This document shows positions 1 to 64,000 of a stretch of 64,000 nucleotides of DNA, piece after piece. The position numbers were made by a program, and so were the translations under genes. The notes under the pieces were generated by a model. The model was given only the letters and a program-made list of their open reading frames with translations, made no database searches and was not told the DNA's origin. Each line of letters starts with the position of its first letter. The first letter of the stretch is position 1. The stretch is from Providencia hangzhouensis. GTDB taxonomy: Bacteria; Pseudomonadota; Gammaproteobacteria; Enterobacterales; Enterobacteriaceae. Location: positions 2,914,001 to 2,978,000 of the forward strand of contig NZ_CP135052.1 in assembly GCF_029193595.2 (NCBI RefSeq), read 5' to 3'.

Positions 1-1
1 G

Positions 2-1660
2 GAGGCCAAAAAGGGTTTTGCCTCTATAGTTGAAAGGATTAAAGCTGATCCTAAAATACCGTTAATGATTGCGGCGGCTGCGGCTGTTTCAATTATTGTC
101 GCCCTTCTCCTCTGGCTACGCAGCCCTGACTACCGTGTACTTCTTAGCAATTTAAGTGCTAAAGATGGTGGCGATATTGTTGGCCAGCTAACTCAGATGA
201 ATGTGCCATATCAAATTGCTGATAATGGTAGCGCTATTTTAGTTCCTGCAGATAAAGTGCATGAATTACGTTTAAAGCTCGCTCAATCAGGTTTACCTAA
301 AGGTGGCAATACTGGTTTTGAATTATTAGATAAAGAACAATTCGGTATCAGCCAATTTAGTGAGCAAATCAATTACCAACGTGCATTAGAGGGTGAACTC
401 TCTCGTACTATTGAGTCCCTAAGCCCAGTACAAAGTGCTCGGGTGCATTTAGCAATTCCTAAACCCACCTTATTTGTGCGTGAGCAAAAGCTACCAACGG
501 CTTCTGTGACGGTCGGTTTACTACCGGGAAGAATGCTTGATGAAGGGCAAATCAGCGCCATTGTCCATATGGTATCAAGTAGCGTAACAGGCCTAACCGC
601 GAGTAATGTCATTATTGTTGACCAAACGGGTCGCTTACTCACCAATAACGATAATAGCCAGCAATCGGCAAACAGCGCACAAATCAAAATGACTAAAGAG
701 ATGGAGTCCCATCTCAAACAGCGCATAGAAGATATTCTGTCGCCGTTAGTCGGTCGTGCCAATATTCATGCCCAAGTCACCGCGCAAATGGATTTCTCGA
801 AAGTCGAACAAACTTCAGAGGAATATAAGCCCAACCAAACGCCAGATAGTGCGGCTATTCGTTCCCGCCAAAACAGCCAAAGTATGCAAAATAACAATGG
901 CGGAATCGGTGGAGTGCCAGGTGCGCTTTCAAATCAACCCGTTAGTGCACCAAGTGCACCTATTGAAACCAATAAAGACAATAAAGATGGCGCTCAAACG
1001 GCGAATAACCGTAATAGCGTCTCGAACTCGCAAAGCGATGAAACCACAAATTACGAAGTAGATCGCAAAATTAGTCACACTCAACGGCAAATTGGTGTCG
1101 TCGATAGGCTCTCGGTCGCAGTTATTGTCAATTACCACTCACAAGATGGTGAAAATGGTCCTGAAATGAAGCCATTGCCACCAGAGATGCTGCAACAAAT
1201 TGAAGCATTGACACGCGAAGCAATGGGCTTTTCTTCTGCACGTGGGGATTCTCTCAACATTACTAATTCATTGTTTACCAATGAGGCTCCGGTTGAAGAA
1301 ACACCTTCGTTACTTGAAAGCCCACAATTTATTGCTCAGTTACTGGATTACGGAAAAATACTGCTTATTGCCATTATTGCTTGGTTTATGTGGCGTTTCG
1401 GTATCAAACCTCAATGGGTTAAATACCGTAAAGCACAACAAGCCCAAGCTGAAGCCGAGGTTTTTGTTGCCACACAACTGAAAACCCCGCTCGTGGTTGA
1501 TGAAGCGATTGATGAAGAAATGGATGAGCAAACACGCCGTCGCCTGACTCGTCAACGTGTTAGTGCTGAGATCCAAAGCCAACGTATCCGTGAAATGGCA
1601 GAAAAAGACCCACAAATCGTGGCAATGGTTATCCGTCAGTGGTTAGGAAAATCCCAATGA
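2..1660 (+). CDS. fliF: FliF, flagellar MS-ring protein (5' end cut by window)
   Basis: FliF forms the inner-membrane MS ring on which the basal body and export apparatus are built. The frame is open from base 2, so the codons before the internal ATG at 65 also belong to the gene and only a few N-terminal residues are missing. Visible in order are a first membrane helix just after the start of the window, the ring-building region with [19 protein letters not shown] and [18 protein letters not shown], a Ser/Asn-rich linker, a second membrane helix near the C-terminus, and the FliG-binding tail ending [10 protein letters not shown]. The stop overlaps the fliG start (ATGA). First gene of fliFGHIJK; recognition is secure. 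Confidence 0.97.
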
Positions 1661-2649
1661 GTTTAAGTGGAACAGAAAAAAGTGCCGTGATGTTAATGAC
1701 GCTCGGTGAAGACCAGGCTGCGGAAGTATTTAAGCACCTGAATCCTAAAGAAGTTCAGCAATTGAGTATGGCAGTGTCAAACATGCGCCAAATCTCAAAT
1801 AACGAACTGGCAGAAGTATTAACTGAATTTGAAGAGTCAGCGATTCAATTCGCGGCACTCAATATCAACACGAATGACTATCTGCGTTCTGTATTGGTGA
1901 AAGCACTTGGCGAAGAACGCGCTGCAAGCCTACTTGAGGACATCTTTGAAAAACAAGAAACCACGTCAGGGATCGAAAGCCTCAACTATATGGAACCCCA
2001 AACCGTTGCCGATATTATCCGTGATGAACATCCGCAAATTATCGCCACTATTTTGGTTCACTTAAAACGCAATCTTGCAGCGGATGTCCTCGAATTATTC
2101 GAAGAACGCCAACGCAACGATATTATGCTACGTATCGCCACCTTTGGTGGTGTCCAACCTGCTGCATTGGCGGAATTGACCGAAGTGTTGAACAACTTAC
2201 TGGATGGCCAAAACCTCAAACGCAGCAAAATGGGTGGCGTGAGAACTGCGGCAGAAATCATCAACTTGATGAAAAGCCAGCAAGAAGAAAGCGTTATCGA
2301 TGCAATGCGTGATTACGATGGTGAGCTTGCTCAACGTATTATTGACGAAATGTTCCTATTCGAAAACCTTATCGAGGTGGACAACCGCAGCATTCAACGT
2401 ATTTTGCAGGATGTTTCGACAGACTCGCTGGTTATTGCCCTCAAAGGCAGCAACCAAGCACTACGTGACCACTTCCTCAACAATATGGCCGCTCGCGCTG
2501 CAGAAATCGTGCGCGACGATTTGGAATCACGTTCTCCTGTGCGTATGTCTCAAGTGGAAAACGAACAAAAAGCTATTTTGCTTATCGTTCGTCGTTTAGT
2601 CGAAAAAGGCGAAATCGCTATAGGTGGTGGAGACGACGTCTATGTCTAA
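1657..2649 (+). CDS. fliG: FliG, flagellar motor switch protein
   Basis: FliG is the rotor protein of the C ring; it contacts FliF, FliM and the MotA stator and turns stator work into rotation. The frame opens at a GTG at 1639, but the ATG at 1657 gives the family N-terminus [19 protein letters not shown] and overlaps the fliF stop, so it is preferred (330 aa, usual length about 331). The middle-domain block [15 protein letters not shown] and the C-terminal torque-helix region [18 protein letters not shown] are clear. The 3' end overlaps fliH, consistent with translational coupling in fliFGHIJK. Confidence 0.97.
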
Positions 2650-3370
2650 GTCAACAATTCCAAATGACCAATGGCAGCCTTGGCAGCTTCGTGAGCTTAA
2701 TCAATGGGATCTCAACTCAGGCATTCCTGCATTAAGTGATGTTCCTGAGCCTGACGCGCCAAAAGTCCCGTGCCTTGAACCAAAAGAAGTGTTAGAGCAA
2801 ATTAATTTGCTCGATAACATCAAGGAAGATGCACAGCGGACGGGTTACCAACAAGGGCATGAAAAAGGCCAGCAAGAAGGTTACCAAGCTGGTTTTGAGC
2901 AAGGCTTACGAGCTGGAGAAGAACAAGGGCGTGAGCAGGCACTTGCTTTGCAACAACCTGTGATTGAAACATGGCAAAAACTGCTGTCTGAATTCAATTA
3001 TTCTCTCGATACCTTTGATACGGTGGTGACCACTAAACTGTTGCAGATAGCGTTGACTGCGGCTAAGCAAGTTTTAGGACAATCCACCGTTTGTGATGGC
3101 ACCGCATTGTTGGAGGAAATCAGCCAGTTACTCCAACAAAAACCGATTTTTACTGGGCAGCCTGAACTACACATCAACCCAAATCATTTTGAATTGATTG
3201 AACAGCACCTCGGTTCCCTACTCAACTTGAACGGCTGGCGCTTAGTCGCTGATCCTAAACTGCATATCGGTGGCTGCCGAGTCGTCGCTGAAGACGGTGA
3301 AATTGATATGACTGTGGCGACACGTTGGCAAGAATTGTGTCGTTTATATGCACCGGAGAGCTTTTCATGA
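2642..3370 (+). CDS. fliH: FliH, flagellar export ATPase regulator
   Basis: FliH binds the FliI ATPase, restrains it and docks it to the C ring and export gate. The chosen ATG at 2642 overlaps the fliG end and gives [19 protein letters not shown], which carries the family's N-terminal Trp/Leu-rich stretch; the upstream GTG at 2624 is less likely. Residues about 70-100 hold a glycine heptad-like repeat ([18 protein letters not shown]), the GxxxG helix typical of FliH. The C-terminal half is the FliI-binding domain. The 242 aa length is normal. The stop overlaps the fliI start. Confidence 0.95.
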
Positions 3371-4731
3371 CGGCACGATTGGGACGCTGGATTGCTTCGT
3401 TGGACGATTTAGAATCGCGGATGAAAGGGATCCCGATGGTGCGTCGTTATGGCCGCCTCACAAAAATCACTGGCTTAGTGATGGAAGCCGAAGGCATTAA
3501 AATGCCTTTGGGGGCAACCTGCTTTATTGAACGCTCAATTAATGGTGGCTCAGATGAAGTGGTGTGTGAAGTCGTCGGCTTTAACGGCCCAAGAATGTTA
3601 TTGATGCCATTAGCCGACCTCGAGGGGATCGCCCCGGGTGCCCGTGTTTATGCACAATCAACCGGTGATGACGGGCAAACTAGCCGCTTACTCCCTATTG
3701 GTAATGAATTATTAGGCAGAGTACTTGATGCCCAAGGTAATCCATTAGATGGAAAAGGCCCCTTAGAGGTAAAAACACGCGCGCCATTAATTACCCCACC
3801 AATTAACCCATTAGAACGAACGCCTATTAGTAATGTATTGGATGTCGGTGTTCGTGCAATCAATGCATTATTAACCGTCGGTCGCGGCCAACGTATGGGG
3901 CTATTTGCTGGCTCTGGTGTGGGTAAAAGCGTATTACTTGGCATGATGGCACGCTTTACACAAGCCGATATTATCGTAGTCGGGTTGATTGGTGAACGTG
4001 GTCGTGAAGTCAAAGATTTCATTGAAAATATCTTAGGGGCTGATGGCTTAAAACGTGCCGTTGTCGTTGCAGCGCCAGCCGATGTGTCTCCTCTATTGCG
4101 CATGCAAGGCGCCTCTTATGCCACTCGTATCGCTGAGTATTTTCGCGATAAAGGTTTAAGTGTGCTGTTGATTATGGATTCACTCACTCGCTACAGCATG
4201 GCACAACGGGAAATTGCGTTAGCCGTGGGTGAACCACCAGCAACGAAAGGCTATCCACCTTCTGTATTTGCCAAATTACCAGCATTAGTTGAGCGTGCAG
4301 GGAATGGGAAAAATGGTGGGTCAATTACCGCTTTCTATACCGTTTTAACGGAAGGGGATGACCAACAAGATCCAATTGCTGACTCGGCTCGCGCCATTTT
4401 GGATGGCCATATTGTTCTTTCCCGTTCACTGGCTGAGTCAGGGCACTACCCTGCCATTGATATTGAAGCTTCCATCAGCCGAGCAATGACGGAGCTCATT
4501 CCTAAAGAGCATTACCGAAAAATTCAACGTTTTAAGCAGTTAACGTCTAGTTACCAACGCAACCGAGATTTAATTAACGTCGGTGCGTACGCCATGGGCA
4601 GTGACCCCATGTTGGATACGGCAATTCAATATTACCCACGTATGTCGAAGTTTTTGCAGCAAGATATTGATGAGCGATGTGATTATCAAACCGCATGCGA
4701 ACAGTTGACACAAGTGGTTCCCAACGAATAA
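3367..4731 (+). CDS. fliI: FliI, flagellum-specific export ATPase
   Basis: FliI is the hexameric ATPase of the flagellar type III export apparatus, related to the F1 beta subunit. The Walker A motif [11 protein letters not shown], the Walker B region [20 protein letters not shown] and the conserved [12 protein letters not shown] are all intact. The ATG at 3367 gives [16 protein letters not shown], matching the family start; an in-frame codon at 3325 lies inside fliH and is rejected. The 454 aa length fits the family (about 457). It overlaps the fliH stop by four bases and is followed 11 bases later by fliJ. Confidence 0.97.
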
Positions 4732-4742
4732 CGAGGGGATAA

Positions 4743-5186
4743 ATGGCCAAAAATAATGCCTTAACAACATTACTCACCTTAGCTGTTGAAGCCTCGGAAG
4801 AAGCAGCAAAAGTGTTAGCTCAAGTGCGCCAAACCCACACCCAAATGGCGCAGCAACTAAATATGTTGGAAAACTACCAATCCGAATATCGTCAAAAACT
4901 CAACCAAACCTTGCATACGGGTATGGAATCGGATAAGTGGCAGAATTATCAGCAATTTTTGGTCACATTGGAACTGACCATTGAACAACAGCAGCAACAA
5001 CTGAATTTATGGGGGCAACGCGTTAACGAAGCTAACCGCCATTGGCAAGAAAAACAACAGCGTGTCAACGCGTTCGATACGTTAATTCAACGTGCTGAAC
5101 ATACTGAATACCAACGTCAAAACCGCTTAGAACAAAAGCAAATGGATGAATTTGCTCAACGAGCGACTTTACGGAGACCTCAATAA
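4743..5186 (+). CDS. fliJ: FliJ, flagellar export chaperone/stalk
   Basis: FliJ is a small coiled-coil protein that sits in the FliI hexamer like the gamma stalk of F1 and helps recycle export chaperones. The 147 aa product is almost entirely predicted helix, rich in Gln, Glu and Lys (runs such as LTIEQQQQQLNLWGQR), as expected for an antiparallel coiled coil. It starts at an ATG after GAGGGG and is directly followed by the fliK ATG, so it lies within the operon. Identity rests on composition, size and the fixed position between fliI and fliK. Confidence 0.93.
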   Translation: MAKNNALTTLLTLAVEASEEAAKVLAQVRQTHTQMAQQLNMLENYQSEYRQKLNQTLHTGMESDKWQNYQQFLVTLELTIEQQQQQLNLWGQRVNEANRHWQEKQQRVNAFDTLIQRAEHTEYQRQNRLEQKQMDEFAQRATLRRPQ

Positions 5187-6554
5187 ATGGACATCAACGC
5201 CCTGAATGTGCCAACCGCATCATCGACTAAAAATGGCAATATACAACAAAATGAATCGCGCGCTGATGAAAATCAAGCCCCTGCACTCCCCTTTCAAGCT
5301 ATGCTTGATAACCAGCAACCGATTGAAAAACAAAATGTCACTAATCAACCGATCAATGAAGAAGCACTTAACAAAGATATTGTTGACAACAAACTGGCAA
5401 TAGCGAGTAAAGAAACGATTGAACAAACCAAGGTTGGGCAAAAAACGGCTGAAAATGCCATTGAGCAACTGAACTTTAGCCGTAACTTACGTGCTGATAG
5501 CGTGCAAACTGCACTTAACACTGAGTTATTAACAGGCAAAGATGCTAACGAGCAAGCGTGGCTAGAGAGCTTAAAACAGTCATTAACTGGCCAAGTACAA
5601 GCAACGGCAAATACAACTATTAAAACAGAAGCACACTCGGTTTTAGGCGCATTTACCCAAAAAATGCAGCACCTAACGGATAATGCAGATGGCATCATTA
5701 ATGAAGATGATGGCAAACATCTGGAAGGTTCACAGCAACAAATCGCAGGCGAAGAAGATGGCCCAGAACTTGGGGTATTTATTAAGAATGAAAAAGAAGA
5801 ACGTCGTGACCAGCCTCTTTTTCCCTTTGATAACCCACGAGATATACGCAGTAAAAATTTAACTGCTGATTTCATGCCATTGAATAAAAAAGTGAGTGAT
5901 AAAGACCCAGTATTAAACCTACAAAATGTTTCAAGTGAAGCCCTGAACCAAACCGCGAAAGGCGCATTTACACTACAAACTGAGACTGGTGCTTTTACCA
6001 CCACATCCTCACAGCATACAACGACCGCGCCAGTTAGCATGATGCCAACGACATCAACAGCCCAAGCGGCAACCATAAATGCGCCAACGGCTGCTCCAAC
6101 CATGCATTTAGCCAGCCAATTAGGTAGCGAAGCGTGGCAGCAGCAATTAAGCCAACATATGTTATTTTTCTCTCGCCAAGGAATATCTCAGGCACAAATT
6201 CGCTTGCACCCTGAAGAGTTAGGATCACTAAATGTGCATTTACGCATCGAAGATAACCAAGCAGTAATGCATTTTGTCTCTCCACATAGTCATGTACGTG
6301 CAGCCATGGAATCCATGATGCCAGTGCTACGCAGTGCGCTACAAGAAAGTGGTATTCATCTTGCTCAAGGCTCTGTTGGCCAAGATAACTTGAACCAGCA
6401 ATCCGATAGCTCTCAGCAAAATGCGCACCAAAACGATGGCCAAATTCAAGCGACACATCCATCCGTTGGTGCTGTTGGTATCAGCGAAGCAAATGCCACT
6501 GTTTCACCTAAAAATGTAGCATCAAGACAAGGTGGCATTAACACTTTTGCATAA
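5187..6554 (+). CDS. fliK: FliK, hook-length control protein
   Basis: FliK is exported while the hook grows, measures its length and switches FlhB specificity from rod/hook to filament substrates. The first 300 or so residues are low-complexity (Asn, Gln, Thr, Ala), typical of the FliK ruler. The conserved C-terminal switching domain lies at about residues 310-405, including AQIRLHPEELGSLNVHLRI and AVMHFVSPHSHVRAAMESM. The tail is Gln/Asn-rich. The gene abuts fliJ and is last in fliFGHIJK; a hairpin terminator candidate follows. Confidence 0.95.
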   Translation: MDINALNVPTASSTKNGNIQQNESRADENQAPALPFQAMLDNQQPIEKQNVTNQPINEEALNKDIVDNKLAIASKETIEQTKVGQKTAENAIEQLNFSRNLRADSVQTALNTELLTGKDANEQAWLESLKQSLTGQVQATANTTIKTEAHSVLGAFTQKMQHLTDNADGIINEDDGKHLEGSQQQIAGEEDGPELGVFIKNEKEERRDQPLFPFDNPRDIRSKNLTADFMPLNKKVSDKDPVLNLQNVSSEALNQTAKGAFTLQTETGAFTTTSSQHTTTAPVSMMPTTSTAQAATINAPTAAPTMHLASQLGSEAWQQQLSQHMLFFSRQGISQAQIRLHPEELGSLNVHLRIEDNQAVMHFVSPHSHVRAAMESMMPVLRSALQESGIHLAQGSVGQDNLNQQSDSSQQNAHQNDGQIQATHPSVGAVGISEANATVSPKNVASRQGGINTFA

Positions 6555-6568
6555 AAAACAAACGAATC

Positions 6569-6610
6569 GCGGTAATTTCCTAGCTAAAGCGCCGAGTTAC
6601 CGCCTTTTTG
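6569..6610 (+). terminator. Candidate terminator after fliK
   Basis: A 7-bp stem GCGGTAA/TTACCGC (6569-6575 and 6597-6603) encloses a 21-nt loop and is followed by CTTTTTG and further T-rich sequence. The loop is long for an intrinsic terminator, so this is a moderate call, but it sits where the fliFGHIJK and fliLMNOPQR transcripts should separate. Confidence 0.5.
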
Positions 6611-6626
6611 TTTCGTTTTTCACTCC

Positions 6627-6688
6627 TTTAACTCTTGGCAACCAAGCCATAATGCTAGAGATCATAACGTAAAAACCCATTTGGGTTT
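6627..6688 (+). promoter_or_regulatory. Possible fliL-operon promoter and leader hairpin
   Basis: TTTAAC (6627-6632) and TAATGC (6650-6655) lie 17 bases apart and could be weak -35/-10 elements, fitting a promoter that needs an activator such as FlhDC. Downstream, AAACCCA-TT-TGGGTTT (6673-6688) is a perfect 7-bp palindrome in what would be the leader RNA. The fliL Shine-Dalgarno AGGA at 6703 follows. The element match is only partial. Confidence 0.3.
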
Positions 6689-6716
6689 AGCATCCAAGAA
6701 ACAGGAATTCAGCTAA

Positions 6717-7196
6717 ATGTCGTCGAGCAAAAAATCAAAAAGTTCCAACAAAGGGTTGCTTATTCTATTTGCCCTTCTTGCCCTTGCTGGCGCAGGGTTT
6801 GGGGGTTATACCTGGTGGACGACACAACAAGGCACGCAAACGGCGAGTGAGGAAGAAAAGCGCCCGAACATGCCACAACCCATTTTTATGGAGTTAGAGC
6901 CATTTACCGTCAATTTAACCGGTGCTGCCGATGCGCCGGATCGTGTGCTTTATATCCATGTGACTTTGCGACTTGCGAACGAAAAATCGCGCAAACAACT
7001 TCATGAATACCTCCCTGAAGTGCGTAGCCGTTTGTTACTGCTACTTTCAGAGCAAAAAGCAAAAAATATTGAGACGCATGAAGGTAAGTTGCAGTTAATG
7101 AAAGATATCAAGCAAACACTCACCCCTACCCTGATCCCAGGTGATACCGATCAGGATATTTCTGATGTGTTATTTACTACTTTTATTCTGCGGTAA
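6717..7196 (+). CDS. fliL: FliL, basal-body-associated stator protein
   Basis: FliL is a single-pass inner-membrane protein that forms a ring around the MotAB stator and supports high motor load. A basic N-terminus (SSSKKSKSSNK) precedes one membrane helix at about residues 13-31 (GLLILFALLALAGAGFGGY), followed by a periplasmic stomatin-like domain containing FTVNLTG and VLYIHVTLRLAN and ending VLFTTFILR. The 159 aa length is typical. AGGA lies 10 bases before the ATG. First gene of fliLMNOPQR; fliM begins 5 bases after its stop. Confidence 0.95.
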   Translation: MSSSKKSKSSNKGLLILFALLALAGAGFGGYTWWTTQQGTQTASEEEKRPNMPQPIFMELEPFTVNLTGAADAPDRVLYIHVTLRLANEKSRKQLHEYLPEVRSRLLLLLSEQKAKNIETHEGKLQLMKDIKQTLTPTLIPGDTDQDISDVLFTTFILR

Positions 7197-7201
7197 TATT
7201 C

Positions 7202-8209
7202 ATGAGCGATAATATTTTATCTCAGGCCGAAATTGATGCGCTGCTTAATGATGATGCACCATCAAGCAGTACGCCTGTGCCAGAGACTCAAGGGAAAGAT
7301 AATGTTCGCCCTTACGACCCGAATACTCAACGTCGAGTTATTAGGGAGCGAATGCAGTCTCTCGAAATCATTAATGAACGTTTTGCTCGCCAGTTCCGTA
7401 TGGGTTTGTTCAATATGTTACGTCGCAGCCCAGATATTACGGTGGGCGGTATTAAAATTGAACCTTACCATGAGTTTGCGCGTAATTTACCCGTACCGAC
7501 TAACTTAAACTTAATCCATATGCCGCCTTTACGAGGCACGGCACTGTTTACCTTTGAGCCCGCATTAGTTTACATCGCTGTCGACAATCTATTTGGTGGA
7601 GACGGCCGCTTTCCTGTACGGCAAGAAGGTAAAGAGTTTACCAATACTGAACAACGCATTATCAATCGCATGCTCAAGTTAGCTTTAGGGGCTTATCGCG
7701 ATGCTTGGAAGCCAATCGCTGATATTGAAGTGGAATATGTACGTTCTGAAATCCAAGTCAAATTCACTAATATCACCACCTCCCCTAATGACATTGTCGT
7801 TACCACACCGTTTTTAGTGGAGATAGGCAATACCGTTGGTGAATTCAGTATTTGTATTCCGATCGCCATGATTGAGCCATTACGTGAACGTTTAATAAAC
7901 CCACCAATGGAACAAGGCCACCAAGAAAATGAAACTTGGGTCACAAACCTTGTCACCCAAGTGAAACGTTCTGAACTTGAGTTGGTTGCCAACTTTGTTG
8001 ACATTCCAATGCGAATTTCTCGCTTACTGCAACTGCAAAAAGGGGATGTGATCCCAATTGAGAAACCTGACCGCCTCATCGTTAATGTTGATGGCGTTCC
8101 CGTATTAACCAGTCAATACGGTACTCAAAATGGCCAGTATGCATTGCGTGTAGAACATTTGATTAATCCTGTATTAAACACTCTAGATGAGGAAAGTACC
8201 AATGAGTGA
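7202..8209 (+). CDS. fliM: FliM, flagellar motor switch protein
   Basis: FliM is the C-ring protein that binds phospho-CheY and reverses rotation. The N-terminal CheY-binding segment is plain (MSDNILSQAEIDALLND, compare the LSQxEIDALL motif), followed by the CheC-like middle domain (FARQFRMGLFNMLRRSPDI) and a C-terminal SpoA domain related to FliN. The 335 aa length matches enterobacterial FliM. Its last 8 bases overlap the fliN ATG, implying translational coupling of the C-ring subunits. Confidence 0.97.
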   Translation: MSDNILSQAEIDALLNDDAPSSSTPVPETQGKDNVRPYDPNTQRRVIRERMQSLEIINERFARQFRMGLFNMLRRSPDITVGGIKIEPYHEFARNLPVPTNLNLIHMPPLRGTALFTFEPALVYIAVDNLFGGDGRFPVRQEGKEFTNTEQRIINRMLKLALGAYRDAWKPIADIEVEYVRSEIQVKFTNITTSPNDIVVTTPFLVEIGNTVGEFSICIPIAMIEPLRERLINPPMEQGHQENETWVTNLVTQVKRSELELVANFVDIPMRISRLLQLQKGDVIPIEKPDRLIVNVDGVPVLTSQYGTQNGQYALRVEHLINPVLNTLDEESTNE

Positions 8210-8618
8210 GGCGAAGAACTCTCCTGATGCATCAACCAATCACGACAGTGAAGACCTGTGGGCTGAAGCGCTGGAACAGCAAAAAAAAGCGGAATCCGCC
8301 TCAGCTGGTGCACAGGCTTTCGACAACTTTGATGGACAAAACCCGCTAAATCAACTGTCTGATATCGATATGATCATGGACATTCCTGTCCGTCTTTCAG
8401 TTGAATTGGGTCGCACTAAAATGACCATTAAAAAACTACTGAGCTTATCCCAAGGTTCTGTAGTTTCTCTGGATGGCTTAGCGGGTGAGCCACTGGATAT
8501 TCTGATCAATGGCTATTTAATTGCGCAGGGAGAAGTGGTCGTGGTTTCAGATAATTACGGTATTCGTATTACTGACATCATTACGCCTTCCGAACGTATG
8601 CGCCGTTTAAGTCGTTAA
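8202..8618 (+). CDS. fliN: FliN, flagellar motor switch protein
   Basis: FliN forms the bottom of the C ring and docks FliH during export. The ATG at 8202 (MSEAKNSPDASTNHDSEDLW) follows GAGGAAAG and gives 138 aa, close to the usual 137; the frame also opens at 8187 but that start lies deeper in fliM. The C-terminal SpoA domain is very well conserved (MDIPVRLSVELGRTKMTIK, LSQGSVVSLDGLAGEPLDI and the ending PSERMRRLSR). Confidence 0.96.
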   Translation: MSEAKNSPDASTNHDSEDLWAEALEQQKKAESASAGAQAFDNFDGQNPLNQLSDIDMIMDIPVRLSVELGRTKMTIKKLLSLSQGSVVSLDGLAGEPLDILINGYLIAQGEVVVVSDNYGIRITDIITPSERMRRLSR

Positions 8619-8640
8619 TTAACCACGTGAGTCGCTGATA

Positions 8641-9099
8641 ATGGCAATACCCAATCAAACTGAGCAGGCACCGATATCTGTGCCTTTTTTATCAACAACC
8701 GTTTCCTCCGGTGAACCTAATACTCCTGCTATTGACCACAATGATAGCTTAACGCAGATATCGGGGGCTTTAGGGGGGATCATTTTATTGATACTAGCAG
8801 GTGCTTGGTTGGTGAAAAAATTAGGATTTGCTCCCCAAAAAATGGGCAAGGAGCAAATCGTAAAAGTCAAAAGCCGTTGCTCATTAGGTAATAAAGAACG
8901 CGTTGTGGTTATTGAGGTGAATAATGAGTGTTTGGTATTAGGTGTTACGACACAAAATATCAGCCTCTTACACCAATACCCGGCTGCACCTGAAGTCACT
9001 GAGACATTGCCAACTGAACCGCTCACCTTTCAGTCTTTATTAAAGAAAAAACAAGAGGCTGCAAAATGTGCGGCTTCAGTTACACTTATGCATAAGTAA
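8641..9099 (+). CDS. fliO: FliO, export-gate assembly protein
   Basis: FliO is a poorly conserved membrane protein that helps assemble the FliP/FliR core of the export gate. The 152 aa product has an N-terminal extracytoplasmic stretch, one membrane helix at about residues 38-58 (ISGALGGIILLILAGAWLV), then a basic cytoplasmic domain with the FliO-like core IVKVKSRCSLGNKERVVVIE. No strong Shine-Dalgarno is visible before this ATG, so the exact start is uncertain. Position between fliN and fliP supports the call. Confidence 0.9.
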   Translation: MAIPNQTEQAPISVPFLSTTVSSGEPNTPAIDHNDSLTQISGALGGIILLILAGAWLVKKLGFAPQKMGKEQIVKVKSRCSLGNKERVVVIEVNNECLVLGVTTQNISLLHQYPAAPEVTETLPTEPLTFQSLLKKKQEAAKCAASVTLMHK

Positions 9100-9111
9100 T
9101 CGGAAGGGCTC

Positions 9112-9855
9112 ATGTTACCTCTAAAATCTTTACTCACGATTACTACCCTCTTGTTTTTATTGCCAAACTCCGCTTCTGCGGCACTACCAGCCATTATTAG
9201 CCATTCAATGGCTGATGGCGGACAAACTTGGTCTTTACCTGTTCAAACGCTTTTATTTTTGACCTTATTAGGCTTTATTCCCGCCTTATTATTAATGATG
9301 ACCAGTTTTACCCGCATCATTATTGTTTTAGGTTTATTGCGTAACGCACTCGGAACGCCCTCCGCTCCACCGAACCAAGTCTTATTGGGTTTAGCACTGT
9401 TTTTGACCTTTTTTGTGATGTCACCCGTTGCCGACCAAGTGTATCGTGAAGCCTACCAGCCTTTTAGCGAAGACAAAATTAGCCTCGAAACCGCTTTAGA
9501 GAAAGGGACAGCACCGTTAAGAACCTTTATGTTAGGGCAAACACGCGAATCCGACTTAGCCCTATTCGCAAGAATAGCCAAGGTAGGTGAAATTCAAGAA
9601 GCGAAAGATGTTCCATTACGTATTTTAGTCCCAGCCTTTATTACCAGCGAACTAAAAACCGCATTCCAAATTGGTTTTACTATTTTTATTCCATTTTTAA
9701 TCATCGACTTAGTCGTTGCCAGTGTCTTAATGGCATTAGGGATGATGATGGTTCCACCTGCAACAGTTTCCTTGCCATTTAAATTAATGTTGTTTGTATT
9801 AGTTGATGGTTGGCAACTATTGCTTGGCTCATTATCGCAAAGCTTTTTTAATTAG
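9112..9855 (+). CDS. fliP: FliP, export-gate membrane protein
   Basis: FliP forms the pentameric core of the type III export gate. A cleavable signal peptide is seen at the N-terminus (residues about 1-23, ending NSASA), as known for enterobacterial FliP. It is followed by the membrane segments and family motifs [38 protein letters not shown] and [13 protein letters not shown] helices. The 247 aa length is normal. The gene lies 12 bases after fliO, and fliQ follows 22 bases on. Confidence 0.97.
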
Positions 9856-9877
9856 GATTATTTTACTCGGAGTAGTT

Positions 9878-10147
9878 ATGACACCTGAATCAGTAATGGC
9901 GATGGGAACTGAAGCGATGAAAATTGCGCTGATGCTAGCTGCCCCTTTGTTATTAGCCGCTTTAGCGGCGGGTTTAATTATCAGCTTACTGCAAGCCGCC
10001 ACGCAAGTGAATGAAATGACGCTATCTTTTATCCCTAAAATTTTGTCGGTTATTTCTGTGATTATTATTGCAGGGCCCTGGATGCTGAATCTGCTTACCG
10101 ACTATATGCGGTCATTGCTTAGCAACTTACCGTTTATTATTGGCTAA
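9878..10147 (+). CDS. fliQ: FliQ, export-gate membrane protein
   Basis: FliQ wraps the FliP/FliR core of the export gate. The ATG at 9878 follows CGGAGTAGTT and gives the family start MTPESVMAMGTEAMKIALML; the frame runs upstream to 9803 but that part overlaps fliP and is not family-like. Two membrane helices are visible (about residues 15-38 and 54-74), with the conserved ATQVNEMTLSFIPKI between them. The 89 aa length is exactly that of typical FliQ. Confidence 0.97.
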   Translation: MTPESVMAMGTEAMKIALMLAAPLLLAALAAGLIISLLQAATQVNEMTLSFIPKILSVISVIIIAGPWMLNLLTDYMRSLLSNLPFIIG

Positions 10148-10149
10148 CA

Positions 10150-10929
10150 ATGCTAACCATTACCAGTGAAACACTCACGCTGTGGCTAAGCCAAGGTTTT
10201 TACCCTTTCATACGCCTTTTGGCGCTGCTTGGTACAGCGCCCTTTTTTAATGAAAAACAGGCAATTACCAAAGTTCGTGTCGCTCTGGCCTTTTTTGTTG
10301 TGTTGATTGTTTCCCCACAACTTCCTGTCGTGAATATTCCTCTATTCTCTGCTATGGGATTATGGGTTATCGTGCAGCAAATGGTGATTGGTGTTGCGAT
10401 GGGGCTCACAATGCAAATGGCATTTGCTGCCGTACGTCATGCAGGGGAAGTGATTGGTTTACAAATGGGGTTATCGTTCGCCACCTTTTTTGACCCAACA
10501 GGTGGACCCAATATGCCTATTTTAGGTCGTATATTTAACGTCATCACCCTTTTATTGTTTCTCGCTTTCGATGGGCACTTGTGGCTTATTTATATCGTGG
10601 TCAATTCATTTGAACTGCTCCCAATTCAAACCGCACCATTAAATCGCGATGGTTTTTGGGTATTTACTCAATTTGCTAACACTATATTTATTAATGGGTT
10701 AATGCTAGCACTGCCGTTCATTACACTATTTCTCATTCTTAACCTTGCTTTGGGTATTCTAAACCGCATGACCCCGCAGCTATCGGTGTTTGTGGTCGGT
10801 TTTCCTTTAACGCTTACCATTGGAATTAGTATGTTAGGGCTGATTATTTCTATCCTCCCGCGCTATACCGAGCGTTTGGTCCACCAAGCTTTCGAGCAGT
10901 TATCGTTGATGTTTAATTTGTTTGTTTGA
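10150..10929 (+). CDS. fliR: FliR, export-gate membrane protein
   Basis: FliR completes the helical FliP5-FliQ4-FliR1 export channel. The 259 aa protein is very hydrophobic with several membrane segments and carries the family blocks PFIRLLALLGTAPFFNE, AGEVIGLQMGLSFATFFDP and LALPFITLFLILNLALGILN. It starts 2 bases after the fliQ stop. It is the last flagellar gene of this operon; an AT-rich gap and then a bacteriocin gene follow on the same strand. Confidence 0.97.
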   Translation: MLTITSETLTLWLSQGFYPFIRLLALLGTAPFFNEKQAITKVRVALAFFVVLIVSPQLPVVNIPLFSAMGLWVIVQQMVIGVAMGLTMQMAFAAVRHAGEVIGLQMGLSFATFFDPTGGPNMPILGRIFNVITLLLFLAFDGHLWLIYIVVNSFELLPIQTAPLNRDGFWVFTQFANTIFINGLMLALPFITLFLILNLALGILNRMTPQLSVFVVGFPLTLTIGISMLGLIISILPRYTERLVHQAFEQLSLMFNLFV

Positions 10930-11396
10930 GAATAGATAATTAATCAATTAATTAATGATTAATTTATTATCAAAGTAATTTTTCGAATTTAATAATTAAA
11001 GTAGCCCAAGAAAAACTGATTTAATTTCCTATTTGTAGTCTATATTAAAAGCAACTAGTATAGTTGTAAATATCACCTATTATTTGATACATTTCTAAAC
11101 TATCTAATGACAGTCTCAGTAAATACCCAATACTAAACCTAACTAAAATTTAGGTATAAAATTAATTTATTTTCGCAAGTAAATTTATATGCCAGTGTCG
11201 CTCTGAACATGTCACAATAGCCATTCTCTCACATCATTGACTTCTCATTAATATTTTAATAAACAAAATAAAAAATTATTTATTTAAAAATATAATTTTT
11301 TAATAAGTGTCATTATATTTTGTGTATTGTTTCATTTCTTTAATGAATGTATTTAAATATTGTAATTTATTTATATTTTCATAAAGAGGAAATCAG
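10930..11396. other. AT-rich gap between fliR and the bacteriocin gene
   Basis: This 467-base stretch has no credible gene. It is strikingly richer in A+T than the flagellar genes on its left. Right after fliR, AATTAATCA/TGATTAATT (10938-10946 and 10956-10964) forms an AT-only inverted repeat that might slow transcription but lacks GC pairs and a T tract. TTGACT at about 11237 is a possible -35 for the downstream gene, without a convincing -10 at proper spacing. I found no CTGT-N8-ACAG LexA core and no good CRP site. An AGAGGAAA Shine-Dalgarno precedes the ATG at 11397. Confidence 0.6.
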
Positions 11397-12722
11397 ATGA
11401 ATGATGTAATGGTAGTTACCCCACATAGTAGTTTCCGTGATAATTTGATATACGATGGAATCGCTCCCACAGCACATGGTAATATTTCGTTAAGTGATGC
11501 TGCTAATGTATATTGCATGAAACCTGACATGATCTGCCCTGTATGTGGTGAGCCGAAATGTATTTATTTCAGAAAACTATGCGAGGAATTATTAAAAAGC
11601 CCCAATGAGCAAGATGTAAAGAAGGCAATGGTAAAAAGTATGAGTGTTGGTGTTCCATTCGTTAGAGTTTATGATGAATACCGTAATAAAGTAGAAAACC
11701 AACTCGCTAATACCCTTCATAAGAATGGTATTATTCCTACTAAAAAAATTAGAAATGAAATGTTCTCAAAGTATATGAACCTATTTGATCTATTACATAG
11801 AAGAGTGGCGAATGGGAGGGTTCAATACATTGACAGGGATATTAAAAGTACAATATTTAGTAAAATAAACCCTAAAACGGCTACGGTTTTAACGTACTTA
11901 AATACTTTAGGTGGCACTAAAAACATTAAAAACTACCCAAAAATGATAGAGGCAATTAAAAAAGGCAACTTCAATGATGCTTCTAAAGAGTTTTACAAGA
12001 AGATGCCTCAAGATCTTGAAAGTTATTCAGCATTAGATACCCTTATTAATGAAGCTATAGCTAGAAGTCAAGCTGATAATGACTTAAAAAAAATTCAGAG
12101 TAAAGTTAAAAATGAGATTGAAAAATTACAAACAAATGAGGCAATTAAGTCTGCATCAGAAATAATGACAGATGTAGGTGAAAAAGCATCTAAGTTTTTT
12201 GGTGATAAATATAAGTCTACATCTAATAAAATCATTAATGAATTAAATACATTTAAAGGTAAAAAAATAAAAAACACAAATGATGCATTAAGAATTCTAG
12301 GAAAATCACTCAGCAATCCTTATCTTAACATCCATAAAAAAGATCTCCCCGCCATAACTCAAGCGATTAAGGCAGTTGACGGAAAAAAATTATCTGAAAA
12401 TTTATATAAATTAGGAACTACCTTTAAAATTGCTGATAAATTTTTAAAATTTGATAAAATAAAAAACAAAGTTGAAGAAGGTTTTGAAACTGGTGACTGG
12501 AAACCTTTACTTTTAGAAGTTGAAGCTATGGCTTTAGCTGGAGTAGCAACACCAATTGTATTAGCATTTACCGCTGGAAGTTTAAGCTTATTATTACCAT
12601 TTACCCTTTCAGCAACAGCCATTTCTGTAGCTACTATTGTACTAACAAGTGTGGTTACATCTTTTATTGATGCTAACTTTGCTGATGCGGTCAACAAAGA
12701 GCTTATTCCCTTGGCTAACTAA
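11397..12722 (+). CDS. Colicin B/A-type pore-forming bacteriocin with TonB box
   Basis: Predicted secreted toxin that enters a sensitive cell and depolarises its inner membrane. Residues 3-9 read DVMVVTP, close to the TonB box DTMVV of colicin B and pesticin, which suggests TonB-dependent import. Residues about 245-441 resemble the colicin A/B/N pore domain throughout: GEKASKFFGDKYKSTSNKI, TGDWKPLLLEVEAMAL, a long hydrophobic hairpin at about 379-422, and a polar end SFIDANFADAVNKELI like the FIDDKFVDELN of known colicins. Residues 25-215 match no receptor-binding domain that I recognise and hold five cysteines (40, 47, 50, 55, 62) including a CPVC. The 441 aa length is shorter than colicin B (about 511). 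No lysis gene follows. The convergent downstream gene is its immunity partner. Confidence 0.9.
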   Translation: MNDVMVVTPHSSFRDNLIYDGIAPTAHGNISLSDAANVYCMKPDMICPVCGEPKCIYFRKLCEELLKSPNEQDVKKAMVKSMSVGVPFVRVYDEYRNKVENQLANTLHKNGIIPTKKIRNEMFSKYMNLFDLLHRRVANGRVQYIDRDIKSTIFSKINPKTATVLTYLNTLGGTKNIKNYPKMIEAIKKGNFNDASKEFYKKMPQDLESYSALDTLINEAIARSQADNDLKKIQSKVKNEIEKLQTNEAIKSASEIMTDVGEKASKFFGDKYKSTSNKIINELNTFKGKKIKNTNDALRILGKSLSNPYLNIHKKDLPAITQAIKAVDGKKLSENLYKLGTTFKIADKFLKFDKIKNKVEEGFETGDWKPLLLEVEAMALAGVATPIVLAFTAGSLSLLLPFTLSATAISVATIVLTSVVTSFIDANFADAVNKELIPLAN

Positions 12723-12739
12723 ATTCTAGAAGAAAGAAA

Positions 12740-12764
12740 GGGGAAATTTTATCCCCATCTTTTT
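12740..12764. terminator. Shared hairpin between bacteriocin and immunity genes
   Basis: GGGGA (12740-12744) and TCCCC (12752-12756) form a short GC stem flanked by A-rich sequence on the left and TCTTTTTAATTT on the right, so it could end transcription from both directions. It overlaps the last codon of the immunity gene. Confidence 0.45.
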
Positions 12765-13282
12765 AATTTATATTTTACAGGTAAAAATATAAATGTATTT
12801 ATGGCCAAACAAGTAACAATGAATATAGAAATAAAAATCGCATAATAATAAATGAAAGAAGTAAATTCGAATGCAGAGATTGAACTTAATTTTCTATTTC
12901 CAGATGATATATTATAATCTAAGAAATAATTTATATATGTCATTATACCGATAATAAAAATAGAACTTAAATAACCAAAAATTAGCGTGAGAATTCCATC
13001 ATTGTATAACTTAAAGTGTTCTTTTTTTATTTCTATAGAGTTCCACATAAGTATGTAATATAACACAGAAATTAAAGGAGTTATTTTACAATATAATGCT
13101 GACATGTAGCTTTCATTTGGAAATTTATCTGAGTAAATTACAGGTAACTCACCCAACCAGTTATTAATATTAGTTACAGTAGAATTTGAGAACACATTTA
13201 GCCATATTGCAGCTAAAGGAATAGCTCCTAATAAAACAATAATAGTGAAAACCCATTTAGTATTTACCTTAAAAACTCGCAT
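12749..13282 (-). CDS. Colicin A-type immunity protein
   Basis: Predicted inner-membrane protein protecting the producer against the adjacent pore-forming toxin. The 177 aa protein has four hydrophobic helices at about residues 11-31, 66-84, 97-119 and 144-168, the topology and length of the colicin A immunity group (about 178 aa, four helices). The segment SALYCKITPLISVLYYILMW resembles DIYCKTAPFLALILYIL of the colicin A immunity protein, and PVKYKLKR at the end recalls its basic tail. AGGAG precedes the ATG. It is transcribed convergently to the toxin gene, the arrangement usual for pore-forming colicins, which allows constitutive immunity. No function was tested here. Confidence 0.87.
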   Translation of the reverse strand: MRVFKVNTKWVFTIIVLLGAIPLAAIWLNVFSNSTVTNINNWLGELPVIYSDKFPNESYMSALYCKITPLISVLYYILMWNSIEIKKEHFKLYNDGILTLIFGYLSSIFIIGIMTYINYFLDYNISSGNRKLSSISAFEFTSFIYYYAIFISIFIVTCLAINTFIFLPVKYKLKRWG

Positions 13283-13423
13283 AAATCTCCTATATCACAA
13301 AACACTCAAATGAGAATAATACATATTATCATTTAATTATTAAAGTTTATTGCGTAATAAAACATTAATTCAAATTTTTTACATCAAATCTATAACATAT
13401 TGTCTAACATAGCATTTTTAAAG

Positions 13424-13461
13424 CTCAAAAAAACCGCGCTTGGATCACTCCAAAGCGCGGT
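13424..13461 (-). terminator. Terminator after flgL
   Basis: On the minus strand, CCGCGCTTT and the matching AAGCGCGG form a strong GC stem (about 13433-13460 with GGA/TCC extending it) followed by a run of seven T. It ends the flgKL transcript before the bacteriocin insert. Confidence 0.85.
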
Positions 13462-13483
13462 GAGTAAAAAGAATATTAAATAA

Positions 13484-14419
13484 TTAACGGCTGCCGAAAA
13501 GTGACATGCTGTTTAAGTCTTTAAAAATACTTTGTGAGGCTTCAAACATCGCTTTTTCTTTATAATAATCTGTGGTGGTGCCAGTCCAGTTAGTTTCTAA
13601 CAACTCACTTTTGCGAGCCGCATTTTGAATCGAGCGCGTATCCGCTAAAAAATCTAATTTATCAATTTCTTGTAATTGTAAACCTTGCTTAGCTTCAATA
13701 TTAGAAATTTGATCTAATGCGGACTTGATGGCTCGGTTCGCTTCACCTAACTCCGCTTGCGCTTGGTCTAAATCTGCTTGTGGCGCGCCTTGCAATGGCT
13801 TTTTCAGTGACTCGATACCGGTGTTCAGCGCTTTAAAAATATTGACCACATTATTGCTATCGGTTTCAAACACTTGTGCGCCCGTGAAATAAGTCGTCAT
13901 CTCACGGTCACTCGCCACATTCTGCATAATCGCTTTATCGCCACCGTGATACAACACATCACCGTTAGCATCAATTTCAAAGGGTGGTTTATCTGATTTA
14001 AAACCTGCGAAAATATATCGACCATTCCCATCAGTCGAATTACCTAACGCCACTAATTGTTCTTTCAAACCCGTGAGTTGCTCAGCCAAAGTATTACGGT
14101 CTTTATCGCTTAAAGCACCTTGGTTTGATGCCTGAATAATGGTGGTATCAATTTGCGTCGTCACATCTGTCATCTGAGTCAAAATACTCATCTGCAGCGT
14201 CATTCCTGTTTTGGCAAACCCACGGCTGGCAACATACTGTTGATTTCGGTTCTCTGACTGGTTAATCCGCACCGCTTGCGAAGACGCTTGCGGGTCATCA
14301 GAAGGTTTGCTTACACGCTTACCAGAAGCTAATTGACTTCCTGCATCCATCCAACGCGCTTGAGCGCTATTCATATCTTGTAAGCGTTGGTGATAAATCA
14401 TGTTGGTACTTAAACGCAT
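13484..14419 (-). CDS. flgL: FlgL, hook-filament junction protein (HAP3)
   Basis: FlgL is the second junction protein between hook and filament and is exported by the flagellar type III system. The 311 aa product begins MRLSTNMIYHQRLQDMNSAQ, with the flagellin-like N-terminal helix and the motif ASGKRVSKPSDDPQASSQAV, and ends with the coiled C-terminal helix (MFEASQSIFKDLNSMSLF). Usual length is about 317. It lies 28 bases downstream of flgK; a strong terminator follows. Confidence 0.97.
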   Translation of the reverse strand: MRLSTNMIYHQRLQDMNSAQARWMDAGSQLASGKRVSKPSDDPQASSQAVRINQSENRNQQYVASRGFAKTGMTLQMSILTQMTDVTTQIDTTIIQASNQGALSDKDRNTLAEQLTGLKEQLVALGNSTDGNGRYIFAGFKSDKPPFEIDANGDVLYHGGDKAIMQNVASDREMTTYFTGAQVFETDSNNVVNIFKALNTGIESLKKPLQGAPQADLDQAQAELGEANRAIKSALDQISNIEAKQGLQLQEIDKLDFLADTRSIQNAARKSELLETNWTGTTTDYYKEKAMFEASQSIFKDLNSMSLFGSR

Positions 14420-14447
14420 CGCTAAATCCTTATCCTATCGCTAATAT

Positions 14448-16091
14448 TTAGAATGCACGCATTAATGCGTTAAATAAATCATCCACCGTTTTTAATACTT
14501 GCGCATTGGCATTGAAAAACTGTTGGATTTTCTGCATCTGAATACTTTCTTCATTCATATTCACGCCCGAGATAGCTTGCTCTTGCTCATAGAAGCTCTC
14601 GGTCATTTTGTTCTGTGTTTCAGAATCAATTTGCGCTTGTTTAGTTTTACTGCCCACATCATTAACTAACGTCGCATAGAAATCAGAGAACGTAGAACTA
14701 CCATCAATCAATTTTTCGTCTTGCAGTTTAACCAGTTGTTTAATGTTTTCATTATCACCTGGGCCACTGTCTTTACTTCCAGCCGCCGCAAAATCGGATG
14801 CATTGCTGACCAAGGTCTGCATACCGTTGATTACACCACTTACTGGTTTTACCAAGAATGAGTCACCTTTTGACATACCAGTACTGTTGCTGATTTTGAT
14901 CTCTAAACCATCAAACTTCAGTGTACCTGCCGTATTTGAATCCACAGGAACATTAATACCTTCTGGCAAACGTGTGACATTCCATTCATTGCCGTCAAAG
15001 CGCATTTCGTAGTTATTACCTGTGACTTTAGACACATCGCTATAACTGAGATCAAAGTCTGCTTTACCACTATTATGAGTGTTGCTAACAACAGAGCCTT
15101 TACCAATTTCAAAGAAGTCTTTACCGGTGTTGCCGTTGGCATCGTACCCCTTGCTGTGCACTTCATTGAATTTGGTCGCAAAAACCAATGCTAATTTATT
15201 GAGTTTTTGATAAGCCGGGTCCATAACTTCTTGACGAGAACGCAAGATACCGCTGAGTTCCCCACCACGGAATGACTCATCAGGAATTTCCCGTGCTTGG
15301 CCATTCGCGCCCACAAAGCCAATGCTAAAACGGCTATCATCTTTAGAAGAAGGGACGGCTTCTAAGCGATTCGCTTTTTCACCCGTGACTAACGGTAAGC
15401 CATTGGCAAACGTCACGTTATAGTTTCCGTTTTGCTCAATAACCTTCACACCAACCAATGAGTTAACTTCATTGACCAAACGGTCACGCACATCTAATAA
15501 GTCGTTAGGCTCAGAACCACTCACAGAACGGATCCGAGAAATTTGTTGGTTTAAACCCGCAATTTTTTCAGCGTAAATATTGATATCTTTCACTTTATTT
15601 TCTATCTGGTGATTAATATCCCGTTCCATTTCCTGCAAACGACGATCCGCTTCTTTAAACTGGCCTAATAATGCATTTGAGTTTCCTAAGAAAACGTCAA
15701 TCAAGGTTTTGTCACTTGCATCGCTGGAGGCAGCGTCTAACGCGGTGAAGAAGCTACCGATATTACTTGAAATATCTTCAATATCATTAGTAAGCAAATC
15801 ATCAACTTTATTGCAGTTCTTAACGTATGCCTCATAGTCACCGCTACGTGCGCGGGATTGGCTGTACTGCGCATTGATAAATTCATCAAACTCACGGCGA
15901 ACATGGCTGAAATAAGTGCCGTTACCAAAATAGCCATTAGGTGTCATCGTACCGGGATTCTCCCCGAAAACAGCACTTTGGCGATGATAGTAACCCACAC
16001 CTGCGTTAGCTAAGTTGTTAGAAATAACACTTAACCCGCCTTGTGCAGCGTTCACACCACTGAGCGCATTATTCATTACATTGTTCAGCAT
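14448..16091 (-). CDS. flgK: FlgK, hook-filament junction protein (HAP1)
   Basis: FlgK is the first junction protein placed on the finished hook. The frame is open to 16136, but the ATG at 16091 follows AGGAAAAGC and gives MLNNVMNNALSGVNAAQGG, matching the family N-terminus, so the 547 aa form is preferred. The N-terminal rod-type motif ([19 protein letters not shown]) and C-terminal helix (EQEQAISGVNMNEESIQMQK) are conserved. A sigma28-type promoter lies about 90 bases upstream, so flgKL can be transcribed late and separately from flgB-J. Confidence 0.96.
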   Translation of the reverse strand: MLNNVMNNALSGVNAAQGGLSVISNNLANAGVGYYHRQSAVFGENPGTMTPNGYFGNGTYFSHVRREFDEFINAQYSQSRARSGDYEAYVKNCNKVDDLLTNDIEDISSNIGSFFTALDAASSDASDKTLIDVFLGNSNALLGQFKEADRRLQEMERDINHQIENKVKDINIYAEKIAGLNQQISRIRSVSGSEPNDLLDVRDRLVNEVNSLVGVKVIEQNGNYNVTFANGLPLVTGEKANRLEAVPSSKDDSRFSIGFVGANGQAREIPDESFRGGELSGILRSRQEVMDPAYQKLNKLALVFATKFNEVHSKGYDANGNTGKDFFEIGKGSVVSNTHNSGKADFDLSYSDVSKVTGNNYEMRFDGNEWNVTRLPEGINVPVDSNTAGTLKFDGLEIKISNSTGMSKGDSFLVKPVSGVINGMQTLVSNASDFAAAGSKDSGPGDNENIKQLVKLQDEKLIDGSSTFSDFYATLVNDVGSKTKQAQIDSETQNKMTESFYEQEQAISGVNMNEESIQMQKIQQFFNANAQVLKTVDDLFNALMRAF

Positions 16092-16178
16092 AAGCTTTTC
16101 CTGTTCTGGATGCTTATCGCCATCATTGGCTGACACAATGAAAGCGATAGCAACGCAAATTATTTAGAGCATATTTGG

Positions 16179-16205
16179 TTATCGGAAATTCAGCGTAATT
16201 ATTTA
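16179..16205 (-). promoter_or_regulatory. Sigma28 (FliA) promoter for flgKL
   Basis: On the minus strand TAAA (16202-16205) is separated by exactly 15 bases from TCCGATAA (16179-16186), one mismatch from the sigma28 consensus TAAA-N15-GCCGATAA. It sits between flgJ and flgK. In Salmonella flgKL is known to have a class 3 promoter, so the position is as expected. Confidence 0.85.
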
Positions 16206-16232
16206 GTCCAAACGCGCAATAATTCCGGATTT

Positions 16233-17213
16233 TTAGAAAATATCGTTTAAGTCTATGGTATATGCCTGAACAGCCCTTGATGCAGAGGTATTCGCCGCGG
16301 GTTGATGACCGCGTATCTGGTTAATCAAGGTGATTAGTTTGTCCGAATAGCCTGGGTCTGTGGCATACCCGGCTTGATGTAAACGGCGCGCAGCAATCTC
16401 TGGTGTCGGCGCTTTTTTGACGTCTTTGTAACGCGGGTTTTCCGTCAATAAATTGATATAATCGGCAATCGCCTCTTCATAAGAGCCATAAACGCGAAAA
16501 TCATCCCGCATTTTGATGGTTTTTCCGTTGATCACTTCTGTTGTCATAATATTCGTGACGGGCCCTTGCCAGTTTTTTCCCGCTTTTATACCAAACAGGT
16601 TATGGCTGGTTTTTCCATCTGATTTCAGAATTTCTCGCTGGCCCCAACCACTTTCTAATGCCGCTTGTGCCAATAGCAGAAAATGAGAAATACCACTGTT
16701 TTGGCTTGCCGCTTTTGCAGGTTCAATTAAACGGCTAATAAAATTACTGCTATTAAGCGATAACGCTTTGATTTTTTGGAATGGTGCCGATAATGCATCG
16801 CCCATTGGTGCAAAATGGCGCATCATTTGTTCCATATTAAATGGCGGTAATGATTGCACTGTTTTTTCATCTAACGGCAACAGGCTATTGGATGTGGGCC
16901 CACTTGACGTGTGTTGGTCTCGTGTAAGCTGCTGGTACATCATTTCCCCGAAACCTAAACCTTTTTGCGACAGGTCCTGGGCGATTTGCTGGTCATACAT
17001 ACTGGTGAGCATGCGTGTTTGGTCGCTGGAAAATAAGCCATCTTGTGGGAGTGCGTCACGCATACTTTTTAACATCAATTGAACGAATGTTGCCTCAAGT
17101 TGCTGCGTGACATGGCGCAGCCCTTGCTCCGAATTCTTATTCAGTTCACCTTTTAACTGTCCCAGTGACTGTAAATCAAATGCGGCACCTTGCAATAGCT
17201 GCATGTCACTCAT
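16233..17213 (-). CDS. flgJ: FlgJ, rod cap and peptidoglycan hydrolase
   Basis: FlgJ caps the growing rod and opens the peptidoglycan for it. The N-terminal cap domain holds EATFVQLMLKSMRDALPQDG, and the C-terminal glucosaminidase-type muramidase domain holds LLLAQAALESGWGQREI (catalytic Glu) and HNLFGIKAGKNWQGPV. The ATG at 17213 ([18 protein letters not shown]) is preferred over 17243 because it overlaps the flgI stop and matches the family start; this gives 326 aa (usual about 313). Both enzyme and cap halves are intact. Confidence 0.95.
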   Translation of the reverse strand: MSDMQLLQGAAFDLQSLGQLKGELNKNSEQGLRHVTQQLEATFVQLMLKSMRDALPQDGLFSSDQTRMLTSMYDQQIAQDLSQKGLGFGEMMYQQLTRDQHTSSGPTSNSLLPLDEKTVQSLPPFNMEQMMRHFAPMGDALSAPFQKIKALSLNSSNFISRLIEPAKAASQNSGISHFLLLAQAALESGWGQREILKSDGKTSHNLFGIKAGKNWQGPVTNIMTTEVINGKTIKMRDDFRVYGSYEEAIADYINLLTENPRYKDVKKAPTPEIAARRLHQAGYATDPGYSDKLITLINQIRGHQPAANTSASRAVQAYTIDLNDIF

Positions 17214-18316
17214 TAGATGATCTCCAGTTTTGCACGTAAACAACCCGCACTTTCCATCGCTTGCAGTATCGACATCAAGTCGTTTGGCGTTGCACCGAGT
17301 GTATTTAGGGCTTGAATAACTTGGTTTAATTGCACACTTGCGTTGACTTTTTGGAGTGCCCCACCCTGATCACGTACCCCAACATTCGTATTACGAGTGA
17401 CTACGGTTTGCCCACCTGCAAATGGGGTGTCCGGTTGGCTCACTTGAGTTTGTCTTTCGACTGTGACCGCTAAACTGCCATGTGCAACAGCACAGCTGTC
17501 TAGTGTTACACTGCGGTTAATCACCACAGAACCGGTGCGTGAATTGAGGATCACTTTCGCTTCAGCCACTGGCGCACGTACATTAAGCTCCTGTACCCGT
17601 GCTAAAAAGCGCACTTGGTCGCGATTATTGGCAGGAACCAGTAATTGCACTGTCCGAGAATCTAACGCAGACGCCGTCCCCATACCGCCCATACGGTTAA
17701 TTGCATCCGCAATATCTTGTGCCAATGTGAAGCTATCTTCGTTTAATTGCAGGTTAATTGCCCCGTTTTGCCCGAAACTGCTCGGTAATTCGCGTTCAAT
17801 AGTTGCTCCACCGGTAATACGGCCGCCATTGAGTTGATTAACCTTAATACTACTGCCGCCGCCACTGGCTCCCGCACCACCCACTAAGATGTTACCTTGA
17901 GCCATCGCATAGATTTGTCCATCAACCCCTTTTAAGGGAGTCATCAACAACGTACCGCCACGTAAGCTTTTCGCGTTACCCATTGAGGAAACCACAATAT
18001 CCACGGACTGCCCAGTACGCGCAAAAGGCGGCAATTTCGCGGTGACCATGACCGCCGCCACATTTTTTAATTGCATATTGGTACCCGGCGGCACCGTAAT
18101 CCCCATTTGCGACAGCATGTTATTCAAACTTTGAGTGGTAAATGGAGTTTGCATGGTTTGGTCACCTGTCCCATCTAGGCCCACAACTAAACCATAGCCA
18201 ATCAAGGCGTTATCTCGCACACCTTGAACGGTGGTTAAATCTTTAATACGCTCACTGTATGCTGAATAAGTGAAGCAAAAAAATAGTGATAGCAAAATTA
18301 ATACTTTGTTTTTCAT
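17213..18316 (-). CDS. flgI: FlgI, flagellar P-ring protein
   Basis: FlgI forms the periplasmic P ring around the rod in the peptidoglycan layer. A Sec signal peptide is visible ([21 protein letters not shown]), followed by the highly conserved mature start [26 protein letters not shown]. Length is 367 aa, as usual. The stop codon shares a base with the flgJ start (TAATG), implying coupling. FlgA (23926) is its periplasmic chaperone. Confidence 0.97.
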
Positions 18317-18351
18317 TGAATTATCTCGGCTGTTTTCTCGCTAATGTTTAA

Positions 18352-19137
18352 TTAATAAGGCGAAACATTTAAGAAAAAGCGTTGTAGCCATCCCATGTTT
18401 TGCGATTCGTTAATATAGCCGTCACCCACATATTCAATGCGTGCATCAGCGACTTGTGTCGAACTCACATGATTGTCTGAACCGATAGTGCGCGGGTTAA
18501 CCACCCCAGAGAAACGAATCGACTCAGTACCTTGGTTTATCGCGATGCGTTTCTCACCAACCACATGTAAATTACCGTTCGCCAATAATTGGTCGACTGT
18601 GACAGTGATGGTGCCTTTAAAGGTGTTGTTGGCATTGGCACCGCCTTTGCCGCTAAAGTCACTGTTACCTTTAATATCTAATTCTGTGTTTTTACCGCCA
18701 ATCCACCCTTGCATGAAACCCGGTAATATCGCAGCTAAGAAACCTGTTTTCCCACTACGGTTGGCATTCGCTGAGGAGTTTTTGCTCGCACTCACGTTTT
18801 CTTGCAAGTTAATGGTTAAAATATCACCAACATTACGAGGGCGCCGGTCTTCAAATAATGGCTGATAGCCATAATAAGCAGGTTGAGCGCTTTGAAATAT
18901 CGAGCCATTGGGTGCTGGTGCTGTCGGTGCTGTTGGGATTGCCGTGGTTTGTGTGTCCACTAATGGACGCGATTTGATTTGTGCACAACCGCTGGTAACT
19001 AAGACCAAAATGGCAAGTAACCCTGCCTGTTTAGGCGCTATGAAACGCGTTAGTAACGCTGCTTTTTGCTGTTGAGAAATCGTGCCGCTTTCAATCATCA
19101 TGTTACTCTTTTGCTGCTGTGTACGTTTTATCATCAC
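18352..19137 (-). CDS. flgH: FlgH, flagellar L-ring lipoprotein
   Basis: FlgH forms the outer-membrane L ring. A lipoprotein signal ends in the lipobox LVTSGC, and the mature protein carries [40 protein letters not shown] and the C-terminal [15 protein letters not shown] of the family. The N-terminus is longer than usual (261 versus about 232 aa). ATG codons at 19137, 19134, 19101 and 19098 are all possible; the later pair follows AAGAG and gives about 248 aa, so the start is unsettled. Confidence 0.95.
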
Positions 19138-19204
19138 GAAGAGATCCCTCTCATTGATAACTCATCACTATCGCAACGAGTTATTTTTACGTATTTTTTA
19201 CCCA

Positions 19205-19987
19205 TTACAATTGCGTTAAGCGCTGTAACATTTGGTCAGAAGCGGATACCGCCTTACTGTTGATTTCATAAGCACGCTGAGTTTGGATCATGTTGACCAA
19301 CTCCTCTGCCACATTGACGTTAGAGGTTTCTAACATGTTTTGATAAAGTAAACCGGCGCCATTGGTCCCCGGTGCGCTCTCATTTGGTGCGCCGGAACTT
19401 GCGGTTTCCATATACAGGTTTTCACCCATACTTTCCAAACCAGCATCATTAATGAAGGTAGTTAATGTAATTTGGCCAATTTGCTGTGGTTGGTTATCGC
19501 CATAGACGGTAATCGTCACGGTGCCATCGCGCGCAATCGACAAGCTATTCGCGTTATCGGGGATCATAATCGCAGGAACGATTTGGTAACCACTTGAGGT
19601 CACTAACTGGCCATCTTGGTTTGGCTGCAATGCCCCATCACGGGTGTAAGCATCCGTACCATCAGGCATTTGCACATGTAAAAAACCTTGGCCTCGGATA
19701 GCGATATCGTTGGTATTTCCCGTTTTATTTAATGCGCCTTGCGCATGAATACGCATGGTGGCAACAGGACGTGAACCTGTTCCCATTTGTAAACCGGATG
19801 GTAACGAAGTTTGTTCTGAACTCATGGCACCCGGCTGGCGAATATTTTGGTACATTAAATCTTCAAAAACAGCACGTTGGCGCTTGAAGCCATTGGTACT
19901 AACGTTGGCTAAGTTATTAGAAATAACATCAAGGTTAGTTTGTTGAGCATCAAGCCCTGTTTTAGCAATCCATAATGAGCGGATCAT
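19205..19987 (-). CDS. flgG: FlgG, distal rod protein
   Basis: FlgG builds the distal rod that crosses the periplasm. The 260 aa length is the family standard, and the N-terminal rod motif [20 protein letters not shown] and the C-terminal [20 protein letters not shown] are almost invariant. It is followed 67 bases later by flgH and lies in the middle of flgBCDEFGHIJ. Confidence 0.98.
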
Positions 19988-20005
19988 AATAATTCCTTAC
20001 TGTAT

Positions 20006-20761
20006 TTAGCTAACCGCGAGCAGTTGATTGGCGCGTTGTGCATTTTCATCAGCACTGCGGACAACTTTCATTTGCATTTCAAAGTGCCTTGCATTGGCAA
20101 TCATCGAAACCATGGCTTCTGCGGCATTGACATTACTGCCCTCAATCACCCCAGCAGTGACAATGCCTCGTTCGCTTTGTGGCAAAGCATTGCCATTTGC
20201 CGCTTGCCCTTGTGGTGATAAATGAAACAAACCGTCTTCGCCACGGATCAAGTCTTGCGGCTGTGCTTCAACCACTTTCAAGCGCCCAATTTGCCCTAAC
20301 ATAGTCGGGGGGTCAGTCGCCAAAAGCGCAGTAACGGTACCGTCAGCGCCAATAGTTAACTCCGCATTTGGCGGAACGTTAATCGGCCCGCCATCACCTT
20401 GTAAGCGGCGCTCACCAATAACAAGCTCACCTTCACTAGACACTTGAATGTTACCGTTACGGGTATAAGCTTCTGTGCCATCCGCTAATTCAACAGCCAA
20501 AAAATGCTTATCATTTAACGCAACATCGGTTTGCTTACCCGTATAATTGAGTGGCCCTTGGCTCATATCAGCGCCGGGAGTAGATGCCACCACCAGCGTT
20601 CTGGTTTGCTCGCTGTCACCATGTATCGGCACGGCACGCATTGCGGACAATTGCGCTTTAAAGCCTGCGGTTGACACATTGGCAATGTTATTTGAAACAA
20701 TCGCTTGGTTTTCCAGCGCATGACGCGCTCCTCCCATCGCGGTATAAATGACGTGATCCAT
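20006..20761 (-). CDS. flgF: FlgF, proximal rod protein
   Basis: FlgF is one of the proximal rod subunits. The ATG at 20761 (MDHVIYTAMGGARHALENQ) follows GAGGG by about six bases and gives 251 aa, the same as in E. coli; a GTG two codons upstream also opens the frame but is less likely. The rod motif AIVSNNIANVSTAGFKAQL and C-terminal NVNAAEAMVSMIANARHFEM are present. The start is 15 bases after the flgE stop. Confidence 0.96.
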   Translation of the reverse strand: MDHVIYTAMGGARHALENQAIVSNNIANVSTAGFKAQLSAMRAVPIHGDSEQTRTLVVASTPGADMSQGPLNYTGKQTDVALNDKHFLAVELADGTEAYTRNGNIQVSSEGELVIGERRLQGDGGPINVPPNAELTIGADGTVTALLATDPPTMLGQIGRLKVVEAQPQDLIRGEDGLFHLSPQGQAANGNALPQSERGIVTAGVIEGSNVNAAEAMVSMIANARHFEMQMKVVRSADENAQRANQLLAVS

Positions 20762-20776
20762 GGCCACCCTCTTGTT

Positions 20777-21997
20777 TTATCGTAAGTTAACCAGCGTCTG
20801 TAACATCTGATCTTGTGTCTTGATGGTTTGCGCGTTTGATTGGTAATTACGCTGCATCACAATCATGCTAATTAACTCTTGGCTCATATCCACGTTAGAA
20901 GACTCCAACGCACCGCTGGTTAATTTACCGAACTGACCGACACCCGGAACGCCGTCCATCGGGTTACCTGACGCATTAGAAGAGGCCCAAACGTTGCCAC
21001 CTTGGGATACCAGACCATTTGGATTTGCGAAAGCAGATAATGCCACTTGACCAACCACACGTTTTTGTTGGTTAGAATAGTTAGCGGTAATTAAGCCGTT
21101 ATCTTCAATTTTGAAGGTGGTGTATTCACCGGCTGGATAACCGTCAACATCAATTGCACTAACAGAAGACTCGCTGACCTTTTGTTGACGAGTCTTACTT
21201 AAATCAACGTTTAATATTCCATTATCAGCGCCATTTAACCCGTTATACGCAAAAGCAAATGTGGCTTTATCTGCGTCTTTTAACTTACCATTACCATCAA
21301 ACTCTAGTTCACCCAGTTTTTTAGCTTCAGTTTCGTTAGCGTCTTTCGCATAAGCGGTCCATTTGTTATCTGACTCTTTAACAAAGTACACTGAAATTTC
21401 ATGGGTATTACCTTGACTATCGAAAGCGGTCATTGTGGTGCTAAAGTTATACGTTGCTGAATCATCAGGCTTTGTGATGTCAAATTTCTTATCTTTAACT
21501 TTATCTTCAGAATTAAGGTTTATCGTCAGTTTCGCTAACTCAGATTTTTTCGCATCCATCATATCCGTTGGGATATTCAAGCCTTCAGGTACACCACCAC
21601 TTTGGATGGTAACATTGCCTTTTTCATCAACACTCGCAGGGTAACCTGTGACTACCATCCCTTGGTTATTGACTAAATTACCGCTTTTATCGCGTAAGAA
21701 TTGACCATCACGGCTGTAGTAAGTATCACCGTTTTGGTCTTGTACACGGAAAAAACCATTTCCGGAGATGGCAACGTCTGTCGCTCTATCCGTACGTGTG
21801 ATTGGGCCATCTTTAAAATTTTGTGTCACCGCGGCCACATTAACGCCTAGGCCAACACCTGAACCTGCAAACATATCTGCAAATGAGGTCGTCGCCCCTT
21901 TAAAACCATTTGTTGCGGAGTTGGCAATATTATTACCAATTGAATCAAGCCCCGCTGAGGCTGCATTTAAGCCACTGACTGCTTGTGAAAAAGACAT
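20777..21997 (-). CDS. flgE: FlgE, flagellar hook protein
   Basis: FlgE polymerises into the hook, the universal joint between rod and filament. The N-terminal core GLNAASAGLDSIGNNIANSA and C-terminal core ESSNVDMSQELISMIVMQRN flank a variable central region exposed on the hook surface. The 406 aa length is close to E. coli (402). The start MSFSQAVSGLNAASAG follows a good Shine-Dalgarno (TGGAGAAAA). Confidence 0.98.
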   Translation of the reverse strand: MSFSQAVSGLNAASAGLDSIGNNIANSATNGFKGATTSFADMFAGSGVGLGVNVAAVTQNFKDGPITRTDRATDVAISGNGFFRVQDQNGDTYYSRDGQFLRDKSGNLVNNQGMVVTGYPASVDEKGNVTIQSGGVPEGLNIPTDMMDAKKSELAKLTINLNSEDKVKDKKFDITKPDDSATYNFSTTMTAFDSQGNTHEISVYFVKESDNKWTAYAKDANETEAKKLGELEFDGNGKLKDADKATFAFAYNGLNGADNGILNVDLSKTRQQKVSESSVSAIDVDGYPAGEYTTFKIEDNGLITANYSNQQKRVVGQVALSAFANPNGLVSQGGNVWASSNASGNPMDGVPGVGQFGKLTSGALESSNVDMSQELISMIVMQRNYQSNAQTIKTQDQMLQTLVNLR

Positions 21998-22024
21998 ATT
22001 TTCTCCATGAGTATTGGGGGTAAA

Positions 22025-22882
22025 TTAAGAAGATGGATAAACTTTGAAAATGCTGCTCAGCGGGACGCTTTGCCCAATGCCAACATCAAGTAATGGTGCG
22101 TCAGCTCCAGGAGTCACACCGTTAACACGGGTATACCCCAGTTTGGTCACTTCGATTTCAGCTCCTGAACTAACAGCTTTCACATCAAAGTAATATTTTC
22201 CTGTTGTATCGGTGACTAAGTTCCCGTTGTTATCACGGCCATCCCATGCCATATCATAGATATCGGGTTTAACTTCCGTATCATAGGTAATGGTTCGCAC
22301 AACCATTCGGTTTTTATCGCGAATGGTAATTTCAACGTTGTCCGCCAATTTCGGCAAAAAGAAGCCAAACGGCGAGGAAATATATTCAGATTGCGGCTCT
22401 TCAGTGCCCTCTTCACCTTCAATGGCATCTTTGTTACTTAATCCAAACATTGAAGGGCTATTTGGGCTGATGCCTTCGTCTGGAAGCGGGTTTGATGGCT
22501 TAATCACATTGCTGTCTTCACCTGTGCTCGCTTTTTTGAGCGGCGCTAAGATGATTTCATTGCGCGGAATAAGCACACCTTTACCAACCAGCTGAGTGGC
22601 TTGCAATGACTGACCTGAACCAATTTGTTGGGAAATACCACTCACGCTATCACTGAGTTTATTCATACTCTCAAGTGTCGCTATTTGCGCCAATTGGCTG
22701 GTTAAATCCGTATTTTCCATTGGTTTTGTTGGGTCTTGGTTTTGCATTTGTGTGACAATCATTTTTAAAAAAGTGTCACGCATATCGTCACTTTGACTTT
22801 TCTTTGGCACATTACTCGCAGCTGGCTGAGGGCCCGCAGTCGTATTATCCAAAGAGTCGTACATTGTGGCTGCAACTCCCAT
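22025..22882 (-). CDS. flgD: FlgD, hook cap/scaffold protein
   Basis: FlgD caps the hook during assembly and is then replaced by FlgK. The conserved N-terminal export and cap region reads DTFLKMIVTQMQNQDPTKPM followed by NTDLTSQLAQIATLESMNKL, and the C-terminal part is an Ig-like beta domain (DMAWDGRDNNGNLV). At 285 aa it is longer than E. coli FlgD (231), owing to an acidic insertion at about residues 115-160. GGGAG precedes the ATG. The upstream neighbour flgC ends 12 bases away. Confidence 0.95.
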   Translation of the reverse strand: MGVAATMYDSLDNTTAGPQPAASNVPKKSQSDDMRDTFLKMIVTQMQNQDPTKPMENTDLTSQLAQIATLESMNKLSDSVSGISQQIGSGQSLQATQLVGKGVLIPRNEIILAPLKKASTGEDSNVIKPSNPLPDEGISPNSPSMFGLSNKDAIEGEEGTEEPQSEYISSPFGFFLPKLADNVEITIRDKNRMVVRTITYDTEVKPDIYDMAWDGRDNNGNLVTDTTGKYYFDVKAVSSGAEIEVTKLGYTRVNGVTPGADAPLLDVGIGQSVPLSSIFKVYPSS

Positions 22883-22894
22883 GAAAATGCTCCC

Positions 22895-23299
22895 TTACTG
22901 GCCTATAGTCAGTGTCTTTTGCAACAATGTTTTTGCTGTATTCATCACTTCTAAGTTAGCTTGATAGCTACGAGAGGCTGAAATGGTATTGATCATTTCA
23001 CCAACCATGTCGACATTTGGCATTTGCACATAGCCTTTTTCATTCGCTGACGGGTGACCGGGCTTATATTCCATACGGGGTGGCGTAGGGTCTTCTATCA
23101 GCTCACTCACACGCACGCCTCCCACTTCGTGACGCCCTTGTGGTGCCATTTGAAAAACAACTTGTTTTGCGCGATATGGTTGGCCATCTGGCCCCACGAT
23201 ACTTTCTGCGTTGGCCATATTGCTCGCACTGACATTCAAACGTTGAGATTGCGCAGTCAATGCCGATGCGGAGATATCAAAAATACTTAGTAAAGCCAT
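22895..23299 (-). CDS. flgC: FlgC, proximal rod protein
   Basis: FlgC is a small rod subunit. The 134 aa length is standard, and the sequence holds the rod motif [20 protein letters not shown] and the conserved end [20 protein letters not shown]. It starts 5 bases after flgB, so the two are co-translated in flgBCDEFGHIJ. Confidence 0.97.
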
Positions 23300-23304
23300 G
23301 GCAA

Positions 23305-23718
23305 TTACCCTTGCTGTAAGACAGCCAACATACTTTTGACGCGGCTATTGATAAATGTAAGGTCGGCCTGATATTTCAGGGTGTTATCTGCGAATTGGCT
23401 ACGTTCAATGTCCATATCTACCGTATTACCATCCATTGAGGTTTGGTAAGGAACACGATATTTCAGGTCAATATTTGGCGCTTTGCCCCCTCGGCCTTCA
23501 ATATGCCCTTTCGAAGTGACAGCAAGAGTCACACCTTTTCCCCCTACCACACCTTTATCCATGGCTTGTTGAAGTTGACGATTAAAGTCAATATCACGTG
23601 CTTGGTAGCCGGGTGTGTCGGCATTAGCAATGTTTGAAGCTAATACAGTCTGCCTTGCTTCGCGTATTGACAAAGCCTGTTGCTGGAAAGCAAACGTGGC
23701 GTTTAATTTATCAATCAT
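23305..23718 (-). CDS. flgB: FlgB, proximal rod protein
   Basis: FlgB is the most proximal rod subunit. The frame is open to 23859, but the ATG at 23718 follows TTGAGGACCACT and gives [20 protein letters not shown], the family start; the product is then 137 aa (E. coli 138). The rod motif [20 protein letters not shown] and end [16 protein letters not shown] are intact. It is the first gene of the flgB-J operon and is divergent from flgA. Confidence 0.96.
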
Positions 23719-23841
23719 AGTGGTCCTCAATGGAGATAACGCGATCCCTGAATTTGAACGTTCGCGAGTAAAAATTAAAATTCGACCCGCATATCTTAGC
23801 GGCCTACTAAAAAATCTAATGGCGGGATAAAGGCAAAATAA

Positions 23842-23881
23842 TTGACCTATTTGGCTCATTCATTATTACGCAGCTGCGTAA
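23842..23881. promoter_or_regulatory. flgA/flgB divergent control region with 16-bp palindrome
   Basis: TTACGCAGCTGCGTAA (23866-23881) is a perfect 16-bp palindrome in the gap between divergent flgB and flgA. It overlaps a possible flgA promoter with TTGACC (23842-23847), a 16-base spacer and TATTAC (23864-23869). In E. coli this intergenic region is bound by FlhDC; whether this palindrome relates to that site is not known. Confidence 0.45.
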
Positions 23882-23925
23882 ACTGCAATTGTGAAAAAGT
23901 TTGCTTACTGGGGGGATAAAACGGG

Positions 23926-24594
23926 ATGTATTACACTAAAAAATTGCCTTTATATATGGTAATCAGTTTGTTAGGTCTTACTCCAGCGCTTTCTCAAGCG
24001 TCATTACCCCAAGATATTAACCATTATTTTCGCCAAATTCATGGCAAGAAAACCCACGTTTCAATCGAAATCAAAACACCAATTGAACGTTGGCCTATTT
24101 GCGAGAAGCCACAAATCAACCCACCTATTGGCGGGCGTAATATGGGAAATGTGTCCCTTCCTGTGCAATGTGGTAAAAAAAAGCAATTTATTCAGCTAAC
24201 AGTGAATGTGACAGGCCAGTATTACGTGGCAACACGCAATATAAATAGAGGGGAACCCATACAATTTGTTGATATCGGAACCAAAAAAGGCTTATTGCAT
24301 AAACTCCCCGCAGGCGCAAGTACAGACAAAATTGCACTTCGCGGAGCAATAGCTCTACGTAATATTCCAGCAGGTCAAACATTCACAAAATCAATGATAA
24401 GGCAGCCTTGGGCAATAAAAGCAGGGCAAACTGTATTTGTATTCGCTAGTGGTGATAATTTTTCAGTGAAATACGAAGGAAGAGCAATAAATAATGCTAC
24501 TGCCGGCCAAAATACCCGCGTACGATTGTTAAATGGGCAAGTTGTAAATGGGGAAGCGCTAGAAAATGGCAGCGTTCAAGTGGCATTAAAATAA
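23926..24594 (+). CDS. flgA: FlgA, P-ring assembly chaperone
   Basis: FlgA is the periplasmic chaperone for FlgI during P-ring assembly. A Sec signal peptide is visible (MYYTKKLPLYMVISLLGLTP up to about ALSQA), followed by a SAF-type domain with TRNINRGEPIQFVDI, ALRNIPAGQTF and VKAGQ-like turns, ending with NATAGQNTRVRLLNGQVVNG, typical of FlgA. The 222 aa length is normal. It is divergent from flgB and followed by two ERIC elements that separate it from flgMN. Confidence 0.94.
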   Translation: MYYTKKLPLYMVISLLGLTPALSQASLPQDINHYFRQIHGKKTHVSIEIKTPIERWPICEKPQINPPIGGRNMGNVSLPVQCGKKKQFIQLTVNVTGQYYVATRNINRGEPIQFVDIGTKKGLLHKLPAGASTDKIALRGAIALRNIPAGQTFTKSMIRQPWAIKAGQTVFVFASGDNFSVKYEGRAINNATAGQNTRVRLLNGQVVNGEALENGSVQVALK

Positions 24595-24609
24595 AGCGCC
24601 CCCCGCTTG

Positions 24610-24732
24610 TACTCTAAATAATTCGAGTGGCAGCTAGGCAACAAGTGAAGAGAGGCCGATGAGCATACATAAGTATGTGATTCGGCGAGCTGAGCGCAGT
24701 CAACAACGCTGCAACTTGAAGCATCACGAGTA
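24610..24732. repeat. ERIC-type element, copy 1
   Basis: An imperfect palindromic repeat of about 123 bases that begins ACTCTAAATAATTCGAGT and ends GCAACTTGAAGCATCACGAG. These ends and the inner ACATAAGTATGTGATTCGG match the layout of ERIC (intergenic repeat unit) elements of enterobacteria. It is the first of two head-to-tail copies with a 125-base period. Confidence 0.9.
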
Positions 24733-24734
24733 TA

Positions 24735-24857
24735 TACTCTAAATAATTCGAGTGGCAGCTAGGCGACAAGTGAAGAGAGGCCGATGAGCATACATAAGTA
24801 TGTAATTCGGCGAGCTGAGCGCAGTCAACAACGCTGCAACTTGAAGTATGACGAGTA
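24735..24857. repeat. ERIC-type element, copy 2
   Basis: Nearly identical to the copy at 24610, differing at only a few positions (for example GGCGACAAG for GGCAACAAG and AAGTATGACGAG for AAGCATCACGAG). The pair forms a direct tandem between flgA and the flgM promoter and would fold into two long hairpins in any flgA read-through RNA. Confidence 0.9.
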
Positions 24858-24885
24858 GTGCAATATTTTGTAACACTATATACAC

Positions 24886-24912
24886 TAAAGATTCATAAAC
24901 ATAAGCCGATAA
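24886..24912 (+). promoter_or_regulatory. Sigma28 (FliA) promoter for flgMN
   Basis: TAAA (24886-24889), a 15-base spacer and GCCGATAA (24905-24912) match the sigma28 consensus exactly. The flgM start is 39 bases downstream of the -10. This fits the known class 3 control of flgM by FliA. Confidence 0.95.
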
Positions 24913-24950
24913 CTGACATATGAAAAAAATCGGAAATAGGAAAATACATT

Positions 24951-25253
24951 ATGGCTATTGAGCAAACATCTGCAATTTCTGCACTGACTCAGGTGACAAA
25001 CCGCGACCCACAAGATGCGGCTGCCCCGATGCGGGACAAAAAAGTGTCCACTAATGAAGTCGTTAAAGAAAGTTCTTTTGCTCCTAGTGAGCTACAAAAA
25101 AAATTATTGCAACCTCAAGCAAGTGATATTAATAGTGCTAAAGTTGAACAAATTAAACAAGCAATCAAAGATGGCACCCTAACAATGGATGCTGAAAAAA
25201 TTGCTGATGGCATTTTGCGCGATGCTCATGAATGCATGTTATCAATGAAATAA
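24951..25253 (+). CDS. flgM: FlgM, anti-sigma28 factor
   Basis: FlgM binds and inhibits FliA (sigma28) until the hook is finished, when it is exported. The 100 aa protein has a disordered N-terminal half and a helical C-terminal half (NSAKVEQIKQAIKDGTLTMD then AEKIADGIL) that forms the FliA-binding region of the family. A consensus sigma28 promoter sits just upstream, giving the usual feedback. flgN begins 9 bases after the stop. Confidence 0.97.
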   Translation: MAIEQTSAISALTQVTNRDPQDAAAPMRDKKVSTNEVVKESSFAPSELQKKLLQPQASDINSAKVEQIKQAIKDGTLTMDAEKIADGILRDAHECMLSMK

Positions 25254-25262
25254 ATAACCACT

Positions 25263-25703
25263 ATGACTGACGAATTACTGATATTACTTGAGCAACAACT
25301 CGCTCATTTGCAATCATTACAAATAGTGATGAAAAATGAAGAGCTATTACTAGGTTATCACCGTGTGCCGCCTTCGCCTTTTCAAGAAACCACTGAGCAA
25401 AAACGGTTTTTAGTTGCTGCTATCGGCCATGGTGAAACAAACCGCTTAGCGTTAGAAGCACAAGCTGAAATCAGCGCACCTTATGAAGGAAATAATGCAC
25501 TAACGGGTGTATGGGAAGCCATTAAAAGCTTAACAACTGAGCTAAAAGAGCTGAATTATCGTAATCACCAAATGCTGCAACTGCATATTGAGCTGAATGC
25601 TCAGCGCCTAAACTTTGTGAAAAAACATAATAACCAATCCACTTATGGTGCTGATGGTTTAGAGTCAAAGCGCCCTGCATTAGGTAAGAAAATTTCAATT
25701 TAA
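25263..25703 (+). CDS. flgN: FlgN, export chaperone for FlgK/FlgL
   Basis: FlgN is the cytosolic chaperone that delivers the junction proteins FlgK and FlgL to the export gate. The 146 aa product is mostly helical, starting with LLILLEQQLAHLQSLQIVM and continuing with leucine-rich helices, as usual for this family. The C-terminal part holds NYRNHQMLQLHIELNAQRL-like helix sequence with the NQ(x)LL-type core of the family. It is co-transcribed with flgM. Confidence 0.92.
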   Translation: MTDELLILLEQQLAHLQSLQIVMKNEELLLGYHRVPPSPFQETTEQKRFLVAAIGHGETNRLALEAQAEISAPYEGNNALTGVWEAIKSLTTELKELNYRNHQMLQLHIELNAQRLNFVKKHNNQSTYGADGLESKRPALGKKISI

Positions 25704-25889
25704 GGTGTGTTTTGCCTAATTCACAACCCTCTCCTTTCATACTGAGGCTCGTCAGGCAGCTCACTCAATAGAATTACTAAAATACAGACAAAGTTGCTGC
25801 TGCAATCTCTTTTTTTCATATTCCTCTTGATGGTAGATTAGGTAAATTTCATCGTCTTAACTAAAATAAATTTATCAAAGGGATAGGAT

Positions 25890-26320
25890 ATGTTTAGGCC
25901 ACCACCTATAAATATAAACTCACGTATTTTGGACATTAGCATTGAACGTTTTTTAACTACCGAACCATATTCAAAACTACAGATCTAAATGAATTTGATA
26001 GTTCAATAATTAAGAGTGCCCCTAATGATATAGCTTCAACATTAAGTCGACTAAAGTTAGAATATCGCCATTTAATTGACTTACTTGGCTGGCTATCTAG
26101 CGATATGCAATCCTATTACCTAAATAGCTTTACTCATAAAGATCTAGTTCAGCTTATCCACATAGATGGATTAACCGCATTTAAACTCGCATCAAGTACA
26201 AAAAAGATAGCTTTGAGTAAAATTGGACGAAAGCACAATTTGAAAAAAGTCCTGCGTGATGGGCAATCTGTCTTACTAACGGATAAAGGCAGAATTGTAG
26301 GGCGTTTTTTAGTCAGTTAA
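25890..26320 (+). pseudogene. Small gene split by a frameshift at a T6A heptamer
   Basis: I do not recognise the product. An ATG at 25890 after AAGGGATAGG opens a 32-codon frame that stops at 25988. Another frame is open from 25946 to 26320 and continues the same style of sequence (LNEFDSSII, RLKLEYRHLIDLLGWLS, VLRDGQSVLLTDKGRIVGRF). Joining them by one -1 step at T TTT TTA (25949-25955) gives one 143 aa protein without a break. A 71 aa form could start at the internal ATG 26105. It may be a gene broken by loss of one T, a sequencing error in a T run, or a true -1 frameshift. It lies between flgN and flhA on the flgMN strand, followed by a strong terminator. Confidence 0.55.
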
Positions 26321-26325
26321 ATACA

Positions 26326-26358
26326 AAGAGGCCGCTCTTAAAAGAGCGGCCTCTTCAT
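26326..26358 (+). terminator. Strong hairpin terminator
   Basis: AAGAGGCCGCTC (26326-26337) pairs perfectly with GAGCGGCCTCTT (26344-26355), loop TTAAAA. The following sequence is only moderately T-rich. It lies between the convergent flgMN-side gene and flhA and could act on both. Confidence 0.75.
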
Positions 26359-26472
26359 ACTTTCTTTGCGCTTTGACGAGCATTCAAATACACACCTTAG
26401 GTATAAGAACAATTTAGCTTCAAAGCGACTACATATTTATCCTACACAACCATATAACTAAAAGCAAGATGA

Positions 26473-28572
26473 TTAACTACCACTAATCATCGACGTCATT
26501 CTTATCTTACGGTGGTCCGTCATTTCTAAATTCGACATGACCACCAGCTGCGGCAGACTGCGCCGCAAGAAACGCGATAAAATCAAGCGTAATCCATGGT
26601 TAACTAACAGCACTGTAGGCGCGCCCATCGCTTCTTGGTGAGCTACAGCTTGCTCCGCTTGAGTTTGAATAAACTGCGCCAAGTTCGGCTCTAACCCACC
26701 GCCGTTCTTCGCGGCTTGCAGCAAAATCTGCTCAAGGCTAGCCTCTAAACCAATCACTTGAATTTCTTCTGCATTACCAAACCACTGCTGTGTAATTGCT
26801 CGCCCTAATGCAATGCGCACTTGGGATGTTAAGTAATCGGTATCTTTGTTTTCCCCATTTTCTCCTGCCATTTCAGCCAAGGTTTCAATGATGGTACGCA
26901 TATCGCGGATCACCACATCTTCCATTAATAAGTTTTGTAAAACGCGGTGCAAAATCGTTAATGAAATCGTATCTGGGATCAGGTCATCTGCCAATTTTGG
27001 CATCTCTTTTTTCACGCGGTCATACAACATTTGGGCTTCTTGGCGGCCAAATAAGGTGCTGGAGTTTTGCAGTAAAATTTGATTAAAGTGAGTAGCCACT
27101 GCAGTACTCGCGGATACCACGGTATACCCCTGGATTTGTGCTTGCTCACGCAAATCATCATCAATCCAAATGGCGGGTAAACCAAATGCTGGCTCTTTAG
27201 TGACATCCCCTTGTAACGACCCAGCCGCATTACCTGGGTCAATAGCCAGACTACGCCCTGGCTGTGCTTCCCCCCGCCCAACTTCCGCGCCTTTAATTAG
27301 AATTCGGTATTCACAAGGGGAAAGCGCTAAGTTATCGCAGATATGCACCACGGGTGGCAAATACCCCACTTCTTGAGCAAATTTCTTACGTAAACCACGT
27401 AGTCGCCCTAATAATTCACCTTGCTGGTCATTATCGACTAATGGGATCAACCGATACCCCACTTCCATCGCCAACAAGTCTTCTAGTTGAACGTCATCCC
27501 ACGTGGCTTCAACCACTTTATTGGCTTCTTGAAAATGCTGAGATTGGCTATTATCCCCCGCACTACTTTCGGGTTGTTGGGATTTGCGGACTAAATACCA
27601 ACCAAGGGCAGCCAGTGCCGCGGTAAACAGTAAAAATACAAAGTTAGGCATACCCGGTATTAAACCGATTAAACCTAGAACCCCAGCGCTCAACCACATC
27701 ACTCTTGGGTTATTGAATAATTGAGTGACCATTTGTTCACCCACATCTTCATCTGTTGCCACACGAGTGACAATAACCCCAGCAGCGGTGGAAATAATCA
27801 AAGCTGGAATTTGCGCGACAAGCCCATCACCAATAGTCAGCAAGGTATAGGCACTGGTGGCATCTCCCAAAGACATATTATGCTGGCCTACACCAACGAT
27901 TAACCCGCCAACCACGTTGATCACCATAATCATGATCCCCGCGATAGCATCTCCTCGCACGAATTTACTCGCACCATCCATCGAACCATAGAAATCCGCT
28001 TCTTGCGTAACCTCCGCGCGGCGTTTTTTCGCTTCATCATCATTAATGATACCCGCGTTCAAGTCGGCATCGATGGCCATTTGCTTACCTGGCATGCCAT
28101 CTAACACAAAGCGAGCGCCCACTTCCGCGATACGCCCCGCCCCCTTAGTGATAACCATAAAGTTAATCAGCACAAGAATAATGAATACCACAATACCGAT
28201 GGCGAAGTTGCCGCCCACCAAAAAGTGACCAAAGGCTTCGACAACTCGCCCAGCAGCATCTGGCCCTGTATGGCCATCTAACAGGATAATTCGCGTCGAG
28301 GCGATATTCAAAGAGAGGCGCAATAAAGTTGCAAATAGCAAAATGGTAGGAAATGCCGCAAAATCTAATGTGCGTTTTGTGAACATCGCCACTAATAACA
28401 CCATAATGGAAAGTGCAATATTAAAGGTAAACAGTAAATCCAATAAAAAAGCCGGTAATGGCAATACCATCATCGACAGGATCATTAATATCAGAACCGG
28501 GCCGGCCAGTATTTGCCACTGCGTTCCTTGTAAATTTTTCGGCAATTTTAATAATGAAGCCAAATTAGCCAT
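26473..28572 (-). CDS. flhA: FlhA, export-gate protein
   Basis: FlhA is the large export-gate protein; its membrane part conducts ions and its cytoplasmic nonamer ring binds chaperone-substrate complexes. The frame opens at 28647, but the ATG at 28572 (MANLASLLKLPKNLQGTQWQ) matches the family and overlaps the flhB stop; it gives 699 aa (E. coli 692). About eight membrane helices span the N-terminal 340 residues, with the conserved GAGRIAEVGARFVLDGMPGK loop. The C-terminal half is the cytosolic domain. No flhE follows; the next sequence is a terminator and an unrelated small gene on the other strand. Confidence 0.97.
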   Translation of the reverse strand: MANLASLLKLPKNLQGTQWQILAGPVLILMILSMMVLPLPAFLLDLLFTFNIALSIMVLLVAMFTKRTLDFAAFPTILLFATLLRLSLNIASTRIILLDGHTGPDAAGRVVEAFGHFLVGGNFAIGIVVFIILVLINFMVITKGAGRIAEVGARFVLDGMPGKQMAIDADLNAGIINDDEAKKRRAEVTQEADFYGSMDGASKFVRGDAIAGIMIMVINVVGGLIVGVGQHNMSLGDATSAYTLLTIGDGLVAQIPALIISTAAGVIVTRVATDEDVGEQMVTQLFNNPRVMWLSAGVLGLIGLIPGMPNFVFLLFTAALAALGWYLVRKSQQPESSAGDNSQSQHFQEANKVVEATWDDVQLEDLLAMEVGYRLIPLVDNDQQGELLGRLRGLRKKFAQEVGYLPPVVHICDNLALSPCEYRILIKGAEVGRGEAQPGRSLAIDPGNAAGSLQGDVTKEPAFGLPAIWIDDDLREQAQIQGYTVVSASTAVATHFNQILLQNSSTLFGRQEAQMLYDRVKKEMPKLADDLIPDTISLTILHRVLQNLLMEDVVIRDMRTIIETLAEMAGENGENKDTDYLTSQVRIALGRAITQQWFGNAEEIQVIGLEASLEQILLQAAKNGGGLEPNLAQFIQTQAEQAVAHQEAMGAPTVLLVNHGLRLILSRFLRRSLPQLVVMSNLEMTDHRKIRMTSMISGS

Positions 28573-29716
28573 CTCGATTGTTATCTCCAGCAAAGTCCAG
28601 CGTCGGTGGCACTGGTAAATTTTTCGGTTTTTTTGGTCTGAGCCCACCTTCTCGGCGCCAGCGGCGCAACTGGTAAACCCATGCTAAAACTTCTGCAACT
28701 GCCGCATATAGTGCAACAGGAATGCTTTGGCCTATCTCCGCATGGCGGTATAGCGCACGAGCAAGAGGCGGTGCTTCTAACTGTAATATTCGGTGCTCTT
28801 CACCAATTTCTTTGATGCGCTGAGCTAATACACCTGCACCTTTCGCTAATACTTTGGGTGCCCCCATTTTTTTGTCGTCATATTTAAGGGCGACCGCATA
28901 ATGTGTTGGGTTAGTGACGATAACATCTGCATTCGGAACATCCGCCATCATTCGGTTACGCGCAATCGCACGCTGCTGTTGGCGAATTTTGGCTTTAATC
29001 TGCGGGTCACCCTCTTGCTGCTTGAATTCATCTTTAATTTCCTGACGGCTCATGCGTAATTTTTTCAAATGGGAACGAAACTGATAGAAAACATCAAAAG
29101 CCACCATTGGGATAAGCAAAAATACGATTAAATATCCCGCAAAAATCACTTTTTGCAGTGCATTACTTAGCGCCGTAACGGGTGATTCCATCACTAAATG
29201 CAGTAACGATGGCCAACTTTGCCAAAGAAAAATAAACGCGCCCAAACCAACAAATAAGGATTTCAAAATCGCTTTAAATAACTCAGATAAGGCATTCATC
29301 GAAAAAATACGTTTTAGCCCTTTGATTGGATTTAACTTTTTCAAATCAAATTTAATCAACTTGCTATTAAAAACGAGCCCACCGACTAATGATGATGCAG
29401 AAATGCCAACCAAAGCTAACCCGCCAATGACTGGTAATAAGGCAAATAACGCCTCACTGACCACACGCCCTAAGTAACTGATCATCAAGCCTGTATTTTG
29501 TAAATAGTGGCCATCAAAAATAAAACCCTGACGAGTAATTTGCCGCAATTGTGCTGCGAGGTGTCCACCACTTAGCCATAGCAAGCTCACGCCTGCTAAC
29601 ATCATCATTAGCGAGCTAAGTTCTTTTGAACGAACGATTTGCCCATCATCTTTGGCTTTTTGCTTTTTATGGGGCGTGGGCTCTTCGGTTTTTTCTACAT
29701 CACTCTCGTCGGACAC
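28565..29716 (-). CDS. flhB: FlhB, export-gate specificity switch
   Basis: FlhB controls the change from rod/hook to filament export after self-cleavage. Four membrane helices occupy about residues 30-210, and the autocleavage site NPTH is intact in VIVTNPTHYAVALKYDDKK. The start is a GTG at 29716 (reading MSDESDVEKTEEPTPHKKQK), which matches the family N-terminus; there is no ATG alternative nearby. Length 383 aa equals that of typical FlhB. It is first in flhBA and overlaps flhA. In E. coli cheZ lies directly upstream; here an accessory module intervenes. Confidence 0.96.
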   Translation of the reverse strand: MSDESDVEKTEEPTPHKKQKAKDDGQIVRSKELSSLMMMLAGVSLLWLSGGHLAAQLRQITRQGFIFDGHYLQNTGLMISYLGRVVSEALFALLPVIGGLALVGISASSLVGGLVFNSKLIKFDLKKLNPIKGLKRIFSMNALSELFKAILKSLFVGLGAFIFLWQSWPSLLHLVMESPVTALSNALQKVIFAGYLIVFLLIPMVAFDVFYQFRSHLKKLRMSRQEIKDEFKQQEGDPQIKAKIRQQQRAIARNRMMADVPNADVIVTNPTHYAVALKYDDKKMGAPKVLAKGAGVLAQRIKEIGEEHRILQLEAPPLARALYRHAEIGQSIPVALYAAVAEVLAWVYQLRRWRREGGLRPKKPKNLPVPPTLDFAGDNNRDG

Positions 29717-29842
29717 CGCGGTTCCAAAATGTAATGAAAATACGAGTTATCGCTATAGCATGACAGAGTGTAAAAAAATCAATGATGGAAAATAGACGCA
29801 GTTCAAGGGGGTTATTTGGCTATTGAACAATAAGGCGGCAAC

Positions 29843-29862
29843 TTTGCGAAGGGTTTCGCAAA
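29843..29862. repeat. Perfect 8-bp inverted repeat upstream of flhB
   Basis: TTTGCGAA-GGGT-TTCGCAAA is a perfect hairpin in the gap between flhB and ccdA. It could be a small operator or the end of a transcript, but there is no T tract on either side. Function unknown. Confidence 0.4.
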
Positions 29863-29946
29863 TAATCGCAATAAATTAAAGATACTCTGATAATGGCAAT
29901 ATTTGTTGATAAAATCCCTATCGTGATCGATGAGCTGTGCTAAAGT

Positions 29947-29966
29947 ACACGTGTCATAACACGTGT
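29947..29966 (+). promoter_or_regulatory. Twin ACACGTGT palindromes before ccdA
   Basis: The 8-base palindrome ACACGTGT occurs twice (29947-29954 and 29959-29966), 12 bases apart, ending 13 bases before the ccdA ATG. The spacing of about one helical turn suits cooperative binding. CcdA-type antitoxins repress their own operons, so this is a reasonable operator candidate, but no binding data are available. Confidence 0.5.
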
Positions 29967-29979
29967 ATAAGGGGCATCT

Positions 29980-30207
29980 ATGAATAGAACAAAAAAAACC
30001 GTCAGTGTCACTGTCGCGCCTGAACTCTACGAACAAGCAAGGCGGGCTAAACTTAACTTATCAGCAATACTGGCTTGTGCCTTACAAGCTGAATTAAAAC
30101 GCCTCGAAGCGCAAAAATGGAAAAATGACAATGTCGAAGGCTTTAATGAGTTAAACAGGATAAATGAAGAATATGGATTACTCTCAGATAAATACAAGGA
30201 TTTTTAA
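29980..30207 (+). CDS. ccdA: CcdA-family antitoxin
   Basis: CcdA binds and neutralises the gyrase poison CcdB and represses the operon. The 75 aa protein has an N-terminal ribbon-helix-helix-like part (KKTVSVTVAPELYEQARRAK) and a C-terminal toxin-binding tail (WKNDNVEGFNELNRINEEYG), in line with F-plasmid CcdA (72 aa, WKAENQEGMAEVARFIEMNG). The ATG follows AAGGGGC. Its stop overlaps the ccdB ATG (TAATG), the usual coupled arrangement. It sits in an accessory block between flhB and cheZ. Confidence 0.92.
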   Translation: MNRTKKTVSVTVAPELYEQARRAKLNLSAILACALQAELKRLEAQKWKNDNVEGFNELNRINEEYGLLSDKYKDF

Positions 30208-30515
30208 TGCAATATTGCCTCTATCAAAACCGAGAAGATACGGTCAAATACCCATATTTACTGGATATTCAAAGTAACATTATTGATATATTGAATACTC
30301 GTTTAGTCATCCCGTTATTCGATAGCAGGCTAGTTAAAAAGCCATTACCTGTACGCTTAAATCCACAATTATCAATCAACGGGCAGGTTTTTATTTTAAT
30401 GACTCACCAAATGGCTTGCGTCCCTCATTCATTATTAGGGAAAGAAATCGTTGACTTAAGTAGCCAGCGAGACACCATTAAACACGCAATTGACTTACTG
30501 ATTGATGGCTTTTAA
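30207..30515 (+). CDS. ccdB: CcdB-family gyrase-poison toxin
   Basis: CcdB traps DNA gyrase on cut DNA. The 102 aa product aligns with CcdB along its length: LLDIQSNIIDILNTRLVIPL, LPVRLNPQLSINGQVFILMT, MACVPHSLLGKEIVDLSSQR. The last three residues are DGF. F-plasmid CcdB ends WGI and its Trp-Gly-Ile tail is needed for killing, while chromosomal CcdB(O157) ends DGI, so this one belongs with the chromosomal type and its toxicity cannot be assumed. It is translationally coupled to ccdA and followed 15 bases later by a zinc-ribbon-like gene. Confidence 0.92.
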   Translation: MQYCLYQNREDTVKYPYLLDIQSNIIDILNTRLVIPLFDSRLVKKPLPVRLNPQLSINGQVFILMTHQMACVPHSLLGKEIVDLSSQRDTIKHAIDLLIDGF

Positions 30516-30530
30516 CAATGAAGGGTTATT

Positions 30531-31088
30531 ATGGATACTTGCCACCTTGTTGCCCCAGATATCACTTTAGAAGATGCCCCAAAAGAAGCCTTACGTATGC
30601 TTAATTGGCTAAAACATCAAGGTATTATCGACCCTGACTTTCAAAGTATCGAGTATGGTGAAGTAATTTATCGTCCTACGCCTGCTCACAAAGAACCCAT
30701 TTTGTACGTAATTAATGATGAAATCGTCCCAACTCAACTTCCTGAAGATACGCTAAAAAACTACCTGTCTATCGTGACAGAACGAACAGTTTTTCATGCA
30801 GGGGGAAATGGCCTTGGTATTTATTGCCCACAATGTAATCAGGAACAAAGTGAGCATAGCCATGCATGGAGTGATACTGTTACGGATTGGTATGAAGGAA
30901 AACCAGAAAATCTCGCTTGTTTTTATTGCGATTTTCATGGCTCACTTAATGAATGGCAGTTTGACCCTCAATGGGCATTCGGCAATTTAGGTTTTAGTTT
31001 TCATAATTGGGATATACGCGATAATTTTATCGAGGAATTTGAGCAAATACTTGGTAGTAAAATCATTGCTGTTTATCAACATGATTAG
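30531..31088 (+). CDS. Unknown protein with two CXXC pairs, downstream of ccdAB
   Basis: I do not recognise a named family. The 185 aa protein has CPQC at residues 99-102 and CFYC at 130-133, a spacing that suggests one zinc-binding ribbon, set among aromatic residues (HAWSDTVTDWYEGKPENLAC, WQFDPQWAFGNLGFSF). The N-terminal 80 residues are acidic and probably helical. No signal peptide or membrane helix is present. AAGGG lies before the ATG, and only 15 bases separate it from ccdB, so it is probably co-transcribed with the toxin-antitoxin pair. That could make it a third operon member or simply cargo. Confidence 0.75.
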   Translation: MDTCHLVAPDITLEDAPKEALRMLNWLKHQGIIDPDFQSIEYGEVIYRPTPAHKEPILYVINDEIVPTQLPEDTLKNYLSIVTERTVFHAGGNGLGIYCPQCNQEQSEHSHAWSDTVTDWYEGKPENLACFYCDFHGSLNEWQFDPQWAFGNLGFSFHNWDIRDNFIEEFEQILGSKIIAVYQHD

Positions 31089-31130
31089 CAATTAAATTGT
31101 TCAGCTGAATATTCATAGGCTCTATATAAT

Positions 31131-31448
31131 TCAAGGTTTAGAGGAAAAATCCAAGGTAATCCGCATCCCCACCGCTTCTGCATATTTTAATAATGTGCCT
31201 AATTTTGGGTCGAACTGCGCTTTTTCCAAACGGGACACGTTCTGCTTCTGAGTTTGCATTTTTTCCGCAATTTGAATTTGGGTTAAATTATTGGCTAAAC
31301 GTGCTTTTTTGAGTTGATTGATTAACGCCTGTCTCATCTGTAATTCAGTAGAGCACTCATTAATATCTCCATCATTTTCTTGAACTATTTCTTTTTGTTC
31401 TTTTTTTTCTTTAATAACAAAAGCAGAAATTAAATCGTTATTTATCAT
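31131..31448 (-). CDS. Xre-family HTH regulator (orphan antitoxin-like)
   Basis: The C-terminal half is a typical Xre helix-turn-helix: ARLANNLTQIQIAEKMQTQ, KQNVSRLEKAQFDPKLGTLL, ending in a short beta tail ITLDFSSKP. This layout resembles HigA-type antitoxins. The ATG at 31448 follows GGGGAGGAT and gives 105 aa; an in-frame start ten codons upstream lacks such a site. No HigB-like toxin is adjacent. It is downstream of cheZ on the same strand (gap 86 bases) and convergent with the zinc-ribbon gene. Confidence 0.85.
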   Translation of the reverse strand: MINNDLISAFVIKEKKEQKEIVQENDGDINECSTELQMRQALINQLKKARLANNLTQIQIAEKMQTQKQNVSRLEKAQFDPKLGTLLKYAEAVGMRITLDFSSKP

Positions 31449-31534
31449 TGCAATCCTCCCCTTGTAACGCAAATACAATAAAACTACCCTAACCCTATGT
31501 AATTAGAGTAGTTAAATTAAAAACTTGTCGGCGA

Positions 31535-32173
31535 TTAGAAGCCCAGCTCATCAAGCAAATCATCAACTTGAGACTGTGATGCCATCACATTCACGCCTTC
31601 TTTATTGATTTGTGGGCCATTGAGCAAACTTTCGTTTTGCGTTTTCGCACGCATTTCAGGTGGTGTATTTTCCATTAACAGTGCGAGCAGTTGCTTTTCA
31701 GCTTCTTCAACCACTTCCATCATTTTTTTGATGACTTGCCCTGTTAAATCTTGGAAATCTTGCGCCATCATGATTTCTAACAGCTCTGCTTTGGTGGTTT
31801 CGCTGTCTTGGATCACTTGCCCTAAAAAAGCTTCTGTTGACTCACGCAATTGTGCAGGAACCCCATCTCCAGCGGTTTCTTGCCACTGCTGTTGCAATAC
31901 CTGCGCATTTTTATTCATTTCCACTTGCAGTGGTTTGATGACATCAATACCATTTAAGGTTTTTTCTGCCGCTTGCGCCGTCATTTGGGCGATATAACGC
32001 AGCCTATCTTTTCCGTCTGGAATACTCGCCACTGCCTGTTGAACGCTTTTTTCTAGCCCCAATTCGCGCATACTTTCACGCAGCGTTCTCATTAGCGTAC
32101 CAATGCGCGTAATGACTTGTTTTAAATCATCATTACCATTGCGAATACCTTCCATACCCACTTGCTCAGTCAT
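31535..32173 (-). CDS. cheZ: CheZ, CheY-P phosphatase
   Basis: CheZ removes phosphate from CheY-P and so resets the motor signal. The active-site helix reads MAQDFQDLTGQVIKKMMEVV with the catalytic Gln and Asp, and the CheY-binding C-terminal peptide is SQVDDLLDELGF. The ATG at 32173 has a strong AAAGGAGG Shine-Dalgarno, so 212 aa is preferred over the longer frame to 32191 (E. coli 214). It is last in the cheR-B-Y-Z group. Confidence 0.97.
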   Translation of the reverse strand: MTEQVGMEGIRNGNDDLKQVITRIGTLMRTLRESMRELGLEKSVQQAVASIPDGKDRLRYIAQMTAQAAEKTLNGIDVIKPLQVEMNKNAQVLQQQWQETAGDGVPAQLRESTEAFLGQVIQDSETTKAELLEIMMAQDFQDLTGQVIKKMMEVVEEAEKQLLALLMENTPPEMRAKTQNESLLNGPQINKEGVNVMASQSQVDDLLDELGF

Positions 32174-32197
32174 GAAAACCTCCTTTGGCACGCACTG

Positions 32198-32590
32198 TTA
32201 TTGCAGCCCCATTTTTTCAAATACTTTATTCAGTTTTTCTTCTAAGATAGCGGCAGTGAACGGCTTAACGACATAACCACTCGCACCCGCTTGTGCAGCG
32301 GCAATAATATTTTCTTTTTTCGCTTCTGCTGTCACCATTAATACGGGGATATGCTTCAAAGCATCATCACCACGAATGGTTTTAAGCAGCTCAAGGCCAT
32401 CCATGTTTGGCATATTCCAGTCAGCAACAACAAAATCGATGCTACCTGTACGGATTTTTTCTAATGCATCAACACCGTCTTCTGCTTCTTCTATTTTGTT
32501 AAATCCGAGCTCTTTTAATAAGTTACGGACGATACGTCGCATTGTAGAAAAATCATCGACAACCAAAAAACTGAGATCTTTAGCGGCCAT
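32198..32590 (-). CDS. cheY: CheY, chemotaxis response regulator
   Basis: CheY carries the signal from CheA to the FliM switch. With the ATG at 32590 (after GAAGGAGTGG) the key residues fall at their standard numbers: Asp12/Asp13 ([10 protein letters not shown]), Asp57 ([11 protein letters not shown]), Thr87 ([11 protein letters not shown]) and Lys109 (GYVVKPFT). Length is 130 aa. It is nearly identical in style to enterobacterial CheY and lies 24 bases before cheZ. Confidence 0.98.
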
Positions 32591-32631
32591 AACCACTCCT
32601 TCAAAATACAATTGTGAATTCCTGTCTCGGT

Positions 32632-33699
32632 TTAAACCGTGACAGAAGAAAGTCTTGCTAAAACACTTGGGGCAATCTTGAGAATATCTTGCACCTCATC
32701 CGCAGCCCCCAATTCAATCGCCGCGCGAGGCATTCCAAACACCACGCAACTACTTTCGTTTTGTGCGTAAGTGATAGCCCCTTGCTTACGTAAATTTAAT
32801 AGCCCTTTCGCGCCATCCATCCCCATCCCTGTCAATAAAATGCCAATACATTTTCGCCCAACACATTGAGCTACTGAATCAAACAACACATCAACAGAAG
32901 GACGATGCCGGTTAACAGGTTCGCTTTGCTGCAAAATAACTTGAAATCCCTTGCCTTTATCCGCAATCAACATGTGCGAATCGCCTGGGGCAATATATGC
33001 ATGGCCTTTTTGTAATAGTTCGTTGTGTTCAGCTTCTTTTACGGTCAATACACAGAGCTTATTTAAGCGATCAGCAAAAGAACGCGTAAAACCCGCTGGC
33101 ATATGCTGAGTGATCACTACCGGAGGGCATTCATGAGGTAACATTTCCAGAAATTGCCGTATTGCCTCCGTTCCTCCGGTCGATGCGCCAACCGCAATCA
33201 CACGGCTATTGCAAACATAGGGAGAGAGTGCTTTCGCTTGAGAAACTGGCTCATTAACCTTTTTGTCAGGGCGGGCAAAGCGGCTGCGCTGAGTAATTTT
33301 AGACATGGCTGCTGCGCGAATTTTCTCACCAATAATATCTCGATAACTCATCATGGTTTCACGAATACCAATTTGTGGTTTCGTGACAAAATCCACAGCA
33401 CCTAATTCCAGCGCTTTTAACGTCACTTCCGAACCTTTCGACGTTAATGTTGAAACCATTACCACAGGCATTGGATGCAAGCGCATTAGTTTTTCTAAGA
33501 AATCAATACCATCCATTCGCGGCATTTCCACGTCTAACGTGATCACGTCCGGTTCATGTTGTTTGATTAAGTCACGTGCAACATAAGGGTCTGGTGCAGT
33601 ATCAACCACAATCATGTCTTCGTGACTATTAATAATTTCGCGCATTAATTGGCGCATCAATGCTGAGTCATCCACACATAGCACTTTAATCTTTTTCAT
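32632..33699 (-). CDS. cheB: CheB, receptor methylesterase/deamidase
   Basis: CheB removes methyl groups from receptors and deamidates Gln, giving adaptation. The receiver domain has the phosphoacceptor Asp56 ([14 protein letters not shown]), and the C-terminal esterase domain has the catalytic Ser in [19 protein letters not shown], the His in [15 protein letters not shown] and the Asp region [16 protein letters not shown]. Length 355 aa is normal. Its ATG shares a base with the cheR stop (TAATG). Confidence 0.98.
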
Positions 33700-34556
33700 T
33701 ACCCCCTCCTCGCCGCTTGCAAGCTGTAGACGGTTTGCCCTTTAATAACGAAACTTTGTGATAACTGCGATAAATTTTCGGAATGCCCGATAAACAGTAA
33801 TCCGTCTGGCTTAAGCAATGGAGCAAAACGCTCTAGCATTTTTATCTGCATCTCTTTATCAAAATAAATCATGACATTACGACAAAAAATCGCATCAAAC
33901 CGATGTTGCATCTGCCAGTCATGGTCACTCAAGTTTAAGTAACGAAATTCAATCATTTGGCGCAATGCAGGTTTGACTCGTGCATAACCGTCAAATTCAC
34001 CAACCCCTTTCATGAAATAACGTTGTCGCTGTAATGCCGTTAATGATTTCAGCTCTTCTACGCGGTATACGCCTTGTTTCGCTTTTTCTAGCACTTCCGT
34101 GTCAATGTCACTGGCAATCACTTTGGCATTGATGGCATTCGGCCCAAGCACATCACTTAATGTCATTGCTATCGAATACGGCTCTTCTCCCGTTGAAGAT
34201 GCGGCACACCAAATATTAATGGCACTATTTTTACGCGTACGAACAAAGTCCGCTAACGTCACAAAATGGTGCGGTTCACGAAAAAACGCAGTTAAATTTG
34301 TCGTCAAAGCATTCACGAAAGCTTGCCATTCTGCATGGTGAGGCTCACGCTCTAACATCCGCAAATAATCGGAAAAATTGTCGATATTACAATCACGTAA
34401 CCGCTTTAACAGCCGGTTATAGACCATATTTTTTTTATTCATGGTGAGGACAATGCCTGATTTTTTATGAATAAATCGACAAACCCGACCAAACTCATCA
34501 TCAGTCAGTGGTTCTACCTGTGGTACAAAAAGCATCGTACTTGTCGTCCTATTCAA
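33699..34556 (-). CDS. cheR: CheR, receptor methyltransferase
   Basis: CheR methylates glutamates of the chemoreceptors using S-adenosylmethionine. The N-terminal helical domain is followed by the SAM-binding region ([20 protein letters not shown]) and the conserved [20 protein letters not shown]. The 285 aa length is normal. The pentapeptide NWETF at the end of Tsr in this window is its expected docking site. Confidence 0.98.
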
Positions 34557-34567
34557 TAAAAACCCAG

Positions 34568-34637
34568 AGGCAGCCAGTTATTTGGCTGCCTTTTAGGATG
34601 GATAACCTAAGGAAAAATAACCTGTTACGGTTATCCA
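34568..34637 (-). other. Two inverted repeats between the Tap-like receptor and cheR
   Basis: AGGCAGCCA/TGGCTGCCT (34568-34576 and 34583-34591) and TGGATAACC/GGTTATCCA (34599-34607 and 34629-34637) each form a perfect 9-bp stem in the 112-base gap. Neither has a T tract on the minus strand directly after it apart from a short TTTTT before the cheR start, so partial termination or RNA processing between receptor and cheR genes is possible. Confidence 0.45.
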
Positions 34638-34668
34638 CCGAAAATTCAGAAACGAATTTTCACAACAC

Positions 34669-36237
34669 TTAACGCCGATTACGATTTAAATGACTTTCGG
34701 GTAATTCAAAGAATGCAACCGTATCAACTAAGTTGTTTGCTTGGTCTTCTAACGCCGCCGTCGCACTGGTCGATTGTTCCACTAATGCCGCATTTTGTTG
34801 TGTCACTAAATCCATTTGGCTTACCGCTGTGGCGACTTGCTCAATACCACGACTTTGTTCATTGGAAGCAGAAGCAATGTTGCCCATTAATTCAGTAACT
34901 TGGTTAACAGCTGCAACTAACTCACTCATAGTTTCCCCCGCTTCATTAACAAGCTGAGAACCTTGGCTCACTCTACCGACAGACTCATCAATCAAGGTTT
35001 TAATTTCTTTTGCCGCTTCCGCACTGCGCTGAGCTAGCGCTCTAACTTCACCAGCAACCACAGAAAATCCGCGCCCCTGTTCACCTGCTCGAGCGGCTTC
35101 AACGGCAGCATTCAATGCTAAGATATTGGTTTGGAAAGCAATCCCATCAATCACACTAATAATGGCACTGATTTTTTCTGAGCTATTAGAAATGGAAGTC
35201 ATGGTGTCAATCACGTCTTCGGTGATCTCTCCACCTTTCGTTGCGGTTTTCGATGCACTAACAGCAAGTTCACTGGCTTGACGTGCGTTATCCGCATTTT
35301 GCTTAACGGTTGCTGTCAACTCTTCCATACTAGCCGCAGTTTCTTCGAGTGATGCTGCTTGCTGCTCAGTACGTGAAGATAAGTTATTATTACCTAAAGC
35401 AATTTCACGAATACCGGTATACATTTGGTCAGTATTTGAACGCAAGGCGGTCACTGAAGTCACTAAAGACTCCTGCATATCCTTTAGTTTGCCAAATACC
35501 TCACCGATTTCATCACGGGTCGTCACTTCAATTTTCTGATTGAGTTTACCATCAGCCACTAATGCAAAGTGCTCTCCCATACTCTTCAGTGGGTTAATTA
35601 CTTTACGTTTCATCCAATAATGAGCAAATGCAATAACCGCGATGATAATGACGATCACTGAGCAAAATGAACTCCAAGCGAAGGTGTTATACATTCTTGC
35701 TACCGCAAGAGATTCGTCGCTTTCAGCATTCAGTAATTCAAGGTATTCCTCAACAACTTGCTCCAACTGATCCTGGTTTTCTTGAGCAGGAAGTTCAATA
35801 TAGGCTGCAATATCGTTATTATCTAAATGTGTTTTTAATGCTTTGAGTGTTAAGACAAATGCTTGATACCGAGCCTCTAAAGCCGCAAGATTTTCTTTCT
35901 CACTTAAAAGAGGCTGGTTTTTAAACATAGTGTAGTCTTTCTCAGCTTCTGCGAGTAATTTGTCAAAAGTCACTCTTGTTTCTTCAATCAATGGTTCATT
36001 ACCACCGACTTTATGCAGCAATGCAATTTGCGTTAGGCTATTGCGTGCTTGCATTAGGTGTTTATTGGTTTCTTCAAGCATCGAACGCTTATCAGACCCC
36101 AAATCAATGCGCTCTAAGGATTTTAATTCGCTTACAACAATCCCAACAGAAACCCCGCTAGACACAATCTGCATCCCACAAAATAAAATGAGAAGAAGAT
36201 ATAAACTCACCGAAATCCGGATATTTTTACCAAACAT
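34669..36237 (-). CDS. Methyl-accepting chemotaxis protein, Tap-like
   Basis: A transmembrane receptor feeding CheA through CheW. Membrane helices lie at about residues 7-31 and 192-213, enclosing a periplasmic four-helix ligand domain, then a HAMP domain and the invariant hairpin [20 protein letters not shown]. The N-terminus ([18 protein letters not shown]) resembles Tap. Of the amino-acid contacts of Tsr/Tar only the first Arg is retained ([10 protein letters not shown]), so aspartate or serine sensing is unlikely. There is no NWETF tail; the protein ends SHLNRNRR, as in low-abundance receptors that depend on others for CheR/CheB docking. The ATG at 36237 is chosen over the GTG at 36249. 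522 aa. Ligand unknown. Confidence 0.92.
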
Positions 36238-36309
36238 AGAAATCCCCACTTGTGCCAGCTAAGAGAACTGAACCTCTGAAACATTGCCTTGTTTTCTAAT
36301 GCGCAGGAA

Positions 36310-36335
36310 CGCTGCAAAACCGTAGCTTTGCAGCG
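36310..36335. repeat. Hairpin between the two receptor genes
   Basis: CGCTGCAAA (36310-36318) pairs perfectly with TTTGCAGCG (36327-36335). No T tract follows on either strand, so it is not a standard terminator; it may be an mRNA-stabilising or processing element between tsr and the Tap-like gene. Confidence 0.5.
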
Positions 36336-36353
36336 CGAAACTGAGCTTAACCT

Positions 36354-38039
36354 TTAGAAAGTTTCCCAATTGTCATCATCTTTATGTTCTTTCGATGATA
36401 GTTTTGTCAGATCCGGTGTTTTAACGATATTTGAAACCGTTCTTGCTGCCGGCTGAATATTGCGTATTTCACTTTGTTTTAATGGTGGTAAACGGAAGAT
36501 AGAAATCAGTTGCGACAGTTTTGCCACTTGCTCTTCCAATACATTGGCTGCAACCGCGGATTGCTCAACCAGCGACGCATTTTGCTGCGTAACTTTGTCC
36601 ATTTCAGCGACAGCAATACTGACTTGTGCAATTCCTTTGCTTTGCTCGTCTGATGCGGTCGCAATATGCGTCATAATGTCAGTAACACGTGTAACAGATT
36701 CAACAATCTTGGTCATTGTTTCGCCTGCATCTTCAGCTTGGCGAGCGCCTGTCCCAGTTCTTGACACCGAATCTTCAATTAACGTTTTAATCTCTTTAGC
36801 GGCATCAGCGCTGCGCTGTGCCAAATTACGCACTTCATCAGCAACAACGGCAAAACCGCGACCATGCTCACCTGCCCTTGCCGCTTCAACTGCCGCATTA
36901 AGCGCTAAGATGTTAGTTTGAAAAGCGATGCTATCGATAACTGCAGTAATATCAGAGATTTTCTGTGAGCTATCCGCAATATTCAGCATGGTGCTAACGA
37001 CATTGGATACCACTTTGCCGCCTTCTTTTGCTATCACTGACGCTTGGTTTGCAAATTCACTCGCTTGGTGAGCGTATTCGGTATTTTGTTTAACAGTGGC
37101 AGTCAGTTCACTCATACTGGCTGAAGTTTCTTCTAAGCAAGCGACTTGTTGCTCAGTTCGTGCTGACAAGTCATTGTTACCTGCTGCAATTTCGGTTGTA
37201 CCTTGGTAAATAGTTTCGCTACCATCTAGCACACCTCGAACCGTATTAATCAGCTCTTGTTGCATGTGTTGAACACCATTGGCCAATTCACCAATTTCAT
37301 TCTTGGCAATTGTTGTCACATTCGGTGTTAAATCCCCTGAAGCAAAGACTTTAATACGTTCAATTAAGATACCGAGTGGCTCGATAATACCTTTACGAAC
37401 ATAGCGATAACTGAAGAAACCAATCAAAGCGAGTAAGATAGATAACGTCACCAACATGTATAATGATTGGCGATAGTTATTATCTGCATTGACGACTTCG
37501 GCCTGGAAATCAGCAGATATATCCGCAAAATAAGCGTTAAATTGCTCTTCAAATTTCACTTGGTGCCCTGAGGTTCTGTGTGCATAAAAACCTTCAAGGT
37601 CACCCTTTTCAGCGAATTCACTTAGCTTGATTAACGCATCACGATAGGTTTCATAGGTACTAAACAGCTTTTCAAATTTGGCTTTATCATAATCTGAACT
37701 TTGCATCAGCTTGTTATAACGTGCGTAAGCGTCATCCGCTGATTTAAAGTTACGTTTAGCGGCTTTAATCAAGTCTTCTGTCGTTGCATCGTCTTGAATT
37801 TTACGACCTTCGAGCAAATAGGCATTGATAGAGCGGTTTAAGTTCGCCCGGGCTTGTAACAAATTAACCCAACTTTCTGTTAATACTTGTCTTTGGCGTT
37901 GTAAGGAATTCAAATAACTAATGCTGTCGCTGTTATCGCCCAGTTTGGTAAACATCAACCCACTGGATACCAGTTGCAGCAAAATAAAGATAAAAATGAC
38001 GGACAAAAGTCCCGATACGATTTTAATTCGACTGTACAT
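36354..38039 (-). CDS. tsr: Tsr-like serine chemoreceptor
   Basis: A methyl-accepting chemoreceptor with two membrane helices (about residues 7-29 and 191-210), periplasmic TarH domain, HAMP and signalling hairpin ([20 protein letters not shown]). Ligand residues sit at the same numbers as in E. coli Tsr: Arg64, Asn68 and Arg69 in [11 protein letters not shown] and Thr156 in HRTSGHQ. Asn68 distinguishes Tsr from Tar, so serine is the likely ligand. The protein ends in NWETF, the CheR/CheB tether, typical of a high-abundance receptor. 561 aa. A sigma28-type promoter lies just upstream, and cheW precedes it. Confidence 0.93.
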
Positions 38040-38073
38040 GACATTTTACTAACATAATTTTGTTGTATTTTGG

Positions 38074-38100
38074 ATATCGGTCATCCAACCAAAAACTTTA
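38074..38100 (-). promoter_or_regulatory. Sigma28-type promoter before tsr
   Basis: On the minus strand TAAA (38097-38100), a 15-base spacer and ACCGATAT (38074-38081) match the sigma28 consensus at 10 of 12 positions. The tsr ATG is about 35 bases downstream. It would let tsr be expressed late, beyond read-through from motA-cheW. Confidence 0.7.
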
Positions 38101-38143
38101 GTTAATGACTTATTATTATTTGAACAATCATTGGGGCTGAGAA

Positions 38144-38641
38144 TTACTCAGCCATGCTGTCAATCAGCGCCATTTCATCGCTAGTTAATAATTTTTCGAT
38201 ATCGACTAAAATCAACATACGGTCATTTAATGTTCCGAGCCCTGTCAGATATTGGGTCGATAATGTCACCGCAAAATCAGGTGGTGGCGCAATTTGCTCT
38301 TCATTCAAGACCAGCACATCCGAAACCCCATCGACGACAATACCGACAACGCGATCTTTTAAATTCACCACAATAACGACCGTGTTATCGTTATACACTA
38401 CGTTTTCATGGGAAAACTTCACCCGTAAATCAATAATTGGAATGATGACTCCACGTAAATTAGTCACACCTTTGATAAAATCAGGGGTATTCGCGATACG
38501 AGTCACTTGTTCATAGCCACGAATTTCCTGCACTTTTAAGATTTCAATGCCATACTCTTCTTCACCCAAGGTAAAAATGAGGTAGCCTTCGCCGTTTTTT
38601 TCTTCTTCGTGTTTATTTAAATCATCATCTAACATAGACAT
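38144..38641 (-). CDS. cheW: CheW, receptor-kinase coupling protein
   Basis: CheW links receptors to the CheA kinase in the polar signalling array. The 165 aa protein shows the family blocks [39 protein letters not shown] and [19 protein letters not shown]. Length and position between cheA and the receptor genes are as in E. coli. It starts 16 bases downstream of cheA. Confidence 0.97.
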
Positions 38642-38657
38642 GGTATATGGCCTCTAT

Positions 38658-40715
38658 TTAGTGCACGACAGGTTGAGAAACCTGCTGTTTCTTTTTAATC
38701 AAAATGCTGTTATTCATTTTTTGCAGCTCAGCCACATCTAAAATCAATGCAACAGAGCCATCGCCCATAATCGTTGCTGCGGAAATACCAGGGATTTTGC
38801 GATAATTACTTTCAATGTTTTTCACCACCACTTGCTGTTGCCCGACGAGCTTGTCAACTAACAACGCAAAACGGTGGCCTGCATTTTGAATAATCAGCAC
38901 AATACTGTTATCTAAATTTCGCTCGGCTTCTTCGATGGAAAATACTTGGTGTAATTCAACAAGTGGCAAATATTCCCCTCGCACAAGCAGCATTTTTTCT
39001 TCTCCCGCTAAGCGATAAATATCCTCTTGCCGAGGCTGCAAGGTACTGATAATGGCACTCAATGGAACGATAAAAACATCTTCCGCTACTTTCACAGACA
39101 TACCATCCAAAATGGCTAAAGTGAGCGGTAATAAAATGCGGATAATGGTACCTTTACCTTCGGTAAAACCGATTTGAATACGACCGCCCATGTCTTGGAT
39201 ATTTCGTTTAACCACATCCATTCCAACACCGCGTCCCGAAACGTCCGTCACCACCTCTGCTGTTGAAAAACCCGGTGCCATAATCAGCATCGCAACTTCA
39301 TCATTGCTCATCCCATCATGCACATTCATGCCTTGTGACTTCGCTTTTGCCAAAATACGTTCACGATTTAGCCCTGCGCCGTCATCACGCACTTCAATAC
39401 AAATGTTGCCACTTTGATGTGCTGCCGCTAAGGTCAGTGTTCCGGCTTCCGGCTTACCATTTGCCACACGAACTTCTGGCTTTTCAATCCCATGGTCGAG
39501 GCTATTACGAACAAGGTGATTTAGGGGATCAACAATGCGCTCAATCAAGCTTTTATCGAGTTCAGTCGAACTTCCTTCTACTTTCAGTTCAATTTTTTTA
39601 CCTAATTTGGAAGCGATATCGCGTACCATGCGCGGGAAACGGCTAAATACGTAGTCCATTGGCATCATACGAATTGACATGACGGATTCTTGCAAAGCGC
39701 GGGAATTACGCTCTAACTGTACGATTGAGCTTAACAAATCACTGTATTCGTTCTGATCGACATGTTGACTATGTTGGGTCAACATTGATTGAATAATCAC
39801 CAGCTCACCCACTAAGTTAATCAGCTGGTCAACTTTCTCTACAGCCACACGAATGCTGCTCGAATCCCCTTTCGGTTTAGCGATTGCCGTTTTTTTAGCC
39901 GTGGTGGGTGCAGCAGGTTTTGCCGAGCTTTGCGGAGTATCTACTTGAGGCTCTGTGGATTCATTTACTGCAACTTTATCGTCATTTAATAACGTTTCTT
40001 CCTTTGAAAAAGCGAGGCAATCGGCAAAAGAAATTACTTCATGGCTAATTTGCGATTCATCCACCACAAAACATAGCACCCCACTAATATCATCAATATC
40101 CGTATTAGTTCCTACCCATGCTTGTAAACTATTTGCTGTTTTTTCAGTATGATATAAATGCCCAAATAAACTGAGCTCATCCGCCAATAAATCAACTTCA
40201 TTTTCTTTAAGCTGATTTAACGAGATCATAAAGTAGTGTGAATATTCACCTTGCTCCGCGGGTGTGTCTTCAACAACCGCATCTTCAACTTTAGTTTCAG
40301 CTATCGCAGTAGCTGTCTCAGCGACCTCTTCTGCTCTATTTTCAACCCGGCTAAGTACCTCACAAATACGCTTAAAGGCATCTTCATCCGGTAAAGAGTC
40401 ATTTTTATAGGCATCTAACTGTGATGCCATGACATCCTTAGCATCAAGAAAAACATCAATTATGTCAGGCGTGAGGGTTAACTCATCATGACGCGCCTTA
40501 TCTAAAAGGTTTTCCAATGTATGAGTTGTATTCTGCAACTGAGTGAAACCAAAGGTTGCAGCCCCTCCTTTGATTGAGTGGGCACTGCGGAAGATGGCAT
40601 TTAGCTGCTCGCTATCCGGGTCAAAAGGATCAAGCTCAAGTAAATGTTGTTCCATATCCCTGAGCAACTCATCAGCCTCATCGAAAAATGTTTGATAAAA
40701 CTCGGTAATATCCAT
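38658..40715 (-). CDS. cheA: CheA, chemotaxis histidine kinase
   Basis: CheA phosphorylates CheY and CheB in response to receptors. The P1 domain carries the phospho-His at about residue 46 (IFRSAHSIKGGAATFGF); a CheY-binding P2, dimerisation P3, the kinase domain with N, G1 and G2 boxes (HLVRNSLDHGIE, EVRDDGAGL, SGRGVGMDVVK) and the CheW-like P5 follow. The ATG at 40715 (MDITEFYQTFFDEADELL) matches the family; the longer frame begins with GTG at 40745. 685 aa (E. coli 654), the excess being in the P1-P2 linker and P2. Confidence 0.96.
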   Translation of the reverse strand: MDITEFYQTFFDEADELLRDMEQHLLELDPFDPDSEQLNAIFRSAHSIKGGAATFGFTQLQNTTHTLENLLDKARHDELTLTPDIIDVFLDAKDVMASQLDAYKNDSLPDEDAFKRICEVLSRVENRAEEVAETATAIAETKVEDAVVEDTPAEQGEYSHYFMISLNQLKENEVDLLADELSLFGHLYHTEKTANSLQAWVGTNTDIDDISGVLCFVVDESQISHEVISFADCLAFSKEETLLNDDKVAVNESTEPQVDTPQSSAKPAAPTTAKKTAIAKPKGDSSSIRVAVEKVDQLINLVGELVIIQSMLTQHSQHVDQNEYSDLLSSIVQLERNSRALQESVMSIRMMPMDYVFSRFPRMVRDIASKLGKKIELKVEGSSTELDKSLIERIVDPLNHLVRNSLDHGIEKPEVRVANGKPEAGTLTLAAAHQSGNICIEVRDDGAGLNRERILAKAKSQGMNVHDGMSNDEVAMLIMAPGFSTAEVVTDVSGRGVGMDVVKRNIQDMGGRIQIGFTEGKGTIIRILLPLTLAILDGMSVKVAEDVFIVPLSAIISTLQPRQEDIYRLAGEEKMLLVRGEYLPLVELHQVFSIEEAERNLDNSIVLIIQNAGHRFALLVDKLVGQQQVVVKNIESNYRKIPGISAATIMGDGSVALILDVAELQKMNNSILIKKKQQVSQPVVH

Positions 40716-40818
40716 GGTTTTTATCCAATTTCGCTTAAGTTTCACTTAACGCTGACTGCCGGAACCCCCGGCAGACAACTAAACAAGTTATGTAATAAAT
40801 TCAAATAACAGCAATTCA

Positions 40819-41736
40819 TCACGGTATTTTCACCGCAGCGACAACACCCACAGCCGTTTCTTGCATGGGTTTTTGCGGTTTATTCAGCACATCATTGATC
40901 GGCTTGGCGCCATCGTATTCGCGGAGAATTTGTTTGGTTTCTTCATCATTTAACACAATGATACTTATCCGGCGGTTGATCGGGGCAAAACCATCTTCTT
41001 TGTCTAAATGAATGGCTGAAGCCATCCCAACCACGCGTAATACTTTATTTTCATCCATTCCACCGCGAATCAATTCACGGCGCGAAGCATTTGCACGATC
41101 TGATGAAAGCTCCCAGTTGCTGTAATTGGCGCCGTTGGCATAAGCGAGATCATCAGTATGACCGGAGATACTAATTCGATTAGGAACATCATTAAGAAGT
41201 GGTGCTATTGCACGCAAAATATCGCGCATATACGGTTCAACCGTTGCCGAACCGACTTTAAACATTGGGCGATTTTCACTATCAACAATTTGAATGCGTA
41301 GCCCATCATTAATCATATCAATCAATAAATGTGGCTTTAATTCATTCAAACGGGGGTCTTTTAAAATGGCCTGCTCAAGGGACTCTTTTAATTTTTCAAA
41401 ACGATAGTTTGCATTTCCATCAATAATATTATTGGGTTCCGGCATCACATCCCCATCACGGAAAATCGGGTCTTTACCCCCACCAGGAATAGGGTTTGTG
41501 GCATCACCACTTTTACTTCCCGGGTTGATAGCTGTACTCAAGGGAGTACGGAAATACTCAGCAATTTGTGTTAATTCTTGAGGACTTGAAATTGAGATCA
41601 GCCACATCACTAAAAAAAACGCCATCATCGCCGTCATAAAATCGGCATAAGCAATTTTCCATGAACCGCCGTGTCCGTTTTGATGATGTGAACTGCGCTT
41701 TTTAACCCGAATAACATGAGGTGTATTGGCTGCCAT
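40819..41736 (-). CDS. motB: MotB, flagellar stator protein
   Basis: MotB anchors the stator to peptidoglycan and carries the proton-binding Asp. The ATG at 41736 follows GAGGAG and gives MAANTPHVIRVKKRSS; the frame to 41775 overlaps motA and is less likely. The single membrane helix AYADFMTAMMAFFLVMWLIS holds the critical Asp, and the OmpA-like domain is at about residues 150-280 (NRISISGHTDDLAY, NWELSSDRANASRRELI). 305 aa, normal. Confidence 0.97.
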   Translation of the reverse strand: MAANTPHVIRVKKRSSHHQNGHGGSWKIAYADFMTAMMAFFLVMWLISISSPQELTQIAEYFRTPLSTAINPGSKSGDATNPIPGGGKDPIFRDGDVMPEPNNIIDGNANYRFEKLKESLEQAILKDPRLNELKPHLLIDMINDGLRIQIVDSENRPMFKVGSATVEPYMRDILRAIAPLLNDVPNRISISGHTDDLAYANGANYSNWELSSDRANASRRELIRGGMDENKVLRVVGMASAIHLDKEDGFAPINRRISIIVLNDEETKQILREYDGAKPINDVLNKPQKPMQETAVGVVAAVKIP

Positions 41737-41743
41737 TCGTTTG

Positions 41744-42631
41744 TTACTCCTCAGTTGTTTCTTGTGAGCGAGCACCTACTTTCACTTCTCGAACTTTATC
41801 TTCAAGTTCGACAAATGAAGGTCTATCTGCGCTGTATAACACCTTACGGCCAAATTCAACCGCAATTTGAGGAGCATACCCTTGCAATGCAGAGAGGAAA
41901 GTCACTTTAATACATTCCATCATTTTCAATTGCTCACTACTGCGCAACCTAATCAGCGCAGCTAAAGGCAAAATAAAGCCATAAGCCACTAAAATACCTA
42001 GAAATGTACCAACCATTGCATGAGCAATTAAAGCACCAAGTTCACCTGCGGGACGGTCTGCTGAGCCCAAGGCATTCACGACACCCAAAACGGCCGCAAC
42101 AATCCCAAATGCAGGCATAGAGTCACCGACCATGTTTAGCCCCGAAGCAGGTACTTCATTTTCTTGACGAAAAGTTTCTAATTCTTCATCCATTAATGCT
42201 TCAATTTCATGACTTTGTAAGTTACTACTCACCATCAGACGTAAATAGTCCACAATGAACATCATGGTGGACTCATCTTTTAAAATACGGGGATATTGGG
42301 AGAAAATTTCACTTTCACTTGGATTGTCAATATCTTTCTCAAGTGCAAGTAACCCTTGTTGGCGCGATTTATTAAGTAATTGAAATAACAATGCCATTAA
42401 ATCCATTGACATTGTTTTATTGTAAGAGGAACGACGAAAGAGTTTTGGTAATACTTTGCACAAGGCGACGATGGATTTGCCACTGTTACCAACAACAAAA
42501 GCACCTAAACCTGCCCCTAAAATAATGACAAATTCAGCGGGTTGATAAAGCGCACCTAAATGGCCGCCGACCATTATATATCCGCCAATAACCGCAACTG
42601 TAACAATGATATACCCGATGAGTATTAACAC
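41744..42631 (-). CDS. motA: MotA, flagellar stator protein (GTG start)
   Basis: MotA forms the pentameric proton-driven stator with MotB and drives FliG. Translation is placed at the GTG at 42631, preceded by AAAGGGA, giving MLILIGYIIVTVAVIGGYIM and 295 aa, exactly the E. coli length; the frame extends to a TTG at 42718 but that part is not family-like. Four membrane helices are visible, with VGDSMPAFGIVAAVLGVVNA and AHAMVGTFLGILVAYGF well conserved. The ribosome-binding site lies inside a 12-bp inverted repeat (see the leader entry). Confidence 0.95.
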   Translation of the reverse strand: MLILIGYIIVTVAVIGGYIMVGGHLGALYQPAEFVIILGAGLGAFVVGNSGKSIVALCKVLPKLFRRSSYNKTMSMDLMALLFQLLNKSRQQGLLALEKDIDNPSESEIFSQYPRILKDESTMMFIVDYLRLMVSSNLQSHEIEALMDEELETFRQENEVPASGLNMVGDSMPAFGIVAAVLGVVNALGSADRPAGELGALIAHAMVGTFLGILVAYGFILPLAALIRLRSSEQLKMMECIKVTFLSALQGYAPQIAVEFGRKVLYSADRPSFVELEDKVREVKVGARSQETTEE

Positions 42632-42689
42632 AATATTCCCTTTCACTCCGTTGGTTAACAGATGGCAGTCAAAGGGAATATTAGGAGTG
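42632..42689 (-). promoter_or_regulatory. motA leader RNA with helices covering the ribosome-binding site
   Basis: AATATTCCCTTT (42632-42643) and AAAGGGAATATT (42671-42682) are a perfect 12-bp inverted repeat. On the mRNA strand the downstream arm contains the motA Shine-Dalgarno AAAGGGA and ends at the base before the GTG start. A second pair, CACTCC (42644-42649) and GGAGTG (42684-42689), is interleaved with the first, so both could form only as a pseudoknot or as alternatives. This is direct sequence structure; a role in controlling MotA translation is inference. Confidence 0.6.
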
Positions 42690-42728
42690 ACAGGCAAAAA
42701 ATTTTGCCTGCTAACCAAATCAATCCAA

Positions 42729-43319
42729 TTACATTACCGCTTTAGTAATGCCATCCTGTCGATATACCGTAATATCGGCTAGATGTTCGGAAAGTTTACG
42801 TTTTTTTATTGCGCGTGATGGCGGTTGGCATAAACTACAAGTGAAGCTATTTTCAGGAATATGTGCGTAAGTAATAAAAGAGCCATGGCAACAACTACAT
42901 TGTGAACTTTGTAACATGCCACTTTCCACAAAACGGACTAGCGTCCAAGCACGTGTTAAAGCCAACAAAGGTTCTTCGCCGGGTTCTGGAATACACTGTT
43001 CAAGGTATAACCTATAGGCTTTTAATATAGCGTCAACACCACGACATTGGCCGCTTTTCAGTAAAAATTGATAAGCATTATAGAACATGGATGAATGAAT
43101 ATTCTGTTCCCATGTCATAAACCAATCTGTAGAAAAAGGTAACATCCCTTTCGGTGGAGGGCTACCTCTTAGCTCTTTGTATAAACGAACTAAACGACCG
43201 CGACTGATTTGCGTTTCACTTTCTAACATTTGAAGGCGAGCGCCCAAAGAGATCAATTCCATGGCTAGTCGAATGTCATTCGCTTCTTGGACTATACTTT
43301 TTTCAGCTGCGGTACTCAT
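42729..43319 (-). CDS. flhC: FlhC, master flagellar regulator subunit
   Basis: FlhC with FlhD activates the class 2 flagellar promoters. The 196 aa protein contains the DNA-binding N-terminal part ([20 protein letters not shown]) and the C-terminal zinc site with two Cys pairs ([11 protein letters not shown] and FTCSLCQPP). Its ATG overlaps the flhD stop. The 3' end carries the sigma28 promoter for motA, as in E. coli. Length matches E. coli (192). Confidence 0.97.
42772..42798 (-). promoter_or_regulatory. Sigma28 promoter for motAB-cheAW inside flhC
   Basis: On the minus strand TAAA (42795-42798), a 15-base spacer and GCCGATAT (42772-42779) match the consensus at 11 of 12 positions. It lies inside the flhC coding sequence about 140 bases before motA, the same placement as the motA promoter in E. 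coli. Confidence 0.88.
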
Positions 43320-43666
43320 CTTTTTCTCGCTATTTCAGTGTCGCCCTCATTATGCGTTTGCAATAATCGGGTCGAAAGTAAGATACCTGTATGAATTTGT
43401 TGTAATTCATCAACTCTTGAATCACGAGTTAGTTTTTCAATTGTTTCACTATTATCAAATCTAAACTGGCAGATTAGCTGGTTTGTCTCTGCTAATTTGA
43501 CTAATTGAGGGAGTGTAAGGTCTGCTAAAGTAGTTGCCATTGCATCAGAGATACCTAGACGAAACATCGCAGAGGCTTTCTCTTGAGAGATGAGTTTTTG
43601 GGCTAATAGCAAATATGAGAGGTTAATATCGTATATATGCTTCAGAAAATCTGTCGTCGAGCTCAT
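43316..43666 (-). CDS. flhD: FlhD, master flagellar regulator subunit
   Basis: FlhD is the partner of FlhC in the master activator FlhD4C2. The ATG at 43666 gives [20 protein letters not shown] and 116 aa as in enterobacteria; the longer frame to 43723 is not conserved in style. The blocks [18 protein letters not shown] and [20 protein letters not shown] are nearly invariant. First gene of flhDC, with an unusually long AT-rich region upstream. Confidence 0.97.
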
Positions 43667-44268
43667 TTTTTTTCCTTTCCGAATATTATCAACATCTGTG
43701 CGATCTGTGTGCAAAAAGAACAAATATGAATTTAAAAGTATTGTGTATTCAAATTATTAAATTAAAAAATTAATTAAATTGGGTAAATGTAATTCCATTA
43801 ATTTCCCCATGTTATCCATTAAAAATACCCAATTTGGAGTACAAATACACAAGCTTCCAAACTTAAATTAAATATATTTCCTGAATACCTACAACAATAA
43901 AGAATGACTAAAAAATTAGCGGTTTCCATAAAAATCAGAAATTGCTGATGTCATTATTAGTCGCCAATTATTATGCACCACTAAATTAACTATTCAAGGT
44001 ACTTATGTTTCTTTTTGTATCAATAGGGTGATTACCCATTAATTCATTAAATAATCTTCATTATTTCTTTATCTTCTATTACCTTATCCTAAATATCCAC
44101 AACATTTTGAGTCAACCTAAGCAAAATGCCAGGATTTTAATCAAACCAATCACTCTTTACATGTGATTATTAAGCCTAATAAACCAAGCATAACATCAAA
44201 AACAATATATTGATCCAAATCAATTTTTAGTATTAAGAAACTGAGTTATACATTACTGTATTAAGGCT

Positions 44269-44295
44269 TTATCGGCATTATTGGAATAAAATTTA
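44269..44295 (-). promoter_or_regulatory. Consensus sigma28 promoter upstream of flhDC
   Basis: On the minus strand TAAA (44292-44295), exactly 15 bases, then GCCGATAA (44269-44276): a perfect 12 of 12 match. Transcription would run toward flhD, whose ATG is about 600 bases away. No reading frame starts shortly downstream, so it would either make a long flhDC leader or a small RNA. Confidence 0.65.
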
Positions 44296-44662
44296 ATCAT
44301 TAATTTTCAATAAGTTTGATATATATTACAGCCATCGTTCAAAATTATTCAATCGCAGTTATCATATAAACAACCATTATATTGTCATACATATTAAGTA
44401 TTCACTTCCATTTTCATTAGAATCATTAAACTATAAAATAAGTATCATCACCCCGTAATATTAATAAAACTAATAAAATTTACGTCGATTACCAATAATG
44501 AAAGTTTATTCAGCTTAAATATTTTTGTAAGATATTTTTGCATATTTATTATTTCAAGTGATCATTTTGTTATTAATTCATTAAAGTAGTTTTTTTGGAT
44601 TAATTAATATTTATTTTTTATGTAAAATAGCAAAAAAATTCATTTTTTTTAATAAAAAGATC

Positions 44663-44711
44663 AACCTACGCTAACCTATCACTTTTGTGTTAAGAGCAAA
44701 AAATGTAGGTT
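44663..44711. repeat. Inverted repeat in the flhD upstream region
   Basis: AACCTAC (44663-44669) and GTAGGTT (44705-44711) flank 35 bases. It is among the few GC-containing structures in this AT desert. No function can be assigned. Confidence 0.3.
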
Positions 44712-45314
44712 TCAATTAAGAACACTCCATTTTCCAAATGTTTTTTATATCATTTTTAAAATATTCAGTTGGTGCTCAAAATAAAAAGCACTAAAGGTAT
44801 TATTAATTGTCTTCGTACTTATCATTTTTAGCCATTTTCACGTAACCATAATAATTTTAATAACTCAATGTTATAATAACAAATGATTACTATATACTTT
44901 TATTTTAACAAAACCCCCTAACCATCAAGTTACCTTAAGTAAAATTACTTAATCAGATAATGAAAGATTAAAAAATAAATAACTTTTAGTTAAAATAATT
45001 CAGTGAGACATTTGCTTATAAAAGAAGCTAATTTATTAGGATTTTTATGGAAAAAAATATTTCTCAATTTGCGACAAACTTCACACTTGTTTTCTTTGTT
45101 TCTCAATAATTTCCGAATAAAGCGATTCTCACATTGCTGAATTTATGTTAGGAAAATCACATTAATTGTACTAACAACCCCCTCATAACAACATGTAGGA
45201 TCAATAGATACAAAAATGAAGAAAGAAATGGCCACATAAGTTAATTGATAAACTTGTTTTCCTCATGCTCCAGTGCAACACTGAGCACTCTGAAATATAA
45301 TTTGAAGGAAAAAT

Positions 45315-45767
45315 ATGTTCAATTATCAGGCAACAATAGAATTTATTGAGGAAGAAAACGTATATGAAATCAATTTTAGTGATTTTCCTGACCTTCAAGG
45401 AGTTAGCTATTGTAGAGAAGATGTTGAATTAGAAGCCCAAGAAATTTTGCTAGCCTCTTTTGCAGAACATATCGAACTCAGAAAACCAATTCCATTAGCA
45501 ACACAACAAAAAAATGGTGAAGCATTTACGGTTTATTTACCCATAATCTGTTGCTTAAAAATTGCCTTGCATAACGCCATTCTCAACTCTGCAATGCAAC
45601 GCGTCGATCTCGCTCGCAGATTGAATATCAATGCACAACAGATAGAACGCTTACTGGATATTCATTACACATCTAAAATTGACCTTTTAGAACAAGCCTT
45701 ATACATATTGGGCGTCGAGCCTTCAATTACAGTGACTCAAAAAATATTTGATAACAATATAAGCTAA
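45315..45767 (+). CDS. HicB-like antitoxin-family protein (orphan)
   Basis: The 150 aa protein has a HicB-type partial RNase-H-like N-terminal domain (YEINFSDFPDLQGVSYCRED, then AQEILLASFAEHIELRKPIP) and a C-terminal helix-turn-helix (NSAMQRVDLARRLNINAQQI, ERLLDIHYTSKIDLLEQAL), like E. coli HicB. HicB proteins neutralise the HicA mRNA endonuclease. No HicA-like gene of about 60 codons is seen on either side, so this is an orphan or has become a plain regulator. GAAGGAAAA precedes the ATG. Confidence 0.82.
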   Translation: MFNYQATIEFIEEENVYEINFSDFPDLQGVSYCREDVELEAQEILLASFAEHIELRKPIPLATQQKNGEAFTVYLPIICCLKIALHNAILNSAMQRVDLARRLNINAQQIERLLDIHYTSKIDLLEQALYILGVEPSITVTQKIFDNNIS

Positions 45768-46305
45768 TCATCATCCAAGGACTATATAATAAAGTTATCA
45801 CTGAAATAGCCCTAAAATTCTTGATTTACTTCTTACTGATACTAAAAAGTATCATTAACTGCTTATGTAATAGCAGAGACTTGAGTTAAATTTAGCTCCC
45901 TAGCTTCTCATCCTCTGCTATTCAATCGTTTTCCCTGTACATTTCACGTGCTAAAAAACAACTGCGTTCTATTTCAAACATCCCTCCCCTAACTGGTTAA
46001 ATTTCAATCAAATCATACTTTGCCCAATCAAAAATAACTCTGCTTTCAGTTACCTCTCATTTTTTAGTTCTTAGACCTAAAAGTTTGTGATTTTTATCTT
46101 GCCATTAAGTGATACAAAATTGTGCAATAAACTTATATTCAATTCCTAAATCATGTTCCCTCTTACAATAAGAATAAAATATTAACGGAAAAAGACTAAT
46201 CAATATTAGACTTATTATCTCTCATTTCGTAATTACTAAAATAATTTCTTTTAAATTATAACCCCGATGAGGTACAATAAATTAATTTTTATATAGGGCA
46301 TATAT
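45768..46305. other. Gap with two inverted repeats between hicB-like and acyltransferase genes
   Basis: No gene is seen. GATACT-AAAA-AGTATC (45838-45853) is a short hairpin, and AATAGCAGAG (45869-45878) pairs with CTCTGCTATT (45913-45922) around a 34-base loop, followed by CAATCGTTTTCC. Either might end the hicB-like transcript. The rest is AT-rich. Confidence 0.45.
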
Positions 46306-47301
46306 ATGAAAAAAAATCACTTAATCTTGAATATAAAAAGCGTTGGCCAACCATATTGGCCAACACTAAAATTAATATTAAGTTCATTAATTGTTTTTAA
46401 TTTTTATTTAAATTTAGTTGATAAAAGCAAATATTCGTTGCTTATTACTGTTTTTGACTTAACATTAATTCCTATGTTTGTATTTATAGTCGCATTTATA
46501 ACAAAAAATACAACATGGAAAGAGTTAAAATCTCACCTTCTTCCTGCCCTTATAATTTATTTTACGTTTCAAACAATCGACATGGTTTCACTTTACTTCA
46601 CCGGTGAGTTAACTTTAAAAAAATACTTGTTTTCTCCTCAGTACGGGGTTTGGTTCTTTTTAGCAACACCTATATGGCAAGCTGTTTTTTTATTATTACC
46701 AGAGAGCTTTAAATCAAACAAATTTAACCTATCTGCAATCTTAATTACATCACTAATAATATCCCTTATAACAAAGACTTACCTAATATCGATTTCTAGC
46801 TTTTTTTCAATTATTTTATATTTCCCATTTTTTGTTATTGCTTATTTTATTCATAATCAAAATATATTTTCGTTAAGGAAAAAGCCTATTATCACTATTT
46901 TTTGTATAGCATTTTTAGCGATTACCTTTCTTAATTATCGAAACAATTTTTATGAGATAATTTTCGGTGCAATCAAGACTAATTTAATTCTCAACTCATT
47001 CATTATCTATATTTTCGATTTTGTAATAAGCCTAATACTAGGTTCGATTATTATTTACTTTGCTTTATCAACTCAAAAATATGCAAAAATATCAAATAAT
47101 GCTTTAGGTGTTTATTTAATCCATCCAATTATTTGTTTTGTAATATTACAAATATTAAGTTTTTTAGATATAGAACTAAATTTATTATTAATAATAGCAT
47201 TTACTCTATCTACAATTACAATTGCACTTTTACTAGCATCAAACTCAATTATTCATTGGTTTATTGAACCAGTATTGAGATTTAATAAATTGAAAGAATA
47301 G
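46306..47301 (+). CDS. Acyltransferase-3-like integral membrane protein
   Basis: A 331 aa protein made of about ten hydrophobic helices. PQYGVWFFLATPIWQAVFLL and NNALGVYLIHPIICFVILQI resemble the WFL and YLxHP motifs of the acyltransferase 3 family, which move acyl groups onto sugars or other surface molecules in the inner membrane. The usual N-terminal Arg/His catalytic motif of that family is not obvious, so activity and substrate are open. It is very rich in Ile, Phe, Leu, Asn and Lys, with AT-rich codons unlike the flagellar genes, which suggests acquisition by transfer. It lies between a hicB-like orphan and tRNA-Lys. Confidence 0.7.
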   Translation: MKKNHLILNIKSVGQPYWPTLKLILSSLIVFNFYLNLVDKSKYSLLITVFDLTLIPMFVFIVAFITKNTTWKELKSHLLPALIIYFTFQTIDMVSLYFTGELTLKKYLFSPQYGVWFFLATPIWQAVFLLLPESFKSNKFNLSAILITSLIISLITKTYLISISSFFSIILYFPFFVIAYFIHNQNIFSLRKKPIITIFCIAFLAITFLNYRNNFYEIIFGAIKTNLILNSFIIYIFDFVISLILGSIIIYFALSTQKYAKISNNALGVYLIHPIICFVILQILSFLDIELNLLLIIAFTLSTITIALLLASNSIIHWFIEPVLRFNKLKE

Positions 47302-47499
47302 CTTTATGAAGGATATGATAGCATAGCCTCTAAATATCAAATATATTATTGATATAAACAATGAGAACGGATGTAATGTATCAAATTTAATGACCGAACA
47401 TGCCAAACAAATTGATACTGTTTTCAATGGCTGCGTCCCAAATACGTCCCATACAGTCAGTATAGGTTCCGCAGCATGCTCATAACTCATTGAAAATAT

Positions 47500-47575
47500 T
47501 GGTGGGTTGTGTGGGGATCGAACCCACGACCGAGTGATTAAGAGTCACCTACTCTGCCAACTGAGCTAACAACCC
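47500..47575 (-). tRNA. tRNA-Lys (anticodon CUU)
   Basis: On the minus strand a full cloverleaf is readable: acceptor GGGTTGT/ACAACCC, D arm GCTC..GAGT, anticodon arm GGTGA-CTCTTAA-TCACT, T arm GTGGG-TTCGATC-CCCAC, discriminator A and encoded CCA (47500-47502). Anticodon positions 34-36 are CTT, so it reads AAG. E. coli has only the UUU isoacceptor. The CCA end faces the AT-rich acyltransferase region. Confidence 0.97.
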
Positions 47576-47830
47576 GATACAAAATATTTAACGCCTAACA
47601 ATTGCTACAGTCAATATGATTCTGCTATTTTTATTACCTAAGTTAATTTTAAGTTGCGAATGTAAAATTTAAGAAAACTAATGCTTGAATAAACATCACT
47701 TCGCTCCTAACAAGATAACTTTTCCTTACTCTAATTGAGATTTGTGTCACAATATTTCACGCAAACATAACCACAAAATTAAAAAAAAGACTGTGGCTAA
47801 TTATCACAAACCACTACGGACATCTTTAGT

Positions 47831-49231
47831 ATGGAAGAAAATGCGAATTCACTATCAACACAACCCAATGCTGATCGTAATCAGCTAAAACGCAGCCTTA
47901 GTAACCGCCATATACAACTTATTGCGATTGGTGGAGCAATTGGAACAGGCTTATTTATGGGGTCTGGCAAAACCATTTCACTCGCAGGCCCATCGATTAT
48001 CTTTGTGTATATGATAATTGGTTTTGTGCTATTTTTTGTGATGCGCGCAATGGGTGAACTGCTACTTTCTAATCTGAACTACAAATCATTCAGTGATTTT
48101 TCTGCTGACCTTATCGGTCCATGGGCAGGTTTTTTTGTCGGTTGGACGTACTGGTTCTGCTGGGTCATCACCGGTATTGCCGATATCATTGCCATTACAT
48201 CCTATGTGAGCTTTTGGGTGCCTGATTTTCCTGAATGGGTAACCTCATTTATTTGCGTGGTCACCTTATTAACGCTTAACCTAGTTTCTGTCAGGCTTTT
48301 CGGTGAGCTCGAATTTTGGTTCGCTATGATAAAAATTGTTGCCATTGTGGCTCTCATTGCAGTAGGTGGCACATTAATTGCCATGAATTTCCAATCCCCT
48401 ACGGGTCACACGGCATCTTTAAGTAACATTTGGAATGATGGCGGAATGTTCCCTATGGGGATCAGTGGTTTCTTTGCTGGCTTTCAAATTGCTATTTTTG
48501 CGTTTGTGGGAATTGAATTGGTGGGTACGGCAGCAGCAGAAACACGCGATCCAGAAAAATCTTTGCCAAAAGCTATCAACGCGATCCCTATCCGGATTAT
48601 TGCATTTTATGTCCTATCTTTAATTGTCATTATGGCTGTTACACCTTGGCGAACCATATTGGCCGATAAAAGCCCATTTGTAGAGATGTTTGTCTTGATA
48701 AGCCTACCCGCAGCGGCAAGCATTGTTAACTTTGTGGTGCTAACTTCCGCAGCCTCTTCCGCAAATAGTGGTGTATTTTCCACCAGTCGAATGCTTTTTG
48801 GGCTTTCAAAAGAAGGGGATGCGCCAAAGCAGTTCAGCCAATTATCGAAAAAAGCCGTGCCGGCTACTGGGCTAATTTTTACTTGTATCTGCCTCAGCTT
48901 TGGTATTGTTCTGATCTATTTTATTCCTGATATTATGCATGCATTTACGCTAGTCACCACCGTATCTGCTATTCTCTTTATGTTTATTTGGAGCATGATT
49001 TTATATAGCTATTTAAATTTCCGTAAAAAACGCCCTGAAATGCACAAAGCATCTCATTACAAAATGCCTGCTGGAATTGTGATGTCATGGTTAAGCCTCG
49101 CTTTTTTCGCTTTTATGGTCGTGCTATTGGCATTCCAGCACGATACAAGACAAGCCTTAATTGCCACACCAGTTTGGTTTATTTTACTATTCATTGGTTA
49201 CCAGTTCGCTAAGCGCAGAAAGAACCAATAA
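47831..49231 (+). CDS. cycA: CycA, D-serine/D-alanine/glycine transporter
   Basis: CycA is a proton-driven APC-family permease for glycine, D-alanine and D-serine. The protein matches E. coli CycA closely, including NRHIQLIAIGGAIGTGLFMG, GKTISLAGPSIIFVYMIIGF, FWFAMIKIVAIVALIAVGGT and SAASSANSGVFSTSRMLFGL; twelve membrane helices are expected. 466 aa. It stands alone, with tRNA-Lys upstream and a bidirectional terminator shared with putP downstream. Confidence 0.95.
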   Translation: MEENANSLSTQPNADRNQLKRSLSNRHIQLIAIGGAIGTGLFMGSGKTISLAGPSIIFVYMIIGFVLFFVMRAMGELLLSNLNYKSFSDFSADLIGPWAGFFVGWTYWFCWVITGIADIIAITSYVSFWVPDFPEWVTSFICVVTLLTLNLVSVRLFGELEFWFAMIKIVAIVALIAVGGTLIAMNFQSPTGHTASLSNIWNDGGMFPMGISGFFAGFQIAIFAFVGIELVGTAAAETRDPEKSLPKAINAIPIRIIAFYVLSLIVIMAVTPWRTILADKSPFVEMFVLISLPAAASIVNFVVLTSAASSANSGVFSTSRMLFGLSKEGDAPKQFSQLSKKAVPATGLIFTCICLSFGIVLIYFIPDIMHAFTLVTTVSAILFMFIWSMILYSYLNFRKKRPEMHKASHYKMPAGIVMSWLSLAFFAFMVVLLAFQHDTRQALIATPVWFILLFIGYQFAKRRKNQ

Positions 49232-49249
49232 TGATGAATAATAAATAGC

Positions 49250-49287
49250 AAAAAGGCCGAATAACAGTATCGTTACTCGGCCTTTTT
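49250..49287. terminator. Bidirectional terminator between cycA and putP
   Basis: AAAAAGGCCGA (49250-49260) and TCGGCCTTTTT (49277-49287) form a strong stem, extended by TAAC/GTTA inside, with A and T runs on both flanks, suited to ending both convergent transcripts. Confidence 0.92.
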
Positions 49288-49306
49288 CGTTTATAAACTT
49301 GCTCGA

Positions 49307-50791
49307 TTAGCTTGCTTTATATTCTGCCTCAGCCTCATCAAAACGAGCTTGAGCTGCTGCACTTGGTGCTTTAGTCATTAAACTCACAACAACAATAGCG
49401 ATTGTTGCTAATAAGAAACCTGGGATGATTTCATACAAATCAAACCATTTGTATTTTATCCAAACTAATACTGTCACAGCACCGACTATCATTCCTGCAA
49501 GTGCACCTGTACGCGTCATTCGTTTCCACATTACAGAAATTAAAACAACAGGACCAAATGCAGCGCCAAAGCCCGCCCATGCATTACTCACTAAAGCCAA
49601 AACTTTATTATTTGGGTCACGAGCAATGTAAATGGCAATTGCAGCGACCAATAACACCATAAAACGCCCTACCCAAACTAACTCTTTTTGGCTGGCACTT
49701 TTACGGATAAAAGGCTTATATAAATCTTCCGTTAGCGCACTCGCACAAACTAGTAATTGGCAACTTAGCGTACTCATTACCGCTGCTAATATAGCTGACA
49801 ATAAAATACCGGCGATCCATGGATTAAACAAAATTCCCGTTAGTTCCATGAATATACGCTCATTATTTTGCATTACCGAACCCGCTAAAGCCGGGTTATT
49901 TTCAAAATAAGCGATACCAAAGAAACCGACCGCAATCGTTCCGCCTAAACATAACACCATCCATGTCATACTAATACGTCGAGCAGAACGAATAGTACGA
50001 GCAGAGTCCGCCGCCATAAAACGCGCTAAGATATGGGGTTGACCAAAATAGCCTAATCCCCAACCTAATAATGACAGAATTGCGATGATATTCATGTCTT
50101 TAAACATATCAAGATATTCAGGATTCTTAGCCTTGATCACTTCAATAGAGGTATCTATTCCCCCTAAAGAAAGGATTACAACAATAGGTGTAAGAATCAA
50201 TGCGAAGATCATTAATGAAGCTTGAACAGTATCGGTCCAACTTACGGCTAAAAAGCCACCTAAAAAGGTGTAAGCAATAGTCGCTAATGCCCCTAACCAC
50301 ATCGCTTTCTCATAACTCATATTAAATGTGCTTTCAAATAACAAACCACCAGCGACCACACCTGATGCACAATAAATCGTAAAGAAAACTAAAATCACAA
50401 CAGCAGAAATTATACGTAAAATCTTACTGTTATCTTCAAAACGGCTAGTAAAGTAGTCTGGCAATGTTAACGCATTATTATTTTTTTCTGTTTGGACACG
50501 TAAACGCCCAGCAACAAATAACCAGTTAAGATATGCACCGAGACTCAAACCGATAGCAATCCAACTTTCAGAAATCCCGGCCAAGAAAATCGCACCTGGC
50601 AACCCCATGAGTAACCAACCGCTCATATCTGAAGCACCAGCAGACAATGCAGTTACAACACTGCCTAAACTTCTTCCACCCAGAATATAATCGTCAAAGT
50701 TTTTCGTTGAGCGATAGGCCATATAGCCAATTAATAACATGCCAGTAATGTATACGACGAACATAATGATCATCGGAGTGCTTACAGTCAT
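49307..50791 (-). CDS. putP: PutP, sodium/proline symporter
   Basis: PutP takes up proline with Na+ for use as carbon and nitrogen source. The 494 aa protein shows the SSS-family pattern with about 13 helices and the Na+/proline-site region DYILGGRSLGSVVTALSAGA, DMSGWLLMGLPGAIFLAG and GGFLAVSWTDTVQASLMIFA. It is divergent from putA, and PutA operator-like GTTGCA motifs lie in its leader. The C-terminus ends EAEYKAS. Confidence 0.97.
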   Translation of the reverse strand: MTVSTPMIIMFVVYITGMLLIGYMAYRSTKNFDDYILGGRSLGSVVTALSAGASDMSGWLLMGLPGAIFLAGISESWIAIGLSLGAYLNWLFVAGRLRVQTEKNNNALTLPDYFTSRFEDNSKILRIISAVVILVFFTIYCASGVVAGGLLFESTFNMSYEKAMWLGALATIAYTFLGGFLAVSWTDTVQASLMIFALILTPIVVILSLGGIDTSIEVIKAKNPEYLDMFKDMNIIAILSLLGWGLGYFGQPHILARFMAADSARTIRSARRISMTWMVLCLGGTIAVGFFGIAYFENNPALAGSVMQNNERIFMELTGILFNPWIAGILLSAILAAVMSTLSCQLLVCASALTEDLYKPFIRKSASQKELVWVGRFMVLLVAAIAIYIARDPNNKVLALVSNAWAGFGAAFGPVVLISVMWKRMTRTGALAGMIVGAVTVLVWIKYKWFDLYEIIPGFLLATIAIVVVSLMTKAPSAAAQARFDEAEAEYKAS

Positions 50792-50869
50792 CCTGTTTTC
50801 TCCATTGAGTAGCTTTAAAATTGTTAGTTATCTTTATAAGTTTCCGTTGATAACTTGTAACTTCATAGT

Positions 50870-50939
50870 GTTGCACTTTATTGCACATATTTAATTTATC
50901 TGTGCGAACACCAAATAGGTTGTGATTGTTTGTGTTGCA
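50870..50939. promoter_or_regulatory. PutA-type operators on the putP side
   Basis: GTTGCA at 50870-50875 and 50934-50939, with a related ATTGCA at 50880-50885, lie 80-150 bases upstream of the putP start. The ribbon-helix-helix domain of E. coli PutA is known to bind GTTGCA sites in the put control region and repress both genes when proline is absent. Confidence 0.75.
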
Positions 50940-51213
50940 CTAACTTAATATCTTAGCTGCCCCATCCTAGACAGAGTCGTATTAAATTAACAAGAAATTA
51001 ACTATTTTTTATTGCATAAATAGAATCCATATCACAAATGTTAAAATTTAAACTTAAATTCACAATCGAATGTTTAACTATTCCACCTAAAACAAAATAA
51101 ATATAACTACATGTAAAATATAATAAATAAATCAAAAATGATTTACTTGAAAATATTAAAACTTAAAAAACCCGATATGTTTCACATTTTCTTCAGAAAT
51201 CACGCTTAACAAT

Positions 51214-51231
51214 GTTGCACAAAGTTGCAAC
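51214..51231. promoter_or_regulatory. PutA-type operator cluster on the putA side
   Basis: GTTGCA at 51214-51219 and 51224-51229, plus an inverted copy at 51226-51231 within GTTGCAAC. The 10-base period places repeats on one face of the helix. It lies 60-77 bases before the putA ATG, so PutA can repress its own promoter. The remainder of the 499-base put gap is AT-rich with no gene. Confidence 0.78.
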
Positions 51232-51290
51232 ATTAAGATAATGTGGTGTAACTTTTTGATTAAAATGACTCGTGACCTAGAGGAATTAAG

Positions 51291-54200
51291 ATGAGTAGCA
51301 CAACAACTATGGGTGTGAGACTTGATGAAGCAACTCGTGAACGCATTAAAAATGCCGCTCAGCGTCTTGACCGCACATCACACTGGCTTATCAAACAAGC
51401 TATTTATAATTACCTAGAACAACTCGATAATGGCCAAGCCTTTCCAGAGCTCGCACCGGGTATCGATGTAAAAGAAAATCAAACTTCTGATGAAGACACC
51501 ACCGTTGAATCTAACTATCAACCATTCTTAGATTTCGCAGAGCACATTTTACCACAATCTGTAAAACGCTCTGCAATTACTTCTGCTTACCGAATTCCTG
51601 AAACACAAGCCGTACCAATGTTGTTACAACAAGCACAGCTCCCTACAGAACAAGCTGAAGCTGCTCATAAATTAGCTTATTCAATCGCTGAAAAACTGCG
51701 TAATCAAAAAAATGGCATCGGCCGGTCGGGTTTAGTTCAAGGCCTACTTCAAGAGTTTTCACTTTCATCTCAGGAAGGTGTCGCATTAATGTGTCTCGCA
51801 GAGGCCTTATTACGTATTCCTGATAAAGCAACTCGTGATGCTCTTATTCGTGACAAGATCAGCAATGGAAATTGGCAATCACACCTCGGCCAAAGTAGCT
51901 CAATGTTTGTTAATGCTGCAACTTGGGGTCTGCTATTTACGGGGAAATTAGTTTCTACGCATAATGAAGCTAAACTCTCAACCTCACTTAATCGCATCAT
52001 TAGTAAAAGTGGTGAACCACTGGTGCGTAAAGGTGTTGATATGGCGATGCGCCTTATGGGAGAGCAATTTGTTACTGGCGAAACTATCTCCCAAGCACTC
52101 GCTAACGCGCGAAAGCTCGAAGATAAAGGCTTCCGCTATTCCTACGACATGCTGGGCGAAGCCGCATTAACGGAAAAAGATGCACAAGATTACATGGTGT
52201 CTTACCAACAAGCTATCCACGCGATTGGTAAAACATCAAATGGCCGCGGCATTTATGAAGGCCCTGGTATTTCAATTAAGCTATCTGCATTACATCCACG
52301 TTATAGTCGCGCACAATACTCTCGCGTGATGGAAGAACTTTATCCACGCCTATTATCCCTCGTATTACAAGCGCACCAATACGATGTAGGGATTAATATT
52401 GACGCAGAAGAAGCCGACCGCTTAGAAATCTCTTTAGATTTGCTAGAAAAACTCTGTTTTGAGCCACAACTCGCGGGTTGGAATGGGATTGGCTTTGTAA
52501 TTCAGGCCTATCAAAAACGCTGCCCATTTGTGATTGACTCAATCATAAATTTAGCTGAACGCAGCCAACGTCGCTTAATGATCCGCCTAGTAAAAGGTGC
52601 TTATTGGGACAGTGAAATCAAGCGCGCACAAATGGATGGGCTAGAAGGTTATCCTGTTTATACGCGTAAGGTGTATACTGACGTTTCTTATATTGCCTGT
52701 GCACGAAAACTGTTGTCGGTTCCCAATTTAATTTACCCACAATTTGCAACACATAATGCACATACTCTCTCTGCTATCTACCAAATTGCAGGTAAAAACT
52801 ACTACCCTGGTCAATACGAATTCCAATGCCTACATGGAATGGGTGAGCCGCTTTATGAACAAGTGGTTGGTAAGGTTGCTGATGGCAAGCTAAACCGCCC
52901 TTGCCGTATTTATGCACCAGTCGGTACTCACGAGACGCTACTTGCCTACTTGGTGCGTCGATTGTTAGAAAATGGCGCAAATACTTCATTTGTAAACCGT
53001 ATCGCTGATGCCACTATTCCTCTAGATGAATTAGTTGCCGACCCAGTTAAAGATGTTTTAGAACTGTCTAAAACTGAAGGACAAATTGGCTTAGCGCATC
53101 CAAAAATTCCGTTACCACGTGATTTATATGGCCAAGAGCGTGTGAATTCGATGGGGCTTGACCTATCAAACGAGCATCGACTGGCTTCGCTATCAAGTGC
53201 CCTACTGAGTGCGGCTATGCAGCAAAAAATGGCAGAACCACTGTTAGGGGGCGACTTCCAAGCTTCGCAAGCATTGCCCGATGCGACACCAATTATTAAC
53301 CCTGCCTGCCACAAAGATATTGTCGGCCACGTTCGTGAAACAACAGAACAAGAAGCTGAACATGCATTAAATACCGCTAACGATGCGGGTACTATCTGGT
53401 TCGCAACGCCTCCTTCTGAACGAGCGGCCATCTTATTACGAGCCGCTGACCTCATGGAGCAACAGTTACAGCCACTGTTAGATATTTTAGTGCGTGAAGC
53501 AGGTAAAACTTACAACAATGCGATTGCGGAAGTTAGGGAAGCGGTAGATTTTCTTAATTACTATGCAACCCAAGTCAAGAATGATTTTGATAACAACACG
53601 CACCGTCCTTTAGGGCCTGTGGTCTGTATTAGTCCGTGGAACTTCCCGTTAGCAATATTTTCAGGCCAAATTGCTGCCGCTCTCGCAGCAGGTAACACCG
53701 TACTCGCGAAACCGGCTGAACAAACACCATTAATCGGCGCTATCGCGGTATCTATTTTGCATCAAGCGGGTATTCCTCGCGATGTACTGCAATTTTTACC
53801 GGGTAAAGGTGAAACCATTGGCGCTCAACTCGTTGGCGACACTCGTGTTCGCGGGGTCATGTTTACAGGGTCAACAGAAGTCGCAGGGTTACTTCAACGT
53901 AATATTGCAGGGCGCTTAGATGCACAAGGCCGGCCTACCCCGCTGATTGCAGAAACTGGCGGATTAAATGCAATGATAGTTGATTCTTCTGCACTCACAG
54001 AACAAGTAGTCACTGATGTCGTCGCATCTGCTTTTGATAGTGCGGGCCAACGTTGTTCGGCACTGCGCATTTTATGTATCCAAGAGGATGTCGCAGATAG
54101 AACGATTCGTATGTTAAAAGGCGCAATGGAAGAGTGCCGTATGGGGAACCCTGAGCATTTATCAACCGATATAGGCCCTGTGATTGACCATGAAGCAAAA

Positions 54201-55274
54201 GAGAATATCGATCAACATATTCAAAAAATGCGCAGCAAAGGGAAATCGGTCTTCCAAGCAGCATTTGAGAACCATGATGATCAGCAAGAGCAACAGGAAG
54301 GAACCTATGTTAAGCCAACATTAATAGAACTTGATGATGTTAGTGAGCTGAAAAAAGAGATCTTTGGTCCTGTTCTGCACGTTGTACGTTTTAAACGAGA
54401 TGAGTTAGAAGCACTTGTTGAACAAATTAATGCAGCCGGTTATGGACTGACACTTGGTGTTCACACTCGTATCGATGAAACTATCAACCAAGTTGTTTCA
54501 AAAGCTAAAGTTGGCAATCTGTACGTAAACCGCAATATGGTTGGTGCCGTTGTTGGGGTGCAACCTTTTGGTGGTGAAGGTTTATCTGGAACTGGGCCTA
54601 AAGCAGGTGGGCCATTATACCTTTACCGTTTATTAAGCGAACGTCCAGATAACGCAGTTTCAAATACCTTAGAGCGACAAGATAGCCATTTACCCATGGA
54701 TGCCAGTGCTAAAACTGTTTTACTTGAACCATTTGAAGCACTTACACAATGGTCTGAAAAACAAAACTCGGTTATTTCGCCTTCCGTGATTGAGCTATTT
54801 ACACGCCATAGTCAAACAGGAACCACCCGTGTATTACCGGGCCCAACAGGAGAAAGAAATACCTATACCTTGCGCCCGCGTGGTTTGATTTTATGCCTTA
54901 GCGATAATGAACAAGATTGCTTAACCCAGCTAACAGCTGTACTTTCTGCGGGTTGTCAGGTGTTATGGCCAGATAGTGAGCTCCATCAGAAGCTGTTTAA
55001 GTCACTACCTGAAAAAGTGAGAAAAACCATATCGATAACCAAAAACTGGATAGAATCGAAAGAGCCAATCGAAGGGGTTATTTATCATGGTGACAGCGAT
55101 CAGTTAAAAGAAGTTTGCGCGGTGGTTGCACAACGTAAAGGGCCAATTATTTCAGTTCAAGGCTTTGAACGTGGTGAAACTAACTTGCTGACTGAACGCC
55201 TACTTCATGAACGCTCATTGAGTGTCAATACCGCTGCAGCAGGTGGTAATGCTAGCTTAATGACGATTGGGTAA
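51291..55274 (+). CDS. putA: PutA, trifunctional proline dehydrogenase/P5C dehydrogenase/repressor
   Basis: PutA oxidises proline to glutamate in two steps and represses put when proline is absent. Residues 1-48 form the ribbon-helix-helix DNA-binding domain (MGVRLDEATRERIKNAAQRL). The FAD-dependent proline dehydrogenase barrel lies at about 240-570 (YEGPGISIKLSALHPRYSRA, RLVKGAYWDSEIKRAQ). The aldehyde dehydrogenase domain spans about 650-1120, with FTGSTEVAG and the catalytic Cys in FDSAGQRCSALRIL. A C-terminal beta-flap follows. The 1327 aa length is normal for trifunctional PutA (E. coli 1320). The RHH domain matches the GTTGCA operators upstream. Confidence 0.98.
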   Translation: MSSTTTMGVRLDEATRERIKNAAQRLDRTSHWLIKQAIYNYLEQLDNGQAFPELAPGIDVKENQTSDEDTTVESNYQPFLDFAEHILPQSVKRSAITSAYRIPETQAVPMLLQQAQLPTEQAEAAHKLAYSIAEKLRNQKNGIGRSGLVQGLLQEFSLSSQEGVALMCLAEALLRIPDKATRDALIRDKISNGNWQSHLGQSSSMFVNAATWGLLFTGKLVSTHNEAKLSTSLNRIISKSGEPLVRKGVDMAMRLMGEQFVTGETISQALANARKLEDKGFRYSYDMLGEAALTEKDAQDYMVSYQQAIHAIGKTSNGRGIYEGPGISIKLSALHPRYSRAQYSRVMEELYPRLLSLVLQAHQYDVGINIDAEEADRLEISLDLLEKLCFEPQLAGWNGIGFVIQAYQKRCPFVIDSIINLAERSQRRLMIRLVKGAYWDSEIKRAQMDGLEGYPVYTRKVYTDVSYIACARKLLSVPNLIYPQFATHNAHTLSAIYQIAGKNYYPGQYEFQCLHGMGEPLYEQVVGKVADGKLNRPCRIYAPVGTHETLLAYLVRRLLENGANTSFVNRIADATIPLDELVADPVKDVLELSKTEGQIGLAHPKIPLPRDLYGQERVNSMGLDLSNEHRLASLSSALLSAAMQQKMAEPLLGGDFQASQALPDATPIINPACHKDIVGHVRETTEQEAEHALNTANDAGTIWFATPPSERAAILLRAADLMEQQLQPLLDILVREAGKTYNNAIAEVREAVDFLNYYATQVKNDFDNNTHRPLGPVVCISPWNFPLAIFSGQIAAALAAGNTVLAKPAEQTPLIGAIAVSILHQAGIPRDVLQFLPGKGETIGAQLVGDTRVRGVMFTGSTEVAGLLQRNIAGRLDAQGRPTPLIAETGGLNAMIVDSSALTEQVVTDVVASAFDSAGQRCSALRILCIQEDVADRTIRMLKGAMEECRMGNPEHLSTDIGPVIDHEAKENIDQHIQKMRSKGKSVFQAAFENHDDQQEQQEGTYVKPTLIELDDVSELKKEIFGPVLHVVRFKRDELEALVEQINAAGYGLTLGVHTRIDETINQVVSKAKVGNLYVNRNMVGAVVGVQPFGGEGLSGTGPKAGGPLYLYRLLSERPDNAVSNTLERQDSHLPMDASAKTVLLEPFEALTQWSEKQNSVISPSVIELFTRHSQTGTTRVLPGPTGERNTYTLRPRGLILCLSDNEQDCLTQLTAVLSAGCQVLWPDSELHQKLFKSLPEKVRKTISITKNWIESKEPIEGVIYHGDSDQLKEVCAVVAQRKGPIISVQGFERGETNLLTERLLHERSLSVNTAAAGGNASLMTIG

Positions 55275-55283
55275 TAAGTAAAA

Positions 55284-55315
55284 GGCCTGGCTTCGTTATC
55301 TACGAAGGCCAGGCC
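55284..55315 (+). terminator. Hairpin after putA
   Basis: GGCCTGGCTTCGT (55284-55296) pairs with ACGAAGGCCAGGCC (55302-55315) with one bulged G and loop TATCT. There is no T tract after it, so it may be a Rho-aided end or a 3' stabilising stem. Confidence 0.6.
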
Positions 55316-55344
55316 ATACATGATTACATATTTATTTAAAAATA

Positions 55345-55390
55345 CACTTATCTCATAAGAATAACTGTCGTGCTTCCTATCAGATAAGTG
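55345..55390. repeat. 9-bp inverted repeat downstream of putA
   Basis: CACTTATCT (55345-55353) and AGATAAGTG (55382-55390) pair perfectly around a 28-base loop. It lies between the putA hairpin and the fliZ terminator. Function unknown. Confidence 0.35.
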
Positions 55391-55419
55391 CTATCCCAAA
55401 GAGCTGTCAGCTAAAAACA

Positions 55420-55442
55420 TAAAAGGTGTCCACGAGGACACC
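55420..55442 (-). terminator. Terminator after fliZ
   Basis: GGTGTCC-ACGA-GGACACC (55425-55442) is a perfect 7-bp stem; on the minus strand it is followed by TTTTATG. It lies about 50 bases past the fliZ stop. Confidence 0.75.
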
Positions 55443-55494
55443 ATTACTTAAAAACAACAAAGAAAATAGCAATGCTTATTTTCAATATGTCATT

Positions 55495-56013
55495 CTAATT
55501 ATTGCACTTTTCTGATTCCCAGAATAAATATTGTTCATATTTACGTAATGCAATATTGTAATTACTAAATGCAGAATCTGTCATTTTTTCACTCAACTCT
55601 TCTTGAACTTTACTCGCAGTAAATTCTTTCATAGAAAAATTAGAGGAAGATAACAATTCATCTAAACGGCGTAAGCGAACAACATATTCACGAACCGTAC
55701 TGTGGCTCATCTCAGTCTGTAAGAATAAATACTGTTTAAATGACATAATATCAAAATAATCAGTATTACTATTGCAATAAATTTCACTACAAAAACGACA
55801 AAGTGCAGTAAATTTATCTTGCAGCTCCCCCCAAGTGCCTTCATCAACCAATTCAGTCATGTCAGCGATAGCTTCTTTATTTAAGATGTCATCGTTGAAA
55901 ACTAAAGAGATGCGATCAAGGGTTTTGTGACAGTGTGCACAATGAGTTTGGCTGTGTTTAAAATCTTTGATGTAACGACTCAGAGGCCGTTTCTTTACAA
56001 TAGAAGCAGACAT
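55495..56013 (-). CDS. fliZ: FliZ, flagellar/curli regulator
   Basis: FliZ is a DNA-binding regulator that favours motility, raising FlhDC activity in Salmonella and opposing sigma-S promoters in E. coli. The match to enterobacterial FliZ is clear: RPLSRYIKDFKHSQTHCAHC, ALCRFCSEIYC, DIMSFKQYLFLQTEMSHSTV, REYVVRLRRL and NIALRKYEQYL, keeping the Cys pairs and the core-binding-like fold. 172 aa, near the usual 183. In most enterobacteria it follows fliA; here it stands alone downstream of putA, with about 1 kb of gene-free DNA upstream and its own terminator. Confidence 0.94.
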   Translation of the reverse strand: MSASIVKKRPLSRYIKDFKHSQTHCAHCHKTLDRISLVFNDDILNKEAIADMTELVDEGTWGELQDKFTALCRFCSEIYCNSNTDYFDIMSFKQYLFLQTEMSHSTVREYVVRLRRLDELLSSSNFSMKEFTASKVQEELSEKMTDSAFSNYNIALRKYEQYLFWESEKCNN

Positions 56014-57060
56014 AATGGTAAAGCCCTGTGTGTAAGTCTAAATATAAAATTGTAACCAGATAAGTCAGGCTACATACATTGTATGCCCATAGCATTAATA
56101 TAATATCTGCTATGTTGCATTGCGATATGGTGAACCCATATCATATATCCTTACTTTACCTTTAGAGAACTCATCATTCTAAAAATGTACAGTAAGAAAA
56201 GTTATCGCCCTTTGTTAAAAACATTCTAACCCGTCTCTCGCTCTTTGGCGAATTTCTACGGTGAGTCAATTTTGGTATGAATTTGAGTTAGCGTCAACAA
56301 AATTAACTTAATTGTCGTTAACCCTGTACACTTATCATTAACCATAAGTTAAGCGATATTTCTTCATTAGTTCGCTTAAAAACAAAGACTCTACCTGATA
56401 ATTTCATCTTCGTACAAAGAAAATTTAATTTAAAAATCAAACTGGTACCTATACAAAGGTTTTATTCTTAAATTTGTGAACTAGCTCACCTTTCACATCT
56501 ATAATTGCATCTTAAATGAACAGCCATTAATTCTATAAATATTTCATAGTGAAAACTTATCATTCGCCCGTAAACATTTTGTTACAAATAAACGATTTTT
56601 TAATATATTTAATCGCATATAAAAAAACGTTATAACGATATTAAAAAGGCTTATATAGGCATTTTTATAGGTAAATACACGTATGACGTATTATTCTATC
56701 TTGGTAGCTAAAACATAATTTTCGTCAAAAAATATATTTATTAAATTAACTAACCATTATCCCCTTACCCTAATAGCCCTCATACTTCTTTTATCTGCTT
56801 TCCATTTTTCTTCCACTTACCAATTACTCTAGACAAACATAGAATAGTTAAAGACAACCTATAACATAATGATAAAAAACAACTTATTTGTCCCCGTGAA
56901 TTTATGTAACGGAAATGAGCTAAAACAAAATACGATAGCCCAATTAAATTGAAATTTAATTAATTAACCGATGTATTATTTTAGGATTTGTCACGTTTGA
57001 TATTAAAAACATCTCTTATATACTCAATTCGCTATATAAATAATTTTAATAAGGTTGATT
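56014..57060. other. 1-kb AT-rich region between fliZ and the lipoprotein gene
   Basis: No credible gene is seen on either strand. The region must contain the promoters of divergent fliZ and the lipoprotein gene. The clearest site is a CRP-like sequence at 56475-56490. A TATAAT at 56500-56505 (+) is also present. AAGG lies before the ATG at 57061. Confidence 0.55.
56475..56490. promoter_or_regulatory. CRP-like site upstream of fliZ
   Basis: TGTGA-ACTAGC-TCACC matches the CRP consensus TGTGA-N6-TCACA at 9 of 10 positions, with T-rich outer flanks. On the minus strand a TATAGG (56448-56453) is centred 32 bases downstream, the distance for a class II CRP promoter reading toward fliZ, though fliZ is still 430 bases away. 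Confidence 0.45.
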
Positions 57061-57372
57061 ATGAAAAAGTTGATTTTAGCTTGTGGTATGGGTTTATTGG
57101 CACTGACAATCACTGCTTGTTCAGAAGAAGAGAAAAAAGGTGAAGTTGCTGGCGCAACTGAAACTTGTAACGCTTACTTCGCTGAAGTTGATAGCTTAAT
57201 TGCTAAAGCTTCAGAAAACCCGCAAGCAAAAGCTCAGTTAGACGCAATGAAAGGTCAACTGGAAGAGGGTAAAAAACAGGTTGCTGCACTACCTAAAGAC
57301 CAGCAAGATAAAGCTTGCCAACAGGGTATTGATGCAATGAAACAGATGAAAACTGCTTTAGGCCTGCAATAA
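57061..57372 (+). CDS. Small lipoprotein, DUF5339-like
   Basis: The 103 aa protein has a lipoprotein signal with lipobox LTITAC (MKKLILACGMGLLALTITAC), then an acidic-basic linker and a helical domain with two cysteines (ETCNAYFAEVDSLIAKASEN and KDQQDKACQQGIDAMKQM). This fits my memory of the DUF5339 family of small enterobacterial periplasmic proteins, whose function is unknown. The ATG at 57061 is preferred to a TTG two codons upstream because it gives a normal signal peptide. It is monocistronic, with a strong terminator. Confidence 0.85.
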   Translation: MKKLILACGMGLLALTITACSEEEKKGEVAGATETCNAYFAEVDSLIAKASENPQAKAQLDAMKGQLEEGKKQVAALPKDQQDKACQQGIDAMKQMKTALGLQ

Positions 57373-57397
57373 GCCCTATTCTTTTTATTCTGTAATC

Positions 57398-57430
57398 AAA
57401 AAGAGCCATTATTATTATGGCTCTTTTTAT
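57398..57430 (+). terminator. Intrinsic terminator after the lipoprotein gene
   Basis: AAAAAGAGCCAT (57398-57409) pairs perfectly with ATGGCTCTTTTT (57417-57428), loop TATTATT, followed by ATTTTATG. A textbook terminator. Confidence 0.93.
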
Positions 57431-57531
57431 TTTATGAATATTAATGAGTTACAATAAATATCAAATAACCCATACGATATAGCTACCCAAAGGTGCAAGC
57501 CCCCCTTGGCCTCACACCTTTTAACATTATT

Positions 57532-60234
57532 TTATAACCACGTTCCAAAACGTTTAATATAAAATTGCTTCATTAGTTGAGCTACAACACAATAACTGAC
57601 TAATGTGAGAGCGAGCCATGGGAAATATTCTATTGGCAACGGTTGTAACCCTATCATTTCACCAAATGAAGAAAATGGAATATATAAACCAAGAGCCATA
57701 ATTAACCCTGTTGTTAACATAACAGGTAATGCGGCAGTGCTTTGTATAAACGGTATTTTTTGTGTTCTTAACATATGAACAACCAACGTCTGTGAAAGTA
57801 ATCCTTCAACAAACCAACCTGATTGGAACAGCGCTTCATGAGCGACACTATTCGCTTGGAATACATACCACATTAACGCAAAAGTTGTGATATCAAAGAT
57901 AGATGAGGTTGGTCCAATCCAAATCATAAAGCGGCCAATATTTTTCGCATCCCACTTGCGAGGACGTTTTAAAAACTCTTTATCCATTTTATCCCAGGGT
58001 AATGCAAGCTGGGAAATATCATACAGTAAGTTTTGAACGAGCAAATGAATGGCTAGCATCGGTAAGAAGGGAATAAATGCACTGGCAATTAATACAGAAA
58101 ATACGTTACCAAAGTTAGAGCTGGCGGTCATATTTAAGTATTTAATAATATTACCAAAAGTTTCACGCCCTTTAATTACCCCCTGCTCTAATACCATTAA
58201 ATCTTTTTCAAGTAAGATAATATCCGCAGATTCCTTAGCAATATCCGTCCCTGTATCAACTGAAATTCCTACATCAGCATCACGTAATGCGGGCGCATCG
58301 TTGATCCCATCCCCGAGGAAACCAACGGTATGCCCATTTGCTTGTAACCGCTTTAAAATACGGGATTTTTGCAATGGTGTTAATTTACAAAAAACTGAAA
58401 CTTGCTCAACTTTCTGGCTTAACTCTTCGTCTGTCAGTTCTTCAACTTCTAAACCCGTCATGATTTCGCTGATGTTTAAGCCAACATCATGACAGATTTT
58501 TTCGGTAATAATGGCATTATCACCCGTCAACACCTTAACCGTAACGCCATTTTCACGTAATGCGGCAATGGCTGAAATTGCGCTTTCTTTTGCTGGGTCA
58601 AGAAAAGTTAAAATGCCTTGTAGTTCTAACTGATACTCGGCTTGAGCAGAAAGCGGTAAGCTGGCTTCTGCATCATTCAAACGACGAGTTGCAAGTAACA
58701 ATACACGAAATCCTTGTCTGTTATAATCACTCACTAGCTCAGTAATTTTTACCCTTGCTTGGTCGTCAAGTAAATGCAGCTCACCATCTTGTTGGTAACT
58801 TTGGCAGACAGCTAACATTTCCTCCGCGGCACCTTTACAAATAAGTAGAGCTTCGCCTTTCGGTGTTCGTACTGTCACTGACAATTTGCGTCGAATAAAA
58901 TCAAAGGGTAACTCATCAATTTTTTGGAATACTTTTAGCTGCTCAACTTCACTGTTCCCTCTACCACGACGAATAATTGCCTGATCCATCATATTTTTAG
59001 CCCCACTTTGGTGGAAGCTGTTTAGCCAAGCTAGTTGCAAAATTTTACTATTTTTTTGCCCATTGCTGTCCAAATAATGTTCTAAAATAATACGATCTTG
59101 CGTCAATGTTCCCGTTTTATCCGTACACAACACATCCATTGCGCCAAAGTTTTGGATAGCATTTAACCTTTTAACAATCACCTTGTGCTTTGACATGGCA
59201 ATTGCACCTTTGGCTAAATTCGAGCTAACAATCATCGGTAACATTTCCGGTGTTAAACCCACGGCAACCGCCAGTGAAAATAGTGTTGCTTCGAACCAAT
59301 CTCCTTTTGTAAACCCATTGATAAGTAAGACGATTGGTACCATGACTAACATAAAGCGAATCAATAACCAGCTTACGCTATTCACACCACGATCAAACGA
59401 AGTTTGCGCACGACTCCCCACAATAGATTTAGCCAGCGAGCCTAGATAGGTTTTCCCGCCTGTTGCCACCACAATTCCACGCGCCATCCCGCTGGTAACA
59501 TTGGTTCCCATTAAACAAATATTTGAAATTTCTAACAGTTCATTTTCAGTTGGCGATACCGGATCTAAATTTTTGGCTGAAACATCACCTAATGTGTCGT
59601 ATTTTTCTACGGGTATTGATTCCCCTGTTAGAATGGCTTGGCTGATAAACAAATCTCTTGATTCGACTAGCTTTAAATCAGCAGGAACCATATCTCCAGC
59701 GGATAACAACACAATATCCCCAGGTACTAAGCATTTGATCGGTACCTCTTTTCTAACAGAACGCCCCGTTTTATTATCACGACGAAATACAGTAGCCGTC
59801 GTACGAACTAAGGATTTCAATGCTTCCGCAGCCTTATTGGTACGATACTCTTGCCAAAAACGTAAAAAACCACTCAATAAAACCATTGTGACAATAATAA
59901 TCACGCCGGTTAAATCTGTTTCTTCGCCTTGGCGTTCAGGAATAACATAATCCGTAAAAAAGCTAACAACAGCTAATACAATCAGTACGAATATAAATGG
60001 ATTTTTAAAAGAAGTGAGTAGTTGCTTCCATGCTGGAGGGGCTTTTTCATGAGCAACTTCATTTTCACCTTCAGTCACAAGACGGTCCATCGCCTCATTC
60101 TCTGATAAGCCTAATAGATTTGTTTGATATTCATTGAGCACTTGCTCAATATTTTTACTCGCTTGTTCGCCAACAATAAATTTTTGGCGTGCAGCGGCTT
60201 TGACGCTTTTGCGCGGTTGTCTTATTTCAGTCAT
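57532..60234 (-). CDS. mgtB: MgtA/MgtB-type Mg2+-importing P-type ATPase
   Basis: A P3B-type ATPase that brings Mg2+ into the cytoplasm. The phosphorylation motif CTDKTGTLTQD, the TGES-type loop AILTGESIPVEKYD and the hinge VGFLGDGINDAPALRDADVG are all intact, with about ten membrane helices. 900 aa. MgtA and MgtB are very similar; the symbol is chosen because mgtC lies directly upstream on the same strand (150-base gap), as in the mgtCB operon of Salmonella. PhoPQ control is expected from the family but no clear PhoP box was found. Confidence 0.93.
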   Translation of the reverse strand: MTEIRQPRKSVKAAARQKFIVGEQASKNIEQVLNEYQTNLLGLSENEAMDRLVTEGENEVAHEKAPPAWKQLLTSFKNPFIFVLIVLAVVSFFTDYVIPERQGEETDLTGVIIIVTMVLLSGFLRFWQEYRTNKAAEALKSLVRTTATVFRRDNKTGRSVRKEVPIKCLVPGDIVLLSAGDMVPADLKLVESRDLFISQAILTGESIPVEKYDTLGDVSAKNLDPVSPTENELLEISNICLMGTNVTSGMARGIVVATGGKTYLGSLAKSIVGSRAQTSFDRGVNSVSWLLIRFMLVMVPIVLLINGFTKGDWFEATLFSLAVAVGLTPEMLPMIVSSNLAKGAIAMSKHKVIVKRLNAIQNFGAMDVLCTDKTGTLTQDRIILEHYLDSNGQKNSKILQLAWLNSFHQSGAKNMMDQAIIRRGRGNSEVEQLKVFQKIDELPFDFIRRKLSVTVRTPKGEALLICKGAAEEMLAVCQSYQQDGELHLLDDQARVKITELVSDYNRQGFRVLLLATRRLNDAEASLPLSAQAEYQLELQGILTFLDPAKESAISAIAALRENGVTVKVLTGDNAIITEKICHDVGLNISEIMTGLEVEELTDEELSQKVEQVSVFCKLTPLQKSRILKRLQANGHTVGFLGDGINDAPALRDADVGISVDTGTDIAKESADIILLEKDLMVLEQGVIKGRETFGNIIKYLNMTASSNFGNVFSVLIASAFIPFLPMLAIHLLVQNLLYDISQLALPWDKMDKEFLKRPRKWDAKNIGRFMIWIGPTSSIFDITTFALMWYVFQANSVAHEALFQSGWFVEGLLSQTLVVHMLRTQKIPFIQSTAALPVMLTTGLIMALGLYIPFSSFGEMIGLQPLPIEYFPWLALTLVSYCVVAQLMKQFYIKRFGTWL

Positions 60235-60383
60235 AACGTTGTCTCGAATACAACACTCGTAATTTTAACGCTATCCAACTGAAATAAAATTATCTTATTA
60301 TCAGTTAGATAGCTGCGATTTACTACTCCATGACGGAGGGTGGTCGTCCATTTCAGCTCCTATAGTGAGTTAATTTAAAGTCA

Positions 60384-61082
60384 TCAAGCTGGTAGCTCTG
60401 ATGCCACTTTCCAATTGATAGCACTAACACTTTGCTCAAGGCTTATTCTGCATACCAATGCTTCAATTTCTTTTTGCTCGGCAGGTGTCGCAAGAAATTC
60501 AGCACACACTTCTAGCTGCTCAGGCTTTAGTGTGTCTGCACTACTTAACGATTGCAGCCGAATATGCAGTCCATTAATTGCTTGTAAAATAAGAGTTCTT
60601 ACTAAAATTTCATCCGTTTGATGGCACATCACGCGAATTTTATAACGTTGCTCTACATCAAGTGCTTGCTGTTGTGGTTGTTTATTAATTCGTGAAGCCG
60701 CTTCTCTTAATAAAATATTGGCGCATAAAATTAATAACGTTGCCATCAAGGCCAAAGAATACTGGCCTAATCCACATAAAACACCGATCCCCGCGGAACA
60801 CCAAAGCGTTGCCGCAGTATTTAGGCCTCGGATGTTCATGCCTTCACGCATAATCACTCCCGCACCGAGAAAACCAATTCCTGACACCACTTGGGCAGCA
60901 ATACGACCAGGACTATCAGGTGATGTTGTTACAGAACTTAAAATAAATACCGCCGCTCCGGTTGCAACCAGTGCATTAGTTCTCAAGCCCGCCATTCGTT
61001 GACGCCACTGGCGCTCAGCACCAATTAATGCACCAAAACACATAGCAGACAGCAAATTTAAAATATCAGGGGAAAAAAGCAT
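60384..61082 (-). CDS. mgtC: MgtC, virulence-associated membrane protein
   Basis: MgtC is an inner-membrane protein needed for growth in low Mg2+ and inside macrophages; in Salmonella it also inhibits the F1Fo ATP synthase. The N-terminal part has about five membrane helices with the conserved GALIGAERQWRQRMAGLRTN, GIGFLGAGVIMREGMNIRGL and NTAATLWCSAGIGVLCGLG. The C-terminal about 90 residues form the soluble ACT-like domain, so this is the long MgtC type (232 aa). GGAGGG precedes the ATG. First gene of mgtCB. Confidence 0.95.
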   Translation of the reverse strand: MLFSPDILNLLSAMCFGALIGAERQWRQRMAGLRTNALVATGAAVFILSSVTTSPDSPGRIAAQVVSGIGFLGAGVIMREGMNIRGLNTAATLWCSAGIGVLCGLGQYSLALMATLLILCANILLREAASRINKQPQQQALDVEQRYKIRVMCHQTDEILVRTLILQAINGLHIRLQSLSSADTLKPEQLEVCAEFLATPAEQKEIEALVCRISLEQSVSAINWKVASELPA

Positions 61083-61146
61083 GATAATCCCTCCAAAAAT
61101 AACTTGGATAATGATTTATATGCTTAATAAAAAGCATATAGCCATA

Positions 61147-61171
61147 TTTTGAGTAAAATAATTACTCAAAA
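61147..61171 (-). promoter_or_regulatory. mgtC leader hairpin
   Basis: TTTTGAGTAA (61147-61156) and TTACTCAAAA (61162-61171) pair perfectly over 10 bp with a 5-base loop, between the candidate leader peptide and mgtC. A second smaller hairpin, TATGCTT/AAGCATA, is at 61119-61138. mgtC leaders in Salmonella contain regulatory stems; this is the likely equivalent region. Confidence 0.5.
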
Positions 61172-61175
61172 ACCA

Positions 61176-61220
61176 TTAGCTATTGCCTGGAGGAAATAAA
61201 GAATAAATATAGACCAACAT
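61176..61220 (-). CDS. Possible mgtC leader peptide with Pro-Pro
   Basis: A 14-codon frame, MLVYIYSLFPPGNS, lies 93 bases upstream of mgtC and just before the 10-bp leader hairpin. In Salmonella the mgtA and mgtCBR leaders encode short Pro-containing peptides (MgtL, MgtP) whose slow translation opens the downstream genes. The two adjacent Pro codons near the 3' end would suit that role. The ribosome-binding site is weak (GAG), so this is tentative. Confidence 0.4.
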   Translation of the reverse strand: MLVYIYSLFPPGNS

Positions 61221-61281
61221 AATACACACTCAATACAGCTATAATACGCTATCTAATGAAATACAATTATAAGGGAGTAGT

Positions 61282-61359
61282 ATGATGAGGAGACATCAGA
61301 CACCGCCCGCCGTTGTGGCAAGCAGTGAAAAGAAAAGACGATTACTGGCTTGCCATTAA
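61282..61359 (+). CDS. Small ORF divergent from mgtC (25 codons)
   Basis: An ATG at 61282 follows AAGGGAGTAGT, a good ribosome-binding site, and opens 25 codons beginning MMRRHQTPPAVVASS and ending in a basic stretch EKKRRLLACH. It is on the strand opposite to mgtC and dsrB. I recognise no family. It may be a small protein, a leader peptide, or chance. Confidence 0.35.
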   Translation: MMRRHQTPPAVVASSEKKRRLLACH

Positions 61360-61475
61360 ATTAAGTTTTTATTCCAACTCTGACTGTCCAAGTAATAATC
61401 TCCTAAGTAAAAGATGGAAGGAGTATAAGTGGGGAAAATTATTAAGTAAAGGACAAAGTGCCCATTAAATTGAAC

Positions 61476-61667
61476 TTATCTTTCAATTGGCGTAACAAAA
61501 ATCCCTTCATCGCCTTCTTTTTCATTAAAGAACCAAATACCTTCAGGGTAATCAGGTAATGCAATTAAATACATTACCCCTTCATTGAAGGGTTCAATAA
61601 GTAAAATAGTTCCTTCTCGACGCTCTTCTCCGTCTGTTTTTACATAAACACGGTCATTAATATTCAT
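61476..61667 (-). CDS. dsrB: DsrB family protein
   Basis: A 63 aa protein matching E. coli Dsr[39 protein letters not shown] and GIFVTPIER align with [34 protein letters not shown] and DGIFVEK. Its function is not known; in E. coli it is a sigma-S-influenced gene next to the DsrA RNA. The ATG at 61667 is chosen over an in-frame start six codons upstream. It lies downstream of the cold-shock gene, separated by a terminator. Confidence 0.92.
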
Positions 61668-61714
61668 AACATTCTTTTCCAGCAAAATATATTAACCATA
61701 AATGTAGCGCATAC

Positions 61715-61746
61715 GAAAAAGCCCGTCATTAAAAATGACGGGCTTT
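61715..61746 (-). terminator. Terminator after the cold-shock gene
   Basis: AAAGCCCGTCATT (61718-61730) and AATGACGGGCTTT (61734-61746) form a perfect 13-bp stem; on the minus strand the stem is followed by TT and CGTAT after the T-rich arm. Confidence 0.9.
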
Positions 61747-61769
61747 AGAAAATCAGTTAAGCAATTAGC

Positions 61770-61982
61770 TTAGATAGCAGTTACGTTAGCAGCTGCTGGG
61801 CCTTTTGCACCGTTTTCAATGGTGAATTCAACTTGCTGACCTTCAGCCAGAGTTTTGAAACCATTGCCCTGAATGGCAGAGAAGTGGACGAAAACGTCTT
61901 TGCTACCATCAGCTGGAGTGATGAAACCGAAGCCTTTAGACTCGTTGAACCACTTAACTTGACCTTTCATTTTGTCGGACAT
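61770..61982 (-). CDS. cspC: CspC/CspE-type cold-shock protein
   Basis: A 70 aa single-domain RNA chaperone. The nucleic-acid-binding motifs KGFGFITP and DVFVHFSAI are intact, and [20 protein letters not shown] and [13 protein letters not shown] match E. coli CspC better than CspE, while the end [13 protein letters not shown] is mixed. CspC and CspE are expressed at 37 degrees and stabilise stress mRNAs. The ATG at 61982 (after TAGGAAAAG) is chosen over one eight codons upstream. Paralogue assignment is moderate. Confidence 0.93.
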
Positions 61983-62461
61983 TTGACTTTTCCTATATAA
62001 CATCAAAAAAACTTGCCTTTTGGCATATACGGGCCAGAGTCAACTATTTAATCAGGGAAACACCAAGATGAAGCGTCACGGTCAAAGGCTATCTGTGATA
62101 ACTTTCTTCTTTAGAACACACTAACTCAGTAATCATACATCAAATAGGACTGCTAAACAGGCCGACACTCATTAACTCATGACTTAAAGATAATAGCAAC
62201 TATTTTATACGAGCAAACCTCAAAAATATGCTGTTTTTTCGATTGCGTCACTTTTATCGGCTATAACGTTAACAAAAACGCTGCATTTAGTTGATAGTTT
62301 AAAGAAAACTTTAATTTAAAAAGCCAACAACCTAATAAATGTCAGTAAGAATTATCCGATACGATGACAATCTGTGTAAATATTTTTTTTAACTGATATA
62401 TAACAATCTCGACGGCTCGTGATACCCTCCTAGTATAGATATCTGACAGAGAGTTATACAC
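61983..62461. other. Gap between the cold-shock gene and ylaC
   Basis: About 480 bases without a clear gene. It must hold the divergent promoters. A GCCGATAA on the minus strand at 62254-62261 has no TAAA at the right distance. TTGACC at about 62081 (minus) could be a -35 for the cold-shock gene but the matching -10 is poor. No yobF-like frame was recognised. Confidence 0.5.
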
Positions 62462-62965
62462 ATGGATATTATCAAACAAATACTCGTCGAAGATTTGGAT
62501 GCCATCAATAAACGTGAAAACCGTGATGGGAAACCTTATTTTAATAGCCAATTTCTCGCCAACCACCCTTATTTATGTATTGGTATGGTTGCGGCTTATG
62601 TCCCCCTAGCCATTATTCTTTGGTACGCCCCTTATTTTGGTCCTTATTGGGCTCTGGGTATCACCATTCTTTTTATTGTATTAGCAAGTGTACTACTTTT
62701 TGACATCAAACCTGTTTATCACTTTGAAGATATTGGCGTCTTAGATTTACGTGTCTGTTATAACGGGGAATGGTTTGTTACTGAACCAGTTTCTGATAAT
62801 GCGATAAGCAAAATCATTGATTCACAAGATGTTAGCTCTGCTATAAAACAAGAAATATCGCGTTTAATTGCATTAAAAGGAATGATTTCCTTTTATGATA
62901 TCTATCATGTCGCTTATCCTGAAGTTTCTACGCAATTACCTGGTACACTTGCAACTCAAAATTAA
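62462..62965 (+). CDS. ylaC: YlaC family membrane protein
   Basis: The 167 aa protein matches E. coli YlaC: LDAINKRENRDGKPYFNSQF, two membrane helices at about 37-56 and 62-82, then DIGVLDLRVCYNGEWFVTEP and ALKGMISFYDIYHVAYPE. The function is not established. AGAGAG lies before the ATG. It is monocistronic, upstream of the tRNA-Asn genes. Confidence 0.9.
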   Translation: MDIIKQILVEDLDAINKRENRDGKPYFNSQFLANHPYLCIGMVAAYVPLAIILWYAPYFGPYWALGITILFIVLASVLLFDIKPVYHFEDIGVLDLRVCYNGEWFVTEPVSDNAISKIIDSQDVSSAIKQEISRLIALKGMISFYDIYHVAYPEVSTQLPGTLATQN

Positions 62966-63045
62966 TTCAATATCAATTAACTAGAGTAAAACTTCGTCAT
63001 AATGTGCATTGAATGAGCAGTTGGATATTTTTTCTGTTTTTATGA

Positions 63046-63074
63046 TTGACAGCCTGAGATGATATCGTTAATAT
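63046..63074 (+). promoter_or_regulatory. tRNA-Asn promoter 1
   Basis: TTGACA (63046-63051), a 17-base spacer and TAATAT (63069-63074), followed by a GC-rich discriminator GCGCCTCG typical of stringently controlled stable-RNA promoters. Confidence 0.9.
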
Positions 63075-63100
63075 GCGCCTCGTTCTCAGGAACAAGCAAT

Positions 63101-63176
63101 TCCTCCATAGTTCAGTCGGTAGAACGGCGGACTGTTAATCCGTATGTCGCTGGTTCAAGTCCAGCTGGAGGAGCCA
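63101..63176 (+). tRNA. tRNA-Asn (GUU), copy 1
   Basis: A 76-base tRNA with encoded CCA. The acceptor TCCTCCA pairs with TGGAGGA, the anticodon loop CTGTTAA shows GTT, and the T arm CTGG-TTCAAGT-CCAG is normal. Confidence 0.98.
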
Positions 63177-63181
63177 AATTT

Positions 63182-63208
63182 AAAAAGCCCGCTTAATGCG
63201 GGCTTTTT
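63182..63208 (+). terminator. Terminator after tRNA-Asn copy 1
   Basis: AAAAAGCCCGC and GCGGGCTTTTT pair perfectly around TTAAT, five bases after the CCA. Confidence 0.95.
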
Positions 63209-63375
63209 GCTATCTGCTAAATATATATCACCATTATATCATTCATCTCTACTATCAATGATCTCCTAGCACCTCTCATAATCCATCTGGTATGCATTAC
63301 GCATCATATATTAGGATAGATAACCACCAAATCGATTACTTAACGCCCACTTGGCTATTTTTTTCATTTTTATAC

Positions 63376-63404
63376 TTTACAACAGTGAACAGGATGGGTA
63401 ATAT
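63376..63404 (+). promoter_or_regulatory. tRNA-Asn promoter 2
   Basis: TTTACA (63376-63381), a 17-base spacer and TAATAT (63399-63404) with the same GC-rich discriminator as copy 1. Confidence 0.88.
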
Positions 63405-63431
63405 GCGCCTCGTTCTCAGGAACAAAGCAAT

Positions 63432-63507
63432 TCCTCCATAGTTCAGTCGGTAGAACGGCGGACTGTTAATCCGTATGTCGCTGGTTCAAGTCCAGCTGGA
63501 GGAGCCA
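63432..63507 (+). tRNA. tRNA-Asn (GUU), copy 2
   Basis: Identical in sequence to copy 1 over all 76 bases including CCA; anticodon GTT. Confidence 0.98.
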
Positions 63508-63512
63508 AATTT

Positions 63513-63539
63513 AAAAAGCCCGCTTAATGCGGGCTTTTT
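63513..63539 (+). terminator. Terminator after tRNA-Asn copy 2
   Basis: Same perfect stem AAAAAGCCCGC/GCGGGCTTTTT as after copy 1. Confidence 0.95.
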
Positions 63540-63618
63540 GCTATCTACCTAAAAATCACTCTTCTTAGCATTACTTTACTTACGGCAAATACAAGAGTTC
63601 CCACCATAAAATAAATAC

Positions 63619-63999
63619 TTATTCTTTCTCTAGAAAAAATTGTTTAATCGTCTGGCGTAACCATTGATGCGCAGGGTCCCTATCTAACCTTGGGTGCCAT
63701 GCTTGCACGATAAATATAGGCACCAATCCCAAAGGAAGTTCAATTTCAACCAATGGCAAATTAACACTCTTTACCCCTTGCAGCACATGACGAGGGAGCG
63801 GCAAAATATAGTCAGAGTTCATAGTTAACATCATGGCTGAATGAAAACTAGGTAAAGTCAATGCAACATTACGCTGTAATTGAAGGTCGCGTAATGCGTC
63901 ATCAATTGGCCCCAATGTACGCCCTCGGCGCGATACGCTAATATGTGGGTAATGCGTTAAGCTTTCAGGCGTCACCTGCCCGATAATTGGATGCTCTGG
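63619..63999 (-). CDS. LysR-family transcriptional regulator (5' end cut by window)
   Basis: The frame is open through the right edge (codons for PEHPIIGQ precede the GTG at 63975), so only the C-terminal part of the gene is here. The visible part fits the effector-binding domain of LysR regulators: HYPHISVSRRGRTLGPIDDA, NVALTLPSFHSAMMLTMNSD, YILPLPRHVL and the end HPRLDRDPAHQWLRQTIKQF, typical of the last strand and helix. The DNA-binding domain lies outside. Target and effector cannot be inferred. Confidence 0.88.
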   Translation of the reverse strand, partial: PEHPIIGQVTPESLTHYPHISVSRRGRTLGPIDDALRDLQLQRNVALTLPSFHSAMMLTMNSDYILPLPRHVLQGVKSVNLPLVEIELPLGLVPIFIVQAWHPRLDRDPAHQWLRQTIKQFFLEKE

Positions 64000-64000
64000 G

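Follow-up and report, generated by a model that had tools for sequence, protein, structure and literature searches.

Why does the flagellar cluster of Providencia hangzhouensis hold a toxin-like gene and an immunity-like gene between fliR and flgL, and what occupied this place before them? In order to answer this question, we analysed a 64,000-nt stretch of the chromosome (NZ_CP135052.1, positions 2,914,001 to 2,978,000 of the forward strand; hereafter the window) and compared 24 Providencia genomes, labelled G000 to G023, with the window's own included as G000. Our reading, which we hold at a probability of roughly 0.8, is that the two genes are a TonB-type pore-forming bacteriocin and its immunity gene, and that they lie in a fliR-flgL slot where this lineage has lost a type I-F CRISPR-Cas locus. 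The gene pair is of a known kind; its address in a former CRISPR slot is the notable part. The features concerned are as follows (window coordinates).

10150 to 10929, + strand: fliR, left border of the slot
11052 to 11118, - strand: fliR-side scar, a putative decayed pair of degenerate I-F repeats (11052 to 11066, a stem, by eye; 11092 to 11118) with a 20-nt spacer-like stretch between them
11345 to 11364, + strand: LexA-box-like sequence, off-consensus (14/20, without the CTG...CAG ends), 33 to 52 nt upstream of the toxin start
11397 to 12722, + strand: predicted pore-forming bacteriocin gene, 441 aa (from ORF, Pfam, phmmer and hydropathy)
12740 to 12756, no strand assigned: stem-loop between the convergent genes, terminator-like on both strands
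12749 to 13282, - strand: predicted immunity gene, 177 aa, Colicin_im family, four hydrophobic segments (from ORF, Pfam and hydropathy)
13312 to 13330, + strand: Fur-box-like sequence (14/19), 30 to 48 nt upstream of the immunity start
13376 to 13423, - strand: flgL-side scar, a putative remnant of a CRISPR leader
13484 to 14419, - strand: flgL, right border of the slot

The predicted toxin gene and its immunity gene

Both reading frames, of 441 and 177 codons, lie exactly where the earlier note had placed them and in the orientation it gave. The pair is chromosomal, on a 4.5-Mb contig, in a gap of 2,554 bp between the stops of fliR (10929) and flgL (13484). As that note had also described, the block is AT-rich, with a GC content of 25–33% against about 40–45% in the adjoining flagellar genes.

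The toxin consists of a TonB-box-like motif (DVMVVTP, residues 3–9), a cysteine module (C40, C47, C50, C55, C62), a middle region (aa 63–210) and a pore domain of the colicin A/B/N type (aa 247–438). The sequence itself shows the domains and the immunity family and also, as treated below, the slot, the lack of I-F genes and repeats, and the remnants in the flanks. The pore domain matched Pfam Colicin (PF01024) at E 2.2e-9 and 37.9 bits (cut-off 23.4), over positions 11–152 of the 185-position profile. When PDB sequences were searched with phmmer, residues 247–438 aligned to 9–201 of the 204 residues of colicin A (E 2.6e-39), with colicins B, S4 and N close behind (E 2.9e-39 to 1.6e-37); colicins Ib, E1 and Ia and pyocin S5 were far weaker (E 3.5e-10 to 3.5e-9). 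The full-length, colicin A/B/N-like pore domain that had been proposed is thus borne out. By hydropathy only, it contains a hydrophobic pair at aa 371–389 and 398–416. The nearest relatives retain the TonB-box-like motif, recognised in the earlier reading as well (DVMVVTP, DVMIVTP, DTLVVTP), whereas it is looser in the Proteus relatives (SSLTVTP, GSLVVTP) and in the protein P0016 (SALSVEE); it presumably corresponds to the named TonB boxes. P0016 itself, a full-length colicin-like protein of the same N-terminal type, is recorded from a 77-Mb contig of the insect Chrysoperla carnea, which would reflect either transfer into the insect chromosome or contamination.

No Pfam model matched the N-terminal cysteine module in the window toxin. 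When the toxin was aligned with its relatives, including P0012, P0013, P0014 and the proteins of loci L101 and L102, residues V7, H10, C40, CPVCG...C and C62 were invariant. In Proteus and Photorhabdus the module is joined to Ia-type pore domains, and colicin Z has its core motif; the toxin scored 15.8 bits with the NCBIfam colicin Z model NF041263, under the cut-off of 300. Another combination was seen in the 332-aa protein P0006, whose N-terminal part resembles colicin Z (37% over 132 aa), has a TonB-box-like ETLVVWP and is joined to a colicin-A-type pore domain. A lysozyme-like middle domain, suspected by eye in the window toxin, found no support in Pfam.

The predicted immunity protein matched Pfam Colicin_im (PF03857) at E 1.7e-7 and 31.8 bits (cut-off 25.8), so that in the Pfam search suggested by the earlier note both partners scored over their cut-offs. 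Four hydrophobic segments were found once the hydropathy threshold was lowered to 1.3 (the weakest reached 1.44), in keeping with the four-helix, colicin-A-type immunity protein expected there, and among PDB sequences there was a single match, at E 0.36. The two genes stand on opposite strands with 26 bp separating their stops. It is true, as had been remarked, that each runs in the direction of the neighbouring flagellar operon. The same convergent layout was also found, however, at three sites away from fliR and flgL (L094/L095, the plasmid locus L013, and L101/L102), and gene direction therefore says nothing about co-transcription with the flagellar genes.

To judge from its sequence, the 441-aa protein is probably a functional pore-forming bacteriocin of the TonB-box type, accompanied by its immunity gene. 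That it might instead be a contact-delivered or otherwise secreted effector, of type V or VI secretion or a phage lysin, and not a diffusible bacteriocin, appears very improbable to us. The lack of a release gene nearby would suit such an effector, but the toxin contains no Pfam or NCBIfam domain of these systems; its nearest relatives share the TonB-box-like N-terminal motif, and the partner gene is a convergent immunity gene of the colicin A type.

Expression signals and related copies

No consensus LexA core (CTG-N10-CAG) was found within 200 nt upstream of the toxin gene, the best match being 14/20 at -52, although in this genome the core does stand before lexA and recA. A relative on the Photorhabdus plasmid pPAU1 (L014, around 4925) has a perfect core at -58 of its toxin gene, a similar distance, which is the respect in which the two sites are likened. 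All five loci compared (G000, G009, G001, G023 and Pectobacterium) have a Fur-like sequence of 14/19 ahead of the immunity gene, which starts 40–48 nt before the start codon (40–46 nt in the four relatives). Each of these matches was reached by 10–26 of 500 shuffles, which is suggestive only, and the five loci amount to about three independent cases, since the first three after G000 are closely related. The toxin promoter of the window has no such site, its best Fur-like match being 13/19, reached by 158 of 500 shuffles. Iron-linked control of immunity through Fur is suggested by these sequences.

We looked over the 17 ORFs of at least 25 aa in the gap by eye, and saw no lipobox that would mark a lysis gene, and no transposase or integrase. 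Searches for border repeats of a mobile element gave short, mostly AT-rich matches, and Rfam returned nothing at E up to 1 over 10900–13600. The lack of a lysis gene and of a consensus LexA box, which would account for production and release of the toxin, counts against the main reading, and the description of the pair as a "complete" killing system went too far.

Colicin pore domains or their remnants were detected by Pfam in 8 of the 24 Providencia genomes, at several sites, with apparently intact genes in G000, G005 and G009 only. A colicin-A-type pair lies between mdtI-like and ridA-like genes (names by eye) in G009, G001 and G023, and in G023 the toxin fragment adjoins a transposase ORF. 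The third site follows the RNase E gene (by eye) and holds a short toxin with the cysteine motif, which is intact in G009 (291 aa), split in G023 and a remnant in G007; over its pore, the 291-aa protein shows at most 52% identity with colicin Ia, 46% with Ib and 64% with a protein of a Hafnia plasmid. At two Providencia sites outside the slot (L094–L096 and L097–L099) the toxin was broken in most carriers and the immunity ORF open. Outside Providencia, pore-toxin loci stand between relA and mazG (both named by eye) in two genomes from a different genus, the relatives of which bear the name Proteus in the database. Although such pairs had been described as usually plasmid-borne, chromosomal ones are thus unexceptional here, and bacteriocin 28b of Serratia provides a precedent.

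These copies bear on whether the window toxin is merely a silent passenger, that is, a kept reading frame whose product has ceased to be made or released, selection acting on the immunity gene as protection against related bacteriocins. The missing lysis gene and the off-consensus LexA box would agree with this, as would the three other carriers of the type among the 24 genomes (G009, G001 and G023), where the toxin is interrupted, broken up (by stops or frame breaks in G009 and G001) or fragmentary and the immunity ORF is intact in every case; G016, too, has an intact E1-type immunity ORF beside a mere pore fragment. We nevertheless find it unlikely. A scan of a genome collection returned the toxin at 100% identity in one record, P. 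rettgeri YPR31 (G005), which belongs to the same species as the window's genome; both genomes of the species that were compared thus have an intact and identical toxin ORF. Its 90% identity cluster numbers 84 sequences, and that of P0002, an intact 438-aa database protein of the G009 type, has 41 members. Compared with the G009 copy, Ka/Ks was 0.14 for the toxin and 0.09 for immunity; for immunity it was 0.16 against G001 and 0.17 against Pectobacterium, and fliR and flgL gave 0.04, all of these being rough values because Ks exceeds 1. Moreover, group B colicins are not known to carry lysis genes. We thus keep to the reading of a bacteriocin that is probably functional.

The fliR-flgL slot and type I-F CRISPR-Cas

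Flagellar fliR (at least 73% identity) and flgL (at least 57%) were located in 22 of the 24 genomes, and since they were split over different contigs in G006, 21 gaps could be compared. A type I-F cas gene set occupied ten of them (G002, G004, G007, G008, G010, G012, G013, G017, G019 and G020). These calls were made from ORFs and the positions of Cas6f and Cas1; all six cas genes were named by NCBIfam in G008 only, and one cas reading frame was in pieces in G007, G012 and G019. The stretch with the gap in G021 had 17 repeats, with the cas genes about 130 kb away. The bacteriocin pair was present in two gaps, those of G000 and G005. A different type was found in another species, G016 (L079, 1037–2494), where the immunity ORF, of the E1 type (37.8 bits, cut-off 25), is intact and the Ia/E1-type pore domain is reduced to a fragment spread over two frames (63% over 60 aa in one, 62% over 21 aa in the other). 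Small ORFs were seen in G003, G009 and G014, and the gaps of G001, G015, G022 and G023 were nearly empty (353–398 bp). Hence the picture of a quiet flagellar interval into which a bacteriocin had broken gives way to one of a turnover slot, in which the window's pair sits between putative remnants of a type I-F locus.

Two other observations were made in the I-F carriers. In G010 (L090, 10672–19680) large ORFs stand beside the I-F genes in the slot and look by eye like an enterobactin-like catecholate siderophore cluster. G004 has a second, different Cas1 outside the slot (G004:C1:1050736-1051605, E 4.5e-97), which suggests another CRISPR-Cas type.

Neither Cas6f nor Cas1 nor an I-F repeat within three mismatches was present in the genomes of G000 and G005, which are 98.8% identical over 4,675 bp. 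A tree of the 21 genomes, made from fliR and flgL only and rooted at the midpoint, placed these two in a group of eight (support 96/98), the other six members of which all have I-F in the slot. With G008 and G012 they form a group of four (100/100), and G008 and G012 alone were joined at 89/76. The presence of I-F in the slot needs six changes on this tree, which was equalled by 126 of 500 label shuffles; with so patchy a distribution, the tree alone does not settle between loss and repeated gain. Elsewhere, single I-F repeats are left over in the gaps of three genomes without Cas1 or Cas6f, namely G001 (one repeat), G003 (three) and G009 (three), and this suggests that the type I-F locus was lost more than once.

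The flanks of the bacteriocin pair were compared with those of intact slots. In a first comparison with eight I-F slots, the similarity of the left flank was reached by 0 of 200 shuffles for G002, G013, G017 and G020 and by 3 to 7 in the remaining four; that of the right flank was reached by 0 of 200 for G013, G017 and G020 and by 14 to 138 in the remaining five. Two query stretches, 11060–11170 and 13370–13423, were picked after this comparison and run against nine I-F or array slots (G010 and G004 were left out) with 1000 first-order resamplings as shuffles. The first matched the fliR side with at most 3 of 1000 shuffles in six of the nine; G017 was marginal (30 of 1000), and G019 and G021 showed no similarity. 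The second matched the leader side with 0 of 1000 in three of the nine and with at most 28 of 1000 in seven, similarity being missing in G007 and G019. In the eight slots without I-F there was none on either side (lowest value, 335 of 1000). These results suggest that leader and repeat remnants stand at borders matching intact I-F loci, as seen in part of the comparisons.

Alternatively, the bacteriocin may have entered a gap that never bore CRISPR in this lineage, with the flank similarity being ordinary shared intergenic sequence. We regard this as rather improbable. The remnants are short, two of the nine I-F or array slots lack similarity on each side, and I-F is patchy on the tree, all of which such a history would accommodate. 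Against it, the similarity is confined to I-F or array slots, with 0 of 8 among the others. In addition, G002, which lies outside the group of eight, matches the fliR-side stretch (0 of 1000), whereas its CRISPR-less neighbours G009, G003, G022 and G023 do not. Loss of a type I-F locus from the slot thus remains our preferred reading.

The left scar becomes more telling through a small element that we found in intact slots. In seven gaps (G002, G007, G008, G012, G013, G017 and G020) two degenerate I-F repeats near fliR, identified by eye, enclose a spacer of about 20 nt, and a single such repeat was identified in G019 and G021 (loci L084, L077, L072, L073, L076, L075, L087, L074 and L086 for G002, G007, G008, G012, G013, G017, G019, G020 and G021; G010 and G004 were left out). 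These mini-arrays lie within about 420 nt of the fliR stop, beyond the far end of the cas operon and not at the cas promoter. In all nine examined, the fetched stretch contains one near-copy of the 17 nt that follow the repeat; it has one or two mismatches and lies on the fliR side, next to CC, which we take to be the type I-F target motif. Ten of the 12 mismatches fall at position 6 or 12 and the other two at position 11. The spacer varies between species, and the target varies along with it. In G000 and G005 the best spacer match within 200 nt had seven mismatches and was without CC; here the element seems to have decayed along with its machinery. Where it is intact, the mini-array might act as a guide for the Csy complex and so block transcription that would otherwise enter fliR, and it is possibly akin to the CRISPR-derived regulatory RNAs reportedly treated in Shmakov 2023.

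More broadly, fliR-flgL could be a slot for the exchange of conflict genes, in which CRISPR-Cas and bacteriocin pairs of different types replace each other, the swap in this lineage having been selected with immunity under Fur in place of an SOS-driven toxin circuit. We put this forward as a doubtful extension of the main reading. The use of the slot may reflect selection, or may merely mark a spot that tolerates insertion; with two kinds of bacteriocin occupation in 21 gaps, it may also be due to chance. Among the open-access papers searched we found none on type I-F CRISPR of Providencia together with a bacteriocin, on a chromosomal colicin-like bacteriocin of Providencia, or on TonB-type pore-forming colicins of Proteus or Providencia, where the matching literature concerned catheter biofilms. 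None of the matches listed, judged by title or start of abstract, dealt with a CRISPR slot between fliR and flgL.

Proposed action and comparison with known systems

From the features above we infer killing, the use of TonB, a receptor, iron-linked immunity control, and the order of loss and gain. The released toxin would use its N-terminal half to bind a receptor in the outer membrane of a related strain, and the TonB box (aa 3–9) would recruit TonB-ExbB-ExbD for crossing of the outer membrane. The C-terminal helical domain would then put its hydrophobic hairpin (aa 371–416) into the inner membrane and depolarise the cell. In the producer and its kin, the immunity protein is predicted to sit in the inner membrane and to block the pore.

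If this is correct, the locus offers a testable case in which an adaptive immune locus was lost and a bacteriocin pair stands at the same chromosomal address, with CRISPR-bearing sister species as controls. Providencia and Proteus are opportunistic pathogens, and the joining of the cysteine module to different killing domains may help in finding receptors and in predicting killing spectra in both genera.

Among known systems, the window's pair resembles colicins A, B, N and S4 (PDB 1col, 1rh1, 1a87 and 3few) in its whole-length pore domain and in a convergent immunity gene of the Colicin_im family, but the N-terminal half of the toxin had no match to them in the phmmer search and contains the invariant cysteine module. 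It also departs from the textbook colicin operon, being chromosomal and without a lysis gene or consensus LexA box. The pair on the Pectobacterium carotovorum plasmid Drgb1 (NZ_KP942676.1) is similar, with 67.9% full-length identity and a convergent immunity gene annotated cui; in contrast to the window's pair, it is plasmid-borne, and as recorded its toxin is interrupted by stops or frame breaks. The colicin-like proteins of Proteus (P0012 and P0013; loci L101 and L102) share the N-terminal layout. However, the pore of L101 is nearest to colicin Ia/Ib (E 2.3e-56, against 3.2e-17 for colicin A), its immunity protein is of the E1 type (PF03526), and the locus lies between relA-like and mazG-like genes (by eye). 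Unlike the window toxin, colicin Z (pColZ) is reported to have no TonB box, and the data of its authors indicate that it does not form pores (PMC6668396). Bacteriocin 28b of Serratia marcescens (Guasch 1995, cited in PMC13101503) is reported to be chromosomally encoded and colicin-like, and the window's pair is likened to it in these two respects.
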